A stretch of DNA of 64,000 nt. It comes from Microbacterium soli. GTDB taxonomy: Bacteria; Actinomycetota; Actinomycetes; Actinomycetales; Microbacteriaceae. The position numbers and the translations under genes are program-made. The stretch is taken from the NCBI RefSeq assembly GCF_039539005.1, contig NZ_BAABCP010000001.1:620001-684000 (forward strand), written 5' to 3'. The notes below the pieces were generated by a model. The model was given only the letters and a program-made list of their open reading frames with translations. It made no database searches and had not been told where the DNA came from. Of the stretch, positions 1-64,000 are shown in pieces (within the stretch, counting starts at the first letter, position 1; every line of letters starts with the position of its first letter).

Positions 1-654
1 GGTCTGCTCGTGGCCGCGCTGCTGTTCGACGTGATCGGCCGCAAGTTCGGCGGCAGAGTCGGCAGCTTCCTGCGCGCGACCTACTACCTCCCGCAGATCC
101 TCCCCGTCGTGGTCGCCGGCATCGTCATCGGCTGGATCGTGCGCCCCGACAGCGACGGCGCACTCAACCAGATGCTCGGCTGGATCGGCATCCCCGCCGT
201 CGACTGGCTCGGGCAGATGCCCTCGGCCCTGATCGTCCTCATGGTCGTCATGGTGTGGGTGCAGCTCGGCTACCCCGTCGTCATCTTCATGGCGGCGCTG
301 CAGCGGGTGGACCCCGAGTTGTACGAAGCCGCCGAACTCGACGGCGCCAACTGGGTGCAGCGCTTCTCCGCCATCACCGTCAGCATCATCCGACCGGAGA
401 TCTTCGTCGTGACCCTCACGTGCACGATCGCCGCGCTGAAGGTGTTCGGCCCCGTGTACGTCATCACCCGCGGCGGACCGGCGGGGGCGACGCTCGTGCC
501 GGCCTACTACGCGTATCAGGAGTTCTTCACCAAGCGGAACATCGGCTACGGCGCGACCATCGCCACCGTGCTGACCATCGTCGTCGTCATCGTGTCGATC
601 GTGTTCATCCGCGTGCAGAACTCCATGGAGCAGAAGGAGAGGGCGGGACTGTGA
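1..654 (+). CDS. Sugar ABC transporter permease, MalF-type (5' partial)
   Basis: Inner-membrane permease subunit of a carbohydrate ABC importer. The reading frame is open from base 1, so the true start lies upstream and 217 residues are visible. Several hydrophobic segments can be seen, and the cytoplasmic EAA loop that docks the ATPase lies at visible residues about 109-128 (EAAELDGANW, followed by the usual G...I..P pattern). The stop overlaps the start of the second permease. Followed directly by a second permease and an alpha-xylosidase, it probably imports xylosides or xyloglucan/xylan oligosaccharides. The substrate is inferred from the neighbours only. The binding protein is presumably upstream of the window. 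Confidence 0.9.
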   Translation, partial: GLLVAALLFDVIGRKFGGRVGSFLRATYYLPQILPVVVAGIVIGWIVRPDSDGALNQMLGWIGIPAVDWLGQMPSALIVLMVVMVWVQLGYPVVIFMAALQRVDPELYEAAELDGANWVQRFSAITVSIIRPEIFVVTLTCTIAALKVFGPVYVITRGGPAGATLVPAYYAYQEFFTKRNIGYGATIATVLTIVVVIVSIVFIRVQNSMEQKERAGL

Positions 655-1538
655 CCACCACCACCGCGGTCGTGACCGGGGATCGCACCCGGCCGCGCGC
701 ACGAGGCGGCATGACGCGCAGGCGGCCGGTCGACTGGCTCCTGCTGGCGCTGGTCGTCGTCGGCGGCGTCCTCGTGCTCGTGCCGTTCTATCTCGTGCTC
801 GTCAACTCGTTCAAGTCACCCGTGGACTACGCGCTCTCGGGCCCGCTCGCCCTGCCCAGCGAACTCGACTTCACCGGCATCTCGAAGTTCTGGGAACGGG
901 TGAACTTCCCCGAGAAGGTATGGAACTCGATCCTCATCTCGGGCGTCGTCTCCCTCCTCGCCGTGCTCATATCCGTGCTCAACGCCTTCGCGATCGGCAT
1001 CGGGCGAGTGCGCGGCAGAACCTGGATCGTGCTGCTGTTCCTGATGGCCAACCTGCTGCCGCAGGAGGCGCTCCTGTACCCGCTCTACTACATGTTCAAG
1101 AGCGTCGGCCTGTACGACAACGTCTGGTCGGTCATCATCGTGTTCACCGTCATCCAGGCCGCGTTCGGCACGTACCTGCTCTCCTCCGTGTACGGCACCT
1201 TCCCCAAGGAGGTGCTCGAGGCCGCTTCCATCGACGGGGCGAGCCGGTGGCAGATCCTGTGGCGCGTGGTCTTCCCGATCAGCCGTCCGACCCTGTCCGT
1301 ACTGCTCATCTTCTTCTTCATCTGGACGTGGAACGAGTTCCTCATCCCGCTGACGTTCCTCGCGTCCAACGCGAACCAGACGGTCCCCGTCGCCATCAGC
1401 GTGCTGCAGGGCGACCGGCTCATGGATGTGACCACCACGAGCGCATCGGCGCTGCTGGGCATCATCCCGACACTCATCTTCTTCCTCATCTTCCAACGCA
1501 CACTCACTCGCGGCATCACGGCAGGAGCGATCAAGTAA
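651..1538 (+). CDS. Carbohydrate ABC transporter permease, MalG-type
   Basis: Second membrane subunit of the same importer, 295 residues. The GTG start at 651 overlaps the upstream TGA (GTGA), and an AGGAGA-like ribosome site lies about 10 bases before it; a longer reading upstream is only a shadow of the first permease. The N terminus is basic (TRRRPVDW), then come about six hydrophobic segments. The EAA loop is near residue 190 (EAASIDGASRW). The stop TAA shares its last base with the ATG of the downstream glycosidase (TAATG), so the three genes form one translationally coupled unit. Confidence 0.92.
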   Translation: MTTTTAVVTGDRTRPRARGGMTRRRPVDWLLLALVVVGGVLVLVPFYLVLVNSFKSPVDYALSGPLALPSELDFTGISKFWERVNFPEKVWNSILISGVVSLLAVLISVLNAFAIGIGRVRGRTWIVLLFLMANLLPQEALLYPLYYMFKSVGLYDNVWSVIIVFTVIQAAFGTYLLSSVYGTFPKEVLEAASIDGASRWQILWRVVFPISRPTLSVLLIFFFIWTWNEFLIPLTFLASNANQTVPVAISVLQGDRLMDVTTTSASALLGIIPTLIFFLIFQRTLTRGITAGAIK

Positions 1539-3772
1539 TGAAATTCACCGACGGGTTCTGGCAGCTCCGACCGGGAGTCACCGCCCTGTACGCCCAGGAG
1601 GCGTACGACATCGACCGCACCGAGGACACCCCGGACGGGCCGGGGCTGGTCATCACCGCCCCGACGTCGGTCATCACCAAGCGCGGCGACGTGCTCAACC
1701 GGCCGGTGCTGACGACCACGCTGTCCTCGCCCGCCGAGGGCGTGATCCGGGTGCGCATCGCCCACCACGTCGGCCGCCCGTGGCACGGCGGGTTCGACCT
1801 GCCCGGCGCGGGAGGCGGTACGGCATCCGCGTCGATCGGCGAGGACGGCGGACGCCTGGACGCCGGCTCGCTCGTCGCGCGCATCGCCCCGGGCGCCCCC
1901 TGGGACCTGTCCTTCGAGATCGGCGGACGGCGGGTGACCGGCAGCGGGCACAAGGCGCAGGGCTGGATGACCCTCACCGCGGACGCCGAGGTGGATCCCG
2001 GGATCGTCGGGAACGCCCGGCAGGACTCGGCGGCACCGCAGCGCTCGACCTTCATCCACGAGCAGCTCGACCTGGGTGTCGGCGAGCTCATCTACGGCCT
2101 GGGCGAGCGCTTCGGACCGCTGGTGAAGAACGGGCAGTCGATCGAGGTGTGGAACGCCGACGGCGGCACCTCCAGCGAGCAGGCGTACAAGAACGTCCCC
2201 TTCCACCTCTCCAGCCGCGGGTACGGAGTGCTCGTCAACGACCCCGGGCACGTGTCCTACGAGGTCGGCTCCGAGGCTGTGGAGCGCGTGCAGTTCTCCG
2301 TCTCCGGTGAGGTCCTGGAGTACTTCGTCATCGCGGGCCCCACACCCAAGGAGGTGCTCGGCAGGTACACCGCCCTCACCGGCCGACCGCCCGTGGTCCC
2401 GGCCTGGTCGTATGGACTGTGGCTGTCGACGAGCTTCACCACCGATTACGACGAGCAGACCGTGAACTCGTTCATCGACGAGATGGCCGTGCGCGAGCTG
2501 CCGGTGTCGGTGTTCCACTTCGACTGCTTCTGGATGCGCGAGTTCAACTGGTGCGACTTCGAGTGGGATCCCCGCGTGTTCCCCGACCCGGAGGGCATGC
2601 TCTCCCGCCTACACGAGCGCGACCTGCGCGTGTGCGTGTGGATCAACCCCTACATCGCCCAGCGGTCGCCGCTGTTCCGCGAGGCGGCCGATCGCGGCTA
2701 CCTCGTCACCCGTCCCGACGGCTCGGTGTGGCAGTGGGACCTGTGGCAGGCCGGCATGGGCCTGGTCGACTTCACGAACCCGGATGCCACCGCGTGGTTC
2801 CAGTCCCACCTGCGTCGGCTGATGGACCAGGGCGTGGACTGCTTCAAGACCGATTTCGGCGAGCGCATCCCCACCGACGTCGTCTGGGCCGACGGCGCGG
2901 ACCCGGAGCGGATGCACAACCTGTACGCCCAGCTGTACAACCGCGCCGTGCACGACGTGCTGGTCGAGACCAGGGGCGCCGGCGATGCAGTGGTGTTCGC
3001 GCGCTCGGCGACCGCGGGCGGGCAGAGCATGCCCGTGCACTGGGGCGGGGACTCCACCTCGACATACGCGTCGATGGCCGAGACGCTGCGCGGCGGGCTG
3101 TCCCTCGCCATGAGCGGATTCGCGTTCTGGAGCCACGACATCGGCGGGTTCGAAGGCACCCCGGACGCGGGCGTGTTCAAGCGCTGGACGGCGTTCGGAC
3201 TGCTGGGGTCGCACTCGCGCTTCCACGGTTCCGGCTCCTACCGGGTGCCGTGGGCGTTCGACGAGGAGGCCGTGGAGGTCACCAGACGCTTCACCCGGCT
3301 GAAGATGCGACTGATGCCGTACCTGCACCAGCTCGGGCTCGACGCCACCCGCACCGGCGTGCCGCTCATGCGTCCCATGGCCCTGGAGTTCCCCGACGAC
3401 CCCGCCGCCGGCCATCTGGACCGGCAGTACATGCTCGGCCCCGATCTCCTGGTCGCCCCGGTGTTCAGCGCTGACGGCGCCGTGCAGTTCTATCTGCCCG
3501 CAGGGCGGTGGACGTCGCTGCTGACCGGTGAGACCGTGTCGGGCGGATCCTGGCGGGAGGAGGTGCACGGCTACGATTCACTGCCGCTGTACGTCCGTCC
3601 CGGCACGGTGCTGCCGTGGGGTGCACGCGAGGATCGCCCGGACTACGACTACCACGACGGTCTGCGTCTGCGCGTCTTCCCGGGCGGCGAGGGCACGGCA
3701 TCCGTCACCGTCACCGCCCCCGACGGCACCGCACGCGCCTACTCCGCCGACCTCGGTTCGCCGACCGAGTAG
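1538..3772 (+). CDS. yicI: Alpha-xylosidase, GH31 family (YicI-like)
   Basis: Cytoplasmic glycoside hydrolase of 744 residues that would release alpha-linked xylose from the non-reducing end of imported oligosaccharides. The GH31 nucleophile motif KTDFGERIPTDV places the catalytic Asp at residue 439. The acid/base motif WGGDSTSTYASMAETLRGG gives Asp505. The 66-residue gap between them is the same as in E. coli YicI (416 and 482). No signal peptide is visible, so it acts inside the cell, after the upstream ABC importer. The ATG at 1538 overlaps the permease stop; longer starts further upstream would lie inside the permease gene and are not needed. A strong hairpin follows the stop. Confidence 0.93.
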   Translation: MKFTDGFWQLRPGVTALYAQEAYDIDRTEDTPDGPGLVITAPTSVITKRGDVLNRPVLTTTLSSPAEGVIRVRIAHHVGRPWHGGFDLPGAGGGTASASIGEDGGRLDAGSLVARIAPGAPWDLSFEIGGRRVTGSGHKAQGWMTLTADAEVDPGIVGNARQDSAAPQRSTFIHEQLDLGVGELIYGLGERFGPLVKNGQSIEVWNADGGTSSEQAYKNVPFHLSSRGYGVLVNDPGHVSYEVGSEAVERVQFSVSGEVLEYFVIAGPTPKEVLGRYTALTGRPPVVPAWSYGLWLSTSFTTDYDEQTVNSFIDEMAVRELPVSVFHFDCFWMREFNWCDFEWDPRVFPDPEGMLSRLHERDLRVCVWINPYIAQRSPLFREAADRGYLVTRPDGSVWQWDLWQAGMGLVDFTNPDATAWFQSHLRRLMDQGVDCFKTDFGERIPTDVVWADGADPERMHNLYAQLYNRAVHDVLVETRGAGDAVVFARSATAGGQSMPVHWGGDSTSTYASMAETLRGGLSLAMSGFAFWSHDIGGFEGTPDAGVFKRWTAFGLLGSHSRFHGSGSYRVPWAFDEEAVEVTRRFTRLKMRLMPYLHQLGLDATRTGVPLMRPMALEFPDDPAAGHLDRQYMLGPDLLVAPVFSADGAVQFYLPAGRWTSLLTGETVSGGSWREEVHGYDSLPLYVRPGTVLPWGAREDRPDYDYHDGLRLRVFPGGEGTASVTVTAPDGTARAYSADLGSPTE

Positions 3773-3777
3773 CGGTT

Positions 3778-3812
3778 CGTCCGGGCCGGCTCGAATCGTG
3801 CCGGCCCGGACG
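3778..3812. terminator. Bidirectional terminator between convergent glycosidase genes
   Basis: A perfect 13-bp GC-rich inverted repeat (CGTCCGGGCCGGC and its complement) surrounds a 9-base loop. It starts 5 bases after the alpha-xylosidase stop and ends one base before the stop of the opposing GH42 gene. There is no clear T-run. It is well placed to end transcripts from both sides. Confidence 0.75.
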
Positions 3813-3813
3813 A

Positions 3814-5862
3814 TCAGCCCTGCCCGCCGCGCTTCTCGCTCAGCGCACGGGCGTCCCCGGGGGCGACGCCGACGACGTCCGCGGTCTCCTCGCCGGTGAG
3901 CAGGTCGATCGAGCCCGCCGTCACCGGCACCTCCACGGAGTGCTCACCGTGGTTCAGCAGGAACAGCACATCCCCGCGGCGCACGGCCTCCAGCCCGTCC
4001 GGGAGCACGTCGATGCCGGGCACGGGACCCGTCACGGCGGCCTCGGCGAGCACGCGGGCGACCACGGCATCCAGCGCACTGTCGGCGACGACCGCCCCCA
4101 CGTACCATGCACTGCCGTGCCGGGTGATGGCGGGGATGCCGTCGAGGTCTCCCCCACGGTGAACGGCGAGGACCTGCGCGCCGTCACCGCGCAGGCGCTC
4201 GGCGAGGATGTCGACCCCGTGCCGCCTGCCGGCGACGGTGTCGCCGGTCCCGTCCGTCTCGGCGGAGAATTCGATCTCGCCCTGCTCGATCGCCGCCCAC
4301 TCCTCACCGCTGGCGCCGATCAGCTCCCGCAGCAGCGCGGGCGAGCGCCCCTGGACGATGGCGGCGTTCTCGTCCGCGACGCCGCTGAACGGCCCGATGA
4401 CGACCTGGGCGCCGCGCGCGGCAGCTGCGGAGAGGGACGTCGCGGCCTCGGGCGTGACGATGTACGAGTGCGGCACGAGGATCACGCGGTACGCGTCCAG
4501 GGGCGCTTCGGCCGGCACCACGTCGACCGCGATGCCTCGGCGCCACAGCGCCCGGTACCAGCGCGCCACCTCCGTCATCGTGGAGAGCCGCTCCGTCGGC
4601 CGTGCGGGCTCCTCCCCCGCCCACCAGCTGGGCCAGTCGAAGATCATCGCGACGTCCGTCGGCACCCCGGCGCCGGCCACGGAGGACAGCCGCTTCAGGT
4701 CGGCGCCCTGCCTCCGCACGCCTCGGAAGACCTCGGTGTCGGCGCCGGCGTGCGGCAGCATCGAGGAGTGGAACCGCTCCGCTCCCGACCGGGCCTGTCG
4801 CCATTGGAAGTAGCAGACGCCGTCGGCCCCTCGTGCGACCGCCTGCAGCGAGTCCAGCCGTGCGCGCATCGGCGACTTGGGCAGGTTGTGCGCGCGCCAG
4901 GAGACGGCGCTGACCGCCTGCTCCATGAGCATCCAGCTGCGGCCGCCGCCGAGGGAGCGCATGAGGTCCTGGACGAGCGCGGTGCTGCTCGCGGCATCCG
5001 GATCCGCCGGGTCGGGGTACTGATCGTCGGCGACCACGTCCACGTGGTCCGCCCAGGAGTGGTAGTCGACATGGGCGAAGAAGCCCATGAAGTTCGTGGT
5101 GATCGGCTGCTCGGCGCCGGTGGCGCGGATCGCGTCGCGCAGCTCGGTGAAGCAGGCCAGCAGCTGGTCGGAGCTGTACCGCCGGAAGTCCAGCGACTGG
5201 GCCGGGTTCACCAGGTAGGGCATCCGTCGTGGCGGCAGGATCTCCTCGAAGGAGTCGTAGCGCTGCGACCAGAACGCGGTGCCCCAGGCGCTGTTGAGGG
5301 CGTCGATGTCGTGATAGCGCCGCTGCAGCCAGAGCCGGAACTCGCGGGCGGCCTCATCGCCGTAGTCGAGCTGACCGTACTCGTTGCCGACGTGCCACAT
5401 GCGCACGGCCGGATGCCGGACGTACCGCTCGGCGAGGTCGCGGGTGACGGCGAGCGCGTGCGCCCGATAGGTTCGCGATGCCGGGGAGAACTGGTTGCGG
5501 GATCCGGCGACCAGGCGCACGCCGTCCCGGTCGACGGGGAGCACGTCCGGATGCCGCAGCCCCAGCCACGGCGGGGGCGATGCGACCGGGGTGGCGAGGT
5601 CGACGGCGATGCCGTTCGCGTGCAGGAGGTCGAGGACCTCGTCCAGCCATCCCCATTCGCGCGCTCCGGGACGCGGTTCGATCGTCGCCCAGCTGAACAC
5701 GCCGACGGTCACGAGATTCACCCCGGCCTCACGCATCAGCCGGACGTCCTCATCCCACGTCTCGCGCGGCCACTGCTCGGGGTTGTAGTCGCCTCCGAAC
5801 ACGATTCCGCGCTCGGCGATGAGCTCCTCGAAGTGGGAGCGTCCCACCGTCTGCGATGACAT
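3814..5862 (-). CDS. Beta-galactosidase / alpha-L-arabinopyranosidase-type enzyme, GH42
   Basis: Cytoplasmic GH42 glycosidase of 682 residues, a normal length for the family. The N terminus has the family motif FGGDYNPEQWP. The acid/base Glu161 lies in HVGNEYGQ, and the nucleophile Glu314 in MLMEQAVS, matching the usual positions of GH42 enzymes (near 141 and 312 in the Thermus enzyme). It is transcribed toward the alpha-xylosidase and away from the esterase. A LacI-type operator lies 24 bases upstream of the ATG. GH42 enzymes cleave beta-galactosides or alpha-L-arabinopyranosides; in this setting it probably removes side-chain sugars from plant oligosaccharides. The exact substrate cannot be read from sequence. 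Confidence 0.92.
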   Translation of the reverse strand: MSSQTVGRSHFEELIAERGIVFGGDYNPEQWPRETWDEDVRLMREAGVNLVTVGVFSWATIEPRPGAREWGWLDEVLDLLHANGIAVDLATPVASPPPWLGLRHPDVLPVDRDGVRLVAGSRNQFSPASRTYRAHALAVTRDLAERYVRHPAVRMWHVGNEYGQLDYGDEAAREFRLWLQRRYHDIDALNSAWGTAFWSQRYDSFEEILPPRRMPYLVNPAQSLDFRRYSSDQLLACFTELRDAIRATGAEQPITTNFMGFFAHVDYHSWADHVDVVADDQYPDPADPDAASSTALVQDLMRSLGGGRSWMLMEQAVSAVSWRAHNLPKSPMRARLDSLQAVARGADGVCYFQWRQARSGAERFHSSMLPHAGADTEVFRGVRRQGADLKRLSSVAGAGVPTDVAMIFDWPSWWAGEEPARPTERLSTMTEVARWYRALWRRGIAVDVVPAEAPLDAYRVILVPHSYIVTPEAATSLSAAAARGAQVVIGPFSGVADENAAIVQGRSPALLRELIGASGEEWAAIEQGEIEFSAETDGTGDTVAGRRHGVDILAERLRGDGAQVLAVHRGGDLDGIPAITRHGSAWYVGAVVADSALDAVVARVLAEAAVTGPVPGIDVLPDGLEAVRRGDVLFLLNHGEHSVEVPVTAGSIDLLTGEETADVVGVAPGDARALSEKRGGQG

Positions 5863-5885
5863 GATCTGTGTTCTCCGTCGGGTTA

Positions 5886-5899
5886 TCGAAGCGTTTCAA
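5886..5899. promoter_or_regulatory. Putative LacI-family operator upstream of the GH42 gene
   Basis: TCGAAGCGTTTCAA is a near-palindrome with a central CG: five of seven half-site pairs match. This is the classic shape of LacI/GalR-family operators (GAAACG-type half sites). It sits 24 bases before the GH42 ATG and about 66 bases before the divergent esterase -10 box. No LacI gene is in the window, so the regulator would be encoded elsewhere, most likely left of the permeases. Confidence 0.55.
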
Positions 5900-5964
5900 C
5901 ACCGAGACACTATCCCAGCCCGAGGGCGATGTCCACGGAAGCGCGAGGCACCCCGATCAAGCGG

Positions 5965-5970
5965 TAGCCT
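5965..5970 (+). promoter_or_regulatory. Leaderless -10 box (TAGCCT) of the acetyl esterase gene
   Basis: TAGCCT ends 6 bases before the GTG at 5977, with no ribosome site between. Transcription would therefore start at or next to the start codon, as in other leaderless actinobacterial genes. This supports choosing 5977 as the start. Confidence 0.5.
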
Positions 5971-5976
5971 GTCCAC

Positions 5977-6942
5977 GTGCCACTGACCGACATGCCCCTC
6001 GACGAACTCCGCGCCTACCGACCCGACGTCGCGGTCCCACCGGATTTCGACGCGTTCTGGGACACCACGATCTCGCAGTCCCGCGCCCTGGCCTCCGCCC
6101 CGGAGCTGTCCGCAGCGCAGACGCCGGTCACGGAGCTCATCGTCGAGGACCTCGCCTTCTCCGGATTCGGCGGCGAGCGGATCCGCGCCTGGGTGACCCG
6201 ACCGCGCTCTGCGGCGCCGCTTCCCGCCGTCGTCGAGTACATCGGCTACGGCGGCGGGCGCGGCATCCCCGGCGAGAAACTGCAGTGGGCGGCCGCGGGC
6301 TTCGTGCATGTGCTCATGGACACCCGCGGCCAAGGCGCCAACTGGGGCTCGGGCGGGGACACGCCGGACCCGCACGGATCGGACGGCGCCACCACCGGCT
6401 TCATGACCCGCGGCATCCTCGACCGTGACGAGTACTACTACCGCCGTCTGTTCACCGATGCGGTGCTGGCCGTCGACGCGGTGCGCACCCTCCCCTTCGT
6501 CGACGCCTCCCGCGTGAGCGTGACCGGCGCGAGTCAGGGCGGCGGCGTCACCCTCGCCGCCGCCGCCCTGCACGACGGCGTCTTCGCGGCCCTGCCCGAT
6601 GTCCCCTTCCTGTGCCACTTCCGGCGATCCGTCGAGCTGACACCCGACCACCCCTACCGGGAGATCGAGCGCTACCTGGCCGTGCACCGCGACAGCGTCG
6701 ACAAGGTGTTCGACACCCTGTCGAACTTCGACGGTGTGAATTTTGCGCGCCGCATCACCGCACCCGCCCTGTTCTCCGTGGCTCTCATGGACGGCATCGT
6801 GCTCCCCTCCAGCGTCTTCGCGGCCTTCAACCAGGTGGGGTCCTCGGATGCCTCCATCGAGGTGTACTCGTTCAACGGGCACGAGGGCGGGCAGCACGCC
6901 CAGTGGGTGCGTCAGGTCGGGTGGCTCCGCGAACGGCTGTGA
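5977..6942 (+). CDS. axeA: Acetyl xylan esterase / cephalosporin-C deacetylase family (CE7)
   Basis: Alpha/beta hydrolase of 321 residues that removes acetyl groups from xylo-oligosaccharides. The nucleophile elbow GASQGGG gives Ser186; Asp272 (LMDGIVLPSS) and His302 (FNGHEGG) complete the triad. These match the spacing of the Thermotoga CE7 enzyme (Ser188, Asp274, His303). The conserved RGQG motif is also present (DTRGQGANW). No signal peptide is seen, so it acts in the cytoplasm on imported acetylated oligosaccharides, in keeping with the neighbouring permeases and xylosidase. The GTG at 5977 is preceded by a leaderless -10; ATG 5992 is an alternative start. Confidence 0.92.
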   Translation: MPLTDMPLDELRAYRPDVAVPPDFDAFWDTTISQSRALASAPELSAAQTPVTELIVEDLAFSGFGGERIRAWVTRPRSAAPLPAVVEYIGYGGGRGIPGEKLQWAAAGFVHVLMDTRGQGANWGSGGDTPDPHGSDGATTGFMTRGILDRDEYYYRRLFTDAVLAVDAVRTLPFVDASRVSVTGASQGGGVTLAAAALHDGVFAALPDVPFLCHFRRSVELTPDHPYREIERYLAVHRDSVDKVFDTLSNFDGVNFARRITAPALFSVALMDGIVLPSSVFAAFNQVGSSDASIEVYSFNGHEGGQHAQWVRQVGWLRERL

Positions 6943-6986
6943 GAACCGCCGCCGGGTGGTGACGACCGCCCCTCAGCGCGATGCCC

Positions 6987-7772
6987 TCAGCGGGGGTCGC
7001 GGCGGTTCGAGGCCCAGGAGTGGAAGAGCTCGGAGGTGCGGTCGATCGCATCCGCCGCCTTCTCCATGATCGCCCGCGCGGCCTCCAGGAGCGCATCCGG
7101 CAGCTCCTGGTGCACCTTCTCGCCGCGCGCCGAGCGCTCTGCGATGTCGAACGCCTGCTCGAGATCGTCCACAGCCCGGCGGTACCGGGAGAAGTCGGAT
7201 GCCGTCATGCGTCGCTCCTGCGCGGAGGGGCGCAGCACCCCGGCCTGCTCGACGGCGGCGAGGAACGCCGCCGTGAACGGCTGCCGTGCATCGCTCATGG
7301 CGGGGAACGCCAGCGCCTTCGCCGCGTCCGTCTCGTAATCCATCCAGCGCGCCAGCACCCGGTCGTGGCGGGCGCGCACCGCATCCAGCGGATGCGCGCC
7401 GCGGCGGATCGCCGCGCGCTCGGCGGACACCCGGGCGCGCGCGGCCTTGACCCGTGCCGCGGACGCCTTCGACGCCCGTTGCGCCTCGCGCAGTCGGCGC
7501 CGCGCAGACGCCACAGCCGCGCCATCCGTCCTGGCCGCGGCCCGATCGGCGACGACGCCCGCGGTCTCCGCGCGGACGATGCGGGCGGCATCCGCGGCCG
7601 CCCTCGCCTCCTGCCGGGCCTGACGCAGCTCCAGCCGCGCCGCATCGTATCCGAGCCGTCTGCCGGTCATGGTCCGCCGCCTCCGAATCGCGACGAATCC
7701 CGCCGCGCCCGCACCGACCGCGCTCGGTGCGAGCCACCACAGCTCCGCCGCCGTCGCCCAGATCGGATCCAC
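6987..7772 (-). CDS. Hypothetical membrane-anchored coiled-coil protein
   Basis: 261 residues; no family recognised. One hydrophobic segment lies at residues about 12-30 (LAPSAVGAGAAGFVAI), followed by a basic stop-transfer RRRR. A long Ala/Arg/Glu-rich region at about 40-125 has heptad-like spacing and is probably a coiled coil. The C-terminal half looks helical and globular (residues 150-250). The N terminus is short, so the coiled coil is probably cytoplasmic (inference). The GTG start is supported by TAGGCT 6 bases upstream. Codon use matches its neighbours. It may be a structural or envelope-associated protein, but nothing nearby fixes its role. Confidence 0.75.
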   Translation of the reverse strand: MDPIWATAAELWWLAPSAVGAGAAGFVAIRRRRTMTGRRLGYDAARLELRQARQEARAAADAARIVRAETAGVVADRAAARTDGAAVASARRRLREAQRASKASAARVKAARARVSAERAAIRRGAHPLDAVRARHDRVLARWMDYETDAAKALAFPAMSDARQPFTAAFLAAVEQAGVLRPSAQERRMTASDFSRYRRAVDDLEQAFDIAERSARGEKVHQELPDALLEAARAIMEKAADAIDRTSELFHSWASNRRDPR

Positions 7773-7778
7773 ACGCCC

Positions 7779-7784
7779 AGCCTA
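7779..7784 (-). promoter_or_regulatory. Leaderless -10 box (TAGGCT) of the coiled-coil protein gene
   Basis: On the minus strand TAGGCT is followed by 6 bases and then the GTG at 7772. It fits the same leaderless pattern as many genes in the window. Confidence 0.5.
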
Positions 7785-7824
7785 ACCGCCCGCGCGCCGG
7801 ACGGTCGGGCCGGGTCGGGCGAGG

Positions 7825-9633
7825 TCACACGAGGGTCTGCTGCCAGGCGGCGTGCAGCCGGGCGAACTTCCCGGTGCCCTGCGCCAGTGCGTCGGGGGTG
7901 TCGTCCTCGATGATCCGGCCGTGCTCCATGACCAGCACGCGGTCGGCGATCGCGACGGTCGACAGCCGGTGCGCGATGATGATGGCCGTGCGATCGGCCA
8001 GCAGCGTCTGCAGCGCATCCTGGATGAGCCGCTCCGAGGGGATGTCCAGCGACGCGGTCGCCTCGTCGAGGATGAGCACGGCGGGATCGGCGAGGAACGC
8101 CCGGGCGAAGGAGATCAGCTGCCGTTGTCCGGCCGACACCCGCCCGCCGCGCTTGTTCACATCCGTGTCATAGCCGTCCGGCAGCGAGGAGATGAACTCG
8201 TCGGCGCCCACGGCGCGCGCGGCCGCCCGGATCTCGTCGAGCGTCGCGTCGGGCCTGCCCAGCGCGATGTTGTCGGCGACGGTTCCGCTGAACAGGTACG
8301 CCGCCTGCGTGACCATGACGATCGCCCGGCGCAGGTCCTTGGGATGCAGCGCCCGCAGGTCGACGCCGTCCAGCGTGATCACCCCCTCGGTGGGATCGTA
8401 GAAGCGCGACACGAGCTTGGCGAGCGTCGACTTGCCGGCGCCCGTCGTGCCGACCAGGGCGATCGTCTGCCCGGCGGGGATGTCCAGCGTGAACGTCGGC
8501 AGGATCGTCTTCTCGCCGTTGTACCCGAAGGCGACCTCATCGAAGCGCACGGCCCCGCGCGAGGTCCACAGGTCGACGGGCTGCTCGGGGTCGGGCACCG
8601 TCGGCACCTCCTCCAGCACTCCGGAGACCTTCTCCAGCGCCGCCGCGGCGGACTGATAGGAGTTCAGGAACCCCGCGATGTCCTGCATGGGGGCGAAGAA
8701 GTTCCGCACGTACAGCACGGCCGCCAGCAGCACGCCGACGCCCAGGGCGCCGTCGGCGACGCGGAGGCCGCCCCACAGCACGACGGCGGCGGTGGTCAGT
8801 GCCGAGACGGCCATGAGGCCGGGATCGAACGTGCCGAACAGGTTCATCGAGCGCCGGTTGATGTCGCGGTACTCGCCCGCCACCCCGCGGAAGGCGACGT
8901 CGTTGCGGGCCTCCTTGCGGAAGGACTTGACCGCGCGGATGCCGGTCATCGTCTCGACGAACTGCACGATGACCTTCGCGCTGATCACCCGCGACTCGCG
9001 GTACAGCAGCTGCGAGCGCCGGTGGAACCAGCGCATGAGCAGCACGAGAGGCACGCCCGCCAGCAACAGGACGATGCCGGACTGCCAGTCCGCGATCACG
9101 AGCGCGATGAACGTGAAGACGCCGAACAGCGCGCCGGAGACGAGGTTGTTCAGACCGCCGTCCAGGAGCTCGCGGATGGAGTCCAGGTCGCTGGTCTGCC
9201 GCGAGATGATGCGCCCCGAGGTGTACGACTCATGGAACTCCAGGCTCAGCCGCTGGGTGTGCAGGAAGATGCGCTTGCGCAGATCCAGCAGCACGGCCTG
9301 CGTGATGCGGGCGGCGAGCACGACGTAGTAGCCGATCAGCGCCGCGCCCGCGGCGCCCGCGACGAGGTACACGGCGGTGACCGCGATCGCCGGCATCCAG
9401 TCCGCCTCCTGCAGCAGCCGGGGCAGGGCGTCGTCGAGTGCGATCCCGATCAGGATCGGCCCGGCCACCTGCAGGCCCGTCGAGACGACGAGCACGAGCG
9501 CGGCCATCACGACGCGCAGGCGCAGCGGCCGCACGAGCGAGCCCAGCAGGCGCAGCGAACGCCGCCGGATGGCGCGGCTCTCCTCCTTGGTGTAGTTCGA
9601 GCGGTCCTCGCCCTGCGTCCCGACGACGGTCAT
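7825..9633 (-). CDS. ABC exporter half-transporter, ATPase-competent subunit
   Basis: 602 residues with an N-terminal six-helix exporter domain (about 45-330) and a C-terminal nucleotide-binding domain. Walker A is [10 protein letters not shown] (Lys401), and Walker B is [11 protein letters not shown] with the catalytic Glu524 present. Its ABC signature is VSAGQ rather than LSGGQ. Paired with the upstream partner, which has Asp in place of the catalytic Glu, this is the usual pattern of a heterodimeric multidrug or lipid exporter with one degenerate ATP site (BmrCD and TM287/288 type). The ATG at 9633 overlaps the partner's stop (ATGA); a longer reading through both genes is an out-of-frame artefact. 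The substrate is unknown. Confidence 0.93.
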
Positions 9634-11498
9634 GCCCGCACCTCCTTCTCGGCGGTGTCGGATCCGTCGGGGATGGTTCCGGTCCGGGCGGCCTCGTCGG
9701 CCTCCAGGCTGGAGATCACGTGACGATAGTGCGCGCTGGTGCGCAGCAGCTCGGAGTGCGTTCCGACGGCCGTGATCCTGCCCTTCTCCAGCAGCGCGAC
9801 GCGGTCGGCGAGCGCCACGGTCGACGGGCGATGCGCGACGATGAGCGCCGTCGTCTCCGCCAGCACGCGCCGCAGCGCCTTCTCCACGAGCGCCTCCGTG
9901 TCGACGTCCAGCGCCGACAGCGGGTCGTCGAGGACGAGCACCCGGGGAGCCGCGGCGACGGCGCGCGCGAGCGCGAGGCGCTGACGCTGCCCCCCGGACA
10001 GGCTCAGCCCCTCCTCGCCGATGACGGTCTCCAGCCCCTCGGGGAGGGTGTCCGCGAACCCGGCCTGCGCCACGTCGAGCGCCTCGCGCAGCACCCGATC
10101 GGCCTCCGGGCTGTGCAGGTCGAGGTCGGCGCGGCCCAGCAGCACGTTCTCCCGCACGGACGCGGAGAACAGTGTGGCGTCCTCGAAGGCCATCGCGATG
10201 TGCCGGCGCAGCTCGGACAGCTCGAGGTCGCGGATGTCGACCCCGTCCAACGTCACGCACCCTCCCGTGACGTCGTACAGGCGCGCCGGCAGCGTGGTGA
10301 GCGTCGTCTTGCCCGAGCCGGTCAGACCCACCAGTGCCATCGTCTCGCCGGGGCGCAGCACCAGATCGATGCCGTCGAGCAGGTCGCGCTCCGCGCTCCC
10401 GGCATCCTGATACCGGAAATGCGCACCCTCGAAGGCGAGCTCCCCCCTCGGCTCGGACAGGTGCACGGGCTTCTCGGGATCGGAGATGGTGTTGACCTCG
10501 CGGTAGATGTCGAACAGGCGGTCCGTGGCCGTGCGCGCGTCGAGCATGAACGAGAACAGGAATCCGATCGACTCGATGGGCCAGCGCAGCACCGTCGCCA
10601 TGGCGAAGAACGCGAACAGCTCCGCGACGTCGATCCCGCCGGCGAAGATGAGCAGGATGCCGGTGATCAGGCTCGCCCCGAAGGCGATCTGCGGCATGAA
10701 GTCGAGCCAGAACCAGATCATCCCCACCGCGCGAGCCTTGCTCAGCTCGGTCTCGCGGAGCGTCTCGGCCTGGCGGCTGAAGCTGCGCAGAGCGTGCTTG
10801 CCACGACCGAAGGCCTTGAGCACGCGGATGCCGTGCACGCTCTCCTCGACGCTGGTGGCGAGGTCCCCGGCCTGATCCTGACTGCGCCGGGCCAGAGTGC
10901 CGTAGCGCTTCTCGAACACGTACCCCGAGATCCACAGCGGGATCCCGGTGAGGAGGAAGATCGCCCCCAGCAGCCAGTGCCAGCGGAACAGCAGCACGGT
11001 GCCGATGCCGATCGTGAGGATGTTCACGATCAGCAGGATCAGTCCGAACGAGATCCACCGGCGGATGAGGCTGATGTCCTGCATCATGCGGCTCAGCAGC
11101 TGCCCGGACTGCCAGCGGTCGTGGAACGCGACGGGCAGGCTCTGCAGACGCGAGTACAGCTCCGCACGCATGCCGAACTCGATCTCGGTGGCGGGGGTGA
11201 GCACGAACCAGCGGCGCAGCCACACCATGACGGCCTCGCCGAGCGCGAGGGCCAGCACCCCCAGTGCGCCGCCGACGACGAGGGCGACCGCCCCGACGTC
11301 CGCCCGTGCGCCGGCGGCCTCGCCGAGTCCGCGGACGATCTGCTCGAGCACGATCGGCACCATGAGAGCGATGACGGCCGCGGCGAGCGCGCTGAGCGCA
11401 CCGCCGACGAGACGCCCGAACGCGGGCCTGATGAACGGCTTCAGTCGCCACAGCGCGGCGAAAGTGGACAGGGACGACGAAGAGGAGGTGACAGACAT
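9630..11498 (-). CDS. ABC exporter half-transporter, degenerate-site subunit
   Basis: 622 residues, with an exporter transmembrane domain followed by a nucleotide-binding domain. Walker A is [10 protein letters not shown] (Lys397), the signature is canonical (LSLSGGQRQ), but Walker B reads [11 protein letters not shown], so the catalytic Glu is replaced by Asp525. Together with the VSAGQ signature of the next gene this builds one degenerate and one active composite ATP site. It is the first gene of the pair; its only visible ribosome site is weak, and it sits behind a leader of about 220 bases that holds a possible small ORF and hairpins, which suggests regulated expression. Confidence 0.93.
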
Positions 11499-11537
11499 GA
11501 CTCTCGATGAGGTGGCGATCGGATGACGAAGAGGGGA

Positions 11538-11552
11538 CGGATGCCGGGCATC
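11538..11552. terminator. Small hairpin in the exporter leader (GGATGC-CGG-GCATCC)
   Basis: A 6-bp inverted repeat with a 3-base loop lies 40 bases before the exporter start codon. A short CGAAG/CTTCG pair can form around it on the minus strand. It could be part of an attenuator, or simply another inverted pair of the over-represented GGATGC word. The stem is too short to be a convincing terminator by itself. Confidence 0.3.
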
Positions 11553-11606
11553 CTTCGGTCGTGCGGACGGGCCACGGGAAGACCCCGCGGAGACGCCCTG
11601 CTCGCG

Positions 11607-11672
11607 CTATCCGCGCACGCGGAATGCGTGCGGGCCTGCGACGATGAACGGTGTGACGGTCGTCGTGACCAT
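11607..11672 (-). CDS. Possible leader peptide (21 codons) upstream of the ABC exporter
   Basis: An ATG at 11672 preceded by AGGGGGAG opens a 21-codon frame that begins [13 protein letters not shown] and ends in TAG. Its last codons form a 7-bp hairpin (CGCACGC-ATTCC-GCGTGCG), which a ribosome on the ORF would open. It lies between a good promoter and the exporter gene, as do ribosome-stalling leader peptides that switch on antibiotic-resistance ABC genes. The ribosome-site spacing is short (3 bases after GGAG), and coding cannot be proven at this length, so this is a hypothesis. Confidence 0.35.
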
Positions 11673-11723
11673 GTTCTCCCCCTCGGGCTCCGCGTCGTCA
11701 GCCGGTCGGCATGACAGCCTTCC

Positions 11724-11753
11724 AGCTTAGATCCCCTCCCGTGGAGATGACAA
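11724..11753 (-). promoter_or_regulatory. Sigma-A-like promoter of the ABC exporter operon
   Basis: On the minus strand, TTGTCA (11748-11753) and TAAGCT (11724-11729) are separated by 18 bases. Transcription would begin near 11717, leaving about 220 bases of leader before the exporter ATG at 11498. It lies just past the end of the ogt gene (stop at 11800), so the exporter has its own promoter. Confidence 0.5.
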
Positions 11754-11799
11754 CCACGCATCCGTGTTCCCGGTCGCCGGGAGCGTGTGCGGGGTCGTG

Positions 11800-12300
11800 T
11801 CAGGCGGCGAGCGCGCGCTCGCGCTCGAGCAGGCTGCGCTTGACCTCGATGCCCCAGGCGAAGCCGCCCATCGTGCCGTCGCCGCGCAGCACGCGGTGGC
11901 ACGGCACGAACAGCGCGGGAGCGTTGCGTGCACAGATGGACGCCGCCGCGCGCACGGCACGCGGGCTGCCCAGCTCGATCGCGAACTCGGTGTAGGTGAG
12001 TGGATGACCGGGGACGATGCGGCGCAGCGCCGCCCAGCCCGCCCGCTGCAGCGCTGTGCCGTGCTGCCGCACCGCGACGGTGCCGATCGCCGTCAGATCG
12101 CCCGCGTAGTACGCGCGCGCCGCGTCGGCGGCATCCGTCACCCCGTCGGTGATGTCGGTGGGGCGCAACGACGGATGCACGCGATCGATGACGGCGACAT
12201 GGTCGTCGCTCCAGCCCGACGCCAGCACGCGCTGCGCGTCGTCGGCGAGGATCGTCAGCGCCCCGTCGGGCGTCTCGATGGTCTGGATGACTGCGGTCAT
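11800..12300 (-). CDS. ogt: Methylated-DNA-[protein]-cysteine S-methyltransferase
   Basis: Suicide DNA-repair protein of 166 residues that takes the methyl group from O6-methylguanine onto its own cysteine. The acceptor motif VPCHRVL is complete, with Cys134; the DNA-binding helix region carries AARAYYAG and [12 protein letters not shown] segments normal for the family. Length is typical. The ATG at 12300 overlaps the stop of the upstream ada-alkA gene (ATGA), so both are made from one message. The same pair is adjacent in Mycobacterium tuberculosis, where it forms the adaptive response to alkylation. Confidence 0.95.
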
Positions 12301-13838
12301 GTTCTCCGCTTCTCCTTCTCTGCTCCCGCCGCGCTCTCCGTCGCCCTCCCACCCGGACGGCGACGGGAACGGGGTGGACGGATGGGAGCGGCGCGCCACA
12401 GGTGGGCGGTGAGGTAGCTGCGCCATGGGGCGATGCGCCCCGCCCAGGCCTCGATGGCCCGGGGCTCCGAGGGCAGTCCGGATGCCGCGGCGCCGGCCCG
12501 CATGGCGACGTCGCCGGGCAGCAGCACATCGGGGTCGCCGATCACCCGCATCCGCACGTAGTCGGCCGTCCACGGGCCGATCCCCGGCATCGCCAGCAGC
12601 CGTGCGCGCTGCTCGGCGGCGGCGTCGCCGACGGTGAGCACGAGATCCCCGGATGCCAGCGCCGCAGCGGCCCCGGTGACGGCCCGGATGCGGGCGGACG
12701 GCCCGCGCAGCACCTCGGCGCCGTGCTCGGCGATGGCGGTCATGGTCGGGAAGAGGATGCCTCCGTCGACGGTGCGCTCGCCCAGCCGCTCGGTCAGCGC
12801 CGTCAGCACCGTGCGGGCGGCGGCGACGGTGATCTGCTGGCCGACCATGGCGCGGATCAGCATCTCGTGCGGATCGGCCGCGCCGGGCACGCGGATGCCG
12901 GGGATCGCCGCGACGAGCGGGGCGAGCGGCGGATGCGCGGACAACGCCTGATCGATGCCGGCCGGGTCGGCGTCGAGGTCGAACAGCCGGCGGGCGATGG
13001 CCACCAGCGGCGCGAGATCGCCGAGCCGGGTGACCCGGGCACGCAGCCGCAGAGCGCCCTTCGTGTCCTGACGGATCTCCAGGTGCGCCGGGCCGCCCGG
13101 CATGCGCAGGTGACGGGCGAACGACGTCGCGGTCGCGGTCTCCATGCCCGCCAGCGCGCGTGCGGACATCCAGGCGAACACACCCGCCGTGTCGATCGGC
13201 GTCCGGTGCGCGAGCACCAGGTCGATGGCACCGGGCGTCACGGCATCCGTCGATTCCGCATTCCGGTGGCGGCGCGTGGCGCGCAGCTGACCCGGCGTCA
13301 TGTCGAACACCTGCCGGATGGTGTCGTTGCACTGCCGGATGCTCGTGAACCCCGCCGAGAACGCCACCTCCGAGACGGGCATGTCCGTCCCGACCAGCAG
13401 CATGCGCGCGGTGTGGGCGCGATGCGCGCGTGCGAGGGCGAGCGGACCCGCGCCGAGCTCGGCGGTGAGCAGCCGGGTCAGGTGCCGTGACGAGTATCCG
13501 AGCCGCCGCGCCAGCCCCGTCACGCCCTCCCGCTCCACGACGCCGGCGGTGATGAGGCGCATCGCGCGCGCCGCCGCGTCACCCCGCGCATCCCACGCCG
13601 GCGATCCGGGCGTGGCCTCGGGAAGGCACCGCTTGCAGGCCCGGTATCCGGCCTCATGCGCGGCCGCGCTGGTCGGGTAGAACGTCACGTTCGCCGGTTT
13701 CGGAGTGCGGGCGGGGCAGCTGGGGCGGCAGTAGATGCCGGTGGATCGCACGGCCATGACGAACTGGCCGTCGAAGCGGGCGTCACGCGCGCTGATCGCG
13801 CGGTACCGCTCGTCGAAGCTCGTCGCCGTGAAGGTCAT
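12297..13838 (-). CDS. alkA: Ada regulatory domain fused to AlkA 3-methyladenine DNA glycosylase
   Basis: 513 residues joining two Ada functions to a base-excision glycosylase. Residues 1-75 hold the Ada zinc-binding domain with Cys37, Cys41, Cys68 and Cys71; in Ada the first of these accepts methyl groups from phosphotriesters and turns the protein into an activator. Residues about 85-180 are an AraC-type helix-turn-helix. The C-terminal 200 residues are the AlkA fold with a helix-hairpin-helix ([11 protein letters not shown]) and the catalytic Asp443 (LLPGDVAMR). The start ATG 13838 fits the Ada N terminus; an upstream extension has no family match. Expression is probably self-induced by alkylation damage. 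The C-terminal tail is Arg-rich. Confidence 0.94.
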
Positions 13839-13901
13839 GACTCCACTCTGGCACGCGCGCGCCACCTCGGCTGGCGGGAATCGGACATCTCGGTGCGACC
13901 G

Positions 13902-14819
13902 TCAGCGCGGGTCGAGGTGGATGCCGGCGAGCATGCAGCGCACCGAGCCGCCGGCCAGCTCGATGGGGGCGACGTCCAGCGGCAGGATGCGGCAGGACTC
14001 CGACACGATGCGCACCTGCTCAAAACTGAGCGCGCGCAGTCCGGTCTCGGAGATCACCAGCAGCCGTTCGCCGCCGCGACCGCGCAGCTCGAGCGCGTTG
14101 CCGGCGAAGGCGGCGACCTGCTGCGCGGACAGCGGGACCAGCGTCCGCCCCGTCTCCCGGATGCGGCGGGCGACCTCGGCGCGGCGCGCGTCGCCGACGA
14201 TGGCGTCCAGCCCGATGAGCGCGATGTCGGTGCCGATGCACATCATGACGTTGGTGTGGTAGATCGGCATGCCGTCCGGGTCGGTGGCGTCGAAGACGAC
14301 GGGCTCGTAGCCGAACACGGTGCAGAAGCGCTCCACGAGCACGGGGTCGCACCGTCGGGAGCGCACGGCGTAGGCGATGCGCGACACGTGGTCGAGCACC
14401 ATCGCCCCGGTCCCCTCCAGGAACAGGTCGTCCGGCTCCAGCCCGGAGTAGTCGATGACCTCCTGCACCCGGTACTCGGCCTTGAGCATCTCGATGATGT
14501 CCGCCCGGCGCTCGCCCCGGCGGTTCGGGGCGTACATGGGATACACCGCGACCCGCCCGCCCGCGTGCGTGGAGAACCAGTTGTTGGGGAAGACGCTGTC
14601 GGGATGCCCGTCGCCGGTGTCCTCGAACACGTGCACGCGCACGCCTTCCGCGCGCAGCGCCTCGGCCACGCGCGTGCAGGCGTCGTAGGTCTCCCGGGAG
14701 ACGTCGTGGTCGGCGGTTCTCTGGAACGCGTTGTCGGCCGCGGTCTGCGGGTTGGGGCGGAAGTGGTGGGGCCTGATGAGCACCACCGCTCCCGGCGCCT
14801 GCGCGGAGGCCGCTCTCAC
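13902..14819 (-). CDS. ctlX: Citrulline-utilising amidinohydrolase CtlX (arginine deiminase-related)
   Basis: 305 residues of the amidinotransferase/arginine deiminase fold. The N-terminal substrate loop (IRPHHFRPNPQT), the FPNNWFSTH motif, a catalytic His region (YHTNVMMC) and the C-terminal nucleophile Cys295 (GGSVRCML) are all present. CtlX-type proteins are linked to citrulline breakdown. The GTG start at 14819 overlaps the stop of ornithine cyclodeaminase (GTGA), so the two are co-translated. Together they would convert citrulline or arginine through ornithine to proline. Which guanidino/ureido substrate is used cannot be decided here. Confidence 0.88.
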   Translation of the reverse strand: MRAASAQAPGAVVLIRPHHFRPNPQTAADNAFQRTADHDVSRETYDACTRVAEALRAEGVRVHVFEDTGDGHPDSVFPNNWFSTHAGGRVAVYPMYAPNRRGERRADIIEMLKAEYRVQEVIDYSGLEPDDLFLEGTGAMVLDHVSRIAYAVRSRRCDPVLVERFCTVFGYEPVVFDATDPDGMPIYHTNVMMCIGTDIALIGLDAIVGDARRAEVARRIRETGRTLVPLSAQQVAAFAGNALELRGRGGERLLVISETGLRALSFEQVRIVSESCRILPLDVAPIELAGGSVRCMLAGIHLDPR

Positions 14820-15853
14820 GTCAGGCTCGGTGCCGCCGCGCCCTGCGCGACGAGCGCGAAGAGGTTCTTGGGGTCCTCGGGCTCGGCGATGATGTCGATG
14901 TCGGTGCAGTAGTCGGTGCCGTCGACGGCCGATGCCAGGTAGCGCAGCGCGGCGAAGTCCTCGATCGCGAATCCGACCGAGTCGAAGATCGTGATCTGCT
15001 CGTCCGAGGTGCGCCCGGTCGCCTCGCCGCGCAGCACCCGCCACATCTCGGTGACGGGGTGCTCGGGGTCGAGCTGCTGGATCTCCCCCTCGATGCGGGT
15101 CTGCGGCGGGTACTCGACGAAGATGTCGCCGCGGAGCAGGATGCGCGGGTCCAGCTCGGTCTTGCCCGGGCAGTCGCCGCCGATCGCGTTGAGATGCACG
15201 CCCGGTGCGACCATGTCGTCGGTGAGCACGGTGGCGTTGGTCTTGTCGGCCGTGCAGGTCGTGATGATCTGCGCGCCCTCGACGGCGTCGGCGGCGCCGG
15301 AGGCGCGCACCACCTCGACGCCGAGCGGGCGCATGTTCGCCTCGAACACGTCCATCGCGTGCGGGTCGGTGTCCCAGATGCGCAGACTCCGGATGCCGAG
15401 GAGCGCACGGAACCCCAGCGCCTGGAACTCCGCCTGGCTGCCGGTGCCGATCATCGCCATCGTCGTGGCGCCGGCGGGAGCCAGCGCGCGGGCGACCATC
15501 GCGGACGTGGCGGCGGTGCGCAGCGCGGTGAGGATCGTCATCTCCGCCCACAGCGTGGGGTAGCCGCTGTCGACGTCGGCCAGCACGCCGAAGGCGGTCA
15601 CCGTCTGCAGGCCGCGGGCGGGGTTGTCCGGGTGGCCGTTGACGTACTTGAAGCCGTACTGGCGGCCGTCGCTGGCGGGCATCAGCTCGATGACCCCGAC
15701 CGTGGAGTGGCTGGCGACGCGGGCGGTCTTGTCGAACTCCTCCCAGCGGAGGAAATCCGCCTCCAGGGTCTCCGCGATCCCCGAGATCGCGCGCTCGATG
15801 CCGGTGTCGATCAGCCAGCGGCGCATGTTCGGAACGTCGACAAAACGGACCAT
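14816..15853 (-). CDS. ocd: Ornithine cyclodeaminase
   Basis: NAD-dependent enzyme of 345 residues that turns ornithine into proline and ammonia. It shows the NAD-binding glycine motif MIGTGSQAEF, the substrate-site segment GFKYVNGHPDNP and the HLNAIGGDCPGKTEL signature of the family. Length is normal. It is the first gene of a two-gene operon with ctlX, divergent from an Lrp-type regulator. The ATG at 15853 is chosen because the next frame start upstream falls in the AT-rich regulatory region. It is probably induced when arginine-family amino acids are plentiful. Confidence 0.93.
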   Translation of the reverse strand: MVRFVDVPNMRRWLIDTGIERAISGIAETLEADFLRWEEFDKTARVASHSTVGVIELMPASDGRQYGFKYVNGHPDNPARGLQTVTAFGVLADVDSGYPTLWAEMTILTALRTAATSAMVARALAPAGATTMAMIGTGSQAEFQALGFRALLGIRSLRIWDTDPHAMDVFEANMRPLGVEVVRASGAADAVEGAQIITTCTADKTNATVLTDDMVAPGVHLNAIGGDCPGKTELDPRILLRGDIFVEYPPQTRIEGEIQQLDPEHPVTEMWRVLRGEATGRTSDEQITIFDSVGFAIEDFAALRYLASAVDGTDYCTDIDIIAEPEDPKNLFALVAQGAAAPSLT

Positions 15854-15918
15854 GGCCCATCCCTTCCCTCGGTGTTTCCAGGCTAGGAAGGGCGGCTGTC
15901 ACTTTCAATCATCAAGAT

Positions 15919-15938
15919 GGATCATTTGATCCAATCAA
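15919..15938. promoter_or_regulatory. Overlapping AT-rich palindromes, probable Lrp/AsnC operator
   Basis: Two inverted repeats overlap: GGATCA-TT-TGATCC at 15919-15932 and TTGAT-CCA-ATCAA at 15926-15938. They lie between the divergent ocd and Lrp-type genes, in by far the most AT-rich stretch of this neighbourhood. Lrp-family proteins bind such AT-rich dyads, so this is the likely site where the regulator controls both genes. Confidence 0.6.
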
Positions 15939-15962
15939 TGTCAGATCTGTGCATCTATGCGA

Positions 15963-15968
15963 TACATT
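15963..15968 (+). promoter_or_regulatory. Leaderless -10 box (TACATT) of the Lrp-type regulator
   Basis: TACATT is followed by 6 bases and the ATG at 15975. It decides the start codon: an earlier in-frame ATG at 15957 would add the residues MRYILC but lies upstream of this box. Confidence 0.5.
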
Positions 15969-15974
15969 CTGTGC

Positions 15975-16406
15975 ATGGCGATTCTCGATGATCTCGATCG
16001 GCGACTGCTGTCCCTGCTGCGCGCCAACAGCCGTGAGTCGGTCGTGAACCTCGCCCGCCGGCTGGGCGTGACCAGGGCGACCGTCGACAGCCGGCTCAAA
16101 CGCCTCATCGACAGCGGCGTCATCGTCGGGTTCTCCGTGCGCGTGCGCGATCCCGCCGCGGCGTCCGTCGTGCGAGCCATCATGCTCATCGGCGTCGAGG
16201 GCCGCAACACACGCGACGTGATCCGCGGCCTGCGCGGCGTACCGCAGATCGCCGCGCTGCACACCACCAACGGCCGCTGGGATCTCGTCGCCGAGGTCAG
16301 CTGCGACAGCCTGAGCTCCTTCGACGAGACCCTCGCCACCATCCGCGGCATCGACGGCATCCGCGACAGCGAGACGAGCATCCTGCTCAGCTCCGCGACC
16401 GTGTGA
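15975..16406 (+). CDS. Lrp/AsnC family transcriptional regulator
   Basis: 143 residues: an N-terminal helix-turn-helix (about 1-60; ILDDLDRRLLSLL, then LARRLGVTRATVDSRLKRL) and a C-terminal ligand-binding RAM domain (about 65-140). Such proteins bind DNA as octamers and sense amino acids. It faces ocd-ctlX across a 121-base AT-rich region with palindromes, so it most likely controls that operon in response to ornithine, arginine or proline. The start at 15975 follows a leaderless -10 box. Confidence 0.92.
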   Translation: MAILDDLDRRLLSLLRANSRESVVNLARRLGVTRATVDSRLKRLIDSGVIVGFSVRVRDPAAASVVRAIMLIGVEGRNTRDVIRGLRGVPQIAALHTTNGRWDLVAEVSCDSLSSFDETLATIRGIDGIRDSETSILLSSATV

Positions 16407-16426
16407 GCGGCTGTGCGCGCGCCGCC

Positions 16427-16465
16427 CGCGGCTCCAGGCAGCGCGGAGCGCTGCCTGGAGCCGCG
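16427..16465. terminator. Strong bidirectional hairpin between the Lrp gene and purH
   Basis: A perfect 17-bp stem (CGCGGCTCCAGGCAGCG and its complement) with a 5-base loop lies between the convergent stops of the regulator and purH. It should end both transcripts. Confidence 0.85.
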
Positions 16466-16472
16466 CGTGGGG

Positions 16473-18080
16473 TCAGTGGAAGAAGTGGCGCTCGCCGGTG
16501 AAGAACATCGTCACGCCCGCCTTGCGCGCCGCATCGACGACCTCATCGTCCCGCACCGAGCCGCCGGGCTGCACGATCGCGGAGATGCCGGCGTCCAGCA
16601 GCACCTGGGGGCCGTCCGCGAACGGGAAGAACGCGTCGGATGCCGCCACAGAGCCCGCCGCACGTGCCCCCGCGCGCTCCACGGCCAGGCGGCAGGAGTC
16701 CACCCGGTTCACCTGACCCATGCCCACGCCGACGGTCGCGTTGCCCTTGGCGAGCACGATCGCATTGGACTTCACCGCGCGACAGGCCTTCCACGCGAAG
16801 ATGAGGTTCTCCATCTCGGCGTCGTCGGGGCGCTCACCGGAGACGAGCTCCCAGTCCTTGGCGACCGAGACGATGTCGTCCGGGAAGCGGTCGGCGTCCT
16901 GCAGCAGCAGACCGCCCGAGACCAGGCGCACGTCCATGCGCTCCTGCTGCCAGTCCTCGGGCAGCTTCAGCAGACGCAGGTTCTTCTTGGTCTTGAACAC
17001 CTCGAGCGCAGCGGGCTCGAAGTCCGGGGCGACGATCACCTCGGTGAAGATGTCCTTCAGGTTCTCCGCCATCTTCAGCGTCACCGTGCCGTTGGCGGCG
17101 ATCACTCCGCCGTATGCCGAGACCGGGTCGCACTCGTGCGCGCGCAGGTGGGCGCTGGCGATCGGGTCGAGCGCGTTGGGTGCGGTCGTGGCGATGCCGC
17201 AGGGGTTCGCGTGCTTGATGATCGCGACCGAGGGCAGCACCATGTCGTACGCGGCGCGCAGCGCGGCATCCGCATCGACGTAGTTGTTGTACGACATCTC
17301 CTTGCCCTGCAGCTGCGTGGCCTGCGCGATGCCGTGGCCGCCGGTGCGGGTGTAGATCGCGGCGCGCTGGTGCGAGTTCTCCCCGTAGCGCAGCGTGGAC
17401 AGCCGCTCGGCCTTGATGGTCAGGTGCGCCGGCAGATCCGCCCCGTCGCCCAGGGTGCCTTCGGCGAACCACTGCGCAACAGCCGTGTCGTATGTGGCCG
17501 TGTGCGAGAACGCGCGCGCGGCCAGCTCACGGCGCTGCACGAGGTCGGTGCCACCCGCCTCCACCGCGGCGATGATGGCGGGGTAGGACTCCGGCGAGAC
17601 GACCGTCGCGACGTTGGCGTAGTTCTTGGCCGCCGCGCGCACCATCGCAGGCCCGCCGATGTCGATCTGCTCGACGATGGCATCCGCCTCCGCACCCGAG
17701 TCGACCGTCTCCACGAACGGGTACAGGTTCGCGACGACGAGCTCGAAGGGCTCGATGCGCAGCTCGGCGAGCTGGCGCTCGTGGTCCTCCAGGCGCAGGT
17801 CGGCCAGCAGGCCGCCGTGGATCTTCGGATGCAGGGTCTTCACCCGGCCGTCGAGCATCTCGTCGACGCCGGTCACGGTCGCCACATCGGTGACCGGGTA
17901 CCCCGCGTCCCGCACGGTCTGCGCGGTCGACCCCGTGGAGACGATCTCGACGCCCGCCTCGACGAGCGCCGCGGCGAGTTCGACGAGACCCGTCTTGTCG
18001 CTCACCGACACCAGCGCACGCCGGATCGGAACCAGGTCGCGGTGGCGATACAGCGAGGGATCGAGACGAGGGCCTGCCAT
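16473..18080 (-). CDS. purH: Bifunctional AICAR transformylase / IMP cyclohydrolase
   Basis: 535 residues that carry out the last two steps of IMP synthesis. The N-terminal MGS-like cyclohydrolase domain (about 1-200) has [16 protein letters not shown] and [15 protein letters not shown]. The transformylase domain follows with [12 protein letters not shown] and the catalytic KHANPCG. Length is normal. The gene ends at a strong shared terminator and begins 42 bases after purN, in the order perM-purN-purH that is conserved in actinobacteria. Confidence 0.97.
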
Positions 18081-18122
18081 GATGATGCTCCTTCAGACGT
18101 GTGCGGTCGGGTGGTCGTGTGG

Positions 18123-18698
18123 TCAGAGGACGAGCTCGCCGGCGGCGACGCGCCGTACGACGTCGATGAGCAGCCGCCGCTCGACGGGCTTGATGCGCGC
18201 ATGCAGCGTCGCCTCGGTGTCGCCGGGGAGGATGTCGACCCGCTCCTGAGCGAGGATCGGTCCGGTGTCGACTCCGTCGTCGACGACGATGACGCTGGCA
18301 CCGGTCTGCGCGGCACCGGCCGCGAGCGCGTCACGGACACCGTGCGCACCGGGGAACTCGGGGAGGTACGCGGGATGCGTGTTGACGATGCGCGGCGCGT
18401 AGCGCGCGACGACGGATGCCGGAAGCAGCCGCATCAGACCGCTGAGCACGATGAGGTCGGGCTCCCAGGCGTCCAACCGGGCGGCGAGCTGCTCCCCCCA
18501 CTCCTCCCGCGTCGAGTAGGCGGAGTAGGGGACGACGAACGACGGGATGCCGAACTCCTCCGCATGGGCGAGCCCGTCGGCTTCGCGGTCGGCCCCCACC
18601 GCGACGACGCGGGCGGGGAAATCGACGTGGCTGGTCGCTTCGAGAAGGGCTCGGAGGTTCGAACCCGTACCGGAGATGAGAACGGCGAGCGTCAGCAC
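18123..18698 (-). CDS. purN: Phosphoribosylglycinamide formyltransferase
   Basis: 191-residue folate-dependent GAR transformylase of purine synthesis. It keeps the nucleotide motif SGTGSNL and the catalytic residues Asn106, His108 and Asp144 (NTHPAY and DDGVDTG), at exactly the E. coli numbers. The GTG start at 18698 lies 4 bases after the perM stop. A TAGACT box overlaps the end of perM 6 bases before the start, so it may also have its own leaderless transcript, although that box also encodes the last perM codons. Confidence 0.95.
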
Positions 18699-18702
18699 TC
18701 GG

Positions 18703-19971
18703 TCAGTCTAGCGGGGCGGTGCCACCGGCTTTCGCCGTGCGTCGGCGGCCCGACTGCTCCTCCGCGAGCTCGTCGCGATGCCGTGGGGCCAGCAGCAGGA
18801 TGCCGCAGCCGATGAGCACCTCGATGCCGACGGCCAGGGCCATCGGACCGGGTGCGGGACCCGCGTCGGAAAGGCGTCCGGGGCCGATGGATCCGGACGC
18901 CAGCACGGCGGCGAGGGCGGCGGCGCCGGCGGAGACGGCGGCGATGCCCCCGGCGATCGCCGCGCGCGGCCAGATGCCCACCCCGATGCGCTCCCAGACC
19001 AGCCGCGAGCGCACGATCCATCCCGCCAGGGCGCCGCAGGCGAGGGGGACGAGCACGATCACCAGCATCCACATCGACGCGTTCGCCGGGATCAGGCCCA
19101 GCACGGGGATGCCGGGCACGACTCCGAGTTCCGTGCCCGCGGGCGACGCGGAGGTGCCCGTGCCGAGCGCGAACCCGGGACCGGCCAGCCAGCTCGCCGA
19201 CCACACCAGCAGCGTGGGCAGATACGCGAGGTGGGCGAGGGTCAGCATCGTCGCCCCCAGCGCGTCGACGCGAGCGGCCTCGAAGAGGGCGATGACCTCG
19301 CCGCCCCGCAGCACCGTCATGACCGTGAAGCCGACCGCCGCCGCTCCCGTCAGCCCCGCGATCGCGGCCGTCCCCCCGCGCAGCGACTCCGCCGGCACGG
19401 GAGCCCAGTCGCCCCAGCCGTCGACGACGTCGTGCAGGCGGTCCACGACGCCGCCGTCGCCCTCCGTCCAGGCGTGCTGCACGGCTCCGAGCAGGAGCCC
19501 CGCGAGATAGGCGGATGCGGGGATGAGCACAGCCGCCCACAGCGGCGCGCGCAGCACCGCCGACTGCGCGGACAGCCCCACCAGTGCGCTGATCGCGGTG
19601 AAGACCACGGCACCGGCGAGCACCCCGCTCGCCCAGAAGCCGGCGACCGCCGCGCGGCGTCCCGAGCGCGCCGCGAAGGCGACCGTGAAGAGCAGGATCG
19701 CCAGCGGCGGCACGGAGACCGCGAACTCCGCCGCCTCCCTCGCGATGCCGACTCCCACCAGCAGATCATCGGGCAGCCGGACCTCGAGCGGCACCCCATG
19801 GCCGAACTGCCACAACGTGCCGCTGACCGGCCACAGCGCACCCCAGTCGGCGTGCACGCCGAACGCCAGCACCCACAGCAGCGTGAACGGTGCGAGCACG
19901 ACGACCAGCCCGACAGCGGCCGCGACGGCGGCGTCGAGGGCGGCGAGGAGCACCACGATGACACGTTGCAT
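18703..19971 (-). CDS. perM: DUF6350 integral membrane protein, PerM-like
   Basis: 422 residues with about nine to ten hydrophobic segments and a charged C-terminal tail ([14 protein letters not shown]). The family and its place directly before purN and purH match mycobacterial PerM, a membrane protein linked to cell division and persistence. Function is known only in part. The ATG at 19971 has TAGGCT 9 bases upstream. Its stop lies 4 bases before purN, suggesting co-transcription. Confidence 0.85.
18705..18710 (-). promoter_or_regulatory. Possible leaderless -10 (TAGACT) of purN
   Basis: TAGACT with 6 bases to the GTG. It overlaps the final Leu-Asp-stop codons of perM, so chance is a fair alternative. 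Confidence 0.3.
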
Positions 19972-20050
19972 GACTCATCGAGCCTATGGCCCGCATCCGA
20001 CAGTGTCGCTGAAGGCGCGCAACACGATAGATTCTCCAGCGGAGGTCATG

Positions 20051-21496
20051 ATGACAACTGCCCCTGCGCAACCCGATGCCCGCACCGAGCCGCGTGGCGC
20101 GCTCGACCGATTCTTCGAGATCACGAAACGGGGGTCCAGCTTCGCCGCGGAGATCCGCGGCGGCGTGGTCACGTTCGTGACGATGGCGTACATCGTCATC
20201 CTCAACCCGATCATCCTCTCGTCCACGACCGACGTCGACGGCTCCCAGCTGAACTTCCTCCAGCTCAGCGCCGTCACCGGCCTCACCGCCGCGATCATGA
20301 CCATCCTGTTCGGGCTGATCGCCAAGCTGCCGTTCGGCTTCGCCGCAGGCCTGGGCATCAACGCGTTCCTCGCCTTCTCCGTGGTCGGCGAGGTCACCTG
20401 GCCCGAGGCGATGGGACTGGTGGTCATCAACGGACTCATCATCGTCGTGCTCAGCGCTACGGGCCTGCGGCGCATGATCTTCGACGCGGTGCCGCTGCAG
20501 CTGAAGATCGCCATCACCGTCGGCATCGGCCTGTTCATCGCCTTCATCGGCTTCGTGAACGCCGGATTCGTGACGGCCGCGGCGTCCCCGCCGGTGGCCC
20601 TGGGCGTGGGCGGCTCGGTCGCCACCGTGCCGACCCTCGTCTTCGTCCTCACCCTGCTGCTGACCGGCATCCTGGTCGCGCGCAAGGTCAAGGGCGGCAT
20701 CCTGATCGGCCTCGTCTCGGGAACGGTGCTGGCCGTGATCATCGAGGCCGTCTGGCACGTCGGCGCGAAGGGCGACGACAACGCCGGCGGCTGGGGGCTC
20801 TCGGTCCCGACCCTGCCGGAGCAGCTCATCAGCCTCCCCGATCTCTCCCTGGTGGGCCAGGTCGACCTGTTCGGCGCCTTCGGCCGGATCGGCGCGCTGG
20901 CGGCCCTCATGCTGGTGTTCACCCTGGTCTTCACGAACTTCTTCGACGCCATGGGCACCATGACCGGCCTCGCCAAGGAGGCGGGCCTCGCCGACGAGAA
21001 GGGCGACTTCCCGCGCCTGAAGTCGGCGCTGATCATCGAGGGCGTCGGCGCCGTCGTGGGCGGGGCGACCTCGGGCTCGTCCAACACCGTGTTCATCGAG
21101 TCGGGCGCAGGCATCGGCGAGGGCGCCCGCACGGGCTTCGCGAACGTCGTCACGGGCGTGCTGTTCCTCGTCGCGATGTTCTTCACACCGCTCGTGTCGA
21201 TCGTGCCCACCGAGGTCGCCGCAGCGGCCCTGGTGATCGTCGGCGCGCTGATGATGAGTCAGATCCGGTTCATCGACCTGACGGACTTCTCCGCTCTGTT
21301 CGGGGTCTTCCTCACGGTCGCGGTCATGCCCATGACATACTCGATCGCCAACGGGATCGGCGCGGGGTTCATCGGCTGGGTGGCCGCACGGGCGTTCTCC
21401 GGCAAGGCCCGCGAGATCAGCCCGCTGCTGTGGATCGTCACCGCCGGGTTCGTGATCTTCTTCGCCCGCGGCCCCATCGAGGCGCTGATCGGCTGA
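20051..21496 (+). CDS. NCS2-family purine permease (AzgA/PbuG type)
   Basis: Membrane transporter of 481 residues, with twelve to fourteen hydrophobic segments, for adenine, guanine or hypoxanthine with proton symport. It has the AzgA-type motifs GGVVTFVTMAYI, AAGLGINAFLAF and VFTNFFDAMGTMTGLA, and a GGATSGSSNT segment before the last third. ATG 20051 is preferred over ATG 20048 because GGAGG lies 5 bases before it rather than 2. TAGATT about 14 bases upstream may be the -10. Purine uptake fits the nearby purine synthesis genes. Confidence 0.93.
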   Translation: MTTAPAQPDARTEPRGALDRFFEITKRGSSFAAEIRGGVVTFVTMAYIVILNPIILSSTTDVDGSQLNFLQLSAVTGLTAAIMTILFGLIAKLPFGFAAGLGINAFLAFSVVGEVTWPEAMGLVVINGLIIVVLSATGLRRMIFDAVPLQLKIAITVGIGLFIAFIGFVNAGFVTAAASPPVALGVGGSVATVPTLVFVLTLLLTGILVARKVKGGILIGLVSGTVLAVIIEAVWHVGAKGDDNAGGWGLSVPTLPEQLISLPDLSLVGQVDLFGAFGRIGALAALMLVFTLVFTNFFDAMGTMTGLAKEAGLADEKGDFPRLKSALIIEGVGAVVGGATSGSSNTVFIESGAGIGEGARTGFANVVTGVLFLVAMFFTPLVSIVPTEVAAAALVIVGALMMSQIRFIDLTDFSALFGVFLTVAVMPMTYSIANGIGAGFIGWVAARAFSGKAREISPLLWIVTAGFVIFFARGPIEALIG

Positions 21497-21548
21497 CGCG
21501 AACGCCCGAAGAGGGCGCCGGACGCCCGGAGGCGGCCGTCCGGGCATG

Positions 21549-21582
21549 ACGAAGGCCCCGAGGTGAGGCTCGGGGCCTTCGT
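21549..21582. terminator. Bidirectional terminator between the purine permease and sucD
   Basis: A 14-bp perfect stem (ACGAAGGCCCCGAG) with a 6-base loop lies between the convergent genes. It is one of the cleanest hairpins in the window. Confidence 0.88.
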
Positions 21583-21595
21583 GCGACAGCTCAGA

Positions 21596-22498
21596 TCAGA
21601 GACCCGCCACGATCGCCCGCATGAGCTCCGCGGTCTCGCTCGGCGTCTTGCCGACCTTGACGCCGGCGGCCTCGAGGGCCTCCTTCTTGGCGGCCGCGGT
21701 GCCGGCGGAGCCGGAGACGATGGCGCCCGCGTGGCCCATGGTCTTGCCCTCCGGCGCCGTGAAGCCGGCGACGTAGCCGACGACGGGCTTGGTGACGTGC
21801 GCCTTGATGTAGTCGGCCGCGCGCTCCTCGGCGTCGCCGCCGATCTCGCCGATCATGACGATCGCCTTCGTGTCGGGGTCCGCCTCGAACGCGGCGAGCG
21901 CGTCGATGTGCGTCGTGCCGATGACCGGGTCGCCGCCGATGCCGATGGCGGTGGAGAAGCCGATGTCCTTGAGCTCGAACATCATCTGGTAGGTCAGCGT
22001 GCCCGACTTGGAGACCAGGCCGATCGGTCCGGTGCCGGTGATGCTGGCCGGGGTGATGCCCGCCAGCGCCTCGCCGGGGGTGATGATGCCGGGGCAGTTC
22101 GGCCCGATGATGCGGGTCTTGTTGCCCTTGGACTTCGCATAGGCCCAGGCCTCCGCGCTGTCGCCGACGGGGATGCCCTCGGTGATGACCACGAGCAGCG
22201 GGATCTCGGCGTCGATGGCCTCGATCATGGCGTCCTTGGCGAACTTCGGCGGCACGAAGGCGACGGACACGTCGGCCCCGGTCTTCTGGATGGCCTCGGC
22301 GACCGTGCCGAACACCGGCAGGTCGACCTCGCCCTCACCGGGCTTGTCGTGGGTGACGGTGGTGCCGGCCTTGCGGGCGTTGACGCCGCCGACGATGTTC
22401 GTGCCCGCCTTGAGCATGAGGGCGGTGTGCTTGGTGCCCTCGCCGCCGGTGATGCCCTGGACGATGACCTTCGAGTCCTTGTTGAGGTAGATCGACAT
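21596..22498 (-). CDS. sucD: Succinyl-CoA ligase [ADP-forming] subunit alpha
   Basis: 300 residues of the TCA-cycle enzyme that makes ATP from succinyl-CoA. The CoA-binding domain begins [17 protein letters not shown]. The phosphorylated His256 lies in [12 protein letters not shown], and the [10 protein letters not shown] motif is present. It follows sucC after 28 bases in one operon and ends at a shared terminator. Confidence 0.97.
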
Positions 22499-22526
22499 TT
22501 CTCGTTCCTTCAGTCTCTCGTCCGGC

Positions 22527-23693
22527 TCACGCGTTCGCCAGTTCGGCGGCCTTGTCGGCGCCCTCGTCCATGCCCGCGGCGGAGGTCACCAGGGGGTGGT
22601 TCGCGGCGGCGAGGATCGCGCGACCCTCCTCGACCTGGTTGCCGTCCAGTCGCACGACCAGCGGCTTGGTGGCGGAGTCGCCGAGGATCTCCAGGGCTTT
22701 GACGATGCCCTCCGCGACGGCCACGCAGGATGTGATCCCGCCGAAGACGTTGACGAAGACGCTCTTGACCTGCGGGTCGCCGAGGATGACGTCGAGCCCG
22801 TTGGCCATGACCTGCGCGTTGGCGCCGCCGCCGATGTCGAGGAAGTTGGCGGGCTTGACGCCGCCGTGCCTCTCACCCGCGTAGGCGACCACGTCGAGCG
22901 TGGACATGACCAGTCCCGCCCCGTTGCCGATGACGCCGACCTGGCCGTCGAGCTTGACGTAGTTCAGACCGGATGCCTTGGCCTTGGCCTCCAGCGGGTC
23001 CGCGGCGGCCTTGTCCTCCAGCTCCTCATGCTCGGGGTGGCGCACCTCGGAGCCGTTGTCGTCGAGGGAGACCTTGCCGTCCAGGGCGATGATGTCGCCC
23101 TCCTCGGTGAGCACCAGCGGGTTCACCTCGACGAGCGTGGCGTCCTCGCCCTTGTACACGGAGTACAGCTTGACGAACACGTCGGCGACCTTCGAGACGA
23201 GCTCGTCGGGGAACTCCGCCGCCTTGGCGATCTCGATGGCCTTGGTCTTGTTGATGCCGACCAGCGGGTCGACCTCCACGCGGGCGAGCGCCTCGGGCTT
23301 CTCGACGGCGAGCTGCTCGATCTCCATGCCCCCCTCGACGCTGCACAACGACAGGTACGAGCGGTTGGCACGGTCCAGCAGCACGGAGAAGTAGAACTCC
23401 TTCGCGATGCGCGCACCGGCGGCGACCATGACCCGCTTGACGACGTGTCCCTTGATGTCCAGTCCCAGGATGGCCCGGGCGGCCTCATACGCCTCGTCGG
23501 GGTTCTTGGCGACCTTGACGCCGCCGGCCTTGCCACGGCCTCCCGTCTTGACCTGCGCCTTGACGACGACGACACCGCCGAGCCTCTCCGCCGCTGCCTT
23601 CACCTCCTCGGGGGTGTCGGCGACGATGCCGGCGAGAACCGGCACTTCGTACTTCTCGAAAAGGTCTCGTGCCTGGTACTCGTAGAGATCCAC
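22527..23693 (-). CDS. sucC: Succinyl-CoA ligase [ADP-forming] subunit beta
   Basis: 388 residues, the standard length: an ATP-grasp domain ([19 protein letters not shown]) followed by the C-terminal CoA-ligase half ([28 protein letters not shown]). The GTG start at 23693 gives the family N terminus [18 protein letters not shown] and has AAGGA at good spacing; longer readings lack similarity. It is first in the sucCD operon, with a leader of about 70 bases that contains two inverted repeats. Confidence 0.97.
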
Positions 23694-23728
23694 TCTGCAG
23701 TCCTTCGCTGGTTGCGGCGGGTGGGACG

Positions 23729-23761
23729 CGACAGTTCTGTCGGGTGTCGAATCCGGTTCGA
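23729..23761. promoter_or_regulatory. Two inverted repeats in the sucC leader
   Basis: CGACAG-TT-CTGTCG (23729-23742) is a perfect 14-bp palindrome, and TCGAA-TCCGG-TTCGA (23747-23761) lies next to it. TAGGCT on the minus strand (23773-23778) just upstream may be the sucC -10 box, so both repeats would sit at or just after the transcription start. Good candidates for a repressor site, perhaps of the divergent TetR protein. Confidence 0.4.
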
Positions 23762-23858
23762 CCCGATCCCCCAGCCTACTACCGTCGCCGGGATCGTCAG
23801 AATCCGGGTCCCCGGTCGTGCGCAGTCGTCGCGCTCCCCGCTTCCGGCGTGGAGGTCC

Positions 23859-23864
23859 TAGGCT
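23859..23864 (+). promoter_or_regulatory. Leaderless -10 box (TAGGCT) of the TetR-type regulator
   Basis: TAGGCT, 7 bases, then ATG 23872. It selects this ATG over longer upstream readings. Confidence 0.5.
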
Positions 23865-23871
23865 CTCGGGT

Positions 23872-24531
23872 ATGCAGGAATCCGCCCGCCCCCGCACCGG
23901 CGTCGTCGCCGCAGCGCTGGATCTGTTCGCCCGACAGGGCTTCGAGCAGACCTCCGTCGAGCAGATCGCGAAGGCGGCGGGCGTCTCGCGCTCCACGTTC
24001 TTCCGCCAGTTCGGCGGCAAGGAGGACGTGGTCTTCGTCGATCACGAGCAGATGCTCGACGATCTCCGGGCGTTCTTCGAGGAGCACCACGACGACCCGT
24101 GGGAGGCGGTCTGCGCGGCATCCGAGCGTGTCTTCGAGCACTTCGTGCGCGACCTCGAGCTGGCACGTCGCCGCTACCAGATCGTGCGGGAGGTGCCGGT
24201 GCTGCGCGAGCGCGAGATCGTGACGGTGTTCCGCTACGAGCGGCTCTTCGACCAGTACCTGCGCGATGCGCTGCCCGGCATCTCCCCCCTCGACGCGGTG
24301 GGCTTCTCGGCGCTGGTCACGGCCGTGCACAATCACGTGCTGCGCCAGCTGCTGCGCGGTGGGCGCGTGCCGGTGTCGGCCCTGCGGTCCGCGCTGGACG
24401 ACGTGCGCAGACGCTACGGCGTTCTTCCGGGCGGGACGGAGGCCGCACCCGACGACGTCGTGGTGGCCGTCTTCCCGCGCTCGATGCCGATCGCGGAGAT
24501 GTCACGGCGCGTTCAGGCCGAGCTGTCCTGA
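23872..24531 (+). CDS. TetR/AcrR family transcriptional regulator
   Basis: 219 residues. Residues about 8-55 form the TetR DNA-binding domain ([38 protein letters not shown]), and the rest is an all-helical ligand domain with no recognised subfamily. It is divergent from sucCD. TetR proteins usually repress themselves and a neighbour, but the target is not evident; the palindromes in the sucC leader are possible sites. Confidence 0.9.
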
Positions 24532-24544
24532 TGCACCGCCAGGC

Positions 24545-24600
24545 CCGCTGCGCGAGCGGCCCGGGTCGCGGTCCGTCACGGTGCTGTCCGTCGCGGTGCT
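24545..24600. repeat. Short hairpin and 15-bp tandem repeat between convergent genes
   Basis: CCGCT-GCGCG-AGCGG (24545-24559) can form a 5-bp hairpin after the TetR stop. It is followed by two 15-bp units, GTCCGTCACGGTGCT and GTCCGTCGCGGTGCT (24571-24600), differing at one base. They run up to the stop of the opposing gene. Weak terminator at best. Confidence 0.35.
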
Positions 24601-24601
24601 G

Positions 24602-25120
24602 TCAGTCGTCGCATCCGCACGTGCCCGCGGCGCCTCGCACCATGAAGCACACGTCGCAGACGCCGTAGTCGCGCTCCTGGGGCGGGGTGGCTCTGCGGGC
24701 ACGGGGAGCGGATGCCGGCTTCACGGCCGGACGTGTGCGCGCGGAGCGGGTTCCGGCCGTCCGCCTGGCCGCGACGGAGGCGGACGGCAGCGCACTGGGC
24801 TGGTCGACGTAGAAGTAGGGCGCGCGGCCCTCGCTGGGAATCAGCGGCAGCGCCCGTCCGCCGACGAGGATCTGCTCCTGCTCGCTGAAGCCGTTGATGT
24901 AGGTGCGGCCGATGTGCAGGGCGGCGCCCTCGCGGCGCAGCGCCTCGATGTACCGGCCGCGGTCGATGAAGCTGATGATGCCCACCGCGTCGACGACGGC
25001 GCCGATGAACTCGTGGTTCTCGACGGGGATGCGGTGGGCGCGCAGCGCTTCGGCGAGAGATCGGTACGGGCGAGAGGTTCCTGTGGGGGTCGGCCCCTGC
25101 GGTTCGTTCATCGCGTCCAT
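24602..25120 (-). CDS. Hypothetical protein with C-terminal CxxC...CxC motif
   Basis: 172 residues, not recognised. The N-terminal 100 residues look folded (RSLAEALRAHRIPVEN, GAVVDAVGIISFIDRGRYIEALRREGAALHIG), then comes a basic Ala/Arg/Pro-rich linker. The last 25 residues hold four cysteines (VCDVCFMVRGAAGTCGCD), a pattern that suggests a zinc or other metal site. There is no signal peptide or membrane segment. ATG 25120 is used; ATG 25111 is equally possible and lies 7 bases after a GAGAAT box. Confidence 0.7.
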   Translation of the reverse strand: MDAMNEPQGPTPTGTSRPYRSLAEALRAHRIPVENHEFIGAVVDAVGIISFIDRGRYIEALRREGAALHIGRTYINGFSEQEQILVGGRALPLIPSEGRAPYFYVDQPSALPSASVAARRTAGTRSARTRPAVKPASAPRARRATPPQERDYGVCDVCFMVRGAAGTCGCDD

Positions 25121-25160
25121 TCTCGCACCGTCCGCCGCTGCCCGATGCGTCGCCCTGAGT

Positions 25161-26192
25161 TCAGTGCAGGTCGGCGCGGCGGCTGGGCTGGACGCGCGGC
25201 GGCTCACCGGGCATCTTGGGGAACTCGGGCGGGAAGGGCAGCTCTCCGAGCCCGTCGCCCGCGTCGCGCTCCCACCACCGCAGCAGCGTGTCGATGCGGC
25301 CCGACGCATCCTGCATCCGCGCCCAGGGGTCCCCCACGGAGTCGAGCCGTGCGGGGATGCTCCGCACCGTGAACCGCATCGGGTCCACCTCATCGAGCTC
25401 CTCCCAGTGGATCGGTGTCGACACCGGCGCGCCCCTGCGCGCCCGCGGGCTGTACGCGCCCGCCATGGTGCGATCGCGGTTGGCCTGGTTGAAGTCGATG
25501 AAGATCCGCTCGCCGCGCTCCTCCTTCCACCAGTTCATGGTGACGGCATCCGGCATCCGCCGTTCCAGCTCCCTTCCTGCGGCGATCACCGCATGCCGCA
25601 CGTCGAGGAACTCCCACTCCGGCACGATCGGGCAGAACACGTGCAGGCCGCGACTGCCGCTGGTCTTGATGAACGGCACGAGCCCCGCCTCCTGCAGCAC
25701 GGCGCGCAGCGCGTGGGCTGCGGCGGCGGCCTCGGCCAGGCCGGTGCCAGGCTGCGGGTCGAGGTCGATGCGCAGTTCGACGGGCCGATCCGTGTCGGCG
25801 GCGAGGGATGCCCAGGGATGGAAGACGACCGTGTTCATCTGCACGGCCCACACGATCGCGCTGGTCCGATCGAGCACGAGCTGCGGATGCCGACGCCCGC
25901 TGCTGTAGGTCACGGTGACGGCGTCGACGAAGTCCGGCGTGCCCTTCGGCGGGTTCTTCGAGAAGAACCCCGCGCCCGTGATGCCGTCGCGGAAGCGCTC
26001 CAGCGACACCGGTCGGTGGCCGTTGGCGGCGAGGAACGGATCGGCGACGAGCTGCACGTACTCGGCGTACTCGGCCTTCGTGATGCCCGGGCCGTCCTCG
26101 ACGGGCCAGACGACACGGTCGGGGCTGGACAGCGAGATCACCCGGTCGCCGTCGGAATCCGTCACCGTCACGCTCTTCCGCGGGGATGCCAT
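25161..26192 (-). CDS. LigD-type polymerase/primase domain protein (stand-alone)
   Basis: 343 residues of the archaeo-eukaryotic primase fold found as the polymerase domain of bacterial LigD in non-homologous end joining. The metal-binding Asp pair is in ELRIDLDPQPG, the SxH-type motif in KTSGSRGLHVFCP, and the third acidic site in IFIDFNQANRDRTMAGAYSPR. There is no ligase or nuclease domain and no Ku gene nearby, so it is a stand-alone PolDom. Such proteins are common in actinobacteria beside a separate ATP-dependent ligase. A role in break repair or gap filling is inferred. Confidence 0.9.
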   Translation of the reverse strand: MASPRKSVTVTDSDGDRVISLSSPDRVVWPVEDGPGITKAEYAEYVQLVADPFLAANGHRPVSLERFRDGITGAGFFSKNPPKGTPDFVDAVTVTYSSGRRHPQLVLDRTSAIVWAVQMNTVVFHPWASLAADTDRPVELRIDLDPQPGTGLAEAAAAAHALRAVLQEAGLVPFIKTSGSRGLHVFCPIVPEWEFLDVRHAVIAAGRELERRMPDAVTMNWWKEERGERIFIDFNQANRDRTMAGAYSPRARRGAPVSTPIHWEELDEVDPMRFTVRSIPARLDSVGDPWARMQDASGRIDTLLRWWERDAGDGLGELPFPPEFPKMPGEPPRVQPSRRADLH

Positions 26193-26245
26193 GACCCGAC
26201 ACTAGGCGGTTCGGCCTCCGGACGACAGGGTCCGTGCTGCGCGTC

Positions 26246-27403
26246 TCAGTCGTCGCCGAGGTCGACGGCCAGCACCAGCACCGCACTGAGGTCGTCGCGC
26301 TCGATGACGATCGAGGGTCCGGCGATGTCGACGAGGACGCCGGCGATCTCGGGGTGGTCGCTGAGCACCTTCGCGAGCTGCTCGGGCTCGAACGGCATCG
26401 GCTTGTCCTTGCGGCCGAGCACGACGACCTCGAGCGGATGCGAGAACAGCTGCAGGAAGCGGCGCCCGTCGGCGGTGCGCGCCTCCGCGATGCCCACCGG
26501 CTGCCCATTGGCGCCGTCGTTGACGGCGACCCAGCTGCGGGTCTTCGCGAGCGCCTCGGCGACGCGGACGGGGGTGCCCTCATCCCGCGGCGCCGCCAGC
26601 AGCGTCTTCACGCTCATCGTCGCGTCGCCCTGGGCGAGCGCGCGCTCGAGCAGCTCCTTCGGGAGCACGACGCGATGCGGAGCGGAGGAGTTGTCGATGA
26701 TGAGGCCGGTGAACTCGCCGGAGACGACCTGCTGGAACACGGCGGTCGCGGGTTGGGCGATGGCCGACGTCGCCGCCGCGTCCTCGGCGCCCTGCACGGA
26801 TGCCTGAAGTGCGGCGCCCGAGCTGTAGGCGAGCATGAAGGAGCGGTCGCCGTCGCGGACGACGCCGACCGACAGCGGTTTGCCCTCCGCGATCTGCGCG
26901 CGGGCGTCGCCGTGCACGCGCAGGTACAGGTGCCCCTGCAGCGCCTGGCGCATGACGCCCAGGAGCTGCTCGTTGGTCGCGCCCTCCGACAGCTCCTCCA
27001 GCGCGACCCGCAGCAGCACGTTGTCGACGAGCCCCTCGACGGTGTGGGTCTGCTCGGGCGGCAGTGCGGGGGCCAGCGGCAGGCGCGGGACGGCCGTCTC
27101 GCCCTGCGGGACGAGCGGTGCGCCGGCCGCTGCGCGCGGGTTCGCCTGCGGCCCCTGGCCGGCGGATGCGGTCGGCTGCTCCTCGAGGCTCACCGCCGGT
27201 CCGGCCTCCGCCCCCACGCCGCGGAACGCCTGCACGGAGATGCTGACGACGGGCACCGGATCGGCCGCCACTTCGCCACCGGCGGCTGCGGGCTCCGTCT
27301 GCGCCACGGCCTCGGCCACGCCGTCCGACGGAGCCTCGTCGGATGCCTCGGGCCGGTCATCCGACGGGTCGACGTGCTTCTTGCGGCGGGGGAAGAGGGC
27401 CAT
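26246..27403 (-). CDS. SseB-like protein with disordered N-terminal region
   Basis: 385 residues. Residues 1-115 are charged then Pro/Ala-rich and probably disordered (begins MALFPRRKKHVDPSDDRP). Residues about 120-225 are a helical domain (NVLLRVALEELSEG...LLGVMRQALQGHLYLRVHGD). Residues about 240-385 match the SseB N-terminal fold (VSVKTLLAAP-type through GIAEARTADGRRFLQLFSHPLEV). SseB proteins have no settled biochemical role in actinobacteria. The ATG is supported by TAGGCT 7 bases upstream. Confidence 0.75.
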   Translation of the reverse strand: MALFPRRKKHVDPSDDRPEASDEAPSDGVAEAVAQTEPAAAGGEVAADPVPVVSISVQAFRGVGAEAGPAVSLEEQPTASAGQGPQANPRAAAGAPLVPQGETAVPRLPLAPALPPEQTHTVEGLVDNVLLRVALEELSEGATNEQLLGVMRQALQGHLYLRVHGDARAQIAEGKPLSVGVVRDGDRSFMLAYSSGAALQASVQGAEDAAATSAIAQPATAVFQQVVSGEFTGLIIDNSSAPHRVVLPKELLERALAQGDATMSVKTLLAAPRDEGTPVRVAEALAKTRSWVAVNDGANGQPVGIAEARTADGRRFLQLFSHPLEVVVLGRKDKPMPFEPEQLAKVLSDHPEIAGVLVDIAGPSIVIERDDLSAVLVLAVDLGDD

Positions 27404-27410
27404 ATCTGCC

Positions 27411-27416
27411 AGCCTA
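27411..27416 (-). promoter_or_regulatory. Leaderless -10 box (TAGGCT) of the SseB-like gene
   Basis: TAGGCT, 7 bases, then ATG 27403. It lies between this gene and the end of pcrA, so the SseB-like gene need not be co-transcribed with pcrA. Confidence 0.5.
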
Positions 27417-27438
27417 ACCGCCGCGTCCGAGCCCGCGA

Positions 27439-29898
27439 CTACAGCTTGACGATCGGCGCGATCTTGATGAGCAGCTTCTTGCGCCCCGCCGTGTCGAACT
27501 GCACGTGGGCGATGCGCTTGGCGCCCTCTCCGGTGACGGCCTCGACGCGCCCCTCCCCGAAGTCGTCGTGGCGGATGCGGTCTCCCGCCGCCAGTTCGAG
27601 GTCTCCGTTGTCGCGCACCTTGCCCGTGACCTTGTTGGGGAAGCGGTCCATCGCGGTGGACAGGGGGGTGAGGCGGTCGCGCTGGGGCAGCGCCCGCACG
27701 CCGAAGTGGTCGTCCTTCGTCGAGCCCGAGCCCCACCCGCCGGGACGTCGCGCGTTCAGGGCCCGCGATCGCATCCCCCCTCGGGAGTTCACGTCGCCGG
27801 GCGACTGCCGCCAGTCGATGAGCTCCGCGGGGATCTCCTGCAGGAACCGGCTGGGCATCGCCACCGACACCTCGCCGAACTGCGCACGGGTCATCGCGAG
27901 CGACAGGTGCAGGCGTTTGCGGGCGCGCGTGATCCCCACGTAGAACAGCCGCCGTTCCTCCTGCGGCCCGCCCGGCTCCCCCGCCGAGATGCGATGCGGG
28001 ATGAGGTCCTCCTCAACGCCGGTGACGAACACCGCGTCGTACTCCAGGCCCTTCGCGGTGTGCATCGTCATGAGGGACACCACGCCCGACGCGTCGTCGA
28101 GATCATCGGCATCCGAGACCAGTGCCACCTCGGCGAGGAAGTCGACGATCGTGCCGTCGGGGTTGTTGCGCGCGAAATCGCGAGCAACGGCGACGAACTC
28201 GTCGAGGTTCTCCAGCCGCGCCTCGTCCTGCGGGTCGCGGCTGGCGCGCAGCGCCTCGAAGTACCCGCTCTTCTCCAGCAGGATCTTCAGCCCCTCGGCG
28301 ACCGAGGTGGCCGGCGGCACCTCCCCGGAAGCCGGGGTCAGGAGGTCCGCGGCCTCGGCGAGCACCGCGTCGAGCCGGCTGATCGCGGCCTGCAGCTTCG
28401 GACCCACGCCGAGTCCGTCGGCGTGGCGCAGTGCGTCGCGGAAGCTGATCCCCTGCTTCTCCGCGAACGCGCCGATCGCCGTCTCCGTCACGGCGCCGAT
28501 GCCGCGGCGGGGCCTGTTGAGGATGCGGCGCACGGCCATGTCGTCGGCGGGGTTGGCGACCGCGACGAGGTACGCCAGGGCGTCCTTGATCTCCGCCCGT
28601 TCGTAGAACTTCGTGCCGCCCATGATCTTGTACGGAACGGCCGAGCGGATGAGGATCTCCTCCAGCGCGCGGGACTGCGAGTTGGTGCGGTAGAACACCG
28701 CCATCTCCGAGTACGGGTACCCGGCCCGGCGGAGCTCCTCGATCTCGTCGGCGACGAACTGCGCCTCGTCGTGCTGCGAGTACCCGGTGAACCCGACGAT
28801 CTTGTCGCCGGGTCCCCGGTCGCTCCACAGGTTCTTCGCCTTGCGGTCGAAATTGTTGCCGATGACGGCGTTCGCGGCGGAGAGGATGTTCTGCGTCGAA
28901 CGGTAGTTCTGCTCGAGCAGCACCACCTTCGCGCCGGGGAAATCGCGCTCGAACTCGGTGATGTTGCGGATGTCGGCCCCGCGGAACGCGTAGATCGACT
29001 GGTCGGAGTCGCCCACCACGGTCAGCGATGCCGCGGTGGCGTCCTCGCCCGGCGCGGGAGTCGGGTCGGGCTCGAAGATCATCATGCCGTCAGCGGCATA
29101 CGGCTCGGGAGCCTTGCCCGCGACGGGCTTGGTGAGCTCCCGGATGAGCGAGTACTGGGCATGGTTGGTGTCCTGGTACTCGTCCACGAGAATGTGCCGG
29201 AACCGGCGCCGATAGGAGTCGGCGACCTGCGGGAACGCGCGGAACAGGAACACCGTCTGCCCGATCAGGTCGTCGAAGTCGAAGGCGTTGGCCTTCTGCA
29301 GCGATCGCTGATAGTCGGTGAACACCTCCACGAACTTCCGCTCCGCCGGGTCGGACATGTTGGCCTGACGGGCGTACCCCTCGGCGTCGAGCAGCTCGTT
29401 CTTGAGCTTGGAGATGCGGGACTGCACGGCACTGGGGGTGAAGCCGTAGGCATCCGCCTCGTGGTCCTTGACGAGGCGCTTGAGCAGCGCCCGGGAGTCG
29501 CCGGAGTCGTAGATGGTGAAGTTCCTCGTGAACCCGAACTGCTCGGCCTCGCGGCGCAGGATCCGCACGCACGCCGAGTGGAACGTCGAGATCCACATGC
29601 CCCGTGAGGCATCCCCCACCAGCTCGGCCACGCGCTCGCGCATCTCGCCGGCGGCCTTGTTCGTGAAGGTGATCGCCAGGATCTGACTGGGCCACGCCTC
29701 GCGGCGGTGCAGCAGCAGAGCGATGCGACGGGTGAGCACGCTCGTCTTCCCCGATCCGGCGCCTGCGACGATCAGCAGTGCATCGCCCCGATACGTGACG
29801 GCCTCGCGCTGCTGAGGGTTCAGCCCCGCCAGCAGCTCGTCATCTGCGGAGGAGCCGGGGCCGGCGGAGTCGGGAAGGATGAGTGGGGCATCGGTCAT
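27439..29898 (-). CDS. pcrA: ATP-dependent DNA helicase PcrA/UvrD
   Basis: 819-residue superfamily 1 3'-5' helicase for repair and replication. Motifs in order: Q motif (LNPQQREAV), Walker A GAGSGKTSVL, ITFTNKAAGEMRER, DEYQDTNHAQ, VVGDSDQSIYAFRGAD, LEQNYRST, and the late motif SLMTMHTAKGLEYDAVF with YVGITRARKRL. The C terminus (GDRIRHDDFGEGRVEAV) is the Tudor-like domain that contacts RNA polymerase in PcrA. TAGACT lies 9 bases before the ATG. Confidence 0.96.
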   Translation of the reverse strand: MTDAPLILPDSAGPGSSADDELLAGLNPQQREAVTYRGDALLIVAGAGSGKTSVLTRRIALLLHRREAWPSQILAITFTNKAAGEMRERVAELVGDASRGMWISTFHSACVRILRREAEQFGFTRNFTIYDSGDSRALLKRLVKDHEADAYGFTPSAVQSRISKLKNELLDAEGYARQANMSDPAERKFVEVFTDYQRSLQKANAFDFDDLIGQTVFLFRAFPQVADSYRRRFRHILVDEYQDTNHAQYSLIRELTKPVAGKAPEPYAADGMMIFEPDPTPAPGEDATAASLTVVGDSDQSIYAFRGADIRNITEFERDFPGAKVVLLEQNYRSTQNILSAANAVIGNNFDRKAKNLWSDRGPGDKIVGFTGYSQHDEAQFVADEIEELRRAGYPYSEMAVFYRTNSQSRALEEILIRSAVPYKIMGGTKFYERAEIKDALAYLVAVANPADDMAVRRILNRPRRGIGAVTETAIGAFAEKQGISFRDALRHADGLGVGPKLQAAISRLDAVLAEAADLLTPASGEVPPATSVAEGLKILLEKSGYFEALRASRDPQDEARLENLDEFVAVARDFARNNPDGTIVDFLAEVALVSDADDLDDASGVVSLMTMHTAKGLEYDAVFVTGVEEDLIPHRISAGEPGGPQEERRLFYVGITRARKRLHLSLAMTRAQFGEVSVAMPSRFLQEIPAELIDWRQSPGDVNSRGGMRSRALNARRPGGWGSGSTKDDHFGVRALPQRDRLTPLSTAMDRFPNKVTGKVRDNGDLELAAGDRIRHDDFGEGRVEAVTGEGAKRIAHVQFDTAGRKKLLIKIAPIVKL

Positions 29899-29965
29899 GG
29901 CCCTTCGAGTCTAGGCGGCGCCTCCGACAGCGCGCGCCGCGGAACGGCGCCCCTGCGCGGACCGT

Positions 29966-30041
29966 TCACCGGAACAGGAGATTCGCCTGGAACAGGACGA
30001 TCCGACAGCATCCGTCCTGTTCTCGCCGAATCTCCTGTTCT
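29966..30041. repeat. Intergenic palindrome family, copy 1
   Basis: Begins TCACCG and contains outer arms GAACAGGAGATTCG (29972-29985) and CGAATCTCCTGTTC (30027-30040), a perfect 14-bp match. Inner arms GAACAGGACG (29990-29999) and CGTCCTGTTC (30013-30022) match over 10 bp around a 13-base loop. ACAGGA occurs twice in direct order 18 bp apart, then TCCTGT twice 18 bp apart. It lies between the end of the GDPD gene and the start of pcrA. Two more copies are at 37847 and 38908. Confidence 0.85.
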
Positions 30042-30083
30042 CGTGCGATGGCGCGCGGCACCGCCGCACGACGCGGCACGGCC

Positions 30084-31070
30084 TCAGCCCCGGAACAGCG
30101 CCACGCCGAGGTCGGGATGGTCGACGAAGACGCCGTCCACCCCGGCATCCGCCAGCACCCGCCACTCCGCCTCGTAGTCGCCGAACGCCGCCTTCGCGCG
30201 CCCCATCCGGAACGGCGCGGACAGGAACCGGTTCTCCGGACGGCAGGTCCAGGTGAACACCCGCAGGCCGCGGGCGTGCGCATCCGGGACGATCGTGCTG
30301 CCGGGCCTCAGCAGCATCGCCTTGTCGACGCTGACGCCGTCCACCTCGCCGCGAAGGCCGTCCAGCCCCTCGGGCGTGACGAACCAGGCGTAGTCCCGCG
30401 CCGCACGACCCTGCTGCGAGACGAGATCGAAGGGCCGTCCGGACGCTTCGATGAGGAAGACGAAGGATGCCGCGATGCCGGTGTCCCTCAGCCGTGCCAG
30501 CACGCTCTGCTCGAACGATTCCACGATCAGCGGCAGCTCGCCCTCCGCCCACCCGCCGGCCCGCAGATCCCGCTCGATGAGCGGCACGAGGTCGAGATCG
30601 ATCTGCTGGAAGTGGGTGGCGTGCTTGACCTCCAGGACCATGCCGATCTCGCGCCCGTGCTCGACGGACGCGCGCCGGATCATCGCCAGGAGGTCGGGGA
30701 GGCGGAGGATCGGCTGCAGCCCGTCGAAGCTGGCGCTGGAGGCGCGGATGCCGGGGAGCCGTTCGCGCGTGCGCAACGAGGCGAGCTCGTCCCAGGTGAA
30801 GTCCTCGGTGAACCACCCGGTCAGCGGCTGGCCGTCGATGCGCTTCGTGGTGCGGCGATCGGCGAACTCCGGATGCCGTGCGACATCGGTCGTGCCGGAG
30901 ATCTCGTTCTCGTGCCGGATCACCAGCACGCCGTCCTTCGTGGCGACCACATCCGGCTCGACCGCGTCGACCCCCATGGCGAAGGCCAGCTCGTAGGACG
31001 ATCGGCTGTGCTCGGGCCGATATCCGGGCGCACCGCGGTGTCCGATGATCAGCGGGGTTTTCCTGGGCAC
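30084..31070 (-). CDS. glpQ: Glycerophosphodiester phosphodiesterase
   Basis: 328 residues of the GDPD TIM-barrel family, which cleaves deacylated phospholipids to glycerol-3-phosphate and an alcohol. The catalytic start IIGHRGAPGYRPEHS is present, with metal ligands in AVEPDVVATKDGVLVIRHE and the later EVKH. No signal peptide, so it is cytoplasmic. The GTG at 31070 is chosen because TACGCT lies 6 bases upstream; a longer reading from 31103 has no similarity. The nearby GTG 31076 is another option. Confidence 0.92.
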   Translation of the reverse strand: MPRKTPLIIGHRGAPGYRPEHSRSSYELAFAMGVDAVEPDVVATKDGVLVIRHENEISGTTDVARHPEFADRRTTKRIDGQPLTGWFTEDFTWDELASLRTRERLPGIRASSASFDGLQPILRLPDLLAMIRRASVEHGREIGMVLEVKHATHFQQIDLDLVPLIERDLRAGGWAEGELPLIVESFEQSVLARLRDTGIAASFVFLIEASGRPFDLVSQQGRAARDYAWFVTPEGLDGLRGEVDGVSVDKAMLLRPGSTIVPDAHARGLRVFTWTCRPENRFLSAPFRMGRAKAAFGDYEAEWRVLADAGVDGVFVDHPDLGVALFRG

Positions 31071-31076
31071 GCTCAC

Positions 31077-31082
31077 AGCGTA
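31077..31082 (-). promoter_or_regulatory. Leaderless -10 box (TACGCT) of the GDPD gene
   Basis: TACGCT, 6 bases, then GTG 31070. It decides between several possible starts. Confidence 0.5.
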
Positions 31083-31158
31083 AAGCACCCCGTTCACAGG
31101 CATCCGCCGTTATCGTTGAGACAAGAGTTGACCGATCCCTCGGGAGCAGAGGCCACCC

Positions 31159-32103
31159 ATGAGCAATTTCGTCTTCAACAACCCGGCTTTCCAGCAGCAG
31201 GATCCGCGGAAGGCCGCCACGTACCCCGGAGCGCCTCGAGGCGCCCAGGGCACCTACGCACCGCCGCCCCCGCCCGCGGCCGCGCAGGCCGCGTCGTTCC
31301 AGCACGCCGGGATGGACGCCGCCGCGCACGCGCGGCTGGAGGGCATGTACTCCGCACCGTCCGCCGGCGCCATCGAGACCGACCGGATGACGGTCGAGGA
31401 CACCGTCTGGAAGACCGCCGGGCTGTTCGGCATCCTGCTCGTCACCGCCGTCATCGGCTGGGTGTGGACGCTCGGTGGACTCGTCCCGCGATTCGGCGTG
31501 GCGGAGGGTTCGCTCGTACCGTGGATGGTGGGCGCCCTGGGCGGCTTCATCCTCGCCATGGTCGTCACCTTCACGTCGCGCAAGAAGGTGCGCCCTGCGC
31601 TCATCTTCGCGTACGCGGCCTTCGAGGGCCTGTTCGTCGGCGGCATCTCGGCGTTCTTCGAGACCGTCTGGCCGGGCGTGGTCATGCAGGCGACGCTCGC
31701 GACGGTCGCCGTGGTGGGCGTGACGCTCGCACTGTTCGCCAGCGGCAGGGTCCGCGCGTCCAAGAAGATGACGAAGATCGTCCTCATCGCCATGGTCGGC
31801 TACCTGGTGTTCCAGGTGGTCAACCTCATTCTGATGTGGACCGGCGTCGTCAACGCCGACCTCACCTTCGGCCTCTACAGCATGAAGATCGCCGGCATCC
31901 CCCTCGGTCTCATCATCGGCATCCTCGTCGTGCTCATGGCCGCGTACTCGCTCGTGATGGACTTCGACCAGATCCAGCAGGGCGTGCGCAACGGCGCTCC
32001 CCGCCCCTACGGCTGGGTGGGCGCCTTCGGCATCATGGTCACCGTCGTCTGGCTGTACGTGGAGATCCTGCGGATCCTCGCGATCCTGCGCGGCAGCGAC
32101 TGA
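31159..32103 (+). CDS. Bax inhibitor-1/YccA family membrane protein
   Basis: 314 residues. Residues 1-80 are soluble and Pro/Ala-rich (FNNPAFQQQDPRKAATYPG), then seven hydrophobic segments follow. FEGLFVGGISAFFE and the later AYSLVMDFDQIQQGVRNGAP are typical of the actinobacterial branch. Members are calcium-leak-like channels or stress proteins; the function here is not known. GGGAG lies about 12 bases before the ATG. The gene is divergent from GDPD and ends before paired hairpins. Confidence 0.9.
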   Translation: MSNFVFNNPAFQQQDPRKAATYPGAPRGAQGTYAPPPPPAAAQAASFQHAGMDAAAHARLEGMYSAPSAGAIETDRMTVEDTVWKTAGLFGILLVTAVIGWVWTLGGLVPRFGVAEGSLVPWMVGALGGFILAMVVTFTSRKKVRPALIFAYAAFEGLFVGGISAFFETVWPGVVMQATLATVAVVGVTLALFASGRVRASKKMTKIVLIAMVGYLVFQVVNLILMWTGVVNADLTFGLYSMKIAGIPLGLIIGILVVLMAAYSLVMDFDQIQQGVRNGAPRPYGWVGAFGIMVTVVWLYVEILRILAILRGSD

Positions 32104-32134
32104 CACCGTCGGGCCCGGGGCCGTCACCTCGCCC

Positions 32135-32178
32135 GCTCCCGCGGCGCGAGGCGCGGGAGCCCCGGCGGCAGACCGGGG
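32135..32178. terminator. Paired hairpins after the Bax1-like gene
   Basis: GCTCCCGCG and its complement (32135-32160, 8-base loop) are followed by CCCCGG-CGGCAGA-CCGGGG (32160-32178). They lie between convergent genes and probably end both transcripts. Confidence 0.6.
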
Positions 32179-32251
32179 TTCCCCTCCGGTCCCTGTGGCG
32201 CAACATGCCGTCTCGGCCCACCCGGGTGCGGCGCGTCGAGCCACGCGACGC

Positions 32252-33646
32252 TCAGCGGCGCGCGGGACCCGCGAGTGCCGTGCGGGTGGCTGCGGCGAGG
32301 GCGGTCATGGCCGCGTCCTCGCTCCACGCGGATGCCACCGCGGGGGCCTCCCCGGCCAGGCGCGCGCGCAGCGGGGCATCCGTGAGCACTCGACGGATGG
32401 CATCCGCCAGCGCACCCTCGTCACCGGACGGGACCAGCATCCCTCCCCCACGGCCCAGCGCGTCGCCGGGCCCGTAGCGCACGTCGTACGACACGACCGG
32501 GCAGCCGGCGGCGAGCGCCTCGACGATCGACAGCCCCTGGCCCTCGAACGCCGTGGCGGTGACCATGAGCTCCGCGCGGCGCAGCACGGCGTCCGGGTCG
32601 TCGGTGCGGCCCATCAACGCCACGCGGTCGCCCCCGTCGAGGGCCGAGATCAGTTCGGCGACGGATGCCGTGGACGGCCCGTCACCCCAGATCTCCAGGC
32701 GCGTGCCCGGCACATCAGCGGCGAGGAAGGCGCGCACGAGGTGATCGATGCGCTTGCCGGGAGCCAGGCGCGAGATGCTGACGACGAGCCCCGGTTCGCG
32801 CTCGGCGTCATTCACCGTGGGGAGACGGATGCCGTGTGGTGCGACGAGGTTCACGGCCTCCCCGCCGAACCGGGCCTGCACGTCGTCGCGCTGCGCCGGC
32901 GTGGGCCAGAGCACCGCGTCGAAGCGGTCGCTGACCGCGAACCAGCGCGTCCACAGCGCGTTGAGCGGGGCGTCCGGGGTGTACGGCGGTTCGAGGTGCA
33001 TGGTGTGGATGGCGTGCACGATGCGAACTCTCGGGTTCGCCCACCCGGCCAGCAGCTCGCCCAGCTGCCGCGACTCGCAGATCACGACGACGGGCTTCTC
33101 GCTCGCGCCTGCGAGGTGATCGAGCCAGGCCCGGTACAGCCCGCCGAAGCCGGGGAGCGCGCCGACCGTGCCGCCGTGCTGGTCGTACACGCGCACCGCC
33201 GCCGCGCTCAGATGCCAGTCCGGGTTCCCGTGGATCACCGGCAGCGCGGCGTACGGCCGCCCCTCGGCATCCGTCAGCTCTCGATACTCCACCGCGCACT
33301 CCGCTTCCACGGACCGATCGGCGGACGCGGCGGCGGCGCGCAGCCACGGTGCCGCACCGCCATCGGGGGCGGAGGCCTCGTCGAAGAGGTTGCGGAGCGG
33401 GATGCCGGCGGGCAGCATCCCGAGGCGCGCGAACTCCTCGCGATGCGCGGCGTGCACCGCGGCATCCGCGGGGTCCACCGTGAGCACCTGCACGTCGGCG
33501 CCGTTCTCGGCCATCTGCCGGGCGCGGGAAGCCGTGGCGATCGTGTAGCCGCCGTCGAGTCCGGGGATCAGCCGGCTCGACAGGACGAGAAACGCCGCGT
33601 CGGGGAACAGTCCCTCCCCGGACGCGGCGTCACTCACAGCGCTCAC
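32252..33646 (-). CDS. Family 4 glycosyltransferase (TagE/GtfA-like)
   Basis: 464 residues with a GT-B fold. The C-terminal donor-site motif [28 protein letters not shown] is close to that of TagE/Gtf-type enzymes that glucosylate teichoic acid or surface proteins. Mid-protein [17 protein letters not shown] is the usual GT4 donor-domain start. No membrane segment. The GTG at 33646 overlaps the guaA stop (GTGA), so it is translationally coupled to GMP synthase; GTG 33637 is an alternative. The acceptor is unknown; a wall polymer is likely. Confidence 0.85.
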
Positions 33647-35229
33647 TCCCACTCGATCGTCGCCGGCGGCTTGGAGGTCACGTCCAGCACGACGCGGTTG
33701 ACCTCGCGCACCTCGTTGGTGATGCGGTTGGAGATCCGCGAGAGCACGTCGTAGGGCAGGCGCGTCCAATCCGCCGTCATGGCGTCCTCGCTGGAGACCG
33801 GGCGCAGCACGATCGGGTGGCCGTAGGTGCGGGCGTCGCCCTGCACGCCCACCGAGTGGACGTCCGCCAGCAGCACCACCGGGCACTGCCAGATCGTCTG
33901 GTCCAGACCCGCGGCGGTGAGCTCCTCGCGGGCGATGGCGTCGGCTTCTCGGAGGATGTCGAGCCGCTCGCGGGTCACCTCGCCGATGATGCGGATGCCC
34001 AGGCCCGGGCCGGGGAACGGCTGACGCCCCACGATGGCCTCGGGGATGCCGAGCTCGCGGCCGATCGCGCGCACCTCGTCCTTGAACAGGGCGCGCAGCG
34101 GCTCGACGAGCTCGAAGTCGAGGTCCTCGGGGAGCCCGCCGACGTTGTGGTGCGACTTGATGTTCGCGGTGCCCGTGCCACCGCCCGACTCCACGACGTC
34201 CGGGTACAGGGTGCCCTGCACGAGGAACTTCACGGGGGCGCCGCCGGTGGCCTTCGCCTCCTCGACGAGGTCGCGCTGGACCTGCTCGAAGGCGCGGATG
34301 AACTCGCGGCCGATGATCTTGCGCTTGGTCTCCGGGTCGGTGACCCCGGCGAGATGCCCGAGGAACGTGTCCACGGCGTCTACGGTGATCAGCCGCACGC
34401 CGGTGGATTCGACGTAGTCCTTCTCGACCTGCTCGCGCTCGCCCTTGCGCAGCAGTCCATGGTCGACGAAGACGGCCGTGAGCTGGTCGCCGATGGCCCG
34501 GTGCACGAGGGCCGTGGACACGGCCGAGTCCACGCCGCCGGACAGCGCGGAGATGACGCGGGCGTCACCGACCTGCTCACGGATGCGGGCGATCTGCTCG
34601 GAGATCACACTGTCGCTGTTCCAGTCGGCGGGCAGTCCCGCGCCCTTGTGCAGGAAGTTCTCCAGGATCTCCTGACCGTGGTCGGAGTGCCTGACCTCGG
34701 GGTGCCACTGCACGCCGTACAGTCTGCGCTCCTCATTCGCGAAGGCCGCCACCCTGGTGGCATCCGTCGTGGCGAGCACCTCGAAGCCCTCCGGCGCGCG
34801 GGAGACCTGATCGCCGTGACTCATCCACACGTTCTGCTCGGCGGGCTGGCCGCTCAGCAGGGTGCTCTCGCCGGCGTCGATGTGCGCATCCGTGGCACCG
34901 TACTCGCGCAGACCCGTGTTGGCGACCTCGCCGCCGAGCACCTGCGCCATGTACTGGAATCCATAGCAGATGCCCAGCGTCGGCACCCCGAGCTCCAGCA
35001 CGGCGGGATCGAGCCGGGGAGCGCCCTCCTCGTACACCGACGACGGCCCACCGGAGAGGATGAGCGCCGCGGGGTTCTTCGCCGCGATCTCCTCGGCGGT
35101 CGCCGTGTGCGGCACGATCTCGCTGTACACACCCGCCTCACGGACGCGGCGGGCGATCAGCTGCGCGTACTGCGCACCGAAGTCGACGACGAGCGCGGGG
35201 CGGTGGTGGGTCTCGGTCTGCTCGGTCAA
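33643..35229 (-). CDS. guaA: GMP synthase [glutamine-hydrolysing]
   Basis: 528 residues that convert XMP to GMP. The class I amidotransferase domain (about 1-200) has VVDFGAQY, the catalytic Cys in [10 protein letters not shown] and WHPEVRHSD. The ATP-pyrophosphatase domain has SGGVDSAVS, and the dimerisation domain ends in the family-typical PPATIEWE. The start is TTG at 35229, overlapping the previous stop (TTGA) and preceded by GGAAGG at 6 bases, which makes this rare start credible. Confidence 0.97.
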
Positions 35230-35711
35230 CGGGAACCTTCCGGGGAGGTGGCGGGGATGGATGCGGCGGAGCCGGCGGCCGACTCGCGCTCGGCGAGATA
35301 GGCTCTCACGTCACGGGCGACGCGGGTCTCCATGAAGAAGGAAAGCAGCGGGACGACGCCGCCGAGAGCGAGCAGGATGAAACGCGGGAACCGCCAGCGC
35401 ATCAGGCTCCACATCCGGAAGCAGGCGAAGAGGTAGACGACGTAGAACCAGCCGTGCACGATGAGCACGCCCAGCGAGAGGTTGACGCCGTCTCCCGTCG
35501 ACTGCAGCCCCTCGGGGCCCTCGACCACGTCCGCGAACCAGAGGAATCCGCCCCTGCCGCCGAGGAAGAGCTCGAGGCGGATCGGCGTGTACTTCAGCAC
35601 CATCTCGGTCACGAGCAGCAGCAGCATGACACCGGTGATGATCGACGCGATCTGATAGAAGGTCAGCGCGCCGCGGATCGCCGGAAAACTCGCGACTTTC
35701 GGTTCGGCCAT
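35226..35711 (-). CDS. DUF3817 membrane protein
   Basis: 161 residues with four hydrophobic segments, typical of the DUF3817 family found next to guaA in many actinobacteria. The C-terminal tail is Ala/Ser-rich. Function is unknown. TAGAAT lies 6 bases before the ATG, giving a clear leaderless start. It heads the operon DUF3817-guaA-glycosyltransferase, joined by overlapping stops and starts. Confidence 0.88.
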
Positions 35712-35717
35712 GGTGCC

Positions 35718-35723
35718 ATTCTA
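35718..35723 (-). promoter_or_regulatory. Leaderless -10 box (TAGAAT) of the DUF3817-guaA operon
   Basis: TAGAAT, close to the TATAAT consensus, then 6 bases and ATG 35711. Confidence 0.6.
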
Positions 35724-35816
35724 CCGGCCGCCACCCGGGCCCTCCGCCGGTCAGACGCCGTGCGCGCTCGGCTGCCGACGGGGTGCGCGCAGGCGCGTTC
35801 CGCCCGCACACGCCTG

Positions 35817-36638
35817 CTACTCCTGCGGCCTCGCACGGGCCTGCGCGGCCTCCTCGAACTCCTCCGTCTCCCTCTCCCAGGCGTCCTTGGCGAGCCGGTA
35901 CCAGAGGTAGAACGCGAAGCCGGCGAAGACCGCCCACTCGGCCGCATAGAAGATGTTCAGCCAGTTGACCGGCGATTTCAGCTCCGGGGCGGGGGAGCTG
36001 ATGTCGACGAGACCGGCGGGAGCGGCGACGGATGCCAGGTACGGGCGGTACACGTCCAGCTGCTCGACATCGTGCCACCGGCTCAGCAGTGCGGCGGGCG
36101 ACATCCGCACCAGTTCGGACGGGTCCGAGCGCGGCGGAACCTCGACGCCCTCGTCGTCGATGAGCCGTCCGGTGATCTCCGCGGTGACGGCGCCCCTGCT
36201 CTGCAGCGCCGCGGCGGCGGCATCCGCCTCCTCCCGCGTCTGCGCCCACCCGATCGCGACGGCGATCGAGGTCCGCTCGGCGACGCGCAGCTGACCGGTC
36301 ACCCAGTAGCCCTCCGCACCGTCGTTGAAACGCTGCGAGACGACGATGAAGTCCTCCGGGACCCAGGTTCCCGAGGTCTCGACGCGCTGACCGCCGAGAT
36401 GCTCGGCGAGGTACTGCCCGGGCCGGATCACCTCGGTCAGCGGACGCACCTGCTCGGTCACTCCGGGCTCCGGGGGCTCGGTGTCCACGGCGCGCGCGAG
36501 CTGCCACTGTCCGAGCCAGGCGAACACGCCCGCCACGACCAGGCACAGCGCGAGCACCCCGATCCACCGCCGGCGCAGCATGACCTCGCGCAGGGTCGGC
36601 GGGAAGTCCTGCGGTGTCAGCGGTGCGCTGTTCGTCAT
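35817..36638 (-). CDS. SURF1 family protein (cytochrome oxidase assembly)
   Basis: 273 residues with one membrane segment near the N terminus (RRRWIGVLALCLVVAGVFAWLGQWQLARA) and one near the C terminus (LNIFYAAEWAVFAGFAFYLWY), with an extracytoplasmic domain between them. The GQWQ and final NW...YAAEWxxFA motifs are SURF1 hallmarks. SURF1 proteins help insert haem a into cytochrome oxidase. The ATG overlaps the guaB3 stop (ATGA), a linkage seen in related bacteria. Confidence 0.92.
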   Translation of the reverse strand: MTNSAPLTPQDFPPTLREVMLRRRWIGVLALCLVVAGVFAWLGQWQLARAVDTEPPEPGVTEQVRPLTEVIRPGQYLAEHLGGQRVETSGTWVPEDFIVVSQRFNDGAEGYWVTGQLRVAERTSIAVAIGWAQTREEADAAAAALQSRGAVTAEITGRLIDDEGVEVPPRSDPSELVRMSPAALLSRWHDVEQLDVYRPYLASVAAPAGLVDISSPAPELKSPVNWLNIFYAAEWAVFAGFAFYLWYRLAKDAWERETEEFEEAAQARARPQE

Positions 36639-37759
36639 CCCAGCGCGTACGGTGCGAGGACGACCTCGACGCGCTGGAACTCCTTGAGGTCGGAGTACCC
36701 GGTCGTCGCCATGGACTTGCGCAGCGCACCGATCAGGTTGGCCGTGCCGTCCGCGACGGGGGCGGGCCCGTAGAGGATCTCCTCGAGGCTCGCCACGCCG
36801 TCCACGGCCACGCGTCTGCCGCGCGGCAGCTGCGGATGGTGCGCCTCGGCGCCCCAATGGAAGCCCTGACCGGGGGCGTCCGTGGCCCGTGCGAGCGCGA
36901 CGCCCAGCATGACGGCATCCGCCCCCATCGCGAGAGCCTTGACCAGGTCGCCGGAGGTGCCCACGCCGCCGTCGGCGATCACATGCACATAGCGTCCGCC
37001 CGACTCGTCGAGGTAATCGCGCCGCGCCGCGGCGACGTCGGAGACGGCGGTCGCCATGGGCGCGTGGATGCCGAGGGTCGCGCGTGTGGTGGACGCCGCG
37101 CCCCCGCCGAATCCGACCAGCACGCCCGCGGCGCCCGTGCGCATCAGGTGCAGCGCGGCCGTGTAGGTGGCCGCACCGCCGACGATGACGGGCACGTCGA
37201 GGTCGTAGATGAACTTCTTGAGGTTCAACGGTTCGGCCACGCTCGACACGTGCTCGGCCGAGACCGTCGTGCCGCGGATGACGAAGAGGTCGACACCGGC
37301 CTCCACGACGGTGCCGTACAGCTCCTGTGTGCGCTGCGGGGTGAGAGAGCCGGCGACGGTGACGCCCGCCTCGCGGATCTCGGCGAGGCGCTGCTTGATG
37401 AGCTCGGGCCGGATGGGCTCCGAGTACAGCTCCTGCATGCGCACGGTCGCACGGTCGGCCGGCAGTGCGGCGATCTCGTCGAGCAGCGGCTGCGGGTTCT
37501 CGTAGCGGGTCCACAGGCCTTCGAGGTCGAGGACGCCGAGCCCGCCCAGCCTGCCCAGCATGATCGCCGTCTGCGGGCTGACCACGGAGTCCATCGGCGC
37601 ACCCAGGACCGGGATGTCGAAGGAGAACGCGTCGATCGTCCACACCGTCGAGACGTCCTCCGGGTTGCGCGTGCGCCGTGACGGCACGACCGCGATGTCG
37701 TCGAACGTGTACGCACGACGTGCACGCTTGCTTCGGCCGATTTCGATCTCCATGCTCAC
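36635..37759 (-). CDS. guaB3: GuaB3 family IMP dehydrogenase-related protein
   Basis: 374-residue TIM-barrel protein related to IMP dehydrogenase and GMP reductase, without CBS domains. It begins MEIEIGRSKRARRAYTFDD and keeps ADGGVGTSGDLVKALAMGADAVM. In the active-site loop, where IMPDH has a catalytic Cys (GSICTT), this protein reads GAASTT with Ser223 at the Cys position. The related mycobacterial GuaB3 also lacks the Cys, from memory. Its reaction in actinobacteria is therefore open. The GTG at 37759 has TAGTCT 6 bases upstream. Confidence 0.9.
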   Translation of the reverse strand: MSMEIEIGRSKRARRAYTFDDIAVVPSRRTRNPEDVSTVWTIDAFSFDIPVLGAPMDSVVSPQTAIMLGRLGGLGVLDLEGLWTRYENPQPLLDEIAALPADRATVRMQELYSEPIRPELIKQRLAEIREAGVTVAGSLTPQRTQELYGTVVEAGVDLFVIRGTTVSAEHVSSVAEPLNLKKFIYDLDVPVIVGGAATYTAALHLMRTGAAGVLVGFGGGAASTTRATLGIHAPMATAVSDVAAARRDYLDESGGRYVHVIADGGVGTSGDLVKALAMGADAVMLGVALARATDAPGQGFHWGAEAHHPQLPRGRRVAVDGVASLEEILYGPAPVADGTANLIGALRKSMATTGYSDLKEFQRVEVVLAPYALG

Positions 37760-37765
37760 CCGTCC

Positions 37766-37771
37766 AGACTA
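37766..37771 (-). promoter_or_regulatory. Leaderless -10 box (TAGTCT) of guaB3
   Basis: TAGTCT, 6 bases, then GTG 37759; supports GTG over the ATG two codons later. Confidence 0.5.
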
Positions 37772-37846
37772 CCCGGCCGCCCCGACACCGCCGCCCCGCT
37801 CCCCGCGCTCCTCCCCTCCCGCCCTTCCCCTCCCGCACCTCCCCAT

Positions 37847-37924
37847 TCACCGAGAACAGGAGATTCGTCCGATACAGGACGGATCCCGGGATATCGTCCT
37901 GTCCTCATCGAATCTCCTGTTCTC
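37847..37924. repeat. Intergenic palindrome family, copy 2
   Basis: Outer arms GAGAACAGGAGATTCG (37852-37867) and CGAATCTCCTGTTCTC (37909-37924) match over 16 bp. Inner arms ACAGGACG (37874-37881) and CGTCCTGT (37895-37902) enclose a 13-base loop. The 18-bp period of ACAGGA and of TCCTGT, and the leading TCACCG, are the same as in copy 1. It lies between divergent guaB3 and the DUF559 gene, so it is not just a terminator. Confidence 0.88.
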
Positions 37925-38026
37925 AGACACACCGAACGCCCTGCACACCGCATCCCGCGCGGCACGTTGTCCCCAGCGGTCGGGATTCGGGGCTTCGACG
38001 CGGGCGGACCCGGCATCCTCGAAGGC

Positions 38027-38872
38027 ATGAGCACTCCGCTGATGGTGTGGATGCGGCAGCACGACGGCGTCGCGCACAGCCGCGATCTGCGCGAGCACGG
38101 CTACTCCCCGTACGAGGTGCGGAAGGCGGTGGATGCCGGAGAACTGGAGCGCGTCCGACGATCCTGGCTGCTGACCCCGCACTGCTCGCCGGATCGCCGT
38201 GCCGCCGCAGCAGTCAGCGGGCGGGTGACGTGCGTGACGGCGGCGGCGCGTCTGAAGCTGTGGAGCGGGGAGTCCTCCGGCGTGCACGTGGCCGTGCCGC
38301 CGACGTCATCGAGGATCGCCCGACCGGGGCTGGTGCTGCACTGGAGCGCCGGTCCGGTGCCCGTCGCCCGCTTCACCGTCGACGATCCCGTCCTGAACGT
38401 GCTGCACCACATCGCCCACTGCCTCGCCCCGTCGGACGCGGTGATCGTCTGGGAGGCCGCACTGCGCAGGACGCTCGTCACGCTGCCGCAGCTGCGCCGC
38501 ACGGACTGGCGAAGCACCGCCGTCGACGACGTGCTCCGCCGGGTGGGCCTGCTGTCGGATTCGATGCTGGAGACCACTTTCCTCGCCATCATGCGCAGCT
38601 GCGGAGTGGAGGTCCGTCAACAGGTGCTGATCGACGGGCACCGGGTCGACGGACTCATCGGTGAGCGCCTGATCATGCAGCTGGACGGGTTCGAGTTCCA
38701 CAGCACGCCGAAGGACCGTCGCCGCGACCTGCGCCAGGACGCCCGGCTCGCGCTGCTGGGTTACACGGTCCTGCGATTCGACTACCAGCAGGTGATGTTC
38801 GACCAGGAGTATGTGCAGCAGACCATCCTCAACGCCGTCGCGCAGGGGCTGCATCTCGCGCGCCGGCGGTGA
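38027..38872 (+). CDS. DUF559 / Vsr-like nuclease-fold protein with AbiEi-like N terminus
   Basis: 281 residues. The first 50 residues (GVAHSRDLREHGYSPYEVRKAVDAGELERVRRSWLL) resemble the winged-helix of AbiEi-type antitoxins and related proteins. The last 90 residues resemble the DUF559 domain of the PD-(D/E)xK/Vsr nuclease superfamily: VDGLIGERLIMQLDGFEFH with Asp208, Asp220 and Glu223 as possible metal ligands. Such proteins are very common in actinobacteria and have no proven role. The gene stands alone, flanked on both sides by copies of the palindrome family. The ATG at 38027 matches the family start; upstream residues in frame do not. Confidence 0.82.
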   Translation: MSTPLMVWMRQHDGVAHSRDLREHGYSPYEVRKAVDAGELERVRRSWLLTPHCSPDRRAAAAVSGRVTCVTAAARLKLWSGESSGVHVAVPPTSSRIARPGLVLHWSAGPVPVARFTVDDPVLNVLHHIAHCLAPSDAVIVWEAALRRTLVTLPQLRRTDWRSTAVDDVLRRVGLLSDSMLETTFLAIMRSCGVEVRQQVLIDGHRVDGLIGERLIMQLDGFEFHSTPKDRRRDLRQDARLALLGYTVLRFDYQQVMFDQEYVQQTILNAVAQGLHLARRR

Positions 38873-38907
38873 ATCCCCTGCCGCCCGCCCTCTGACCCCT
38901 CGTGCTG

Positions 38908-38985
38908 TCACCGATAACAGGAGATTCGCTCGATACAGGACGGATGCCACGCACATCTTCCTGTTCTCGGTGAATCTCCTGTTCT
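38908..38985. repeat. Intergenic palindrome family, copy 3
   Basis: Outer arms AACAGGAGATTC (38916-38927) and GAATCTCCTGTT (38972-38983) match over 12 bp. The inner ACAGGA (38935-38940) and TCCTGT (38959-38964) match over 6 bp. The 18-bp periods and leading TCACCG are kept, with one extra base in the loop. It lies between the convergent ends of the DUF559 gene and the decarboxylase gene. This is the most diverged copy. Confidence 0.85.
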
Positions 38986-39045
38986 GGAGAAAGGACAGCG
39001 AGACGGCAGGTGCACGACGCGGCAGGCACCGCGGTGGCGGGCGGG

Positions 39046-40524
39046 TCAGCGCGGCTCGGAGCCGCGCGCCAGCAGCTCGGTCAGCAGCGCTTCGGCGACC
39101 GGCGGCGGCAGCTGCTCGATCAGAGCCATGAGCTGCGCCATGGGGCGGCCGGAGGGCACCGCATCCGCCCCGGCCAGACGCAGCAGGCGCCACGAGACAG
39201 CAGGCCCCGGCACGCGCCCGCCCTCACCGTAGCCGAGCGCCCGCAGTCCCGCCGCCAGCATCCGCGCGTTCGCCCGCGGCCGTCCGCGCACGGAGTCGGA
39301 TGCCGAGCGCAGGGCATCCGTGAATTCGGTGATGCGCTGCTCGAGCACCGGGGTGAAGGTGAGATGCGCACTGTGCGGGATGCGCACGCCGTCTGACTGC
39401 AGCCGGCCGGGCTGATGCTGGATGCGCCACCCGCGACCGACGAGGGCGTCCGCGAGATGGTACGGATCCACCTGCTGCTCCGGTGGGGCAGAGGCGTCGG
39501 CGACCAGCGTCATCGCCGGCCCGGTCGGTTCGCCCATCACGGACAGGCCGCGGATGCCGTCGACAGCCGTGCGCACGGCGGCTGCGACCCGCTGGATCGA
39601 CCCGACGAGCTCGGCGTACCCGCGCTCCCCGAGGTGCTGCGTGATCGCCCACGCGGCGGCCAGCGGAGACGCGGAGCGGGAGCCGAGCAGGGTGGGGTTG
39701 ACCACCGGGTACCCGGCCCAGCGCGTCGTCGCGAAGAACTGCGCACGATGCCGCCGCCGACCGCGATGCAGGAGCACCGAGACGCCCTTGGGCGCGTAGC
39801 CGAACTTGTGCAGATCGGCGGACATGCTCGTCACTCCGCGCGCACGGAAGTCCCAGCGCGGCAGCCCCGGCCACCACGGCAGCACGAAGCCGCCGAAGCA
39901 CGCGTCGACGTGGCAGGAGATGCCCCGGTCGTCGGCCGCGGCGGCCACCTCCTCGATCGGATCGAGCACGCCGCTCGGGTACGCGGGGGCCGACACGACG
40001 ACCATCGCGACGTCGTCACCCATCCGCTCGACGAGGTCCGCAGCGCGCACCGCGCCGTTCTCGCAGCACGGCACCGCGTCCACATCCAGATCGAACAGCA
40101 GCGCGGCCTTCTGGAAGGCGGCATGCGCATTCGTCGACGTCAGCAGCCGCGGCCGCCCGCCCTCCGGATGCGCGCGCCGCCACAGATCACGGGCGGTCTT
40201 CACCGCGAGCAGGCAGCTCTCGGTTCCCCCGCTGGTGATCGAGCCGACGACGGAGCGACCGCCGTGCAGCACCCGTCGTGTGAAGCCCACGAGGTCCCGT
40301 TCCATCACGGCGATCGAGGGGAACACCGTCGGGTCCAGCCCGTTCAGCGGCCGGGCGAGGCTCGCCGCGGCATCGGCGAGTTCATCGAGCTCCCCCCTGC
40401 CGGAGTCGTACACGTACGAGAGCACCCGCCCGCCGTGCGTGGGCGCGTCCCGCGCCCGCAGCGCCCGGAGCCGCCCGAGGATCTCATCGGTGTCCGCCCC
40501 CGCACTCCGTCTCGCGACGCTCAT
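39046..40524 (-). CDS. PLP-dependent decarboxylase/lyase, sphingosine-1-phosphate lyase-like
   Basis: 492-residue fold-type I PLP enzyme. GGTESCLLAVKTARD binds the cofactor phosphate, HVDACFGGFVLPW carries the Asp that contacts the pyridine nitrogen, and Lys240 in SADLHKFGYAPKG forms the Schiff base. The order and motifs are closest to sphingosine-1-phosphate lyase and glutamate-decarboxylase-like enzymes. The last 100 residues (after about 390) are an extra helical region. Its ATG overlaps the transporter stop (ATGA). The substrate is unknown; bacteria of this group are not known for sphingolipids, so an amino acid is an alternative. Confidence 0.85.
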   Translation of the reverse strand: MSVARRSAGADTDEILGRLRALRARDAPTHGGRVLSYVYDSGRGELDELADAAASLARPLNGLDPTVFPSIAVMERDLVGFTRRVLHGGRSVVGSITSGGTESCLLAVKTARDLWRRAHPEGGRPRLLTSTNAHAAFQKAALLFDLDVDAVPCCENGAVRAADLVERMGDDVAMVVVSAPAYPSGVLDPIEEVAAAADDRGISCHVDACFGGFVLPWWPGLPRWDFRARGVTSMSADLHKFGYAPKGVSVLLHRGRRRHRAQFFATTRWAGYPVVNPTLLGSRSASPLAAAWAITQHLGERGYAELVGSIQRVAAAVRTAVDGIRGLSVMGEPTGPAMTLVADASAPPEQQVDPYHLADALVGRGWRIQHQPGRLQSDGVRIPHSAHLTFTPVLEQRITEFTDALRSASDSVRGRPRANARMLAAGLRALGYGEGGRVPGPAVSWRLLRLAGADAVPSGRPMAQLMALIEQLPPPVAEALLTELLARGSEPR

Positions 40525-41876
40525 GCGGAGGTGCCCACGATGTCCTGCTCACGCAGCCGGTACCGGGCGAGCACGAACAGGCTCAGGACCATCAGCACGG
40601 CGGGGAGGACGCTGAACGACACGGCGATCCCCATCACGGCGGATGCCGGCTGCGTCACCGTCTCGCCGACCGTCGTCTCCACATAGTCGGTGGCGGCGAG
40701 CACGAGGGCGAGCACCGTGCCGCCCAGCGCCATCCCCGTCGTCTCGCCCGCCGTCCAGACCCCGCCGAAGATCCCGGAGCGGTTGTCGCCACCGGTCGCC
40801 GTGCGGTCGTAGGCGATGACGTCCGGCAGCATGGCCATCGGCAGCGTCTGCATGCCCGCGTAGGCGGCGCCGGCCAGCCCCACGGGCGCGAGGATCCACC
40901 ACCCCGGCGACCACACCATGAGCGCGAGCACGAGCGTCGCCAGCAGGAACACGGCACTGGCGAGCCGGAACGCGCGCTCCTTGCCGATGCGGTCGGCGAT
41001 GGCCTTCCACACCGGCGCCATGAGCAGCGCGGGGGCGATGAGCGCCACGAACAGCTGCGTCACCGCGGACTCGTCGTCCAGCACCCAGCGCGCGACGTAC
41101 TGGGCGGCGGCGAGCATCAGGCCCGTCGCCAGGCCCTGCAGCATGAAGGTCACCAGCAGCACGCGGAACGGCTGGCTCTCGCGCAGCACGATGATCCCGT
41201 CCCGGTAGTGCTCGCCGATCGTCGCGCCGGGCCGCACCGGCAGCAGCGGACGCCGCGGCGCCACCCCCGCCGAGACCAGCATCCCGACGCCCAGGACGAT
41301 GCCGGCGATGACGGCCATCAGGAGGTAGCCGCGCAGCGGATCGTCGGGGAACAGCGCGCGCAGCTCGGGCCCGCCCGCGCCGAACAGCAGGATGGCGAAG
41401 GTCAGCACCACCACCCGCCAGCTCAGCAGCCGCGTGCGCTCGCGGTAGTCGTCGGTGAGCTCGGCGGGCAGGGCGATGTACGGCACCTGGAACAGGCTGA
41501 AGCAGGTCGCGGCGGCCATGAACGCCACGAGCACCCAGATCGCGGCGGGCACGGCCCCGAACCCGGCGGGCACCGCGAAGGTCAGCACGAAGGCGATGGG
41601 GAGGCCGATGCCGCCGATGACCATCGCCCGGCGGCGGGATCCGGTGTGCGCGAGCGCCCGGTCGCTGAGTCCGCCGATGACCGGATCGATGAGCACGTCC
41701 CACACCTTGGCGGCCGTGACGATGGCACCGGCCGCGAGCGCCGTCACCCCCAGCGAGTCGGTGAGGTAGTACACGAGCACCAGGCCGGGGAGCGTCCCGA
41801 AGCCGCCCGTGCCGAGTGACCCGATCGCATAGCGCGAGATCTGCCCGCGCGTGAGCGAATTCGGCTCTGAACCCAT
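40521..41876 (-). CDS. MFS transporter of the glycoside-pentoside-hexuronide symporter type
   Basis: 451 residues with twelve hydrophobic segments. KVWDVLIDPVIGGLSDRALAHTGSRRRAM, between helices 2 and 3, is typical of GPH-family sodium/proton symporters, and MLPDVIAYDRTATGGDNRSGIFGG before helix 10 matches as well. The start ATG 41876 follows TAGAGT and 7 bases; an upstream reading from 41981 lacks similarity. It is co-transcribed with the PLP lyase, so the two probably share a substrate or product. Confidence 0.88.
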   Translation of the reverse strand: MGSEPNSLTRGQISRYAIGSLGTGGFGTLPGLVLVYYLTDSLGVTALAAGAIVTAAKVWDVLIDPVIGGLSDRALAHTGSRRRAMVIGGIGLPIAFVLTFAVPAGFGAVPAAIWVLVAFMAAATCFSLFQVPYIALPAELTDDYRERTRLLSWRVVVLTFAILLFGAGGPELRALFPDDPLRGYLLMAVIAGIVLGVGMLVSAGVAPRRPLLPVRPGATIGEHYRDGIIVLRESQPFRVLLVTFMLQGLATGLMLAAAQYVARWVLDDESAVTQLFVALIAPALLMAPVWKAIADRIGKERAFRLASAVFLLATLVLALMVWSPGWWILAPVGLAGAAYAGMQTLPMAMLPDVIAYDRTATGGDNRSGIFGGVWTAGETTGMALGGTVLALVLAATDYVETTVGETVTQPASAVMGIAVSFSVLPAVLMVLSLFVLARYRLREQDIVGTSA

Positions 41877-41883
41877 GCCGATC

Positions 41884-41889
41884 ACTCTA
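41884..41889 (-). promoter_or_regulatory. Leaderless -10 box (TAGAGT) of the symporter-lyase operon
   Basis: TAGAGT, 7 bases, then ATG 41876. Confidence 0.5.
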
Positions 41890-41959
41890 GTGCGGGTCGG
41901 CGACACTGCTCTCGAGCAGTCGTCCGGCGACCCCGCTGACCCAGCATTCCCCGTATGCG

Positions 41960-41992
41960 GGGGCGGGCGGATGCCGTGCATCCGCCCGCCCC
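41960..41992. terminator. guaB terminator with GGATGC-CGT-GCATCC tip
   Basis: A 15-bp perfect stem (GGGGCGGGCGGATGC) with a 3-base loop begins 23 bases after the guaB stop on the minus strand. Its tip is the inverted pair GGATGC/GCATCC, as in two other terminators of this window. Confidence 0.85.
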
Positions 41993-42014
41993 GGGACTCC
42001 CCGTCGGGAGCGAC

Positions 42015-43694
<1,680 letters not shown>

Positions 43695-43735
43695 TCAGGA
43701 CGCGCGGCAGGGTTCGGGAAAGCGGCTCGGAGGGT

Positions 43736-43741
43736 TAGGCT
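43736..43741 (+). promoter_or_regulatory. Leaderless -10 box (TAGGCT) of the liv operon
   Basis: TAGGCT, 7 bases, then ATG 43749. Confidence 0.5.
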
Positions 43742-43748
43742 CAAGTGC

Positions 43749-45152
43749 ATGTCCGTCACCCGAACGGCCTCGCTGGGACCGCTCGGACGCACTCAACGTG
43801 GAGGCCCCGTGGGACTCAGAAACCCCGCGCGCAGGAGACCGCGATCCGGTCTTCTCGCTCTCATCGCAGCACTGGCATCCGTGATGCTGGCCGTGCTCAT
43901 CGCCCCGGCCGCATTCGCGGCGCCGGGCGATGACCAGGAGAAGACCGACTTCTACTTCGCCGGGTCGATCACCTTCGAGGACGCCCCGATCGACGGCGTG
44001 GTCATCGGGGTCGACGGCGGCGGCTTCACCGCGGAGACGAAGACGGATGCCGAGGGCAAGTGGCGTCTGTATGTTCCGGAGAAGGACACCTACCGGCTGA
44101 AGGTCGACGAGGACACCCTGCCGGAGGGCGTCATCATCGACGCCGAGCAGCTCCCCCCGGGCGTGAGCCCCGTGGAGGGGAGCACCGGCGAGTTCGACGC
44201 CGAGTTCGGTCTGACGGGCACGAAGATCATCAACCTGTTCCTCGGCGAGGGCGAGCGCATCACGACCTCGTTCGCCGACCAGCTCATCGGCCGCACGATC
44301 GGCGGCATCAACTTCGGTCTGCTGCTGGGGCTCGCGTCGATGGGCGCGGCGCTCATCTACGGCACGACGCGGCTGGGCAACTTCGCGCACGGCGAGATGG
44401 TCAGCTGGGGCGGCGTGATCGCCGTGCTGTGCACGTCGTTCTGGAGCCTCCCGCTGTGGGTGGGCGTTGTCGCGGCCGTCATCGCGGGCGCGCTGCTGGG
44501 ATGGGCGATGGATGCCGGGCTCTGGGGACCGCTGCGCAAGCGCGGCCTCGGCGTGGTGCAGCTCATGATCGTCAGCATCGGCCTCTCACTGGCTCTGCGG
44601 TACGTGCTGCAGTTCATGATCGGCGGCGGCACGCACCAGCTGCCCGGCGCCAGCCCGGATCCGATGCACTTCGGCCCGGTCACGCTGTCGTACATCGACA
44701 TCACGGGCATGTCGATCAGCCTCGTCGCGATCCTCGCGATGGCGTACTTCCTCAACCGCACCCGCATCGGGAAGGCCACCCGGGCCATCTCGGACAACCC
44801 GCAGCTGGCCGCGGCATCCGGGATCGACGTCGACCGGGTCATCCGCATCGTGTGGATCATCTCCGGGACGCTGGCGGCGATGTCGGGCGTGCTGTGGACC
44901 TACTTCCGCCCGGGCGTGCAGTGGAACATGGGCATGCAGATGCTGCTGCTGATCTTCTGCGCCATCACGCTCGGCGGACTCGGATCGGCGATGGGCGCGC
45001 TGATCGGATCGCTCATCGTGGGCGTCGCCGTCGAGGTGTCGACGCTGTGGATCCCCACGGACCTGAAGTACGCCAGCGCCCTTCTCGCACTGATCATCGT
45101 TCTCCTCGTCAGACCGCAGGGTCTGTTCGGGCGCAGGGAAAGGCTGGGCTGA
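43749..45152 (+). CDS. livH: Branched-chain amino-acid ABC permease LivH with N-terminal extracytoplasmic domain
   Basis: 467 residues, about 170 more than a usual LivH. Residues about 33-58 form a signal-peptide-like segment (LLALIAALASVMLAVLIAPAAFAAPG). Residues about 65-135 look like a small beta-sandwich of the carboxypeptidase-regulatory/SpaA type (TFEDAPIDGVVIGVDGGGFTAETKTDAEGKWRLYV). The permease part starts about residue 175 (LIGRTIGGINFGLLLGLASMGAALIYG) and has the LivH loop ATRAISDNPQLAAASGIDVDR. The extra domain would sit outside the membrane and may contact the binding protein or wall. First gene of livHMGF. Confidence 0.92.
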   Translation: MSVTRTASLGPLGRTQRGGPVGLRNPARRRPRSGLLALIAALASVMLAVLIAPAAFAAPGDDQEKTDFYFAGSITFEDAPIDGVVIGVDGGGFTAETKTDAEGKWRLYVPEKDTYRLKVDEDTLPEGVIIDAEQLPPGVSPVEGSTGEFDAEFGLTGTKIINLFLGEGERITTSFADQLIGRTIGGINFGLLLGLASMGAALIYGTTRLGNFAHGEMVSWGGVIAVLCTSFWSLPLWVGVVAAVIAGALLGWAMDAGLWGPLRKRGLGVVQLMIVSIGLSLALRYVLQFMIGGGTHQLPGASPDPMHFGPVTLSYIDITGMSISLVAILAMAYFLNRTRIGKATRAISDNPQLAAASGIDVDRVIRIVWIISGTLAAMSGVLWTYFRPGVQWNMGMQMLLLIFCAITLGGLGSAMGALIGSLIVGVAVEVSTLWIPTDLKYASALLALIIVLLVRPQGLFGRRERLG

Positions 45153-45155
45153 CGC

Positions 45156-46139
45156 ATGGATTTCGGAAGCATCTTCGGCAACACCCTGGTCTACCTGTTC
45201 CACCCCGTCACGATCGCCTACGCGCTGGCCGCCACGGGCCTTGCCGTGCACTTCGGATATGCGGGCCTGCTGAACTTCGGCATGGCCGCGTTCATGGCCG
45301 TCGGCGCCTACGGGTACGCGATCCCCGTGCTGTCCTTCGGGCTGCCGTGGTGGATGGGCATGATCATCGGCATGCTGGGCGGCGTGCTGTGCGCACTGGT
45401 CCTGGGCATCCCGACCCTGCGCCTGCGCGCCGACTATCTCGCCATCGCGACGATCGCGACGGCTGAGATCGTGCGCCTGCTGTTCCAGACCGAGCTCTTC
45501 AAGGAGTACACCAACTCCGCGGGGGGCCTGACCGGCTACAACCAGGCCGGCGGGTTCACCGACATGAACCCCATCCCGCCGGGCACGTACGGTTTCGGAC
45601 CGTTCACCTACACCGCCGGGCAGCTCTGGGATCGGGTCTTCGGCCTGATCGTCCTGGTGCTGGCGATCCTGCTGGTGTGGGCGCTCATGCGCAGCCCGTG
45701 GGGCCGTGTGCTCAAGGGCATCCGCGAGGATGAGGACGCCGTGCGGTCGCTGGGCAAGAACGTCTTCGCCTACAAGATGCAGGCGCTCATCATCGGCGGT
45801 GTCATCGGCGCGATGGGCGGCGTCATCTTCGTGCTGCCCTCCTCGGTGCAGCCGGGCAGCTACTCCACCTCGCTGACGTTCTTCCTGTGGACGATCCTGC
45901 TGCTCGGCGGCGCCGCCACCGTGCTCGGCCCGACGCTGGGCGCCGTGCTGTTCTGGATGGTGTTCTCGTTCCTCGGGAACCTGCTGCCGCAGGCGGCCGC
46001 GGCCGGGTTCCTCCCGATCACCGAGACCCAGGCCGCCGTCGTCAACTGGATCTTCGCCGGTGTCGTGCTCATGCTGCTGGTGATCTTCCGCCCGCAGGGA
46101 ATCCTCGGAGACAAGAGGGAGATGACCTTTGTCCGCTGA
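45156..46139 (+). CDS. livM: Branched-chain amino-acid ABC permease LivM
   Basis: 327 residues with about nine hydrophobic segments. The GYAGLLNFGMAAFMAVGAY opening and the loop SPWGRVLKGIREDEDAVRSLGKNVFAYK are typical LivM motifs. It starts 4 bases after livH and overlaps livG by 11 bases. Confidence 0.94.
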   Translation: MDFGSIFGNTLVYLFHPVTIAYALAATGLAVHFGYAGLLNFGMAAFMAVGAYGYAIPVLSFGLPWWMGMIIGMLGGVLCALVLGIPTLRLRADYLAIATIATAEIVRLLFQTELFKEYTNSAGGLTGYNQAGGFTDMNPIPPGTYGFGPFTYTAGQLWDRVFGLIVLVLAILLVWALMRSPWGRVLKGIREDEDAVRSLGKNVFAYKMQALIIGGVIGAMGGVIFVLPSSVQPGSYSTSLTFFLWTILLLGGAATVLGPTLGAVLFWMVFSFLGNLLPQAAAAGFLPITETQAAVVNWIFAGVVLMLLVIFRPQGILGDKREMTFVR

Positions 46140-47148
46140 GAATCAGGGCTCGGACCAGAGCCAGAACACCGCCGACGTCGCGGAGACGCCCACCGGCAGC
46201 ATCCGCCGTCCGAAGACCACGGGCCTGGCGACCGGACCCGCCGCACCGGGCGTCCCCAAGGTCGACCCCATCCTCATCGTCGACGGCGTGGAACGCCGCT
46301 TCGGCGGCCTGGCGGCCGTCGACATCGACCACCTGGAGATCCCGCGTCACGCGATCACGGCCCTCATCGGCCCGAACGGCGCGGGCAAGACCACCCTGTT
46401 CAACCTGCTGTGCGGCTTCGACCGGCCCAACGCCGGCAAGTGGTCCTTCGACGGGCGCAATCTCGCGGGCGTACCCTCGTTCAAGGTCGCCCGCATGGGT
46501 CAGGTGCGCACGTTCCAGCTCACGAAGTCGCTGTCGCTGCTGTCGGTGCTGGAGAACATGAAGCTCGGCGCGCCGCACCAGATCGGCGAGGGGTTCTGGG
46601 CGAGCATCCTGCCGTTCCTGTGGCGCAGGCAGGAGGCGGAGATCGAGGAGAAGGCCAAGGGCCTGCTCAAGCGGTTCAAGCTGGACGCCAAGGAGTCCGA
46701 CTTCGCGGCCTCACTGTCGGGCGGTCAGCGCAAGCTCCTGGAGATGGCGCGCGCGCTCATGAGCGACCCGACGCTGGTGATGCTCGATGAGCCGATGGCA
46801 GGCGTCAACCCGGCTCTCACGCAGTCGCTGCTGGACCACATCCTGGATCTGAAGGATCAGGGGATGACGGTGCTGTTCGTCGAACACGACATGCACATGG
46901 TGCGCCATATCGCCGACTGGGTCGTCGTGATGGCGGAGGGCCGTGTCGTGGCGGAGGGCCCGCCGGAGGCCGTCATGGAGGAGCCTGCCGTGGTGGACGC
47001 GTACCTCGGCGCCCACCAGGACGTCGACCTCGGCGCGGTGACCGGGCGCATCGCCGTGTCCGGCACGGACACGGCGGCGGTGAAGGTGCGCGAGAGGATC
47101 GAGGCCGAGGCCAGCGCGGAGATCGAGGACGAAGGAGACAGGCCATGA
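46129..47148 (+). CDS. livG: Branched-chain amino-acid ABC ATP-binding protein LivG
   Basis: 339-residue ATPase, longer than usual because of an N-terminal acidic, Gln/Thr-rich stretch of about 45 residues and a charged C-terminal tail of about 45. Walker A is GPNGAGKTTL, the signature LSGGQRKLLE and Walker B LVMLDEPMAGV. The start is TTG at 46129, inside the end of livM, with GGGAG 7 bases before it. TTG is uncommon but no better start is near. Confidence 0.93.
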   Translation: MSAENQGSDQSQNTADVAETPTGSIRRPKTTGLATGPAAPGVPKVDPILIVDGVERRFGGLAAVDIDHLEIPRHAITALIGPNGAGKTTLFNLLCGFDRPNAGKWSFDGRNLAGVPSFKVARMGQVRTFQLTKSLSLLSVLENMKLGAPHQIGEGFWASILPFLWRRQEAEIEEKAKGLLKRFKLDAKESDFAASLSGGQRKLLEMARALMSDPTLVMLDEPMAGVNPALTQSLLDHILDLKDQGMTVLFVEHDMHMVRHIADWVVVMAEGRVVAEGPPEAVMEEPAVVDAYLGAHQDVDLGAVTGRIAVSGTDTAAVKVRERIEAEASAEIEDEGDRP

Positions 47149-47921
47149 CCGACGCCCCGACCGGCGCCGCACAGGCGGCGGCGCTCAGCGACGAGGTGAT
47201 CGTCGAGCTGACCGACGTCCACGCCGGGTATCTGCCCGGAGTCAACATCCTCAACGGCGCGAATCTCGTCGCCCGCAAGGGCGAGCTGATCGGCATCATC
47301 GGGCCGAACGGCGCAGGCAAGTCGACGCTGCTGAAGTCCATCTTCGGGATGGTGCACGTGCGCGGCGGGGACATCACCGTCAAGGGCGAGAGCATCGTCG
47401 GGCTCAAGGCCGACCGGCTCGTGCAGCGCGGCGTGGCGTTCGTGCCGCAGACGAACAACGTCTTCCCCTCGCTGACCATCGCCGAGAACCTGCAGATGGG
47501 CCTGTACCAGAACCCGAAGATCTACGAGGAGCGGCTGGAGTTCGTCACCGGGATCTTCGAAGAGCTGGGCAAGCGGCTCAAGCAGCGCGCGGGATCGCTC
47601 TCCGGCGGTGAGCGCCAGATGGTGGCGATGTCGCGGGCGCTCATGATGGATCCGTCGGTGCTGCTGCTGGACGAGCCGTCGGCCGGCCTGTCGCCCGTGC
47701 GTCAGGACGACGCGTTCATCCGCGTCTCCGACATCAACAAGGCCGGCGTCACGACGATCATGGTCGAGCAGAACGCCCGGCGCTGCCTGCAGATCTGCGA
47801 CCGCGGCTACGTGCTCGACCAGGGCAAGGACGCCTACGAGGGCACCGGCCGCGAGCTGCTGGAGGACCCGAAGGTCATCGGGCTGTACCTCGGCACCCTC
47901 GGGCAGGACGACGCCGCGTAG
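47145..47921 (+). CDS. livF: Branched-chain amino-acid ABC ATP-binding protein LivF
   Basis: 258-residue ATPase. Walker A is GPNGAGKSTL, the signature LSGGERQMVA and Walker B LLLDEPSAGLSP, with the LivF-type switch MVEQNARRCLQ. Its ATG overlaps the livG stop (ATGA). It ends 22 bases before a 17-bp hairpin. Confidence 0.95.
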   Translation: MTDAPTGAAQAAALSDEVIVELTDVHAGYLPGVNILNGANLVARKGELIGIIGPNGAGKSTLLKSIFGMVHVRGGDITVKGESIVGLKADRLVQRGVAFVPQTNNVFPSLTIAENLQMGLYQNPKIYEERLEFVTGIFEELGKRLKQRAGSLSGGERQMVAMSRALMMDPSVLLLDEPSAGLSPVRQDDAFIRVSDINKAGVTTIMVEQNARRCLQICDRGYVLDQGKDAYEGTGRELLEDPKVIGLYLGTLGQDDAA

Positions 47922-47943
47922 GTCGTTCGCCGCAGAGCAGAGG

Positions 47944-47980
47944 AGAAGGGGCCCGGATGCCATGCATCCGGGCCCCTTCT
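47944..47980. terminator. Bidirectional terminator with GGATGC-CAT-GCATCC tip
   Basis: A 17-bp perfect stem (AGAAGGGGCCCGGATGC) with a 3-base loop lies between the convergent ends of livF and the binding-protein gene. It is the longest hairpin of the GGATGC-tipped group. Confidence 0.9.
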
Positions 47981-47990
47981 GCTGCGCGTG

Positions 47991-49256
47991 TTACTTGATG
48001 CGCGTGTTGTTGTTGTCGGCGCCGTACTGGTACACGCCGATGGCGGCACCGGTCGGGTCGTGGTTCTCGTCGAACGTGACCTTGCCGGAGAGACCGTCGT
48101 AGTCGGCCTGGCCACCGCCGTTGATGATGTCGGCGCACTCGGCGAACGTGGTGCACGGCGTGCCGCCCTCGGTGCCGCCGGAGACGGCGACCATCTCACC
48201 GGCGATGTCCGCACCCTCGACCGAGCCGGCCTGCAGAGCCGCCAGCGCGATGAGGATGACCGCGTCGTAGGCCTCAGCCGAGTACGTGAGGTCGTTGATC
48301 TTGTCGTTGCCCGCGGCGGTCCATGCGGCGTTCAGCTGCTCGAGGAAGTCGTCAGGAAGCTCCGCGCCCGCGCGGGTGCCCTTCGAGCCCTCGAGGTTGA
48401 TCGACAGGTTGTCCTTCTCGTAGTTCGAGAGGTTCCCGTCGACGAGGTACAGCTTGCTGGTGTCGACTCCGGCCGCCCCCAGCAGTGGGCCGATGGTCTT
48501 GAACTGCTCATAGGAGACGATGGCGACGGCCTCGGGGTTCGCCGCGGCGATCTCGGAGACCTGCGCGTTGAACTGCCCGTCGCCCTGGTTGTACGACGCC
48601 TCGGCGACGACCTTGCCGCCCGCTCCCTCGAACGTGTTCTTGATGGCCTCTGCCAGACCGGTGCCGTACGGGTCGTTCTGGTAGATGATGCCGAGGGTGG
48701 TGGCGCCGTCCTCGGCGATCTCGTTGGCCAGCACCTCGCCCTGCAGGTTGTCGCTCGGCGCCGTGCGGAAGTACAGGTCGTTGATGCCCGTGAACTCGGC
48801 AGAGGTGTTCGACGGGGAGACCATGACGATGCCCGCGTTGACGTTGCTGTCGAGGATCAGCTTGCTGACGCTCGACGACGCGGCGCCGACGAGCGCGTTG
48901 ATGCCCTCGCCCTGGAGCTTGGTGATCGAGGTCTCGTACGCCTTGTTGTCGAGGTCGCCCTCATCGGCGTTGGACACGTCGACGGTGATACCCGCATCCG
49001 CCTCGTTGATCTGGTCGACGGCCAGCTGGACGCCGGCTTCCATCGGCGCCCCGAGGAAGGCCAGCTGCCCGGTCACCGGAAGCAGCGACCCGAGCTTGAG
49101 CGTGAGGTCCGCAGCGGGCTTCGCGTCACCGCCGTCATTGCCGTCCGGGGTCTCGGCAGGCGTGCTGCTGCAGCCCGCGACCACCATTGCGGAGGCGCTG
49201 AGCAGCGCGATCCCCGCGAAGATTCTCGCCGATCGCGAGCTCCTCAATGCGTTCAT
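47991..49256 (-). CDS. livJ: Branched-chain amino-acid ABC substrate-binding lipoprotein
   Basis: 421 residues. A signal peptide with lipobox VVAGC gives lipid attachment at Cys29, then a Gly/Asp-rich linker and a periplasmic-binding fold of the LivJ type (LKLGSLLPVTGQLAFLGAPM). Two cysteines late in the protein (TPCTTFAECAD) may form a disulphide. It faces the livHMGF operon rather than being part of it, so it has its own promoter; GGGAG lies 4 bases before the ATG and TAGGCT (49307-49312) may be its -10. The ligand is presumably a branched-chain amino acid or amide. Confidence 0.93.
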   Translation of the reverse strand: MNALRSSRSARIFAGIALLSASAMVVAGCSSTPAETPDGNDGGDAKPAADLTLKLGSLLPVTGQLAFLGAPMEAGVQLAVDQINEADAGITVDVSNADEGDLDNKAYETSITKLQGEGINALVGAASSSVSKLILDSNVNAGIVMVSPSNTSAEFTGINDLYFRTAPSDNLQGEVLANEIAEDGATTLGIIYQNDPYGTGLAEAIKNTFEGAGGKVVAEASYNQGDGQFNAQVSEIAAANPEAVAIVSYEQFKTIGPLLGAAGVDTSKLYLVDGNLSNYEKDNLSINLEGSKGTRAGAELPDDFLEQLNAAWTAAGNDKINDLTYSAEAYDAVILIALAALQAGSVEGADIAGEMVAVSGGTEGGTPCTTFAECADIINGGGQADYDGLSGKVTFDENHDPTGAAIGVYQYGADNNNTRIK

Positions 49257-49306
49257 GTTGCTCCCTTGCGTAACTGAACGTGGATTACCACCTTCGGATG
49301 TGTTTC

Positions 49307-49312
49307 AGCCTA
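49307..49312 (-). promoter_or_regulatory. Probable -10 box (TAGGCT) of the binding-protein gene
   Basis: TAGGCT lies 50 bases before the ATG at 49256, leaving a leader with a ribosome site. Unlike many neighbours this gene is therefore leadered. Confidence 0.4.
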
Positions 49313-49419
49313 TTCGGTTCCGCGGCCGGACCTGTAACCGGACGTGTCTCGGTCGCCTAACGATCCGCTGGGCGATCGCCGACACCGGACGCGAGGGGTT
49401 CGCGCCGGCCGTGCGGGCG

Positions 49420-50331
49420 TCACACCAGCCGCGCGGGCTCCGCGCGCCGGCCACGGCTCTTCTGCACGACGAGGTCGGTGATGAACACCGCCATCGCGAC
49501 CCACACGAGGACGAACCCGATCCAGCGCTCGGCGGGCATCGGCTCGCCCAGCACCGCCCAGCCCAGCAGGAACTGCAGGATCGGCGTGATGAACTGGATC
49601 ATGCCGACCAGCGACAGGTCCACACGCCTCGTGCCCGCGGCGAACAGCAGCAGCGGCACCGCCGTCGCGATGCCCGCGCACGACAGCAGCACGGTGTGCA
49701 GCGGACTGACCGTGCCCATCGTGATCCCGTCGCCCTGACCGACGACGAGGAGGATGACGGCGGCGATCGGGATGAGCCAGAAGGACTCCAGGGTCAGGCC
49801 GCTGACGGCGTCCACCGCGACCCCCAGCTTCTTCTTGACCAGACCGTACAGGCCGAACGAGACCGTGAGCGACAGCGCGATCCACGGGAAGGAGCCGTAG
49901 GCGACGATGATCACGGCGACGGCGACGGCGGCGATGCCGATCGCGATCCACTGGGCGAGGCGGATGCGCTCGTGCAGCACGAGCACGCCCAGCAGCACCG
50001 TGAAGATCGGGTTGATGAAGTAGCCCAGGCTGGTCTCGACGACCTGTTCGCTCATGGCGGCGATCACGAAGACCTGCCAGTTGATGTAGATGAGGGCGCC
50101 GGCGAGCGCACTGAGCGCCAGCAGCCTCGGCTGCCGCCGGATGGCGCGCAGCCTCCCCCACCCGCGCGTGACGGCCAGCAGCAGGATGCAGAACACGAGC
50201 GTCAGCAGCAGCCGCCAGGCGACCACCTCGAACGGCCCGGTGGGGGCGAGCACGATGAAGTACAGCGGGAACACGCCCCACAGCAGGTAGGCGCCGATCG
50301 TGTACAGGGCGCCTGCGGATCTCGTGCTCAC
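49420..50331 (-). CDS. rarD: RarD family transporter (EamA/DMT superfamily)
   Basis: 303 residues with ten hydrophobic segments. GAYLLWGVFPLYF at the start, LIYINWQVFVIAAMSEQVVETSLGYFINP in the middle and MIQFITPILQFLLGW near the end are RarD hallmarks. RarD proteins are inner-membrane drug/metabolite exporters of uncertain substrate. The GTG start is supported by TAGGCT 6 bases upstream. Confidence 0.92.
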   Translation of the reverse strand: MSTRSAGALYTIGAYLLWGVFPLYFIVLAPTGPFEVVAWRLLLTLVFCILLLAVTRGWGRLRAIRRQPRLLALSALAGALIYINWQVFVIAAMSEQVVETSLGYFINPIFTVLLGVLVLHERIRLAQWIAIGIAAVAVAVIIVAYGSFPWIALSLTVSFGLYGLVKKKLGVAVDAVSGLTLESFWLIPIAAVILLVVGQGDGITMGTVSPLHTVLLSCAGIATAVPLLLFAAGTRRVDLSLVGMIQFITPILQFLLGWAVLGEPMPAERWIGFVLVWVAMAVFITDLVVQKSRGRRAEPARLV

Positions 50332-50337
50332 CGCCCA

Positions 50338-50343
50338 AGCCTA
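50338..50343 (-). promoter_or_regulatory. Leaderless -10 box (TAGGCT) of rarD
   Basis: TAGGCT, 6 bases, then GTG 50331. It lies downstream of the groES terminator, so rarD is independently transcribed. Confidence 0.5.
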
Positions 50344-50376
50344 ACGGCGCGGCCCCGCCGTACGCCCCGGGGACGA

Positions 50377-50411
50377 CGAGGGGTCCGGATGCTCAGCATC
50401 CGGACCCCTCG
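50377..50411. terminator. groES terminator with GGATGC-TCA-GCATCC tip
   Basis: A 16-bp perfect stem (CGAGGGGTCCGGATGC) and 3-base loop, starting 18 bases after the groES stop on the minus strand. Third terminator with the same tip. Confidence 0.88.
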
Positions 50412-50429
50412 AGGACTTGCGTCAGAACG

Positions 50430-50726
50430 TCAGCGGACGACGACCGCGAGGACGTCGCGGGCCGAGAGCACGAGATACTCGTCAGCGCCGAACTTCACCT
50501 CGGTTCCGCCGTACTTGCTGTAGAGCACGCGGTCGCCCACGGCGACGTCGAGCGGAACGCGGTTGCCGTTGTCGTCGATGCGGCCGGGGCCCACTGCCAC
50601 GACCTCGCCCTCCTGGGGCTTCTCCTTGGCGGTGTCGGGGATGACCAGACCGCTGGCGGTGGTCTGCTCTGCCTCGACCTGCTGGATGACGATGCGGTCC
50701 TCGAGCGGCTTGATGGAAACCGACAC
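50430..50726 (-). CDS. groES: Co-chaperonin GroES
   Basis: 98 residues, normal length: [26 protein letters not shown] at the start, the GroEL-binding mobile loop included, and [29 protein letters not shown] at the end. It caps the GroEL folding chamber. groEL does not follow; a terminator and rarD do, as in many actinobacteria with scattered groEL genes. Two CIRCE sites upstream indicate HrcA repression and heat induction. Confidence 0.97.
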
Positions 50727-50764
50727 GGTGTACCTCTTCTTTCGTGACTGAGATCAGAAGACTG

Positions 50765-50791
50765 TTAGCACTCTCATGCCGAGGGTGCTAA
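50765..50791. promoter_or_regulatory. CIRCE element 1 (HrcA operator) of groES
   Basis: TTAGCACTC, 9 bases, GGGTGCTAA: the CIRCE consensus with one mismatch in the right arm. It lies 38 bases before the groES ATG. Confidence 0.92.
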
Positions 50792-50810
50792 CTCCAGTGT
50801 AGGCCGTGCG

Positions 50811-50837
50811 CTGGCACTCACGCAATGCGAGTGCCAG
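50811..50837. promoter_or_regulatory. CIRCE element 2 (HrcA operator) of groES
   Basis: CTGGCACTC, 9 bases, GAGTGCCAG: a perfect CIRCE-type inverted repeat 46 bp (centre to centre) upstream of the first. A tandem pair before groES is known in actinobacteria. Confidence 0.85.
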
Positions 50838-50909
50838 TTCTTCGCGTTCCGGTTCCCCTGTCGCGGGTCGTCGCCTCCGCGTCAAGGAGGCGACCGGACG
50901 CGCCGGACA

Positions 50910-50915
50910 TAGGCT
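50910..50915 (+). promoter_or_regulatory. Leaderless -10 box (TAGGCT) of the THUMP-like methyltransferase
   Basis: TAGGCT, 6 bases, then GTG 50922. Confidence 0.5.
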
Positions 50916-50921
50916 TGCACG

Positions 50922-52127
50922 GTGGAGATCTCCGAGCTGACGGCGCTGCTCACCCACGAAGGACTCGACCTGCTCGACGAGCTGGGATCGATCGGCTCCT
51001 CCGCGGAAGCGACCCGCGCCGTGTCGCGGCTGCGCGCCGCCGGGCACTCCCCCGACCTGGTCTCCGCGGTGGTCGGGCAGGCGCATCTGCGCGCGCGAGC
51101 GCAGGCGAAGTTCGGTGAGTTCGCCGCACGGATGCTGTTCACCCGGGCCGGTCTCGAACAGGCCACCAGGCTGAACGTCGCTTCCCTGCACGCGGCCCGC
51201 ATGCGGCAGGCCGGCATCACCGAGGTCGCCGACCTGGGCTGCGGGATCGGCGGCGACAGCCTGGCCTTCGCCGGCGCGGGACTGAAGGTCACGGCGATGG
51301 ACGCTGACGAGGTGACCGCGGGCATCGCGGCGTACAACCTGGCTCCTTTCGGAGAGGATGTCGACGTGCGCAGGGGCTTCGCCGAGGACGCCGTGGACGC
51401 GGGCCCGGCGACGCACCCGGGCACGCGGGCGGTGTGGCTGGACCCGGCCCGCCGCACGGCCGGGCACAGCGAGACGCGTCGGCTGGCGGCATCCGACTGG
51501 TCGCCGGGACTGGGCTGGTGCCTCGACGTCGCGCGCACGCACCCGACCGGCATCAAGCTGGGGCCGGGGATGGACCGCGATCTCATCCCCCACGACGTCG
51601 AGGCGCAGTGGGTGAGCGTCGACGGCAGCGTGGTCGAGCTGGTGCTGTGGAGCGGCCCGCTCGCCCGCGAGGGTGTCCGGCGCGCGGCACTCGTCGTCTC
51701 CGGCGGACGGTCGCACGAGCTGACGGCAGCGGCGGATGCCGAGGACGTGCCGGTGCGCGCCCTCGGCGCCTTCCTGCACGAGCCCGACGGGGCGGTGATC
51801 CGCGCGCGTCTCATCGGCGACGCGGGGCGGATGCTGGAGGCCGGCATGCTCGATGGGAGGATCGCGTATCTCACGGGGGACTCCGCGGTGACGAGCCCGT
51901 TCGTGCAGTCGTTCCGGGTGCGCGAGACCATGCCCGCGCATGCGAAGACCATCAACGCGGCGCTGCGCGCCCATGACATCGGCCGTCTGGAGATCAAGAA
52001 GCGCGGGATGGACATCGACCCCGCGACGTTCCGGAAGAGGCTCAGCCTGCGCGGCTCGCAGGAGGCCGTGCTGATCCTCACGCGCACTCCCGAGGGCCGC
52101 ATCGCGATCCTCGCCGACCGGGTCTGA
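50922..52127 (+). CDS. Class I SAM-dependent methyltransferase with THUMP-like C-terminal domain
   Basis: 401 residues. The Rossmann methyltransferase core starts near residue 100 with the SAM motif VADLGCGIGGDSLAFA and the acidic MDADE. WLDPARR is the motif IV equivalent. The last 80 residues (PAHAKTINAALRAHDIGRLEIKKRGMDIDPATFRKRLSLRG) match the THUMP-like domain of this family. Members are conserved in actinobacteria and thought to modify RNA, but the target is unknown. The start GTG fits the leaderless -10 box. Confidence 0.88.
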   Translation: MEISELTALLTHEGLDLLDELGSIGSSAEATRAVSRLRAAGHSPDLVSAVVGQAHLRARAQAKFGEFAARMLFTRAGLEQATRLNVASLHAARMRQAGITEVADLGCGIGGDSLAFAGAGLKVTAMDADEVTAGIAAYNLAPFGEDVDVRRGFAEDAVDAGPATHPGTRAVWLDPARRTAGHSETRRLAASDWSPGLGWCLDVARTHPTGIKLGPGMDRDLIPHDVEAQWVSVDGSVVELVLWSGPLAREGVRRAALVVSGGRSHELTAAADAEDVPVRALGAFLHEPDGAVIRARLIGDAGRMLEAGMLDGRIAYLTGDSAVTSPFVQSFRVRETMPAHAKTINAALRAHDIGRLEIKKRGMDIDPATFRKRLSLRGSQEAVLILTRTPEGRIAILADRV

Positions 52128-52154
52128 CACGCACCACGACCGGCCCGACCGGCC

Positions 52155-52169
52155 GACCGGACGCCGGTC
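52155..52169. terminator. Weak hairpin between methyltransferase and minus-strand cluster
   Basis: GACCGG-ACG-CCGGTC, a 6-bp stem in a stretch rich in CCGG words between convergent genes. Several alternative foldings are possible; a terminator is likely but not well defined. Confidence 0.4.
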
Positions 52170-52177
52170 CGCACCGG

Positions 52178-53248
52178 TCAGCCGATGTCGCCGGTCCTGT
52201 CGTCGATGGCCGTGCAGGCGCCCGTCGGGGCATCGCAGCCGACGACGTTCGCACGCTTCGTGAGCTCGGTGATCGTGAGGATCGGGCCACGCCACCTCGT
52301 CCAGGTCACGCTGTACAGGCTGTGCCCGTGCCCGAGCTCGACCGTCCCCTCGGCGAGCGTCGTGCCTTCGCGCGAGGGCGAGCAGCTGCGGTCCGCGACG
52401 AGCGTGTCGGGGTCGACGACCGCCACGCACTGCTCGTCGCCCGTCGACACGAACACGGGCAGGTCGCCGTCGTAGCCGACGATGCTCAGGTTCCGGAGGC
52501 CGAACCCCTCGTCCTCCAGCACGCGCAGGAGTGCGCGCTCCTGGTCGGAGTACTGGTGGATCCACGCGGTTTCCGGGCCCATGTCCCAGCGCTCGAGCAT
52601 CACGGCCCATTCTCCGGACACCACCCGGGCGAGATAGGCCGTGTAGTACGTGACCGCGTCGTCCGTGGCCCGTTCCACCTGCGTGGCGATGATCCCGTTG
52701 CCGAAGCTGCCGCGCTCGGGATCGTCGCACTGGATGCCGTGCTCCTCGCCGACGACCATGACCACGCAGCGATCCCCATCGCGCGCGGCCGTCCACACGG
52801 CGGCGCCCTGCTTCTCGCCCGCGAAAGCGAGCGATCCGGGGTCGAAGTCGCCCTGCGCGTCGAGCTCGCCCTGGAGCTGCTGCTGCGCGGCCGTCATCTC
52901 AGGTGGCCCGGCGGGCGCCTCTGGCGAGAAGACCAGGCGGGCGATGCCGAGGCCGAGCACGAGCGCGACGACGGCGACCAGGGGGATCAGCAGACGGGAG
53001 CGCCGACGGATGCCGGGCTGAGCCGGCTGCTCCGGTGGGCGCCCCTCAGACGGGCGCCCCTCAGACGGGCGCCCCTCCTGCGGATTCTCTTCCGGCGAGT
53101 GCTCCGGGGCCGGCGCGCTCGCATCCTCGCTCCGCGGCGCCGTCAGCATCCGCAGCTCCTCCGCCTCTTCCGCCGTCAGCCCGCCGCCGGGCGCGAAGGC
53201 GCGTCGCTGCAGCTCGCGCAGGCGATCGGCATCCGCTCCCGAGATCAT
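52178..53248 (-). CDS. Hypothetical single-pass membrane protein, paralogue B
   Basis: 356 residues, no known family recognised. The N terminus (ADRLRELQRRAFAPGGGLTAEEAEELRML) is shared with the preceding gene. A Pro/Glu/Ser-rich linker with PSEGR repeats follows, then one membrane segment (about 85-108) and an extracytoplasmic domain with six cysteines (for example CDD, CVAVV, SCSPS, VGCDAPTGAC), perhaps disulphide-bonded. GYDGDLPVFVSTG aligns with GYDGDQPVWTGA of the paralogue. The ATG overlaps the previous stop (ATGA). Last gene of the acpS-tsaD cluster; may be a secreted-domain sensor or adhesin (guess). Confidence 0.75.
   Translation of the reverse strand: MISGADADRLRELQRRAFAPGGGLTAEEAEELRMLTAPRSEDASAPAPEHSPEENPQEGRPSEGRPSEGRPPEQPAQPGIRRRSRLLIPLVAVVALVLGLGIARLVFSPEAPAGPPEMTAAQQQLQGELDAQGDFDPGSLAFAGEKQGAAVWTAARDGDRCVVMVVGEEHGIQCDDPERGSFGNGIIATQVERATDDAVTYYTAYLARVVSGEWAVMLERWDMGPETAWIHQYSDQERALLRVLEDEGFGLRNLSIVGYDGDLPVFVSTGDEQCVAVVDPDTLVADRSCSPSREGTTLAEGTVELGHGHSLYSVTWTRWRGPILTITELTKRANVVGCDAPTGACTAIDDRTGDIG
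53037..53077. repeat. 15-bp tandem repeat encoding PSEGR units
   Basis: Two full units of GGGCGCCCCTCAGAC and a partial third, in frame in the linker of paralogue B. On the coding strand they add PSEGR per unit, so copy-number change would alter linker length without a frameshift. Confidence 0.8.
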
Positions 53249-54321
53249 CCACCCACCGCCCCGGGGCGGCTGATCCGCAGCTGCGGACCGTAGCGACCGC
53301 CCATGTCGACGCTGTAGGTGGTGGTGCCGACGACCAGCTCCACCACGAGGGTCTCCGACGGCCGCGGTTCGTCGCCGGAGACGATCAGCTCGCCGCCGTT
53401 CACGATGGCCACACGGGATACGCGGCCCTGCGCCCCCGTCCAGACCGGTTGATCCCCGTCGTAGCCGGCGACCCCCAGGGTGGCCCCCTCGAAGCCCGCA
53501 CTCACGAGCAGCTCGGCCTGCTCGAGCTCGACGCCGTCGAACTGCGAGCGCCAGTCGAACTCCCCGTTCACGGTCTCCCGCGTGATCCTGACGACGGGCG
53601 TGCCCGCGATGTCGTGAGACAGAACCGCCCACAGCGAGACCTCGCCGTCGTCGCCGGTGTAGTGGATCATCGTCTGCAGGGCCGACGGCCCAGCCTGCGG
53701 GCCCGCGGCATCCGACGGCAGGCAGGCGGAAGCCGGCTCGACCTCCGCGCGGGTGAGGATGAGGCAGTCGAGCCCGCCGTCGTCGCGGGAGCCCCGCCAG
53801 GCGTCGACGCCGTAGTCGCCGCCCATCAGCTGCAGGCTGCCCGCGTCGTATCGGCCGGACGCCTCCAGCTGCGCCCACGCGTCCTGCTGGACGGCGTCCA
53901 GACGCGGGCCGTCCGACCCGCCGAAGGCGACCCCGCCGATGGCGAGTCCCAGCAGCGCCGCGAGGACGGCGACGGCGGGGACGAGCAGGCGACGGATGCC
54001 GCGCCTCGGCGCCGCATGCTTCGCGGGCTCCGCAACGTTCTCGCCGTCTCCACCGGCGTCCCGCTCTCCGGCCCCCTCCGCTCGTGCGGCGCGCATCGCC
54101 GCGTCCGAGGGGTCGGAAGCGACCATAGGCGACACATCCTCGGAGGGAGAAGGGCCCGCAGTGCGGACAGGGTCCGGGACAGCAGACGCAGGCGCGGCCG
54201 GCCGCGCCCTGTTGTCGAGGTCGTGCAGCTCGGCCAGCTCGGCGTCGCTGAGCGTCCCCCCGGGTGCGTAGGCCCGGCGTTGAAGCTCACGCCGCCTGGC
54301 GGCGTCGCGGGCATCCGGCAT
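53245..54321 (-). CDS. Hypothetical single-pass membrane protein, paralogue A
   Basis: 358 residues with the same plan as the next gene: N-terminal RRRELQRRAYAPGGTLSDAELAELHDL, an acidic/Ala-rich linker, a membrane segment at about 112-132 (RRLLVPAVAVLAALLGLAIGGVAFG) and an extracytoplasmic domain. It has only two cysteines (DCLIL and ACLPS). The ATG lies 4 bases after the stop of the small membrane protein gene. The two proteins arose by tandem duplication and have diverged strongly. Function unknown. Confidence 0.75.
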   Translation of the reverse strand: MPDARDAARRRELQRRAYAPGGTLSDAELAELHDLDNRARPAAPASAVPDPVRTAGPSPSEDVSPMVASDPSDAAMRAARAEGAGERDAGGDGENVAEPAKHAAPRRGIRRLLVPAVAVLAALLGLAIGGVAFGGSDGPRLDAVQQDAWAQLEASGRYDAGSLQLMGGDYGVDAWRGSRDDGGLDCLILTRAEVEPASACLPSDAAGPQAGPSALQTMIHYTGDDGEVSLWAVLSHDIAGTPVVRITRETVNGEFDWRSQFDGVELEQAELLVSAGFEGATLGVAGYDGDQPVWTGAQGRVSRVAIVNGGELIVSGDEPRPSETLVVELVVGTTTYSVDMGGRYGPQLRISRPGAVGG

Positions 54322-54324
54322 CCC

Positions 54325-54759
54325 TCACCCCAGCGTCTCGAACTGCATCGTCGCCCAGATCAGCCATCCTGCACTGAACAGGGTCGCGCACAGTCCCAGC
54401 ACGAGCGCCCAGGTGGCGACCTCGCGGTTCTCGATCGGACGGCGCAGCGACATCACCGCGGCGACCACGGCGACGACGGCCACCGGGATCCCCCAGCCGA
54501 CGAACATCGAGGTCGCGAGCGCCACGATCGCGGCGAACAGCGCCCAGGGCGCCAGGCGCGCGTCATCGACCGGCGTGGGATCGGCGTCCGGCGTCCACGC
54601 GGCGGCGAACCCCTCGGCATCCGGATCCCGGTTCGTCCGCGCCACCGGCACCGGTGCCGTGGGCAGCCGGCTGTATCCCTTCGACGCGCCGGGCAGCGAC
54701 GCCTCACTCTGCGGCTTCACCGCCTCGGGCGTGGGCCCCTCGATCTGCGGGTCGGTCAT
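54325..54759 (-). CDS. Small two- to three-segment membrane protein, DUF4190-like
   Basis: 144 residues. The first 70 are polar and Pro-rich ([17 protein letters not shown]). Then come hydrophobic segments at about 72-105 ([32 protein letters not shown]) and 115-140 ([21 protein letters not shown]), joined by [10 protein letters not shown], a layout like DUF4190 proteins. The ATG overlaps the tsaD stop (ATGA). Function unknown. Confidence 0.78.
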
Positions 54760-55826
54760 GCCGGGCTCACCTGGATCTGCGTCACCGGGAGGGTCGAGTC
54801 CGCGCCGAAGCCCAGGGTCGACGCATCCCGGCCGCCGGTGATCAGCTCGGCAGCGAGGCCGGCGATCATGGCCCCGTTGTCGGTGCACAGCGTCAGCGGC
54901 GGGATGCGCACGGTGACGCCCGCCGCTTCGGCGCGCTCGAGCGCCACCTCGCGCAGACGACGGTTGGCGATCACCCCGCCGCCCAGCAGCAGTCGGGGCA
55001 CGCCGCGGTCCTCGCAGGCGGCGAGCGCCTTCGTGACGAGCACGTCGACGACGGCCTCGCGGAAGCTCGCGGCGACGTCAGCGGTGGGGATGTCCTGACC
55101 CGCCGCCTCGGCGCGCTCGATCCAGCGCGCGACGGCGGTCTTCAGTCCGGAGAACGAGAAGTCGTAGCGGTGCCTGGCCAGATCGGAGGCCTTCGACAGC
55201 CCGCGCGGGAACCGGATGGCCCTCGGGTCTCCGCCGACAGCGGCCCGATCGATCTGCGGCCCGCCGGGATAGGGCAGACCCAGCAGACGCGCGACCTTGT
55301 CGAACGCCTCGCCCGCCGCGTCGTCGACGGTCTCGCCGAGCAGCTCGACATCCGTCGTCAGGTCGCGCACGTGCAGCAGCGAGGTGTGCCCGCCGCTGAC
55401 CAGCAGCGCGATCGTCGGGTACTCCAGCGGCTCCGACTCGTGGTCGGCGGAGGTGAGGATGTCGGCGGCGATGTGCCCGACGAGGTGGTTCACGGCGTAC
55501 AGCGGCTTGTCCAGCGAGACGGCCAGGCCCTTCGCGGCTCCCACGCCGACCATGAGCGCCCCGGCGAGCCCCGGTCCGCTCGTGACGGCGATGGCGTCCA
55601 GGTCGTCGAGGCCCACCTGCGCCTCGGCGAGCGCCTGCTCGATCGCCGGCTGCAGCGCCTCCAGATGCGCGCGGGCGGCGACCTCGGGCACGACGCCGCC
55701 GTAGCGGGCGTGCTCGTCCATGCTGGAGGCGATGGTGTTGGACAGCAACCGGCGGCCGCGCACGATGCCGATGCCGGTCTCGTCGCAGCTGGTCTCGATG
55801 CCCAGCACCAGGGGTTCAGTCGTCAT
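54756..55826 (-). CDS. tsaD: tRNA N6-threonylcarbamoyladenosine transferase TsaD
   Basis: 356-residue ASKHA-fold enzyme that, with TsaB and TsaE, puts the threonylcarbamoyl group on A37 of tRNAs reading ANN codons. It begins [17 protein letters not shown]; metal-binding His residues lie in AARAHLEAL and [12 protein letters not shown], and [10 protein letters not shown] and [11 protein letters not shown] are family motifs. ATG 55826 gives the usual N terminus; upstream residues are not conserved. Overlaps rimI by 11 bases. Confidence 0.97.
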
Positions 55827-56343
55827 GCGGGCCTCTCTGCACGGTCGTCGCCTCGTCGCCGGGCGCCTCTCCACCGGGCGCGGCGGTGGGCGCCCACGCC
55901 CGCAGGTCCAGCCGCATCACGATGGCGTCCACGTCGTCGGGCTGATAGTAGTGGGCGCGGCGGCCGAGTTCAGTGAACCCCTCCGAGCGGTAGAGCCCCT
56001 CGGCGACGGGGTTGTCGGCGCGCACCTCCAGGAACAGCTCGCGGGCGCCGCGGGCGACGGCCTCGGCGATCAGCGCGCGCAGCAGCGCCCTCCCCCGCCC
56101 CTGCCCGCGGACGGTCTCGTCGAGCGCGATGGTCTGGATGTCGGCATCCGGTCCGCCGCGCAGCGCGCGCAGCCCGCCGTAGCCGACGACCGCGCCGTCC
56201 TGCTCGTCCACGAGGTAGTGGCTGTGCGGGGCCGAAAGCTCGGCGGCCATGGTCTGCTCGCTCCATGCGTCGGTGGGGAAGCTGCGGCGCTCGAGCGCCA
56301 TGATCGCGCCGAGATCCCCCGCCGTGGCGATGCGCAGCGTCAT
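55816..56343 (-). CDS. rimI: Ribosomal protein S18 alanine N-acetyltransferase
   Basis: 175-residue GNAT acetyltransferase. The acetyl-CoA loop is [14 protein letters not shown] and the core ends [28 protein letters not shown], as in RimI. Its place between tsaB and tsaD is the common bacterial arrangement. About 20 C-terminal residues beyond the fold are Gly/Glu-rich. Overlaps tsaB (ATGA). Confidence 0.93.
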
Positions 56344-56927
56344 GCGCTCACCCGCTTCGGGGCGCCCGGCTGCACGACATCCGGCGAGCGCAGGTACAGC
56401 GGCTCCGCGCCGGTGAGAGTGCGCGCGGCGGTGATCGCCCGCGCACCGACTCTGGCCAGAGCGGAGGCGGAGAGCTCGACCGTCTCGATCACGGGCTCCT
56501 CCAGCTCGGCACCGTGTGGGGCGAGCCGGGTGGGCGCGACGAGGTTGGGGATGCCGTCGGCATCCGTGCCGTCGAAGACGCTCACGGCGATCTCCCGGCG
56601 GCGCGCGTCGGTCACGACGGCGAACCTGCCGGGGATCGTGGCGGCCTCGGCGACGGCGTAGTGGCTGGGGACCGGTATGACGGGGATGCCGCGGCCGAGG
56701 GCGAACGTGCGCGCCGCGGCGATCCCGATCCGCAGGCCCGTGAAGGGGCCGGGGCCCATGCCCGCGACCACCTGCGTGATGCCCGGGCGTGCGACCTGTG
56801 CGAGCAGATCGCCGATGACCTCCGCATGCCCGAGCGGGTCGGGCGAGGCGGCCTCGGCGACGGTGCGCCCGTCGGCGTCGATGACGGCGACGGTGGTGCC
56901 CAGCGAGGTGTCGACGGCGAGAATCAC
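56340..56927 (-). CDS. tsaB: tRNA threonylcarbamoyladenosine biosynthesis protein TsaB
   Basis: 195 residues; the inactive TsaD paralogue that bridges TsaD and TsaE. It begins MILAVDTSLGTTVAVID and has GMGPGPFTGLRIGIAAARTFA. GTG at 56927 follows TACCCT and 6 bases, so it can be transcribed apart from tsaE, which ends 31 bases upstream. Confidence 0.95.
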   Translation of the reverse strand: MILAVDTSLGTTVAVIDADGRTVAEAASPDPLGHAEVIGDLLAQVARPGITQVVAGMGPGPFTGLRIGIAAARTFALGRGIPVIPVPSHYAVAEAATIPGRFAVVTDARRREIAVSVFDGTDADGIPNLVAPTRLAPHGAELEEPVIETVELSASALARVGARAITAARTLTGAEPLYLRSPDVVQPGAPKRVSA

Positions 56928-56933
56928 CCTCTC

Positions 56934-56939
56934 AGGGTA
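56934..56939 (-). promoter_or_regulatory. Possible leaderless -10 (TACCCT) of tsaB
   Basis: TACCCT, 6 bases, then GTG 56927; lies in the short gap after tsaE. Confidence 0.4.
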
Positions 56940-56958
56940 GTCGGCTCCGCCCTGGTGC

Positions 56959-57456
56959 TCACTGGGTGACGGGTCGCGCGGCGCGGTGCTCGATCGTCAC
57001 GAATCGGGGCGCGTCGGCATCCAGCTCCTCGTCGGCGAGCTCGGTCACGCCACCGACCGGCCGCTCGATCTCGATGTCCCACCACGCGTCGGCGACGGCC
57101 GCGGCCATGTCGCGCCCCCACTCGATGACGACCACCGACCGGGCGAAGTCGATGTCCAGGTCGTCGAGCTCCGCCGCGGACGCGAGCCGGTACGCGTCCA
57201 CGTGCACGAGCGGCGCGCCGCCGGTCAGCGAGGGGTGCGTGCGGGCGATGACGAACGTGGGGCTCTGCACGGGCCCGCGCACGCCGAGCCCGGATGCCAG
57301 CCCCCGCGTGAACGTCGTCTTGCCCGCGCCCAGCGGCCCGGTCAGCACGATGAGATCGCCCGCCCCGAGCTGCTCGCCGATGCGCAGGCCGAGGTGCTCC
57401 ATGGCATCCGTCGTCGCGATCTCCCGCCGCCCCAGGAACGCGGGGTCGATGCTCAT
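56959..57456 (-). CDS. tsaE: tRNA threonylcarbamoyladenosine biosynthesis ATPase TsaE
   Basis: 165-residue P-loop ATPase. Walker A is GPLGAGKTTFTRGLA, followed by VQSPTFVIARTH and VVVIEWGRD. It drives the TsaBD cycle. The ATG at 57456 overlaps the alr stop (ATGA); a longer reading through alr is out of frame. The C-terminal 40 residues are slightly longer than in short homologues. Confidence 0.95.
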   Translation of the reverse strand: MSIDPAFLGRREIATTDAMEHLGLRIGEQLGAGDLIVLTGPLGAGKTTFTRGLASGLGVRGPVQSPTFVIARTHPSLTGGAPLVHVDAYRLASAAELDDLDIDFARSVVVIEWGRDMAAAVADAWWDIEIERPVGGVTELADEELDADAPRFVTIEHRAARPVTQ

Positions 57457-58577
57457 GACACCGTCCTGCGCGGCACCCGGGCGCCGATGCGGGTGACGAT
57501 CTCGTAGTTGATCGTGCCCGCGGCATCCGCCCACTCCGTCGCCGCCGGATGCCCGCGCGTCGGGTCGCCGAACAGCACGACCTCGTCGCCGACGGCCACC
57601 TGCTCGTCGCCCACGTCGACGACGAACTGGTCCATCGCCACGCGCCCGGCGACGGTGTGCGGCCGGCCGGCCACGAGCACCGGGCCTCGACCGGACGCCT
57701 GCCGGGGCACGCCGTCGGCGTACCCCAGCGGCACGAGCGCGAGCGTGGTCTCCCGCTCGCAGCGGTACGCGTAGTCGTAGGAGACGCCGGATCCGGCGGG
57801 CACGCGGCGCACGGCCGCCACCGACGCCCGCAGCGTCATCGCGGGGCGCAGGCCGAGGTCGGCGGAGCTGCGCCCGGGGAACGGGGAGAGGCCGTAGAGC
57901 CCGAGGCCGATGCGCACGGCATCCAGCCGCGCCTCCGGCAGGCTGATCGCAGCGGCTGTCGCGGCGAGGTGGCGGATCTCGGGACGGATGCCGAAGGACT
58001 CCGCCTTCGCGATGACCTCCGTGTACCGGGCCAGCTGGGCGAGGTCCTCCTCGACGCCGGTTCCGGAGAGGTGGCTGAAGATCCCCACGACGCGGATGCG
58101 GCCGATGCGCTCGAGCCGTGCGGCCTCGGCCAGCACGCGGTCCAGGTCGGCGTCGGCGACGCCGTTGCGGGACAGCCCGGTGTCGACCTTGAGGTGCACG
58201 GGTGCGGGGGCGGCGGGCATGGATGCCGGGGCCGCCTCGGATGCGGCGATGAGCTGCTCCCATGAGGAGACGCCCACCTCGATCCCCGCCTCGACGGCGT
58301 CGTCGAAGCGTCGTCCCGGTTCGTGTAGCCAGGCGAGCAGCGGTGCGGTGATGCCCGCGCGGCGCAGGGCGAGGGACTCCTCGATCGTGGCGGTGCCCAG
58401 GCGCGTGGCGCCGCCGGCGAGTGCGGCGGTGGCGACGGCCGCCGCGCCGTGGCCGTAGCCGTCGGCCTTGACGACGCCGATCACCTGCACGCCGGTCAGG
58501 GTGCGCAGGGTCCGCACGTTCTCGGAGACGGCGCCGAGGTCGATGGCCGCCTCGCGGAACGGGTTCGGGTACGTCAT
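57453..58577 (-). CDS. alr: Alanine racemase
   Basis: 374-residue PLP enzyme that supplies D-alanine for peptidoglycan. The cofactor Lys37 lies in GVVKADGYGHGA, the catalytic Tyr in GVSYDYAYRC, and the AMDQFVVDVG region follows. Length is normal. The ATG overlaps the acpS stop (ATGA). An upstream reading from 58647 is in another frame. Confidence 0.97.
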   Translation of the reverse strand: MTYPNPFREAAIDLGAVSENVRTLRTLTGVQVIGVVKADGYGHGAAAVATAALAGGATRLGTATIEESLALRRAGITAPLLAWLHEPGRRFDDAVEAGIEVGVSSWEQLIAASEAAPASMPAAPAPVHLKVDTGLSRNGVADADLDRVLAEAARLERIGRIRVVGIFSHLSGTGVEEDLAQLARYTEVIAKAESFGIRPEIRHLAATAAAISLPEARLDAVRIGLGLYGLSPFPGRSSADLGLRPAMTLRASVAAVRRVPAGSGVSYDYAYRCERETTLALVPLGYADGVPRQASGRGPVLVAGRPHTVAGRVAMDQFVVDVGDEQVAVGDEVVLFGDPTRGHPAATEWADAAGTINYEIVTRIGARVPRRTVS

Positions 58578-58954
58578 GCTCGCTCCTGGAGTTCCGTGGC
58601 CGTGCTGCGCTCGGCGACGACGAAGGCGGCCGCCAGCCCGGCGTCATGCGTGAGGGTCAGATGCACGTCGGTGATGCCGCGCTCCTCGACGACCGCGGCC
58701 GTGGAGCCGGTGAGCGCGAAGCGCGGCCGACCGGAGGGCTCCGAGGCGATCTCGATCTCGCTCCAGTACACGCCGTCGCTGCCGCCGAGCGCCTTGATCA
58801 GCGCCTCCTTGGCCGCGTACCTCGCCGCCAGCGAGCGCGGCCGCAGCCGCTGCTCCGCGGGCGTGAACAGCCGCTCCAGCAGGCGGGGCGTGCGGGCGAT
58901 CGAGCGCTCGAACCGCGCGATGTCCACGAGGTCGATACCGGTGCCGATGATCAC
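58574..58954 (-). CDS. acpS: Holo-[acyl-carrier-protein] synthase
   Basis: 126-residue phosphopantetheinyl transferase that activates ACP for fatty-acid synthesis. It begins MIIGTGIDLVDIARFE and has the metal/CoA motif RSLAARYAAKEALIKALGG. First gene of the cluster, with a leaderless GTG 6 bases after TAGGCT. Confidence 0.96.
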   Translation of the reverse strand: MIIGTGIDLVDIARFERSIARTPRLLERLFTPAEQRLRPRSLAARYAAKEALIKALGGSDGVYWSEIEIASEPSGRPRFALTGSTAAVVEERGITDVHLTLTHDAGLAAAFVVAERSTATELQERA

Positions 58955-58960
58955 CCGATC

Positions 58961-58966
58961 AGCCTA
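58961..58966 (-). promoter_or_regulatory. Leaderless -10 box (TAGGCT) of the acpS-alr-tsaE cluster
   Basis: TAGGCT, 6 bases, then GTG 58954. It should drive the whole overlapping gene set down to 52178, with a possible extra start at tsaB. Confidence 0.5.
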
Positions 58967-59394
58967 GCCGGGGTGTCGGCGTGCACCGGAGCACGGTGCC
59001 CCGAACCGCAGGCGGCCCGGGAGGTGGTGTCGGGCCGGGAGGATGCTGCGCCGCGGGGGAGGAAAGTGCGGCGACGTACGCATACAAGCGTGAGAGCATC
59101 TCCCCAGCCGTCGAACCACATCCCCAGAAGTGGCCGTACGTCGCCGCACCCGACAGCCCACGCCCCAGCGCACACTGTCATCGCTCCGACGCGAATCCCC
59201 AGAATCGCATCGGTACGGCGGTGTCAGCCTCTCCGGATGAGTCTGACCATACGAGTATCGCATACAACTTTCGTCTAGCAAAGTCCTGGTCGAAAGTCGT
59301 GCCCTTCTGACTGAAAGTGCCCCCTTGAGGGGTCACGGCTGCAGCGGAGTCCGCCGCGGCAACGGGGTTCGGCGAGGCTCCGCATCCCCGAAGT
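58967..59394. other. 430-base gene-free region between acpS and glmS
   Basis: No credible gene: the open frames here have unlike codon use and no ribosome sites. GTGCGGCGACGTAC (59066-59079) is repeated as an exact inverted copy at 59136-59149, with 56 bases between. The word ATCCCCAGAA occurs twice (near 59119 and 59192). A lower-GC patch (59225-59290) holds CATACGAG, CGCATACAAC and TCTAGC words. A short hairpin around 59318-59337 (CCCC-TTGA-GGGG core) may help end glmS. It could hold a small RNA or an old mobile-element scar; I cannot decide. Confidence 0.5.
59066..59149. repeat. Exact 14-bp inverted repeat with 56-base spacer
   Basis: GTGCGGCGACGTAC and GTACGTCGCCGCAC. The spacer contains a smaller CCAC/GTGG pair. 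It is unrelated in sequence to the ACAGGA palindrome family. It could be a structured RNA stem or a dispersed repeat. Confidence 0.7.
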
Positions 59395-61239
<1,845 letters not shown>

Positions 61240-61246
61240 GCGTTCA

Positions 61247-61252
61247 AGAATA
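61247..61252 (-). promoter_or_regulatory. Leaderless -10 box (TATTCT) of glmS
   Basis: TATTCT, 7 bases, then ATG 61239. Speaks against a glmS ribozyme here, since there would be no leader. Confidence 0.5.
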
Positions 61253-61291
61253 ATGCCGCGATCCTCCGCCCCCGTTCAGGAGGGCCTCGGC

Positions 61292-62233
61292 TCAGACCTT
61301 CCGCAGCTGCACGCTCTCCACGGCATGGTCGGCGCCCTTGCGCAGCACCAGCGTCGCACGGTGCTTGGTCGGCATGACGTTCTCGACGAGGTTGGGCATG
61401 TTGATGTCGTTCCAGTACCCGAGCGCCGTGGTCACCGCCTCCTCGTCCGTGAGGTGCGCGAACACGTTGAAGTACGACGACGGGTTGCTGAACGCCCCCT
61501 CGCGCAGCGCGAGGAACCGGTCGGTGTACCAGCGCTCGATGTGCTTCGGGTCGGCGTCGACGTAGATCGAGAAGTCGAACAGGTCGCTCACCGCGACGTC
61601 GTTGGGCGCGGGCGGCGGCTGCAGCACGTTGAGGCCCTCGACGATGACGACGTCGGGCCGGCGCACGACGACGTTCGCGTCCGGGACGATGTCGTAGCGG
61701 ATGTGCGAGTAGAACGGCGCGCGCACCTCGGCCGCACCGCTCTTGACCTCCGTGAGGAAGGAGATCAGCGCACGGCGGTCGTACGACTCCGGGAACCCCT
61801 TGCGCCCCATCAGCCCGCGGCGCTCCAGCTCGGCGTTCGAGTAGAGGAACCCGTCCGTGGTCACGAGCTCCACGCGCGGGGTGTCCGGCCAGCGGCTCAT
61901 CAGCTCGCGCAGCAGCCGGGCGATGGTCGACTTGCCGACCGCCACGGACCCGGCCACGCCCACGACGAACGGCGTGGTCGAATCCTCCTCCTGCAGGAAC
62001 GCGCTGGTCGCCGCTCCCAGCCGCCGGATCGACGAGGCGTACAGGCTCAGCAGGCGGCTCAGCGGCAGGTACACCTCGCGCACCTCGTCCATGCTGAGAC
62101 GGTCGCCGATGCCGCGGATGCCGACGATCTCGGTCTCGCTGAGCGGCTGGTCCAGCCCCGCCGACAGGCGCGCCCAGTCGGCGCGGTCGATCTCACGGTA
62201 CTGAGACAGCGGCAGGTTCGTGGCTGCGGTCAC
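61292..62233 (-). CDS. coaA: Type I pantothenate kinase
   Basis: 313 residues (E. coli CoaA has 316); phosphorylates pantothenate, the first step of coenzyme A synthesis. Walker A is GSVAVGKSTIARLL; the DGFLYSNAELERRGLMGRKGFPESYD motif and the C-terminal FFDFSIYVDA-like segment (LFDFSIYVDADPKHIE) are typical. GTG 62233 is chosen because TACGAT ends 7 bases upstream; ATG 62242 overlaps that box and the longer reading from 62272 is not conserved. Confidence 0.95.
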   Translation of the reverse strand: MTAATNLPLSQYREIDRADWARLSAGLDQPLSETEIVGIRGIGDRLSMDEVREVYLPLSRLLSLYASSIRRLGAATSAFLQEEDSTTPFVVGVAGSVAVGKSTIARLLRELMSRWPDTPRVELVTTDGFLYSNAELERRGLMGRKGFPESYDRRALISFLTEVKSGAAEVRAPFYSHIRYDIVPDANVVVRRPDVVIVEGLNVLQPPPAPNDVAVSDLFDFSIYVDADPKHIERWYTDRFLALREGAFSNPSSYFNVFAHLTDEEAVTTALGYWNDINMPNLVENVMPTKHRATLVLRKGADHAVESVQLRKV

Positions 62234-62240
62234 GGATGCC

Positions 62241-62246
62241 ATCGTA
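62241..62246 (-). promoter_or_regulatory. Leaderless -10 box (TACGAT) of coaA
   Basis: TACGAT, 7 bases, then GTG 62233. Confidence 0.4.
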
Positions 62247-62352
62247 TCCGCCGGACGCCCGGACCACGGCATCCGCTCCCCCGCGCATCCGCAGGTGCAT
62301 CCGCCGCCGTGCCCCGGTGCGTCGTTCCCGGCGCAGCCCAGGCGCGCTCCGA

Positions 62353-62358
62353 TACGCT
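62353..62358 (+). promoter_or_regulatory. Leaderless -10 box (TACGCT) of galE
   Basis: TACGCT, 6 bases, then GTG 62365; rules out the longer frame from 62236. Confidence 0.5.
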
Positions 62359-62364
62359 CGACGG

Positions 62365-63387
62365 GTGCGCGTACTTCTCACCGGCGGCGCCGGATACATC
62401 GGGTCCCATGTCGCTCTCGTGCTGCTCGAGCGCGGTGATGACGTCGTCGTCCTCGACGACCTCTCCAACAGCAGCGCGGAGTCGCTGCACCGCGTGGAGC
62501 GGCTCGCCGGCAGGCAGGTGCGGCTGGTCGAGGCCGATCTCGCCGACCGGGCGGCGACGGATGCCGCACTGTCGGGCGTGGACTTCGACGCGGTCATCCA
62601 CCTCGCGGGGCTCAAGGCCGTCGGCGAGTCCGTGTCGCAGCCGTCGCGGTACTACCGCACGAACCTCACCTCCGCGCTGAACCTGCTCGACATCATGCGG
62701 GAGAAGGACGTGCGCAGGCTGGTGTTCAGCTCGTCCGCGACGGTGTACGGCACCCCGGATGCCGGGATCGATCGCCTCGACGAGACGCAGCCGACCGGCC
62801 GCGGGGTGACCAACCCGTACGGCTGGACGAAGGTGATGATCGAGCAGATCATCACCGATGTGCAGCACGCCTGGCCCGAGCTGGAGGCCGTGCTGCTGCG
62901 CTATTTCAACCCGGTGGGCGCGCATCCGTCCGGCCTGATCGGAGAGGACCCCTCCGGCATCCCGAACAACCTCATGCCGTTCGTCGCACAGGTGGCCGTC
63001 GGCCGCCGCGAGAAGCTGGCGGTGTTCGGCGACGGGTACCCGACGCACGACGGCACGGGCGTGCGCGACTACATCCATGTGATGGATCTGGCCGAGGGCC
63101 ATGTCGCCGCGCTGGAGCACCTGCGCGCGGGCGTCGCGGCGTACAACCTCGGCTCCGGCGAGGGGCACAGCGTGCTGGATGTCGTGAAGGCGTACGCGCA
63201 GGCCAGCGGCAGGGACATCCCGTACGAGATCGTCGGCCCGCGCGCGGGCGACCTGGCGACCCTGATCGCCGATCCGGCGAAGGCCAATGAGGAGCTGGGC
63301 TGGCGCACCACCCGCTCGCTGGCGGACGCCTGCCGGGACTCCTGGTCATGGCAGTCGCAGAACCCGGACGGCTTCGCCGGGGCGTGA
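62365..63387 (+). CDS. galE: UDP-glucose 4-epimerase
   Basis: 340-residue extended short-chain dehydrogenase. NAD motif LLTGGAGYIGSH at the N terminus, Ser/Tyr/Lys catalytic set in FSSSATVYG and NPYGWTK, and the substrate region RYFNPVGAHPSGLIGEDP. Length matches E. coli GalE. It supplies UDP-galactose for surface polymers or galactose breakdown. With the following tyrosine phosphatase it may open a polysaccharide locus to the right. Confidence 0.96.
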   Translation: MRVLLTGGAGYIGSHVALVLLERGDDVVVLDDLSNSSAESLHRVERLAGRQVRLVEADLADRAATDAALSGVDFDAVIHLAGLKAVGESVSQPSRYYRTNLTSALNLLDIMREKDVRRLVFSSSATVYGTPDAGIDRLDETQPTGRGVTNPYGWTKVMIEQIITDVQHAWPELEAVLLRYFNPVGAHPSGLIGEDPSGIPNNLMPFVAQVAVGRREKLAVFGDGYPTHDGTGVRDYIHVMDLAEGHVAALEHLRAGVAAYNLGSGEGHSVLDVVKAYAQASGRDIPYEIVGPRAGDLATLIADPAKANEELGWRTTRSLADACRDSWSWQSQNPDGFAGA

Positions 63388-63480
63388 GCCCCGAGTCCCC
63401 TTCGAGGAGGTGCCGGGTCCCGCCGCCCCGGTGCGCGCACCGTCGCGCCCGTGCGTGCGCCACGCGGGCCGCGGAGGTCC

Positions 63481-63486
63481 TAGGCT
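63481..63486 (+). promoter_or_regulatory. Leaderless -10 box (TAGGCT) of the tyrosine phosphatase
   Basis: TAGGCT, 7 bases, then ATG 63494. Confidence 0.5.
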
Positions 63487-63493
63487 GTGGAGC

Positions 63494-64000
63494 ATGCATC
63501 GATCTGAGGATCGCGGCCTTCTGGGGAGGCCAGGCAGCGGAATCGACGCACCCACGGCACGGACTCGCCGTGAGCGTCGCCTGCTGCGTGCGGACCCCGA
63601 AGCACCGCTGCCGCCTGTCCCGTACGACAGTCGGCCGCCGACCCCACCGAAGGCGACGATGAGCCCCGCATCCGAGTTCTCCCTCGCGAGACTGTTCGAG
63701 AGCACCCACGAGCCCGTCCCCGACCTGCGGCCGAACATCCTCACCGTCTGCACCGGGAACATCTGCCGCTCCCCCCTGGCCGAGACCGTGCTCGCCACCC
63801 GGATCGCAGATCTCGACGTCCGGGTGCACAGCGCCGGAACACAGGCTCTGGTCGGCCATGCGATGCCGCCGGAGGCACGCGAACTCGCGGAGCGCAACGG
63901 CGTCGCGCCGGCCGGCGCAGCCGCTCACCGAGCGCGCCTGCTCACCGAGTCGTTGATGCACGCCGCCGACCTCGTGCTCACCATGACCGCCCAGCACACC
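63494..64000 (+). CDS. Low-molecular-weight protein tyrosine phosphatase (3' partial)
   Basis: The frame stays open to the end of the window, 169 residues visible. The phosphatase P-loop VCTGNICRSP gives the catalytic Cys86. The general-acid Asp loop would lie beyond the window. About 75 residues precede the P-loop, whereas these enzymes normally begin almost at it; the extra part is Arg/Pro-rich and disordered-looking. The leaderless -10 box supports ATG 63494, but ATG 63659 (residue 56) would give a shorter protein. Such phosphatases often act with tyrosine kinases in polysaccharide export. Confidence 0.85.
   Translation, partial: MHRSEDRGLLGRPGSGIDAPTARTRRERRLLRADPEAPLPPVPYDSRPPTPPKATMSPASEFSLARLFESTHEPVPDLRPNILTVCTGNICRSPLAETVLATRIADLDVRVHSAGTQALVGHAMPPEARELAERNGVAPAGAAAHRARLLTESLMHAADLVLTMTAQHT

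Follow-up and report, generated by a model that had tools for sequence, protein, structure and literature searches.

Cognate pairing of dispersed four-box palindromes with AbiEi-DUF559 genes in Microbacterium

Palindromes and an AbiEi-DUF559 Gene in the Window

In Microbacterium genomes, a family of short dispersed palindromes is paired with genes encoding AbiEi-DUF559 proteins, and this cognate pairing of element and enzyme is well supported by sequence comparison. Probably, the palindromes and the gene form a single system operating in the manner of REPIN-RAYT, in which an unrelated nuclease takes the part of RAYT. The window, i.e., the whole 64-kb stretch of the Microbacterium soli genome analyzed here, harbors three copies of the element and one enzyme gene:

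29966-30041, no strand: element 1, a four-box palindrome with the ACAGG word, 18-bp spacing and a 17-base centre; a dispersed copy
37847-37924, no strand: element 2, a four-box palindrome on the upstream flank of the AbiEi-DUF559 gene, 102 bp before its ATG
38027-38872, + strand: the enzyme gene, encoding 281 aa from the ATG at 38027, or 301 aa if the start is the TTG at 37967
38908-38985, no strand: element 3, a four-box palindrome with an 18-base centre on the downstream flank of the AbiEi-DUF559 gene, 35 bp past its stop

The element consists of four 5-base boxes in the layout X-18-X-17/18-X′-18-X′. A preliminary description had reported this pattern at the three positions, and its box order, 18-bp spacing, 17- or 18-base centres and arm lengths were all confirmed. 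The three different settings were confirmed as well: element 1 lies in a tandem gene pair, downstream of the minus-strand gene 30084-31097 and 43 bp from its 3′ end, element 2 between divergent genes, and element 3 between convergent genes. Overlooked in that description was the fact that elements 2 and 3 bracket the AbiEi-DUF559 gene. In a word-agnostic four-box scan of the window, the full score (20/20) is reached only at elements 1-3, and nowhere in five shuffled windows. The gap orthologous to that of element 1 has no four-box match in any of the four relatives examined (L222-L225).

Distribution of the Element

The family is not restricted to the window. With a half-site model, 19 full copies and a solo half were identified in the host genome; the 39 half-sites involved have E <= 2.5e-5, and the next match has E = 0.2. 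The refuting case set out in the preliminary description, just three copies and no conservation elsewhere, clearly does not apply. The exact three-box pattern is found at 16 sites of the host genome, 15 of them on the reverse strand, with no control matches. Relatives of the element are present in 250 of 366 Microbacterium genomes and the exact CAGG architecture in 183 of the 366, the reversed control giving one match in each of five genomes. By the exact pattern, copy number ranges from 1 to 50 per genome.

Copy number goes together with a close subfamily of the enzyme: genomes with it have a mean of 11.6 element copies (111 genomes) vs. 1.7 in those without it (250 genomes). The underlying 2x2 table covers 361 of the 366 genomes, with five left out, and ignores phylogeny; the cut-off for the close subfamily (E <= 1e-70) was chosen after viewing the distribution of matches. 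By this cut-off, 89 of the 179 element-bearing genomes are without the close subfamily, and 33 of these 89 hold five or more copies.

Bracketing and Box Words at Enzyme Loci

Comparison of homologous loci shows that, in Microbacteriaceae, the enzyme genes usually lie between two elements that have one word and one spacing. By the word-agnostic scan, 58 of 73 AbiEi-DUF559 loci are bracketed by elements matched in word and spacing, against none of 30 pfkA control loci bracketed by any elements (p 4e-15). The words on the two sides are the same at 50 of 52 loci, while the shuffled mean is 11.2 and the maximum 21 in 2000 shuffles. Fifteen of the 73 loci failed the matched two-sided test. Matched elements were found neither at L277 and L288, which are in Microbacteriaceae and outside the 73-locus set, nor at any of 18 homologous loci outside Microbacteriaceae.

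The underlying set of 74 loci is non-random: it consists of the 30 best matches, 20 loci picked for E-value range or absence of CAGG elements, 11 from two-enzyme genomes, 5 additional loci of the subfamily, 1 from Cryobacterium, and 7 from a class sample. One gene is present twice (L182 = L230), and the counts before de-duplication to 73 were 59/74 and 51/53. L277, L288, L285 (a repeat of L212), and the 18 loci from outside Microbacteriaceae stand outside this set. Fourteen more distant DUF559 loci have no matched pair when only 18-bp spacing is accepted, and 12 of the 14 are matched, by words of their own, once 19 bp is allowed; they are therefore unusable as a negative control, and pfkA was used instead. 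The scan has a one-sided background (of the 30 pfkA loci, 13 have a match at score 18 and 6 at 19), and three pfkA genes among the one-sided matches adjoin a DUF559 cassette. Because of this background, conclusions rest on the matched two-sided counts.

The box words differ between enzymes, with ACAGG, GTAGG, GAAGG, TCCGG, and TCGGA among others, and by comparison both word and spacing follow the enzyme phylogeny. The words need 15 changes on the enzyme tree vs. a shuffled mean of 32.4, none of 200 shuffles being as low (63 of 74 rows labelled, four by hand), and the spacing of 18 or 19 bp needs three. Furthermore, the dispersed copies of a genome mostly carry the bracket word of its enzyme. 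All 23 genomes with a CAGG enzyme have at least four CAGG copies, and 22 of them are without a GWAGG copy; GWAGG copies outnumber CAGG copies in 9 of 10 genomes with a GWAGG enzyme (p 2.6e-7 for enzyme-word agreement). The exception, G036, has a GTAGG enzyme, yet one GWAGG and three CAGG copies. In G276, the sole GWAGG copy is the enzyme's own flank. Some genomes have two enzymes: in four of seven (G067, G268, G076, and G167), both are bracketed by their own words, and in G013, G189, and G194 this is so in part.

Domains and Loci of the Enzyme

The protein encoded between elements 2 and 3 is predicted to have an N-terminal AbiEi_4 winged helix and a DUF559, REase_MTES_1575-like domain (Pfam); PADLOC gives an AbiEi match and weak homing-endonuclease matches. 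Foldseek matches of its structure model are 3r3p and 6y8q. The nuclease fold resembles that of I-Bth0305I (3r3p), a homing endonuclease of the EDxHD/Vsr-like class, with probability 1.00; TM is 0.81 when taken over chain 3r3p_A, and the best E, 2.5e-4, belongs to chain 3r3p_B. Mitoribosomal proteins rank directly behind this endonuclease, with E 6.7e-4 and low TM. The model is of modest confidence (pLDDT 67.7, pTM 0.39), and its domain matches alone were used. D228, Q238, D240, G241, H245, D254, D258, and R270, numbered by the 301-aa form P0001, are invariant across all 74 aligned rows, which represent 73 different genes; D228, D240, H245, D254, and D258 are the putative catalytic set. A mutual-information scan for residues that set the box word gave no clean column. 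AbiEi-DUF559 proteins number several per Microbacterium genome, a lower bound, since at most six homologues were scored in each.

The pfkA locus is found in all three states: element-gene-element, element-only, and empty. Members of the close subfamily were found at just a few loci (four or more), and the gene therefore seems to be mainly inherited rather than hopping. Homing by itself could give such states: the elements would be pre-existing targets entered by the nuclease gene, not copied by the enzyme, and element-gene-element would arise when the donor repairs a cut element. Consistent with this are the closest fold, which is the catalytic domain of a homing endonuclease, the coexistence of element-only and element-gene-element states at one locus, and the presence of the gene at several loci, bracketed wherever viewed. 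Homing alone is nevertheless unlikely, as it leaves unexplained the 10-50 matching elements in some genomes, the change of the element word along with the enzyme, and the few elements, on average, in genomes without a close enzyme.

Setting, Structure, and Age of the Copies

Most copies lie behind genes. Convergent or tandem gaps hold 61 of the 63 classified copies, often close behind a stop codon, and divergent gaps hold two, vs. 19 of 63 background gaps, which were taken from the host genome alone. Three copies inside gene calls and five at locus edges were set aside, and tandem copies were counted separately. This setting bears on an operator system, in which the AbiEi-type domain would be an autorepressor, the flanking elements its operators, and the dispersed copies sites of a regulon. 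In its favor, AbiEi antitoxins bind to inverted repeats within the promoters that drive them (PMC7319586), and an element closely precedes the enzyme gene, at a distance of 102 bp from the ATG in the case of the window. The second element of the same word downstream of the gene, the avoidance of divergent, promoter-bearing gaps by the dispersed copies, and the conserved nuclease-domain residues do not fit, and such a regulon is decidedly improbable.

Positions behind stop codons would also suit terminators or mRNA 3′-end hairpins with conserved sequence. No T-run is visible beside the aligned copies, however, and the covariation term of the host genome's copies is about zero, on which ground RNA structure or a terminator was rejected for this genome. 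In addition, one copy precedes the enzyme gene, and terminators or hairpins would account neither for the bracketing nor for the tie of the word to a single protein family; a terminator role is hardly credible.

Selection for structure, suggested in the preliminary description, likewise was not borne out in the host genome, where spacers pair even less than shuffled spacers (0.658 vs. 0.713, z -3). Among 17 other genome sets, four (G161, G107, G137, and G117) reach p < 0.05 for compensatory pairing, and the pooled z across sets is 2.4, with one G000 row in the pool sliced one base too long. This test used listed copies only, near-identical tandem copies being dropped, and sets G231 and G159 include copies from the close relatives G253 and G158. 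In the host genome, the conserved features are the box sequence and its spacing, in line with what a DNA-reading protein would require.

The same description had proposed recent spread, which is unsupported: spacers and centres have diverged between copies, and three dispersed sites are common to another species on both flanks, where the flanking proteins are 66-82% identical. As element sites are common to different species, present activity may be low. No movement was seen, i.e., no target-site duplication and no transposition intermediate, among compared genomes that included no near-identical strains.

Rfam gives no match at gathering score in the whole window and three, all below gathering score, in 37700-39100. 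Y1_Tnp/RAYT (PF01797) has no match in the host genome, while 5 of 14 control genomes are positive, and no published description of the element was found in the literature searched. As far as tested, the element is thus what it had been supposed to be, a small dispersed element that is neither a plain terminator nor a named REP family. Separately, a phage or plasmid origin was considered and rejected for both partners: the element consensus matches no phage record and just five plasmid records weakly (E 0.2 or worse), and the protein matches no plasmid record at 1e-12 and one phage record weakly.

Proposed Mechanism

In the REPIN-RAYT-like system favored here, the N-terminal winged helix would recognize the box word, spanning the four boxes as a dimer or tetramer, and the C-terminal Vsr/I-Bth0305I-like domain would nick or cut at or near the element. 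Repair of the break may then copy the element into another intergenic site and, now and then, the whole element-gene-element unit likewise. Insertions would be mostly behind genes, where little harm is done, and the copies would be long-lived thereafter, multiplying locally as tandem repeats.

More tentatively, AbiEi-DUF559 proteins may be a new class of repeat-associated nucleases, each of which would read a private four-box palindrome through a re-programmable winged helix in an 18- or 19-bp register, cut there, and maintain and spread it, with many orthogonal dialects and sometimes two or three per chromosome. The pairing suggests a role for DUF559, still labelled a domain of unknown function, and predicts the DNA target of dozens of DUF559 members from sequence alone. 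It also makes available a natural collection of enzyme-target pairs in which specificity has changed several times along the enzyme tree.

Comparison with Known Systems

As described in PMC3116915 and PMC8049555, REPINs are dispersed extragenic inverted-repeat doublets whose spacer varies, every enzyme gene is accompanied by its own repeat type, a genome may have several types, and the enzyme is chromosomal and long inherited; in all of these the present system is similar. RAYT is a Y1 tyrosine transposase, unmatched in the host genome, whereas the partner here is an AbiEi-DUF559 protein, and the element, unlike a REPIN, has four boxes at 18/19-bp spacing. Compensatory changes, common in REPINs (PMC3116915), are absent in the host genome, and the 1 to 50 copies per genome (exact pattern) compare with 69-235 REPINs in E. 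coli (PMC8049555).

GTAG- and CGTC-tagged REPs are also palindromic and predominantly downstream of genes, and CGTC REPs are said to have no dedicated transposase (PMC3733652); the text of that paper available to us mentions neither Microbacterium, Actinobacteria, nor DUF559. The present element differs in its four boxes and cognate enzyme. The GTAGG word is one dialect among many, and its likeness to the GTAG tag implies no established relation. For CGTC REPs, the same text (PMC3733652) names the lack of a dedicated enzyme as an open point, and a repeat family with a plausible non-RAYT enzyme makes the idea that extragenic palindromes need a private enzyme testable on an independent case.

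With the AbiEi antitoxins of type IV toxin-antitoxin systems, the enzyme shares the N-terminal family AbiEi_4, known members of which bind inverted repeats (PMC7319586). It differs in that a C-terminal nuclease-like domain replaces the antitoxicity domain, and its elements are two-sided and dispersed. I-Bth0305I is similar in its nuclease fold and in having its gene bracketed by the putative target; in contrast to it, the enzyme has an N-terminal AbiEi-type winged helix, and, in place of a single site in an intron or gene, its putative targets are palindromes dispersed in multiple copies. Integron attC sites, like the present elements, have four boxes in inverted pairs with a variable centre and flank exchangeable genes. 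Here, unlike in integrons, no cassette array was seen, the word is specific to the enzyme, and it is a DUF559 protein that accompanies the elements.

Four-box palindromes in the window and in the host genome

The palindrome consists of four boxes, one 5-mer "word" present twice in direct order and its complement twice, at fixed spacing. The features concerned in the window are as follows.

29966-30041, four-box palindrome (element 1)
37847-37924, four-box palindrome (element 2)
38027-38872, + strand, gene of an AbiEi_4 and DUF559 protein of 281 residues (the enzyme; 301 residues from the TTG at 37967, the numbering used below)
38908-38985, four-box palindrome (element 3)

Re-reading of the sequence reproduced the positions, boxes, spacing and arm lengths of the preliminary description. 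A word-agnostic scan for this architecture gave exactly these three elements as full-score matches in the whole window and none in five shuffled windows. The host genome (3.1 Mb, four contigs) contains 19 full copies, including the three in the window. A model trained on 32 half-sites from 16 copies detected 39 half-sites at E <= 2.5e-5, with the next match only at E = 0.2; these account for the 19 full copies plus a solo half (L073, G000:C1:2223580-2223615), the sole such half in the host, whose other half is not recognisable. The boxes are near-invariant, whereas the sequence has diverged in the centre and in the inter-box spacers. This invariance is partly built in for the first 16 copies, which were found by exact pattern; searching with the model, for which box invariance is no requirement, yielded three more such copies as well as the solo half.

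The kept spacing had been taken to suggest selection for structure, a reading that does not hold in the host genome. The covariation term of RNAalifold is about zero, and opposite spacers under-pair: pairing over the 19 copies is 0.658 versus 0.713 with right halves shuffled among copies (z -3). RNA structure was thus rejected for the host palindrome. In 17 other copy sets, the same test gave excess pairing at p < 0.05 in four (G161, G107, G137 and G117), while in the rest the excess was absent or pairing was reduced. The best reading of the palindrome is a set of four protein sites.

At E <= 1e-3, 250 of 366 genomes of the genus match a full-length sequence model, as do 46 of 398 genomes, in 16 of 85 genera, of a family sample including the genus; per-genome copy numbers from such searches are "at least" values. 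The exact CAGG architecture is present in 183 of the 366 genus genomes, and five genomes gave a single match each to a reversed control pattern. Among the matches listed, copies within one genome tend toward a common outer and inner box variant and other genomes have other variants, with G137 an example of a genome with two. Local tandem arrays with a period of about 105-250 bp are found at L142 (G161; four copies, 182 bp apart), L143 (G017), L301 (G092) and L141 (G058).

A predicted nuclease between the elements

In several genomes, elements occur in pairs 1.04-1.2 kb apart. In all six pairs followed up (G000, G107, G115, G138, G049 and G163), the gene inside encodes a protein homologous to that of the window, and two other pairs enclose genes for proteins of 208 aa (G029) and 246 aa (G033). 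Domains of the AbiEi_4 (E 4.6e-7) and DUF559 (1.2e-9) families were identified in the window protein, together with a REase_MTES_1575 match slightly under its cut-off; PADLOC adds a weak match to a homing endonuclease. A structure model from seven input sequences (pLDDT 67.7, pTM 0.39) best matches the catalytic domain of I-Bth0305I (3r3p; TM 0.81 over the target, E 2.5e-4). Mitoribosomal proteins come next, with low TM, and the AbiEi antitoxin 6y8q is a weaker match (E 0.047). Q238, D240, G241, H245, D254, D258 and R270 are invariant in all 74 aligned rows (73 different genes). Named relatives come from M. esteraromaticum, M. commune, two further species and two Cryobacterium, and indicate Microbacterium as the genus. 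A plasmid search at 1e-12 gave no homologue.

Most enzyme genes examined are bracketed by elements

From the genus, the 30 top-scoring protein matches were picked blind to elements. Elements lie on both sides at 19 of these loci by the CAGG pattern with up to two mismatches, and at 27 by the word-agnostic scan at 18 bp (one chance hit omitted); the remaining three are bracketed by the CAGG pattern (L156, L177) or by eye (L155). The words are ACAGG, TCAGG, CAGGC, GTAGG or GAAGG. Distant DUF559 loci were dropped as a negative control, because they carry elements of their own words, such as GTCGG, TTCGGA, TCGGT and CGAGG, at 19-bp spacing. Word and spacing match on both sides of 58 of the 73 different genes, a number that includes 27 genes from the top 30 and 12 of 14 distant members, while none of 30 pfkA control genes has any elements on both sides. 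Outside Microbacterium, a DUF559 homologue of Cryobacterium lactosi Sr59 (L208) is also flanked on either side by elements with 19-bp spacing, although its words, GAGGA and TAGGA, are not exactly equal.

The host has two other DUF559 homologues, L305 (G000:C1:2083583-2084386) and L306 (G000:C1:457276-458055). By eye, each seemingly has its own unrelated palindromes on both sides, although the scan gave no matched pair, so that a single genome may have three families that obey the rule. In the fetched loci, one exact pattern for each found no such palindrome beyond the flanks, the first pattern missing its own locus.

Words follow the enzyme

Strong elements flank the gene both left and right at 52 loci, and at 50 of these the two agree in word and spacing, against a shuffled mean of 11.2 and maximum of 21. 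On the enzyme tree, word classes require 15 changes versus 32.4 when shuffled (0 of 200 shuffles as low), and spacing 3. The GTAGG enzymes fall into several distinct clades, and one of these shares its chromosomal locus with its ACAGG sisters, indicating that words switch in place.

Genome-wide copies, counted together with the enzyme's flanking ones (the only copy in G276 is such a flank), agree with the enzyme's word. Each of the 23 CAGG-enzyme genomes contains at least four CAGG copies, and 22 lack a GWAGG copy; G198 has one. Among ten GWAGG-enzyme genomes, eight have no CAGG copy, G013 has eight GWAGG versus three CAGG copies, and G036 is an exception with one versus three; G287, G001 and G185, with 19-bp enzymes, were left out of these counts. 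A second enzyme in G013 is flanked by an ACAGG element and, on its other side, by a weak element. In seven two-enzyme genomes, both enzymes are bracketed, by two different words, in four and partly in three. Over 361 genomes, 90 combine CAGG elements with the close enzyme subfamily, 89 have elements only, 21 enzyme only and 161 neither (p 6e-16, uncorrected for phylogeny). The CAGG pattern is blind to GTAGG-type and 19-bp elements, with which the enzymes of 11 of the 21 enzyme-only genomes are seen.

The single GTAGG element of G198 (L310, G198:C1:1139697) is identical in its matched part to L311 (G231:C2:55893), and is perhaps an older-dialect relic or a transfer.

Possible activities of the partners

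At the level of sequence comparison, the predicted nuclease and the dispersed palindrome are well supported as cognate partners. The winged helix would bind the element, since AbiEi has inverted-repeat operators (PMC7319586) and the spacing is fixed. Cutting by the enzyme is suggested by its modelled fold. The element is probably copied, as suggested by its copy number, by the replacement of dialects and by the parallel with REPIN-RAYT (PMC3116915, PMC8049555); the defining enzyme of that system is missing here, so membership is not claimed. Titles and abstract openings of open-licence papers, which give weak evidence, yielded neither a link of DUF559 or AbiEi-DUF559 to palindromic repeats nor a description of such repeats in Microbacteriaceae.

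Genomic positions and locus states

By gaps assigned with a purpose-written gene finder, 63 classed copies are 32 convergent, 29 tandem and 2 divergent, against 16, 28 and 19 among host gaps of at least 90 bp (p 6e-5). The enzyme's own upstream element is one of the two divergent copies. Among 16 fetched places of G092 elements, three dispersed sites share both flanks with a host element site. At the enzyme locus, the gene is shared together with one neighbour; four further sites share one flank (one adjoining the enzyme locus), and the remaining places share none. One shared site has three tandem copies in G092 versus one in the host. In the gap of element 1, no element was detected in four of four relatives (gaps of 0.4-0.9 kb).

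Neighbour genes, named from sequence, presumably encode an IMP-dehydrogenase-like protein, ABC-F, S9 peptidase, pfkA, trmD, map and a methyltransferase. The pfkA locus was viewed in the 30 best-matching of 80 genomes. Three have the element-gene-element state, and 23 lack an AGG-type element. The other four carry elements but no close homologue; among them G062 was judged by eye and G136 has a remoter DUF559-like gene. Among these 23, G011 has a full-score 19-bp match of another word, and in four others both neighbours are almost adjacent. In the pfkA/S9 peptidase gap of G048, G018, G008, G035 and G158 (L233, L236, L238, L246 and L259), a distant DUF559-like gene is seen by eye and no element was detected; this gap is possibly a hot spot for the protein family.

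At the trmD/map locus, between one and the same pair of neighbours, G163 (L138) has element-DUF559-element whereas G033 (L140) has element-246-aa gene-element, a cassette-like swap. Furthermore, three neighbour genes around the enzyme cassette (window 36635-40524 and L154-L165) occur in all three pairings in different species, as if rearranged by recombination between elements.
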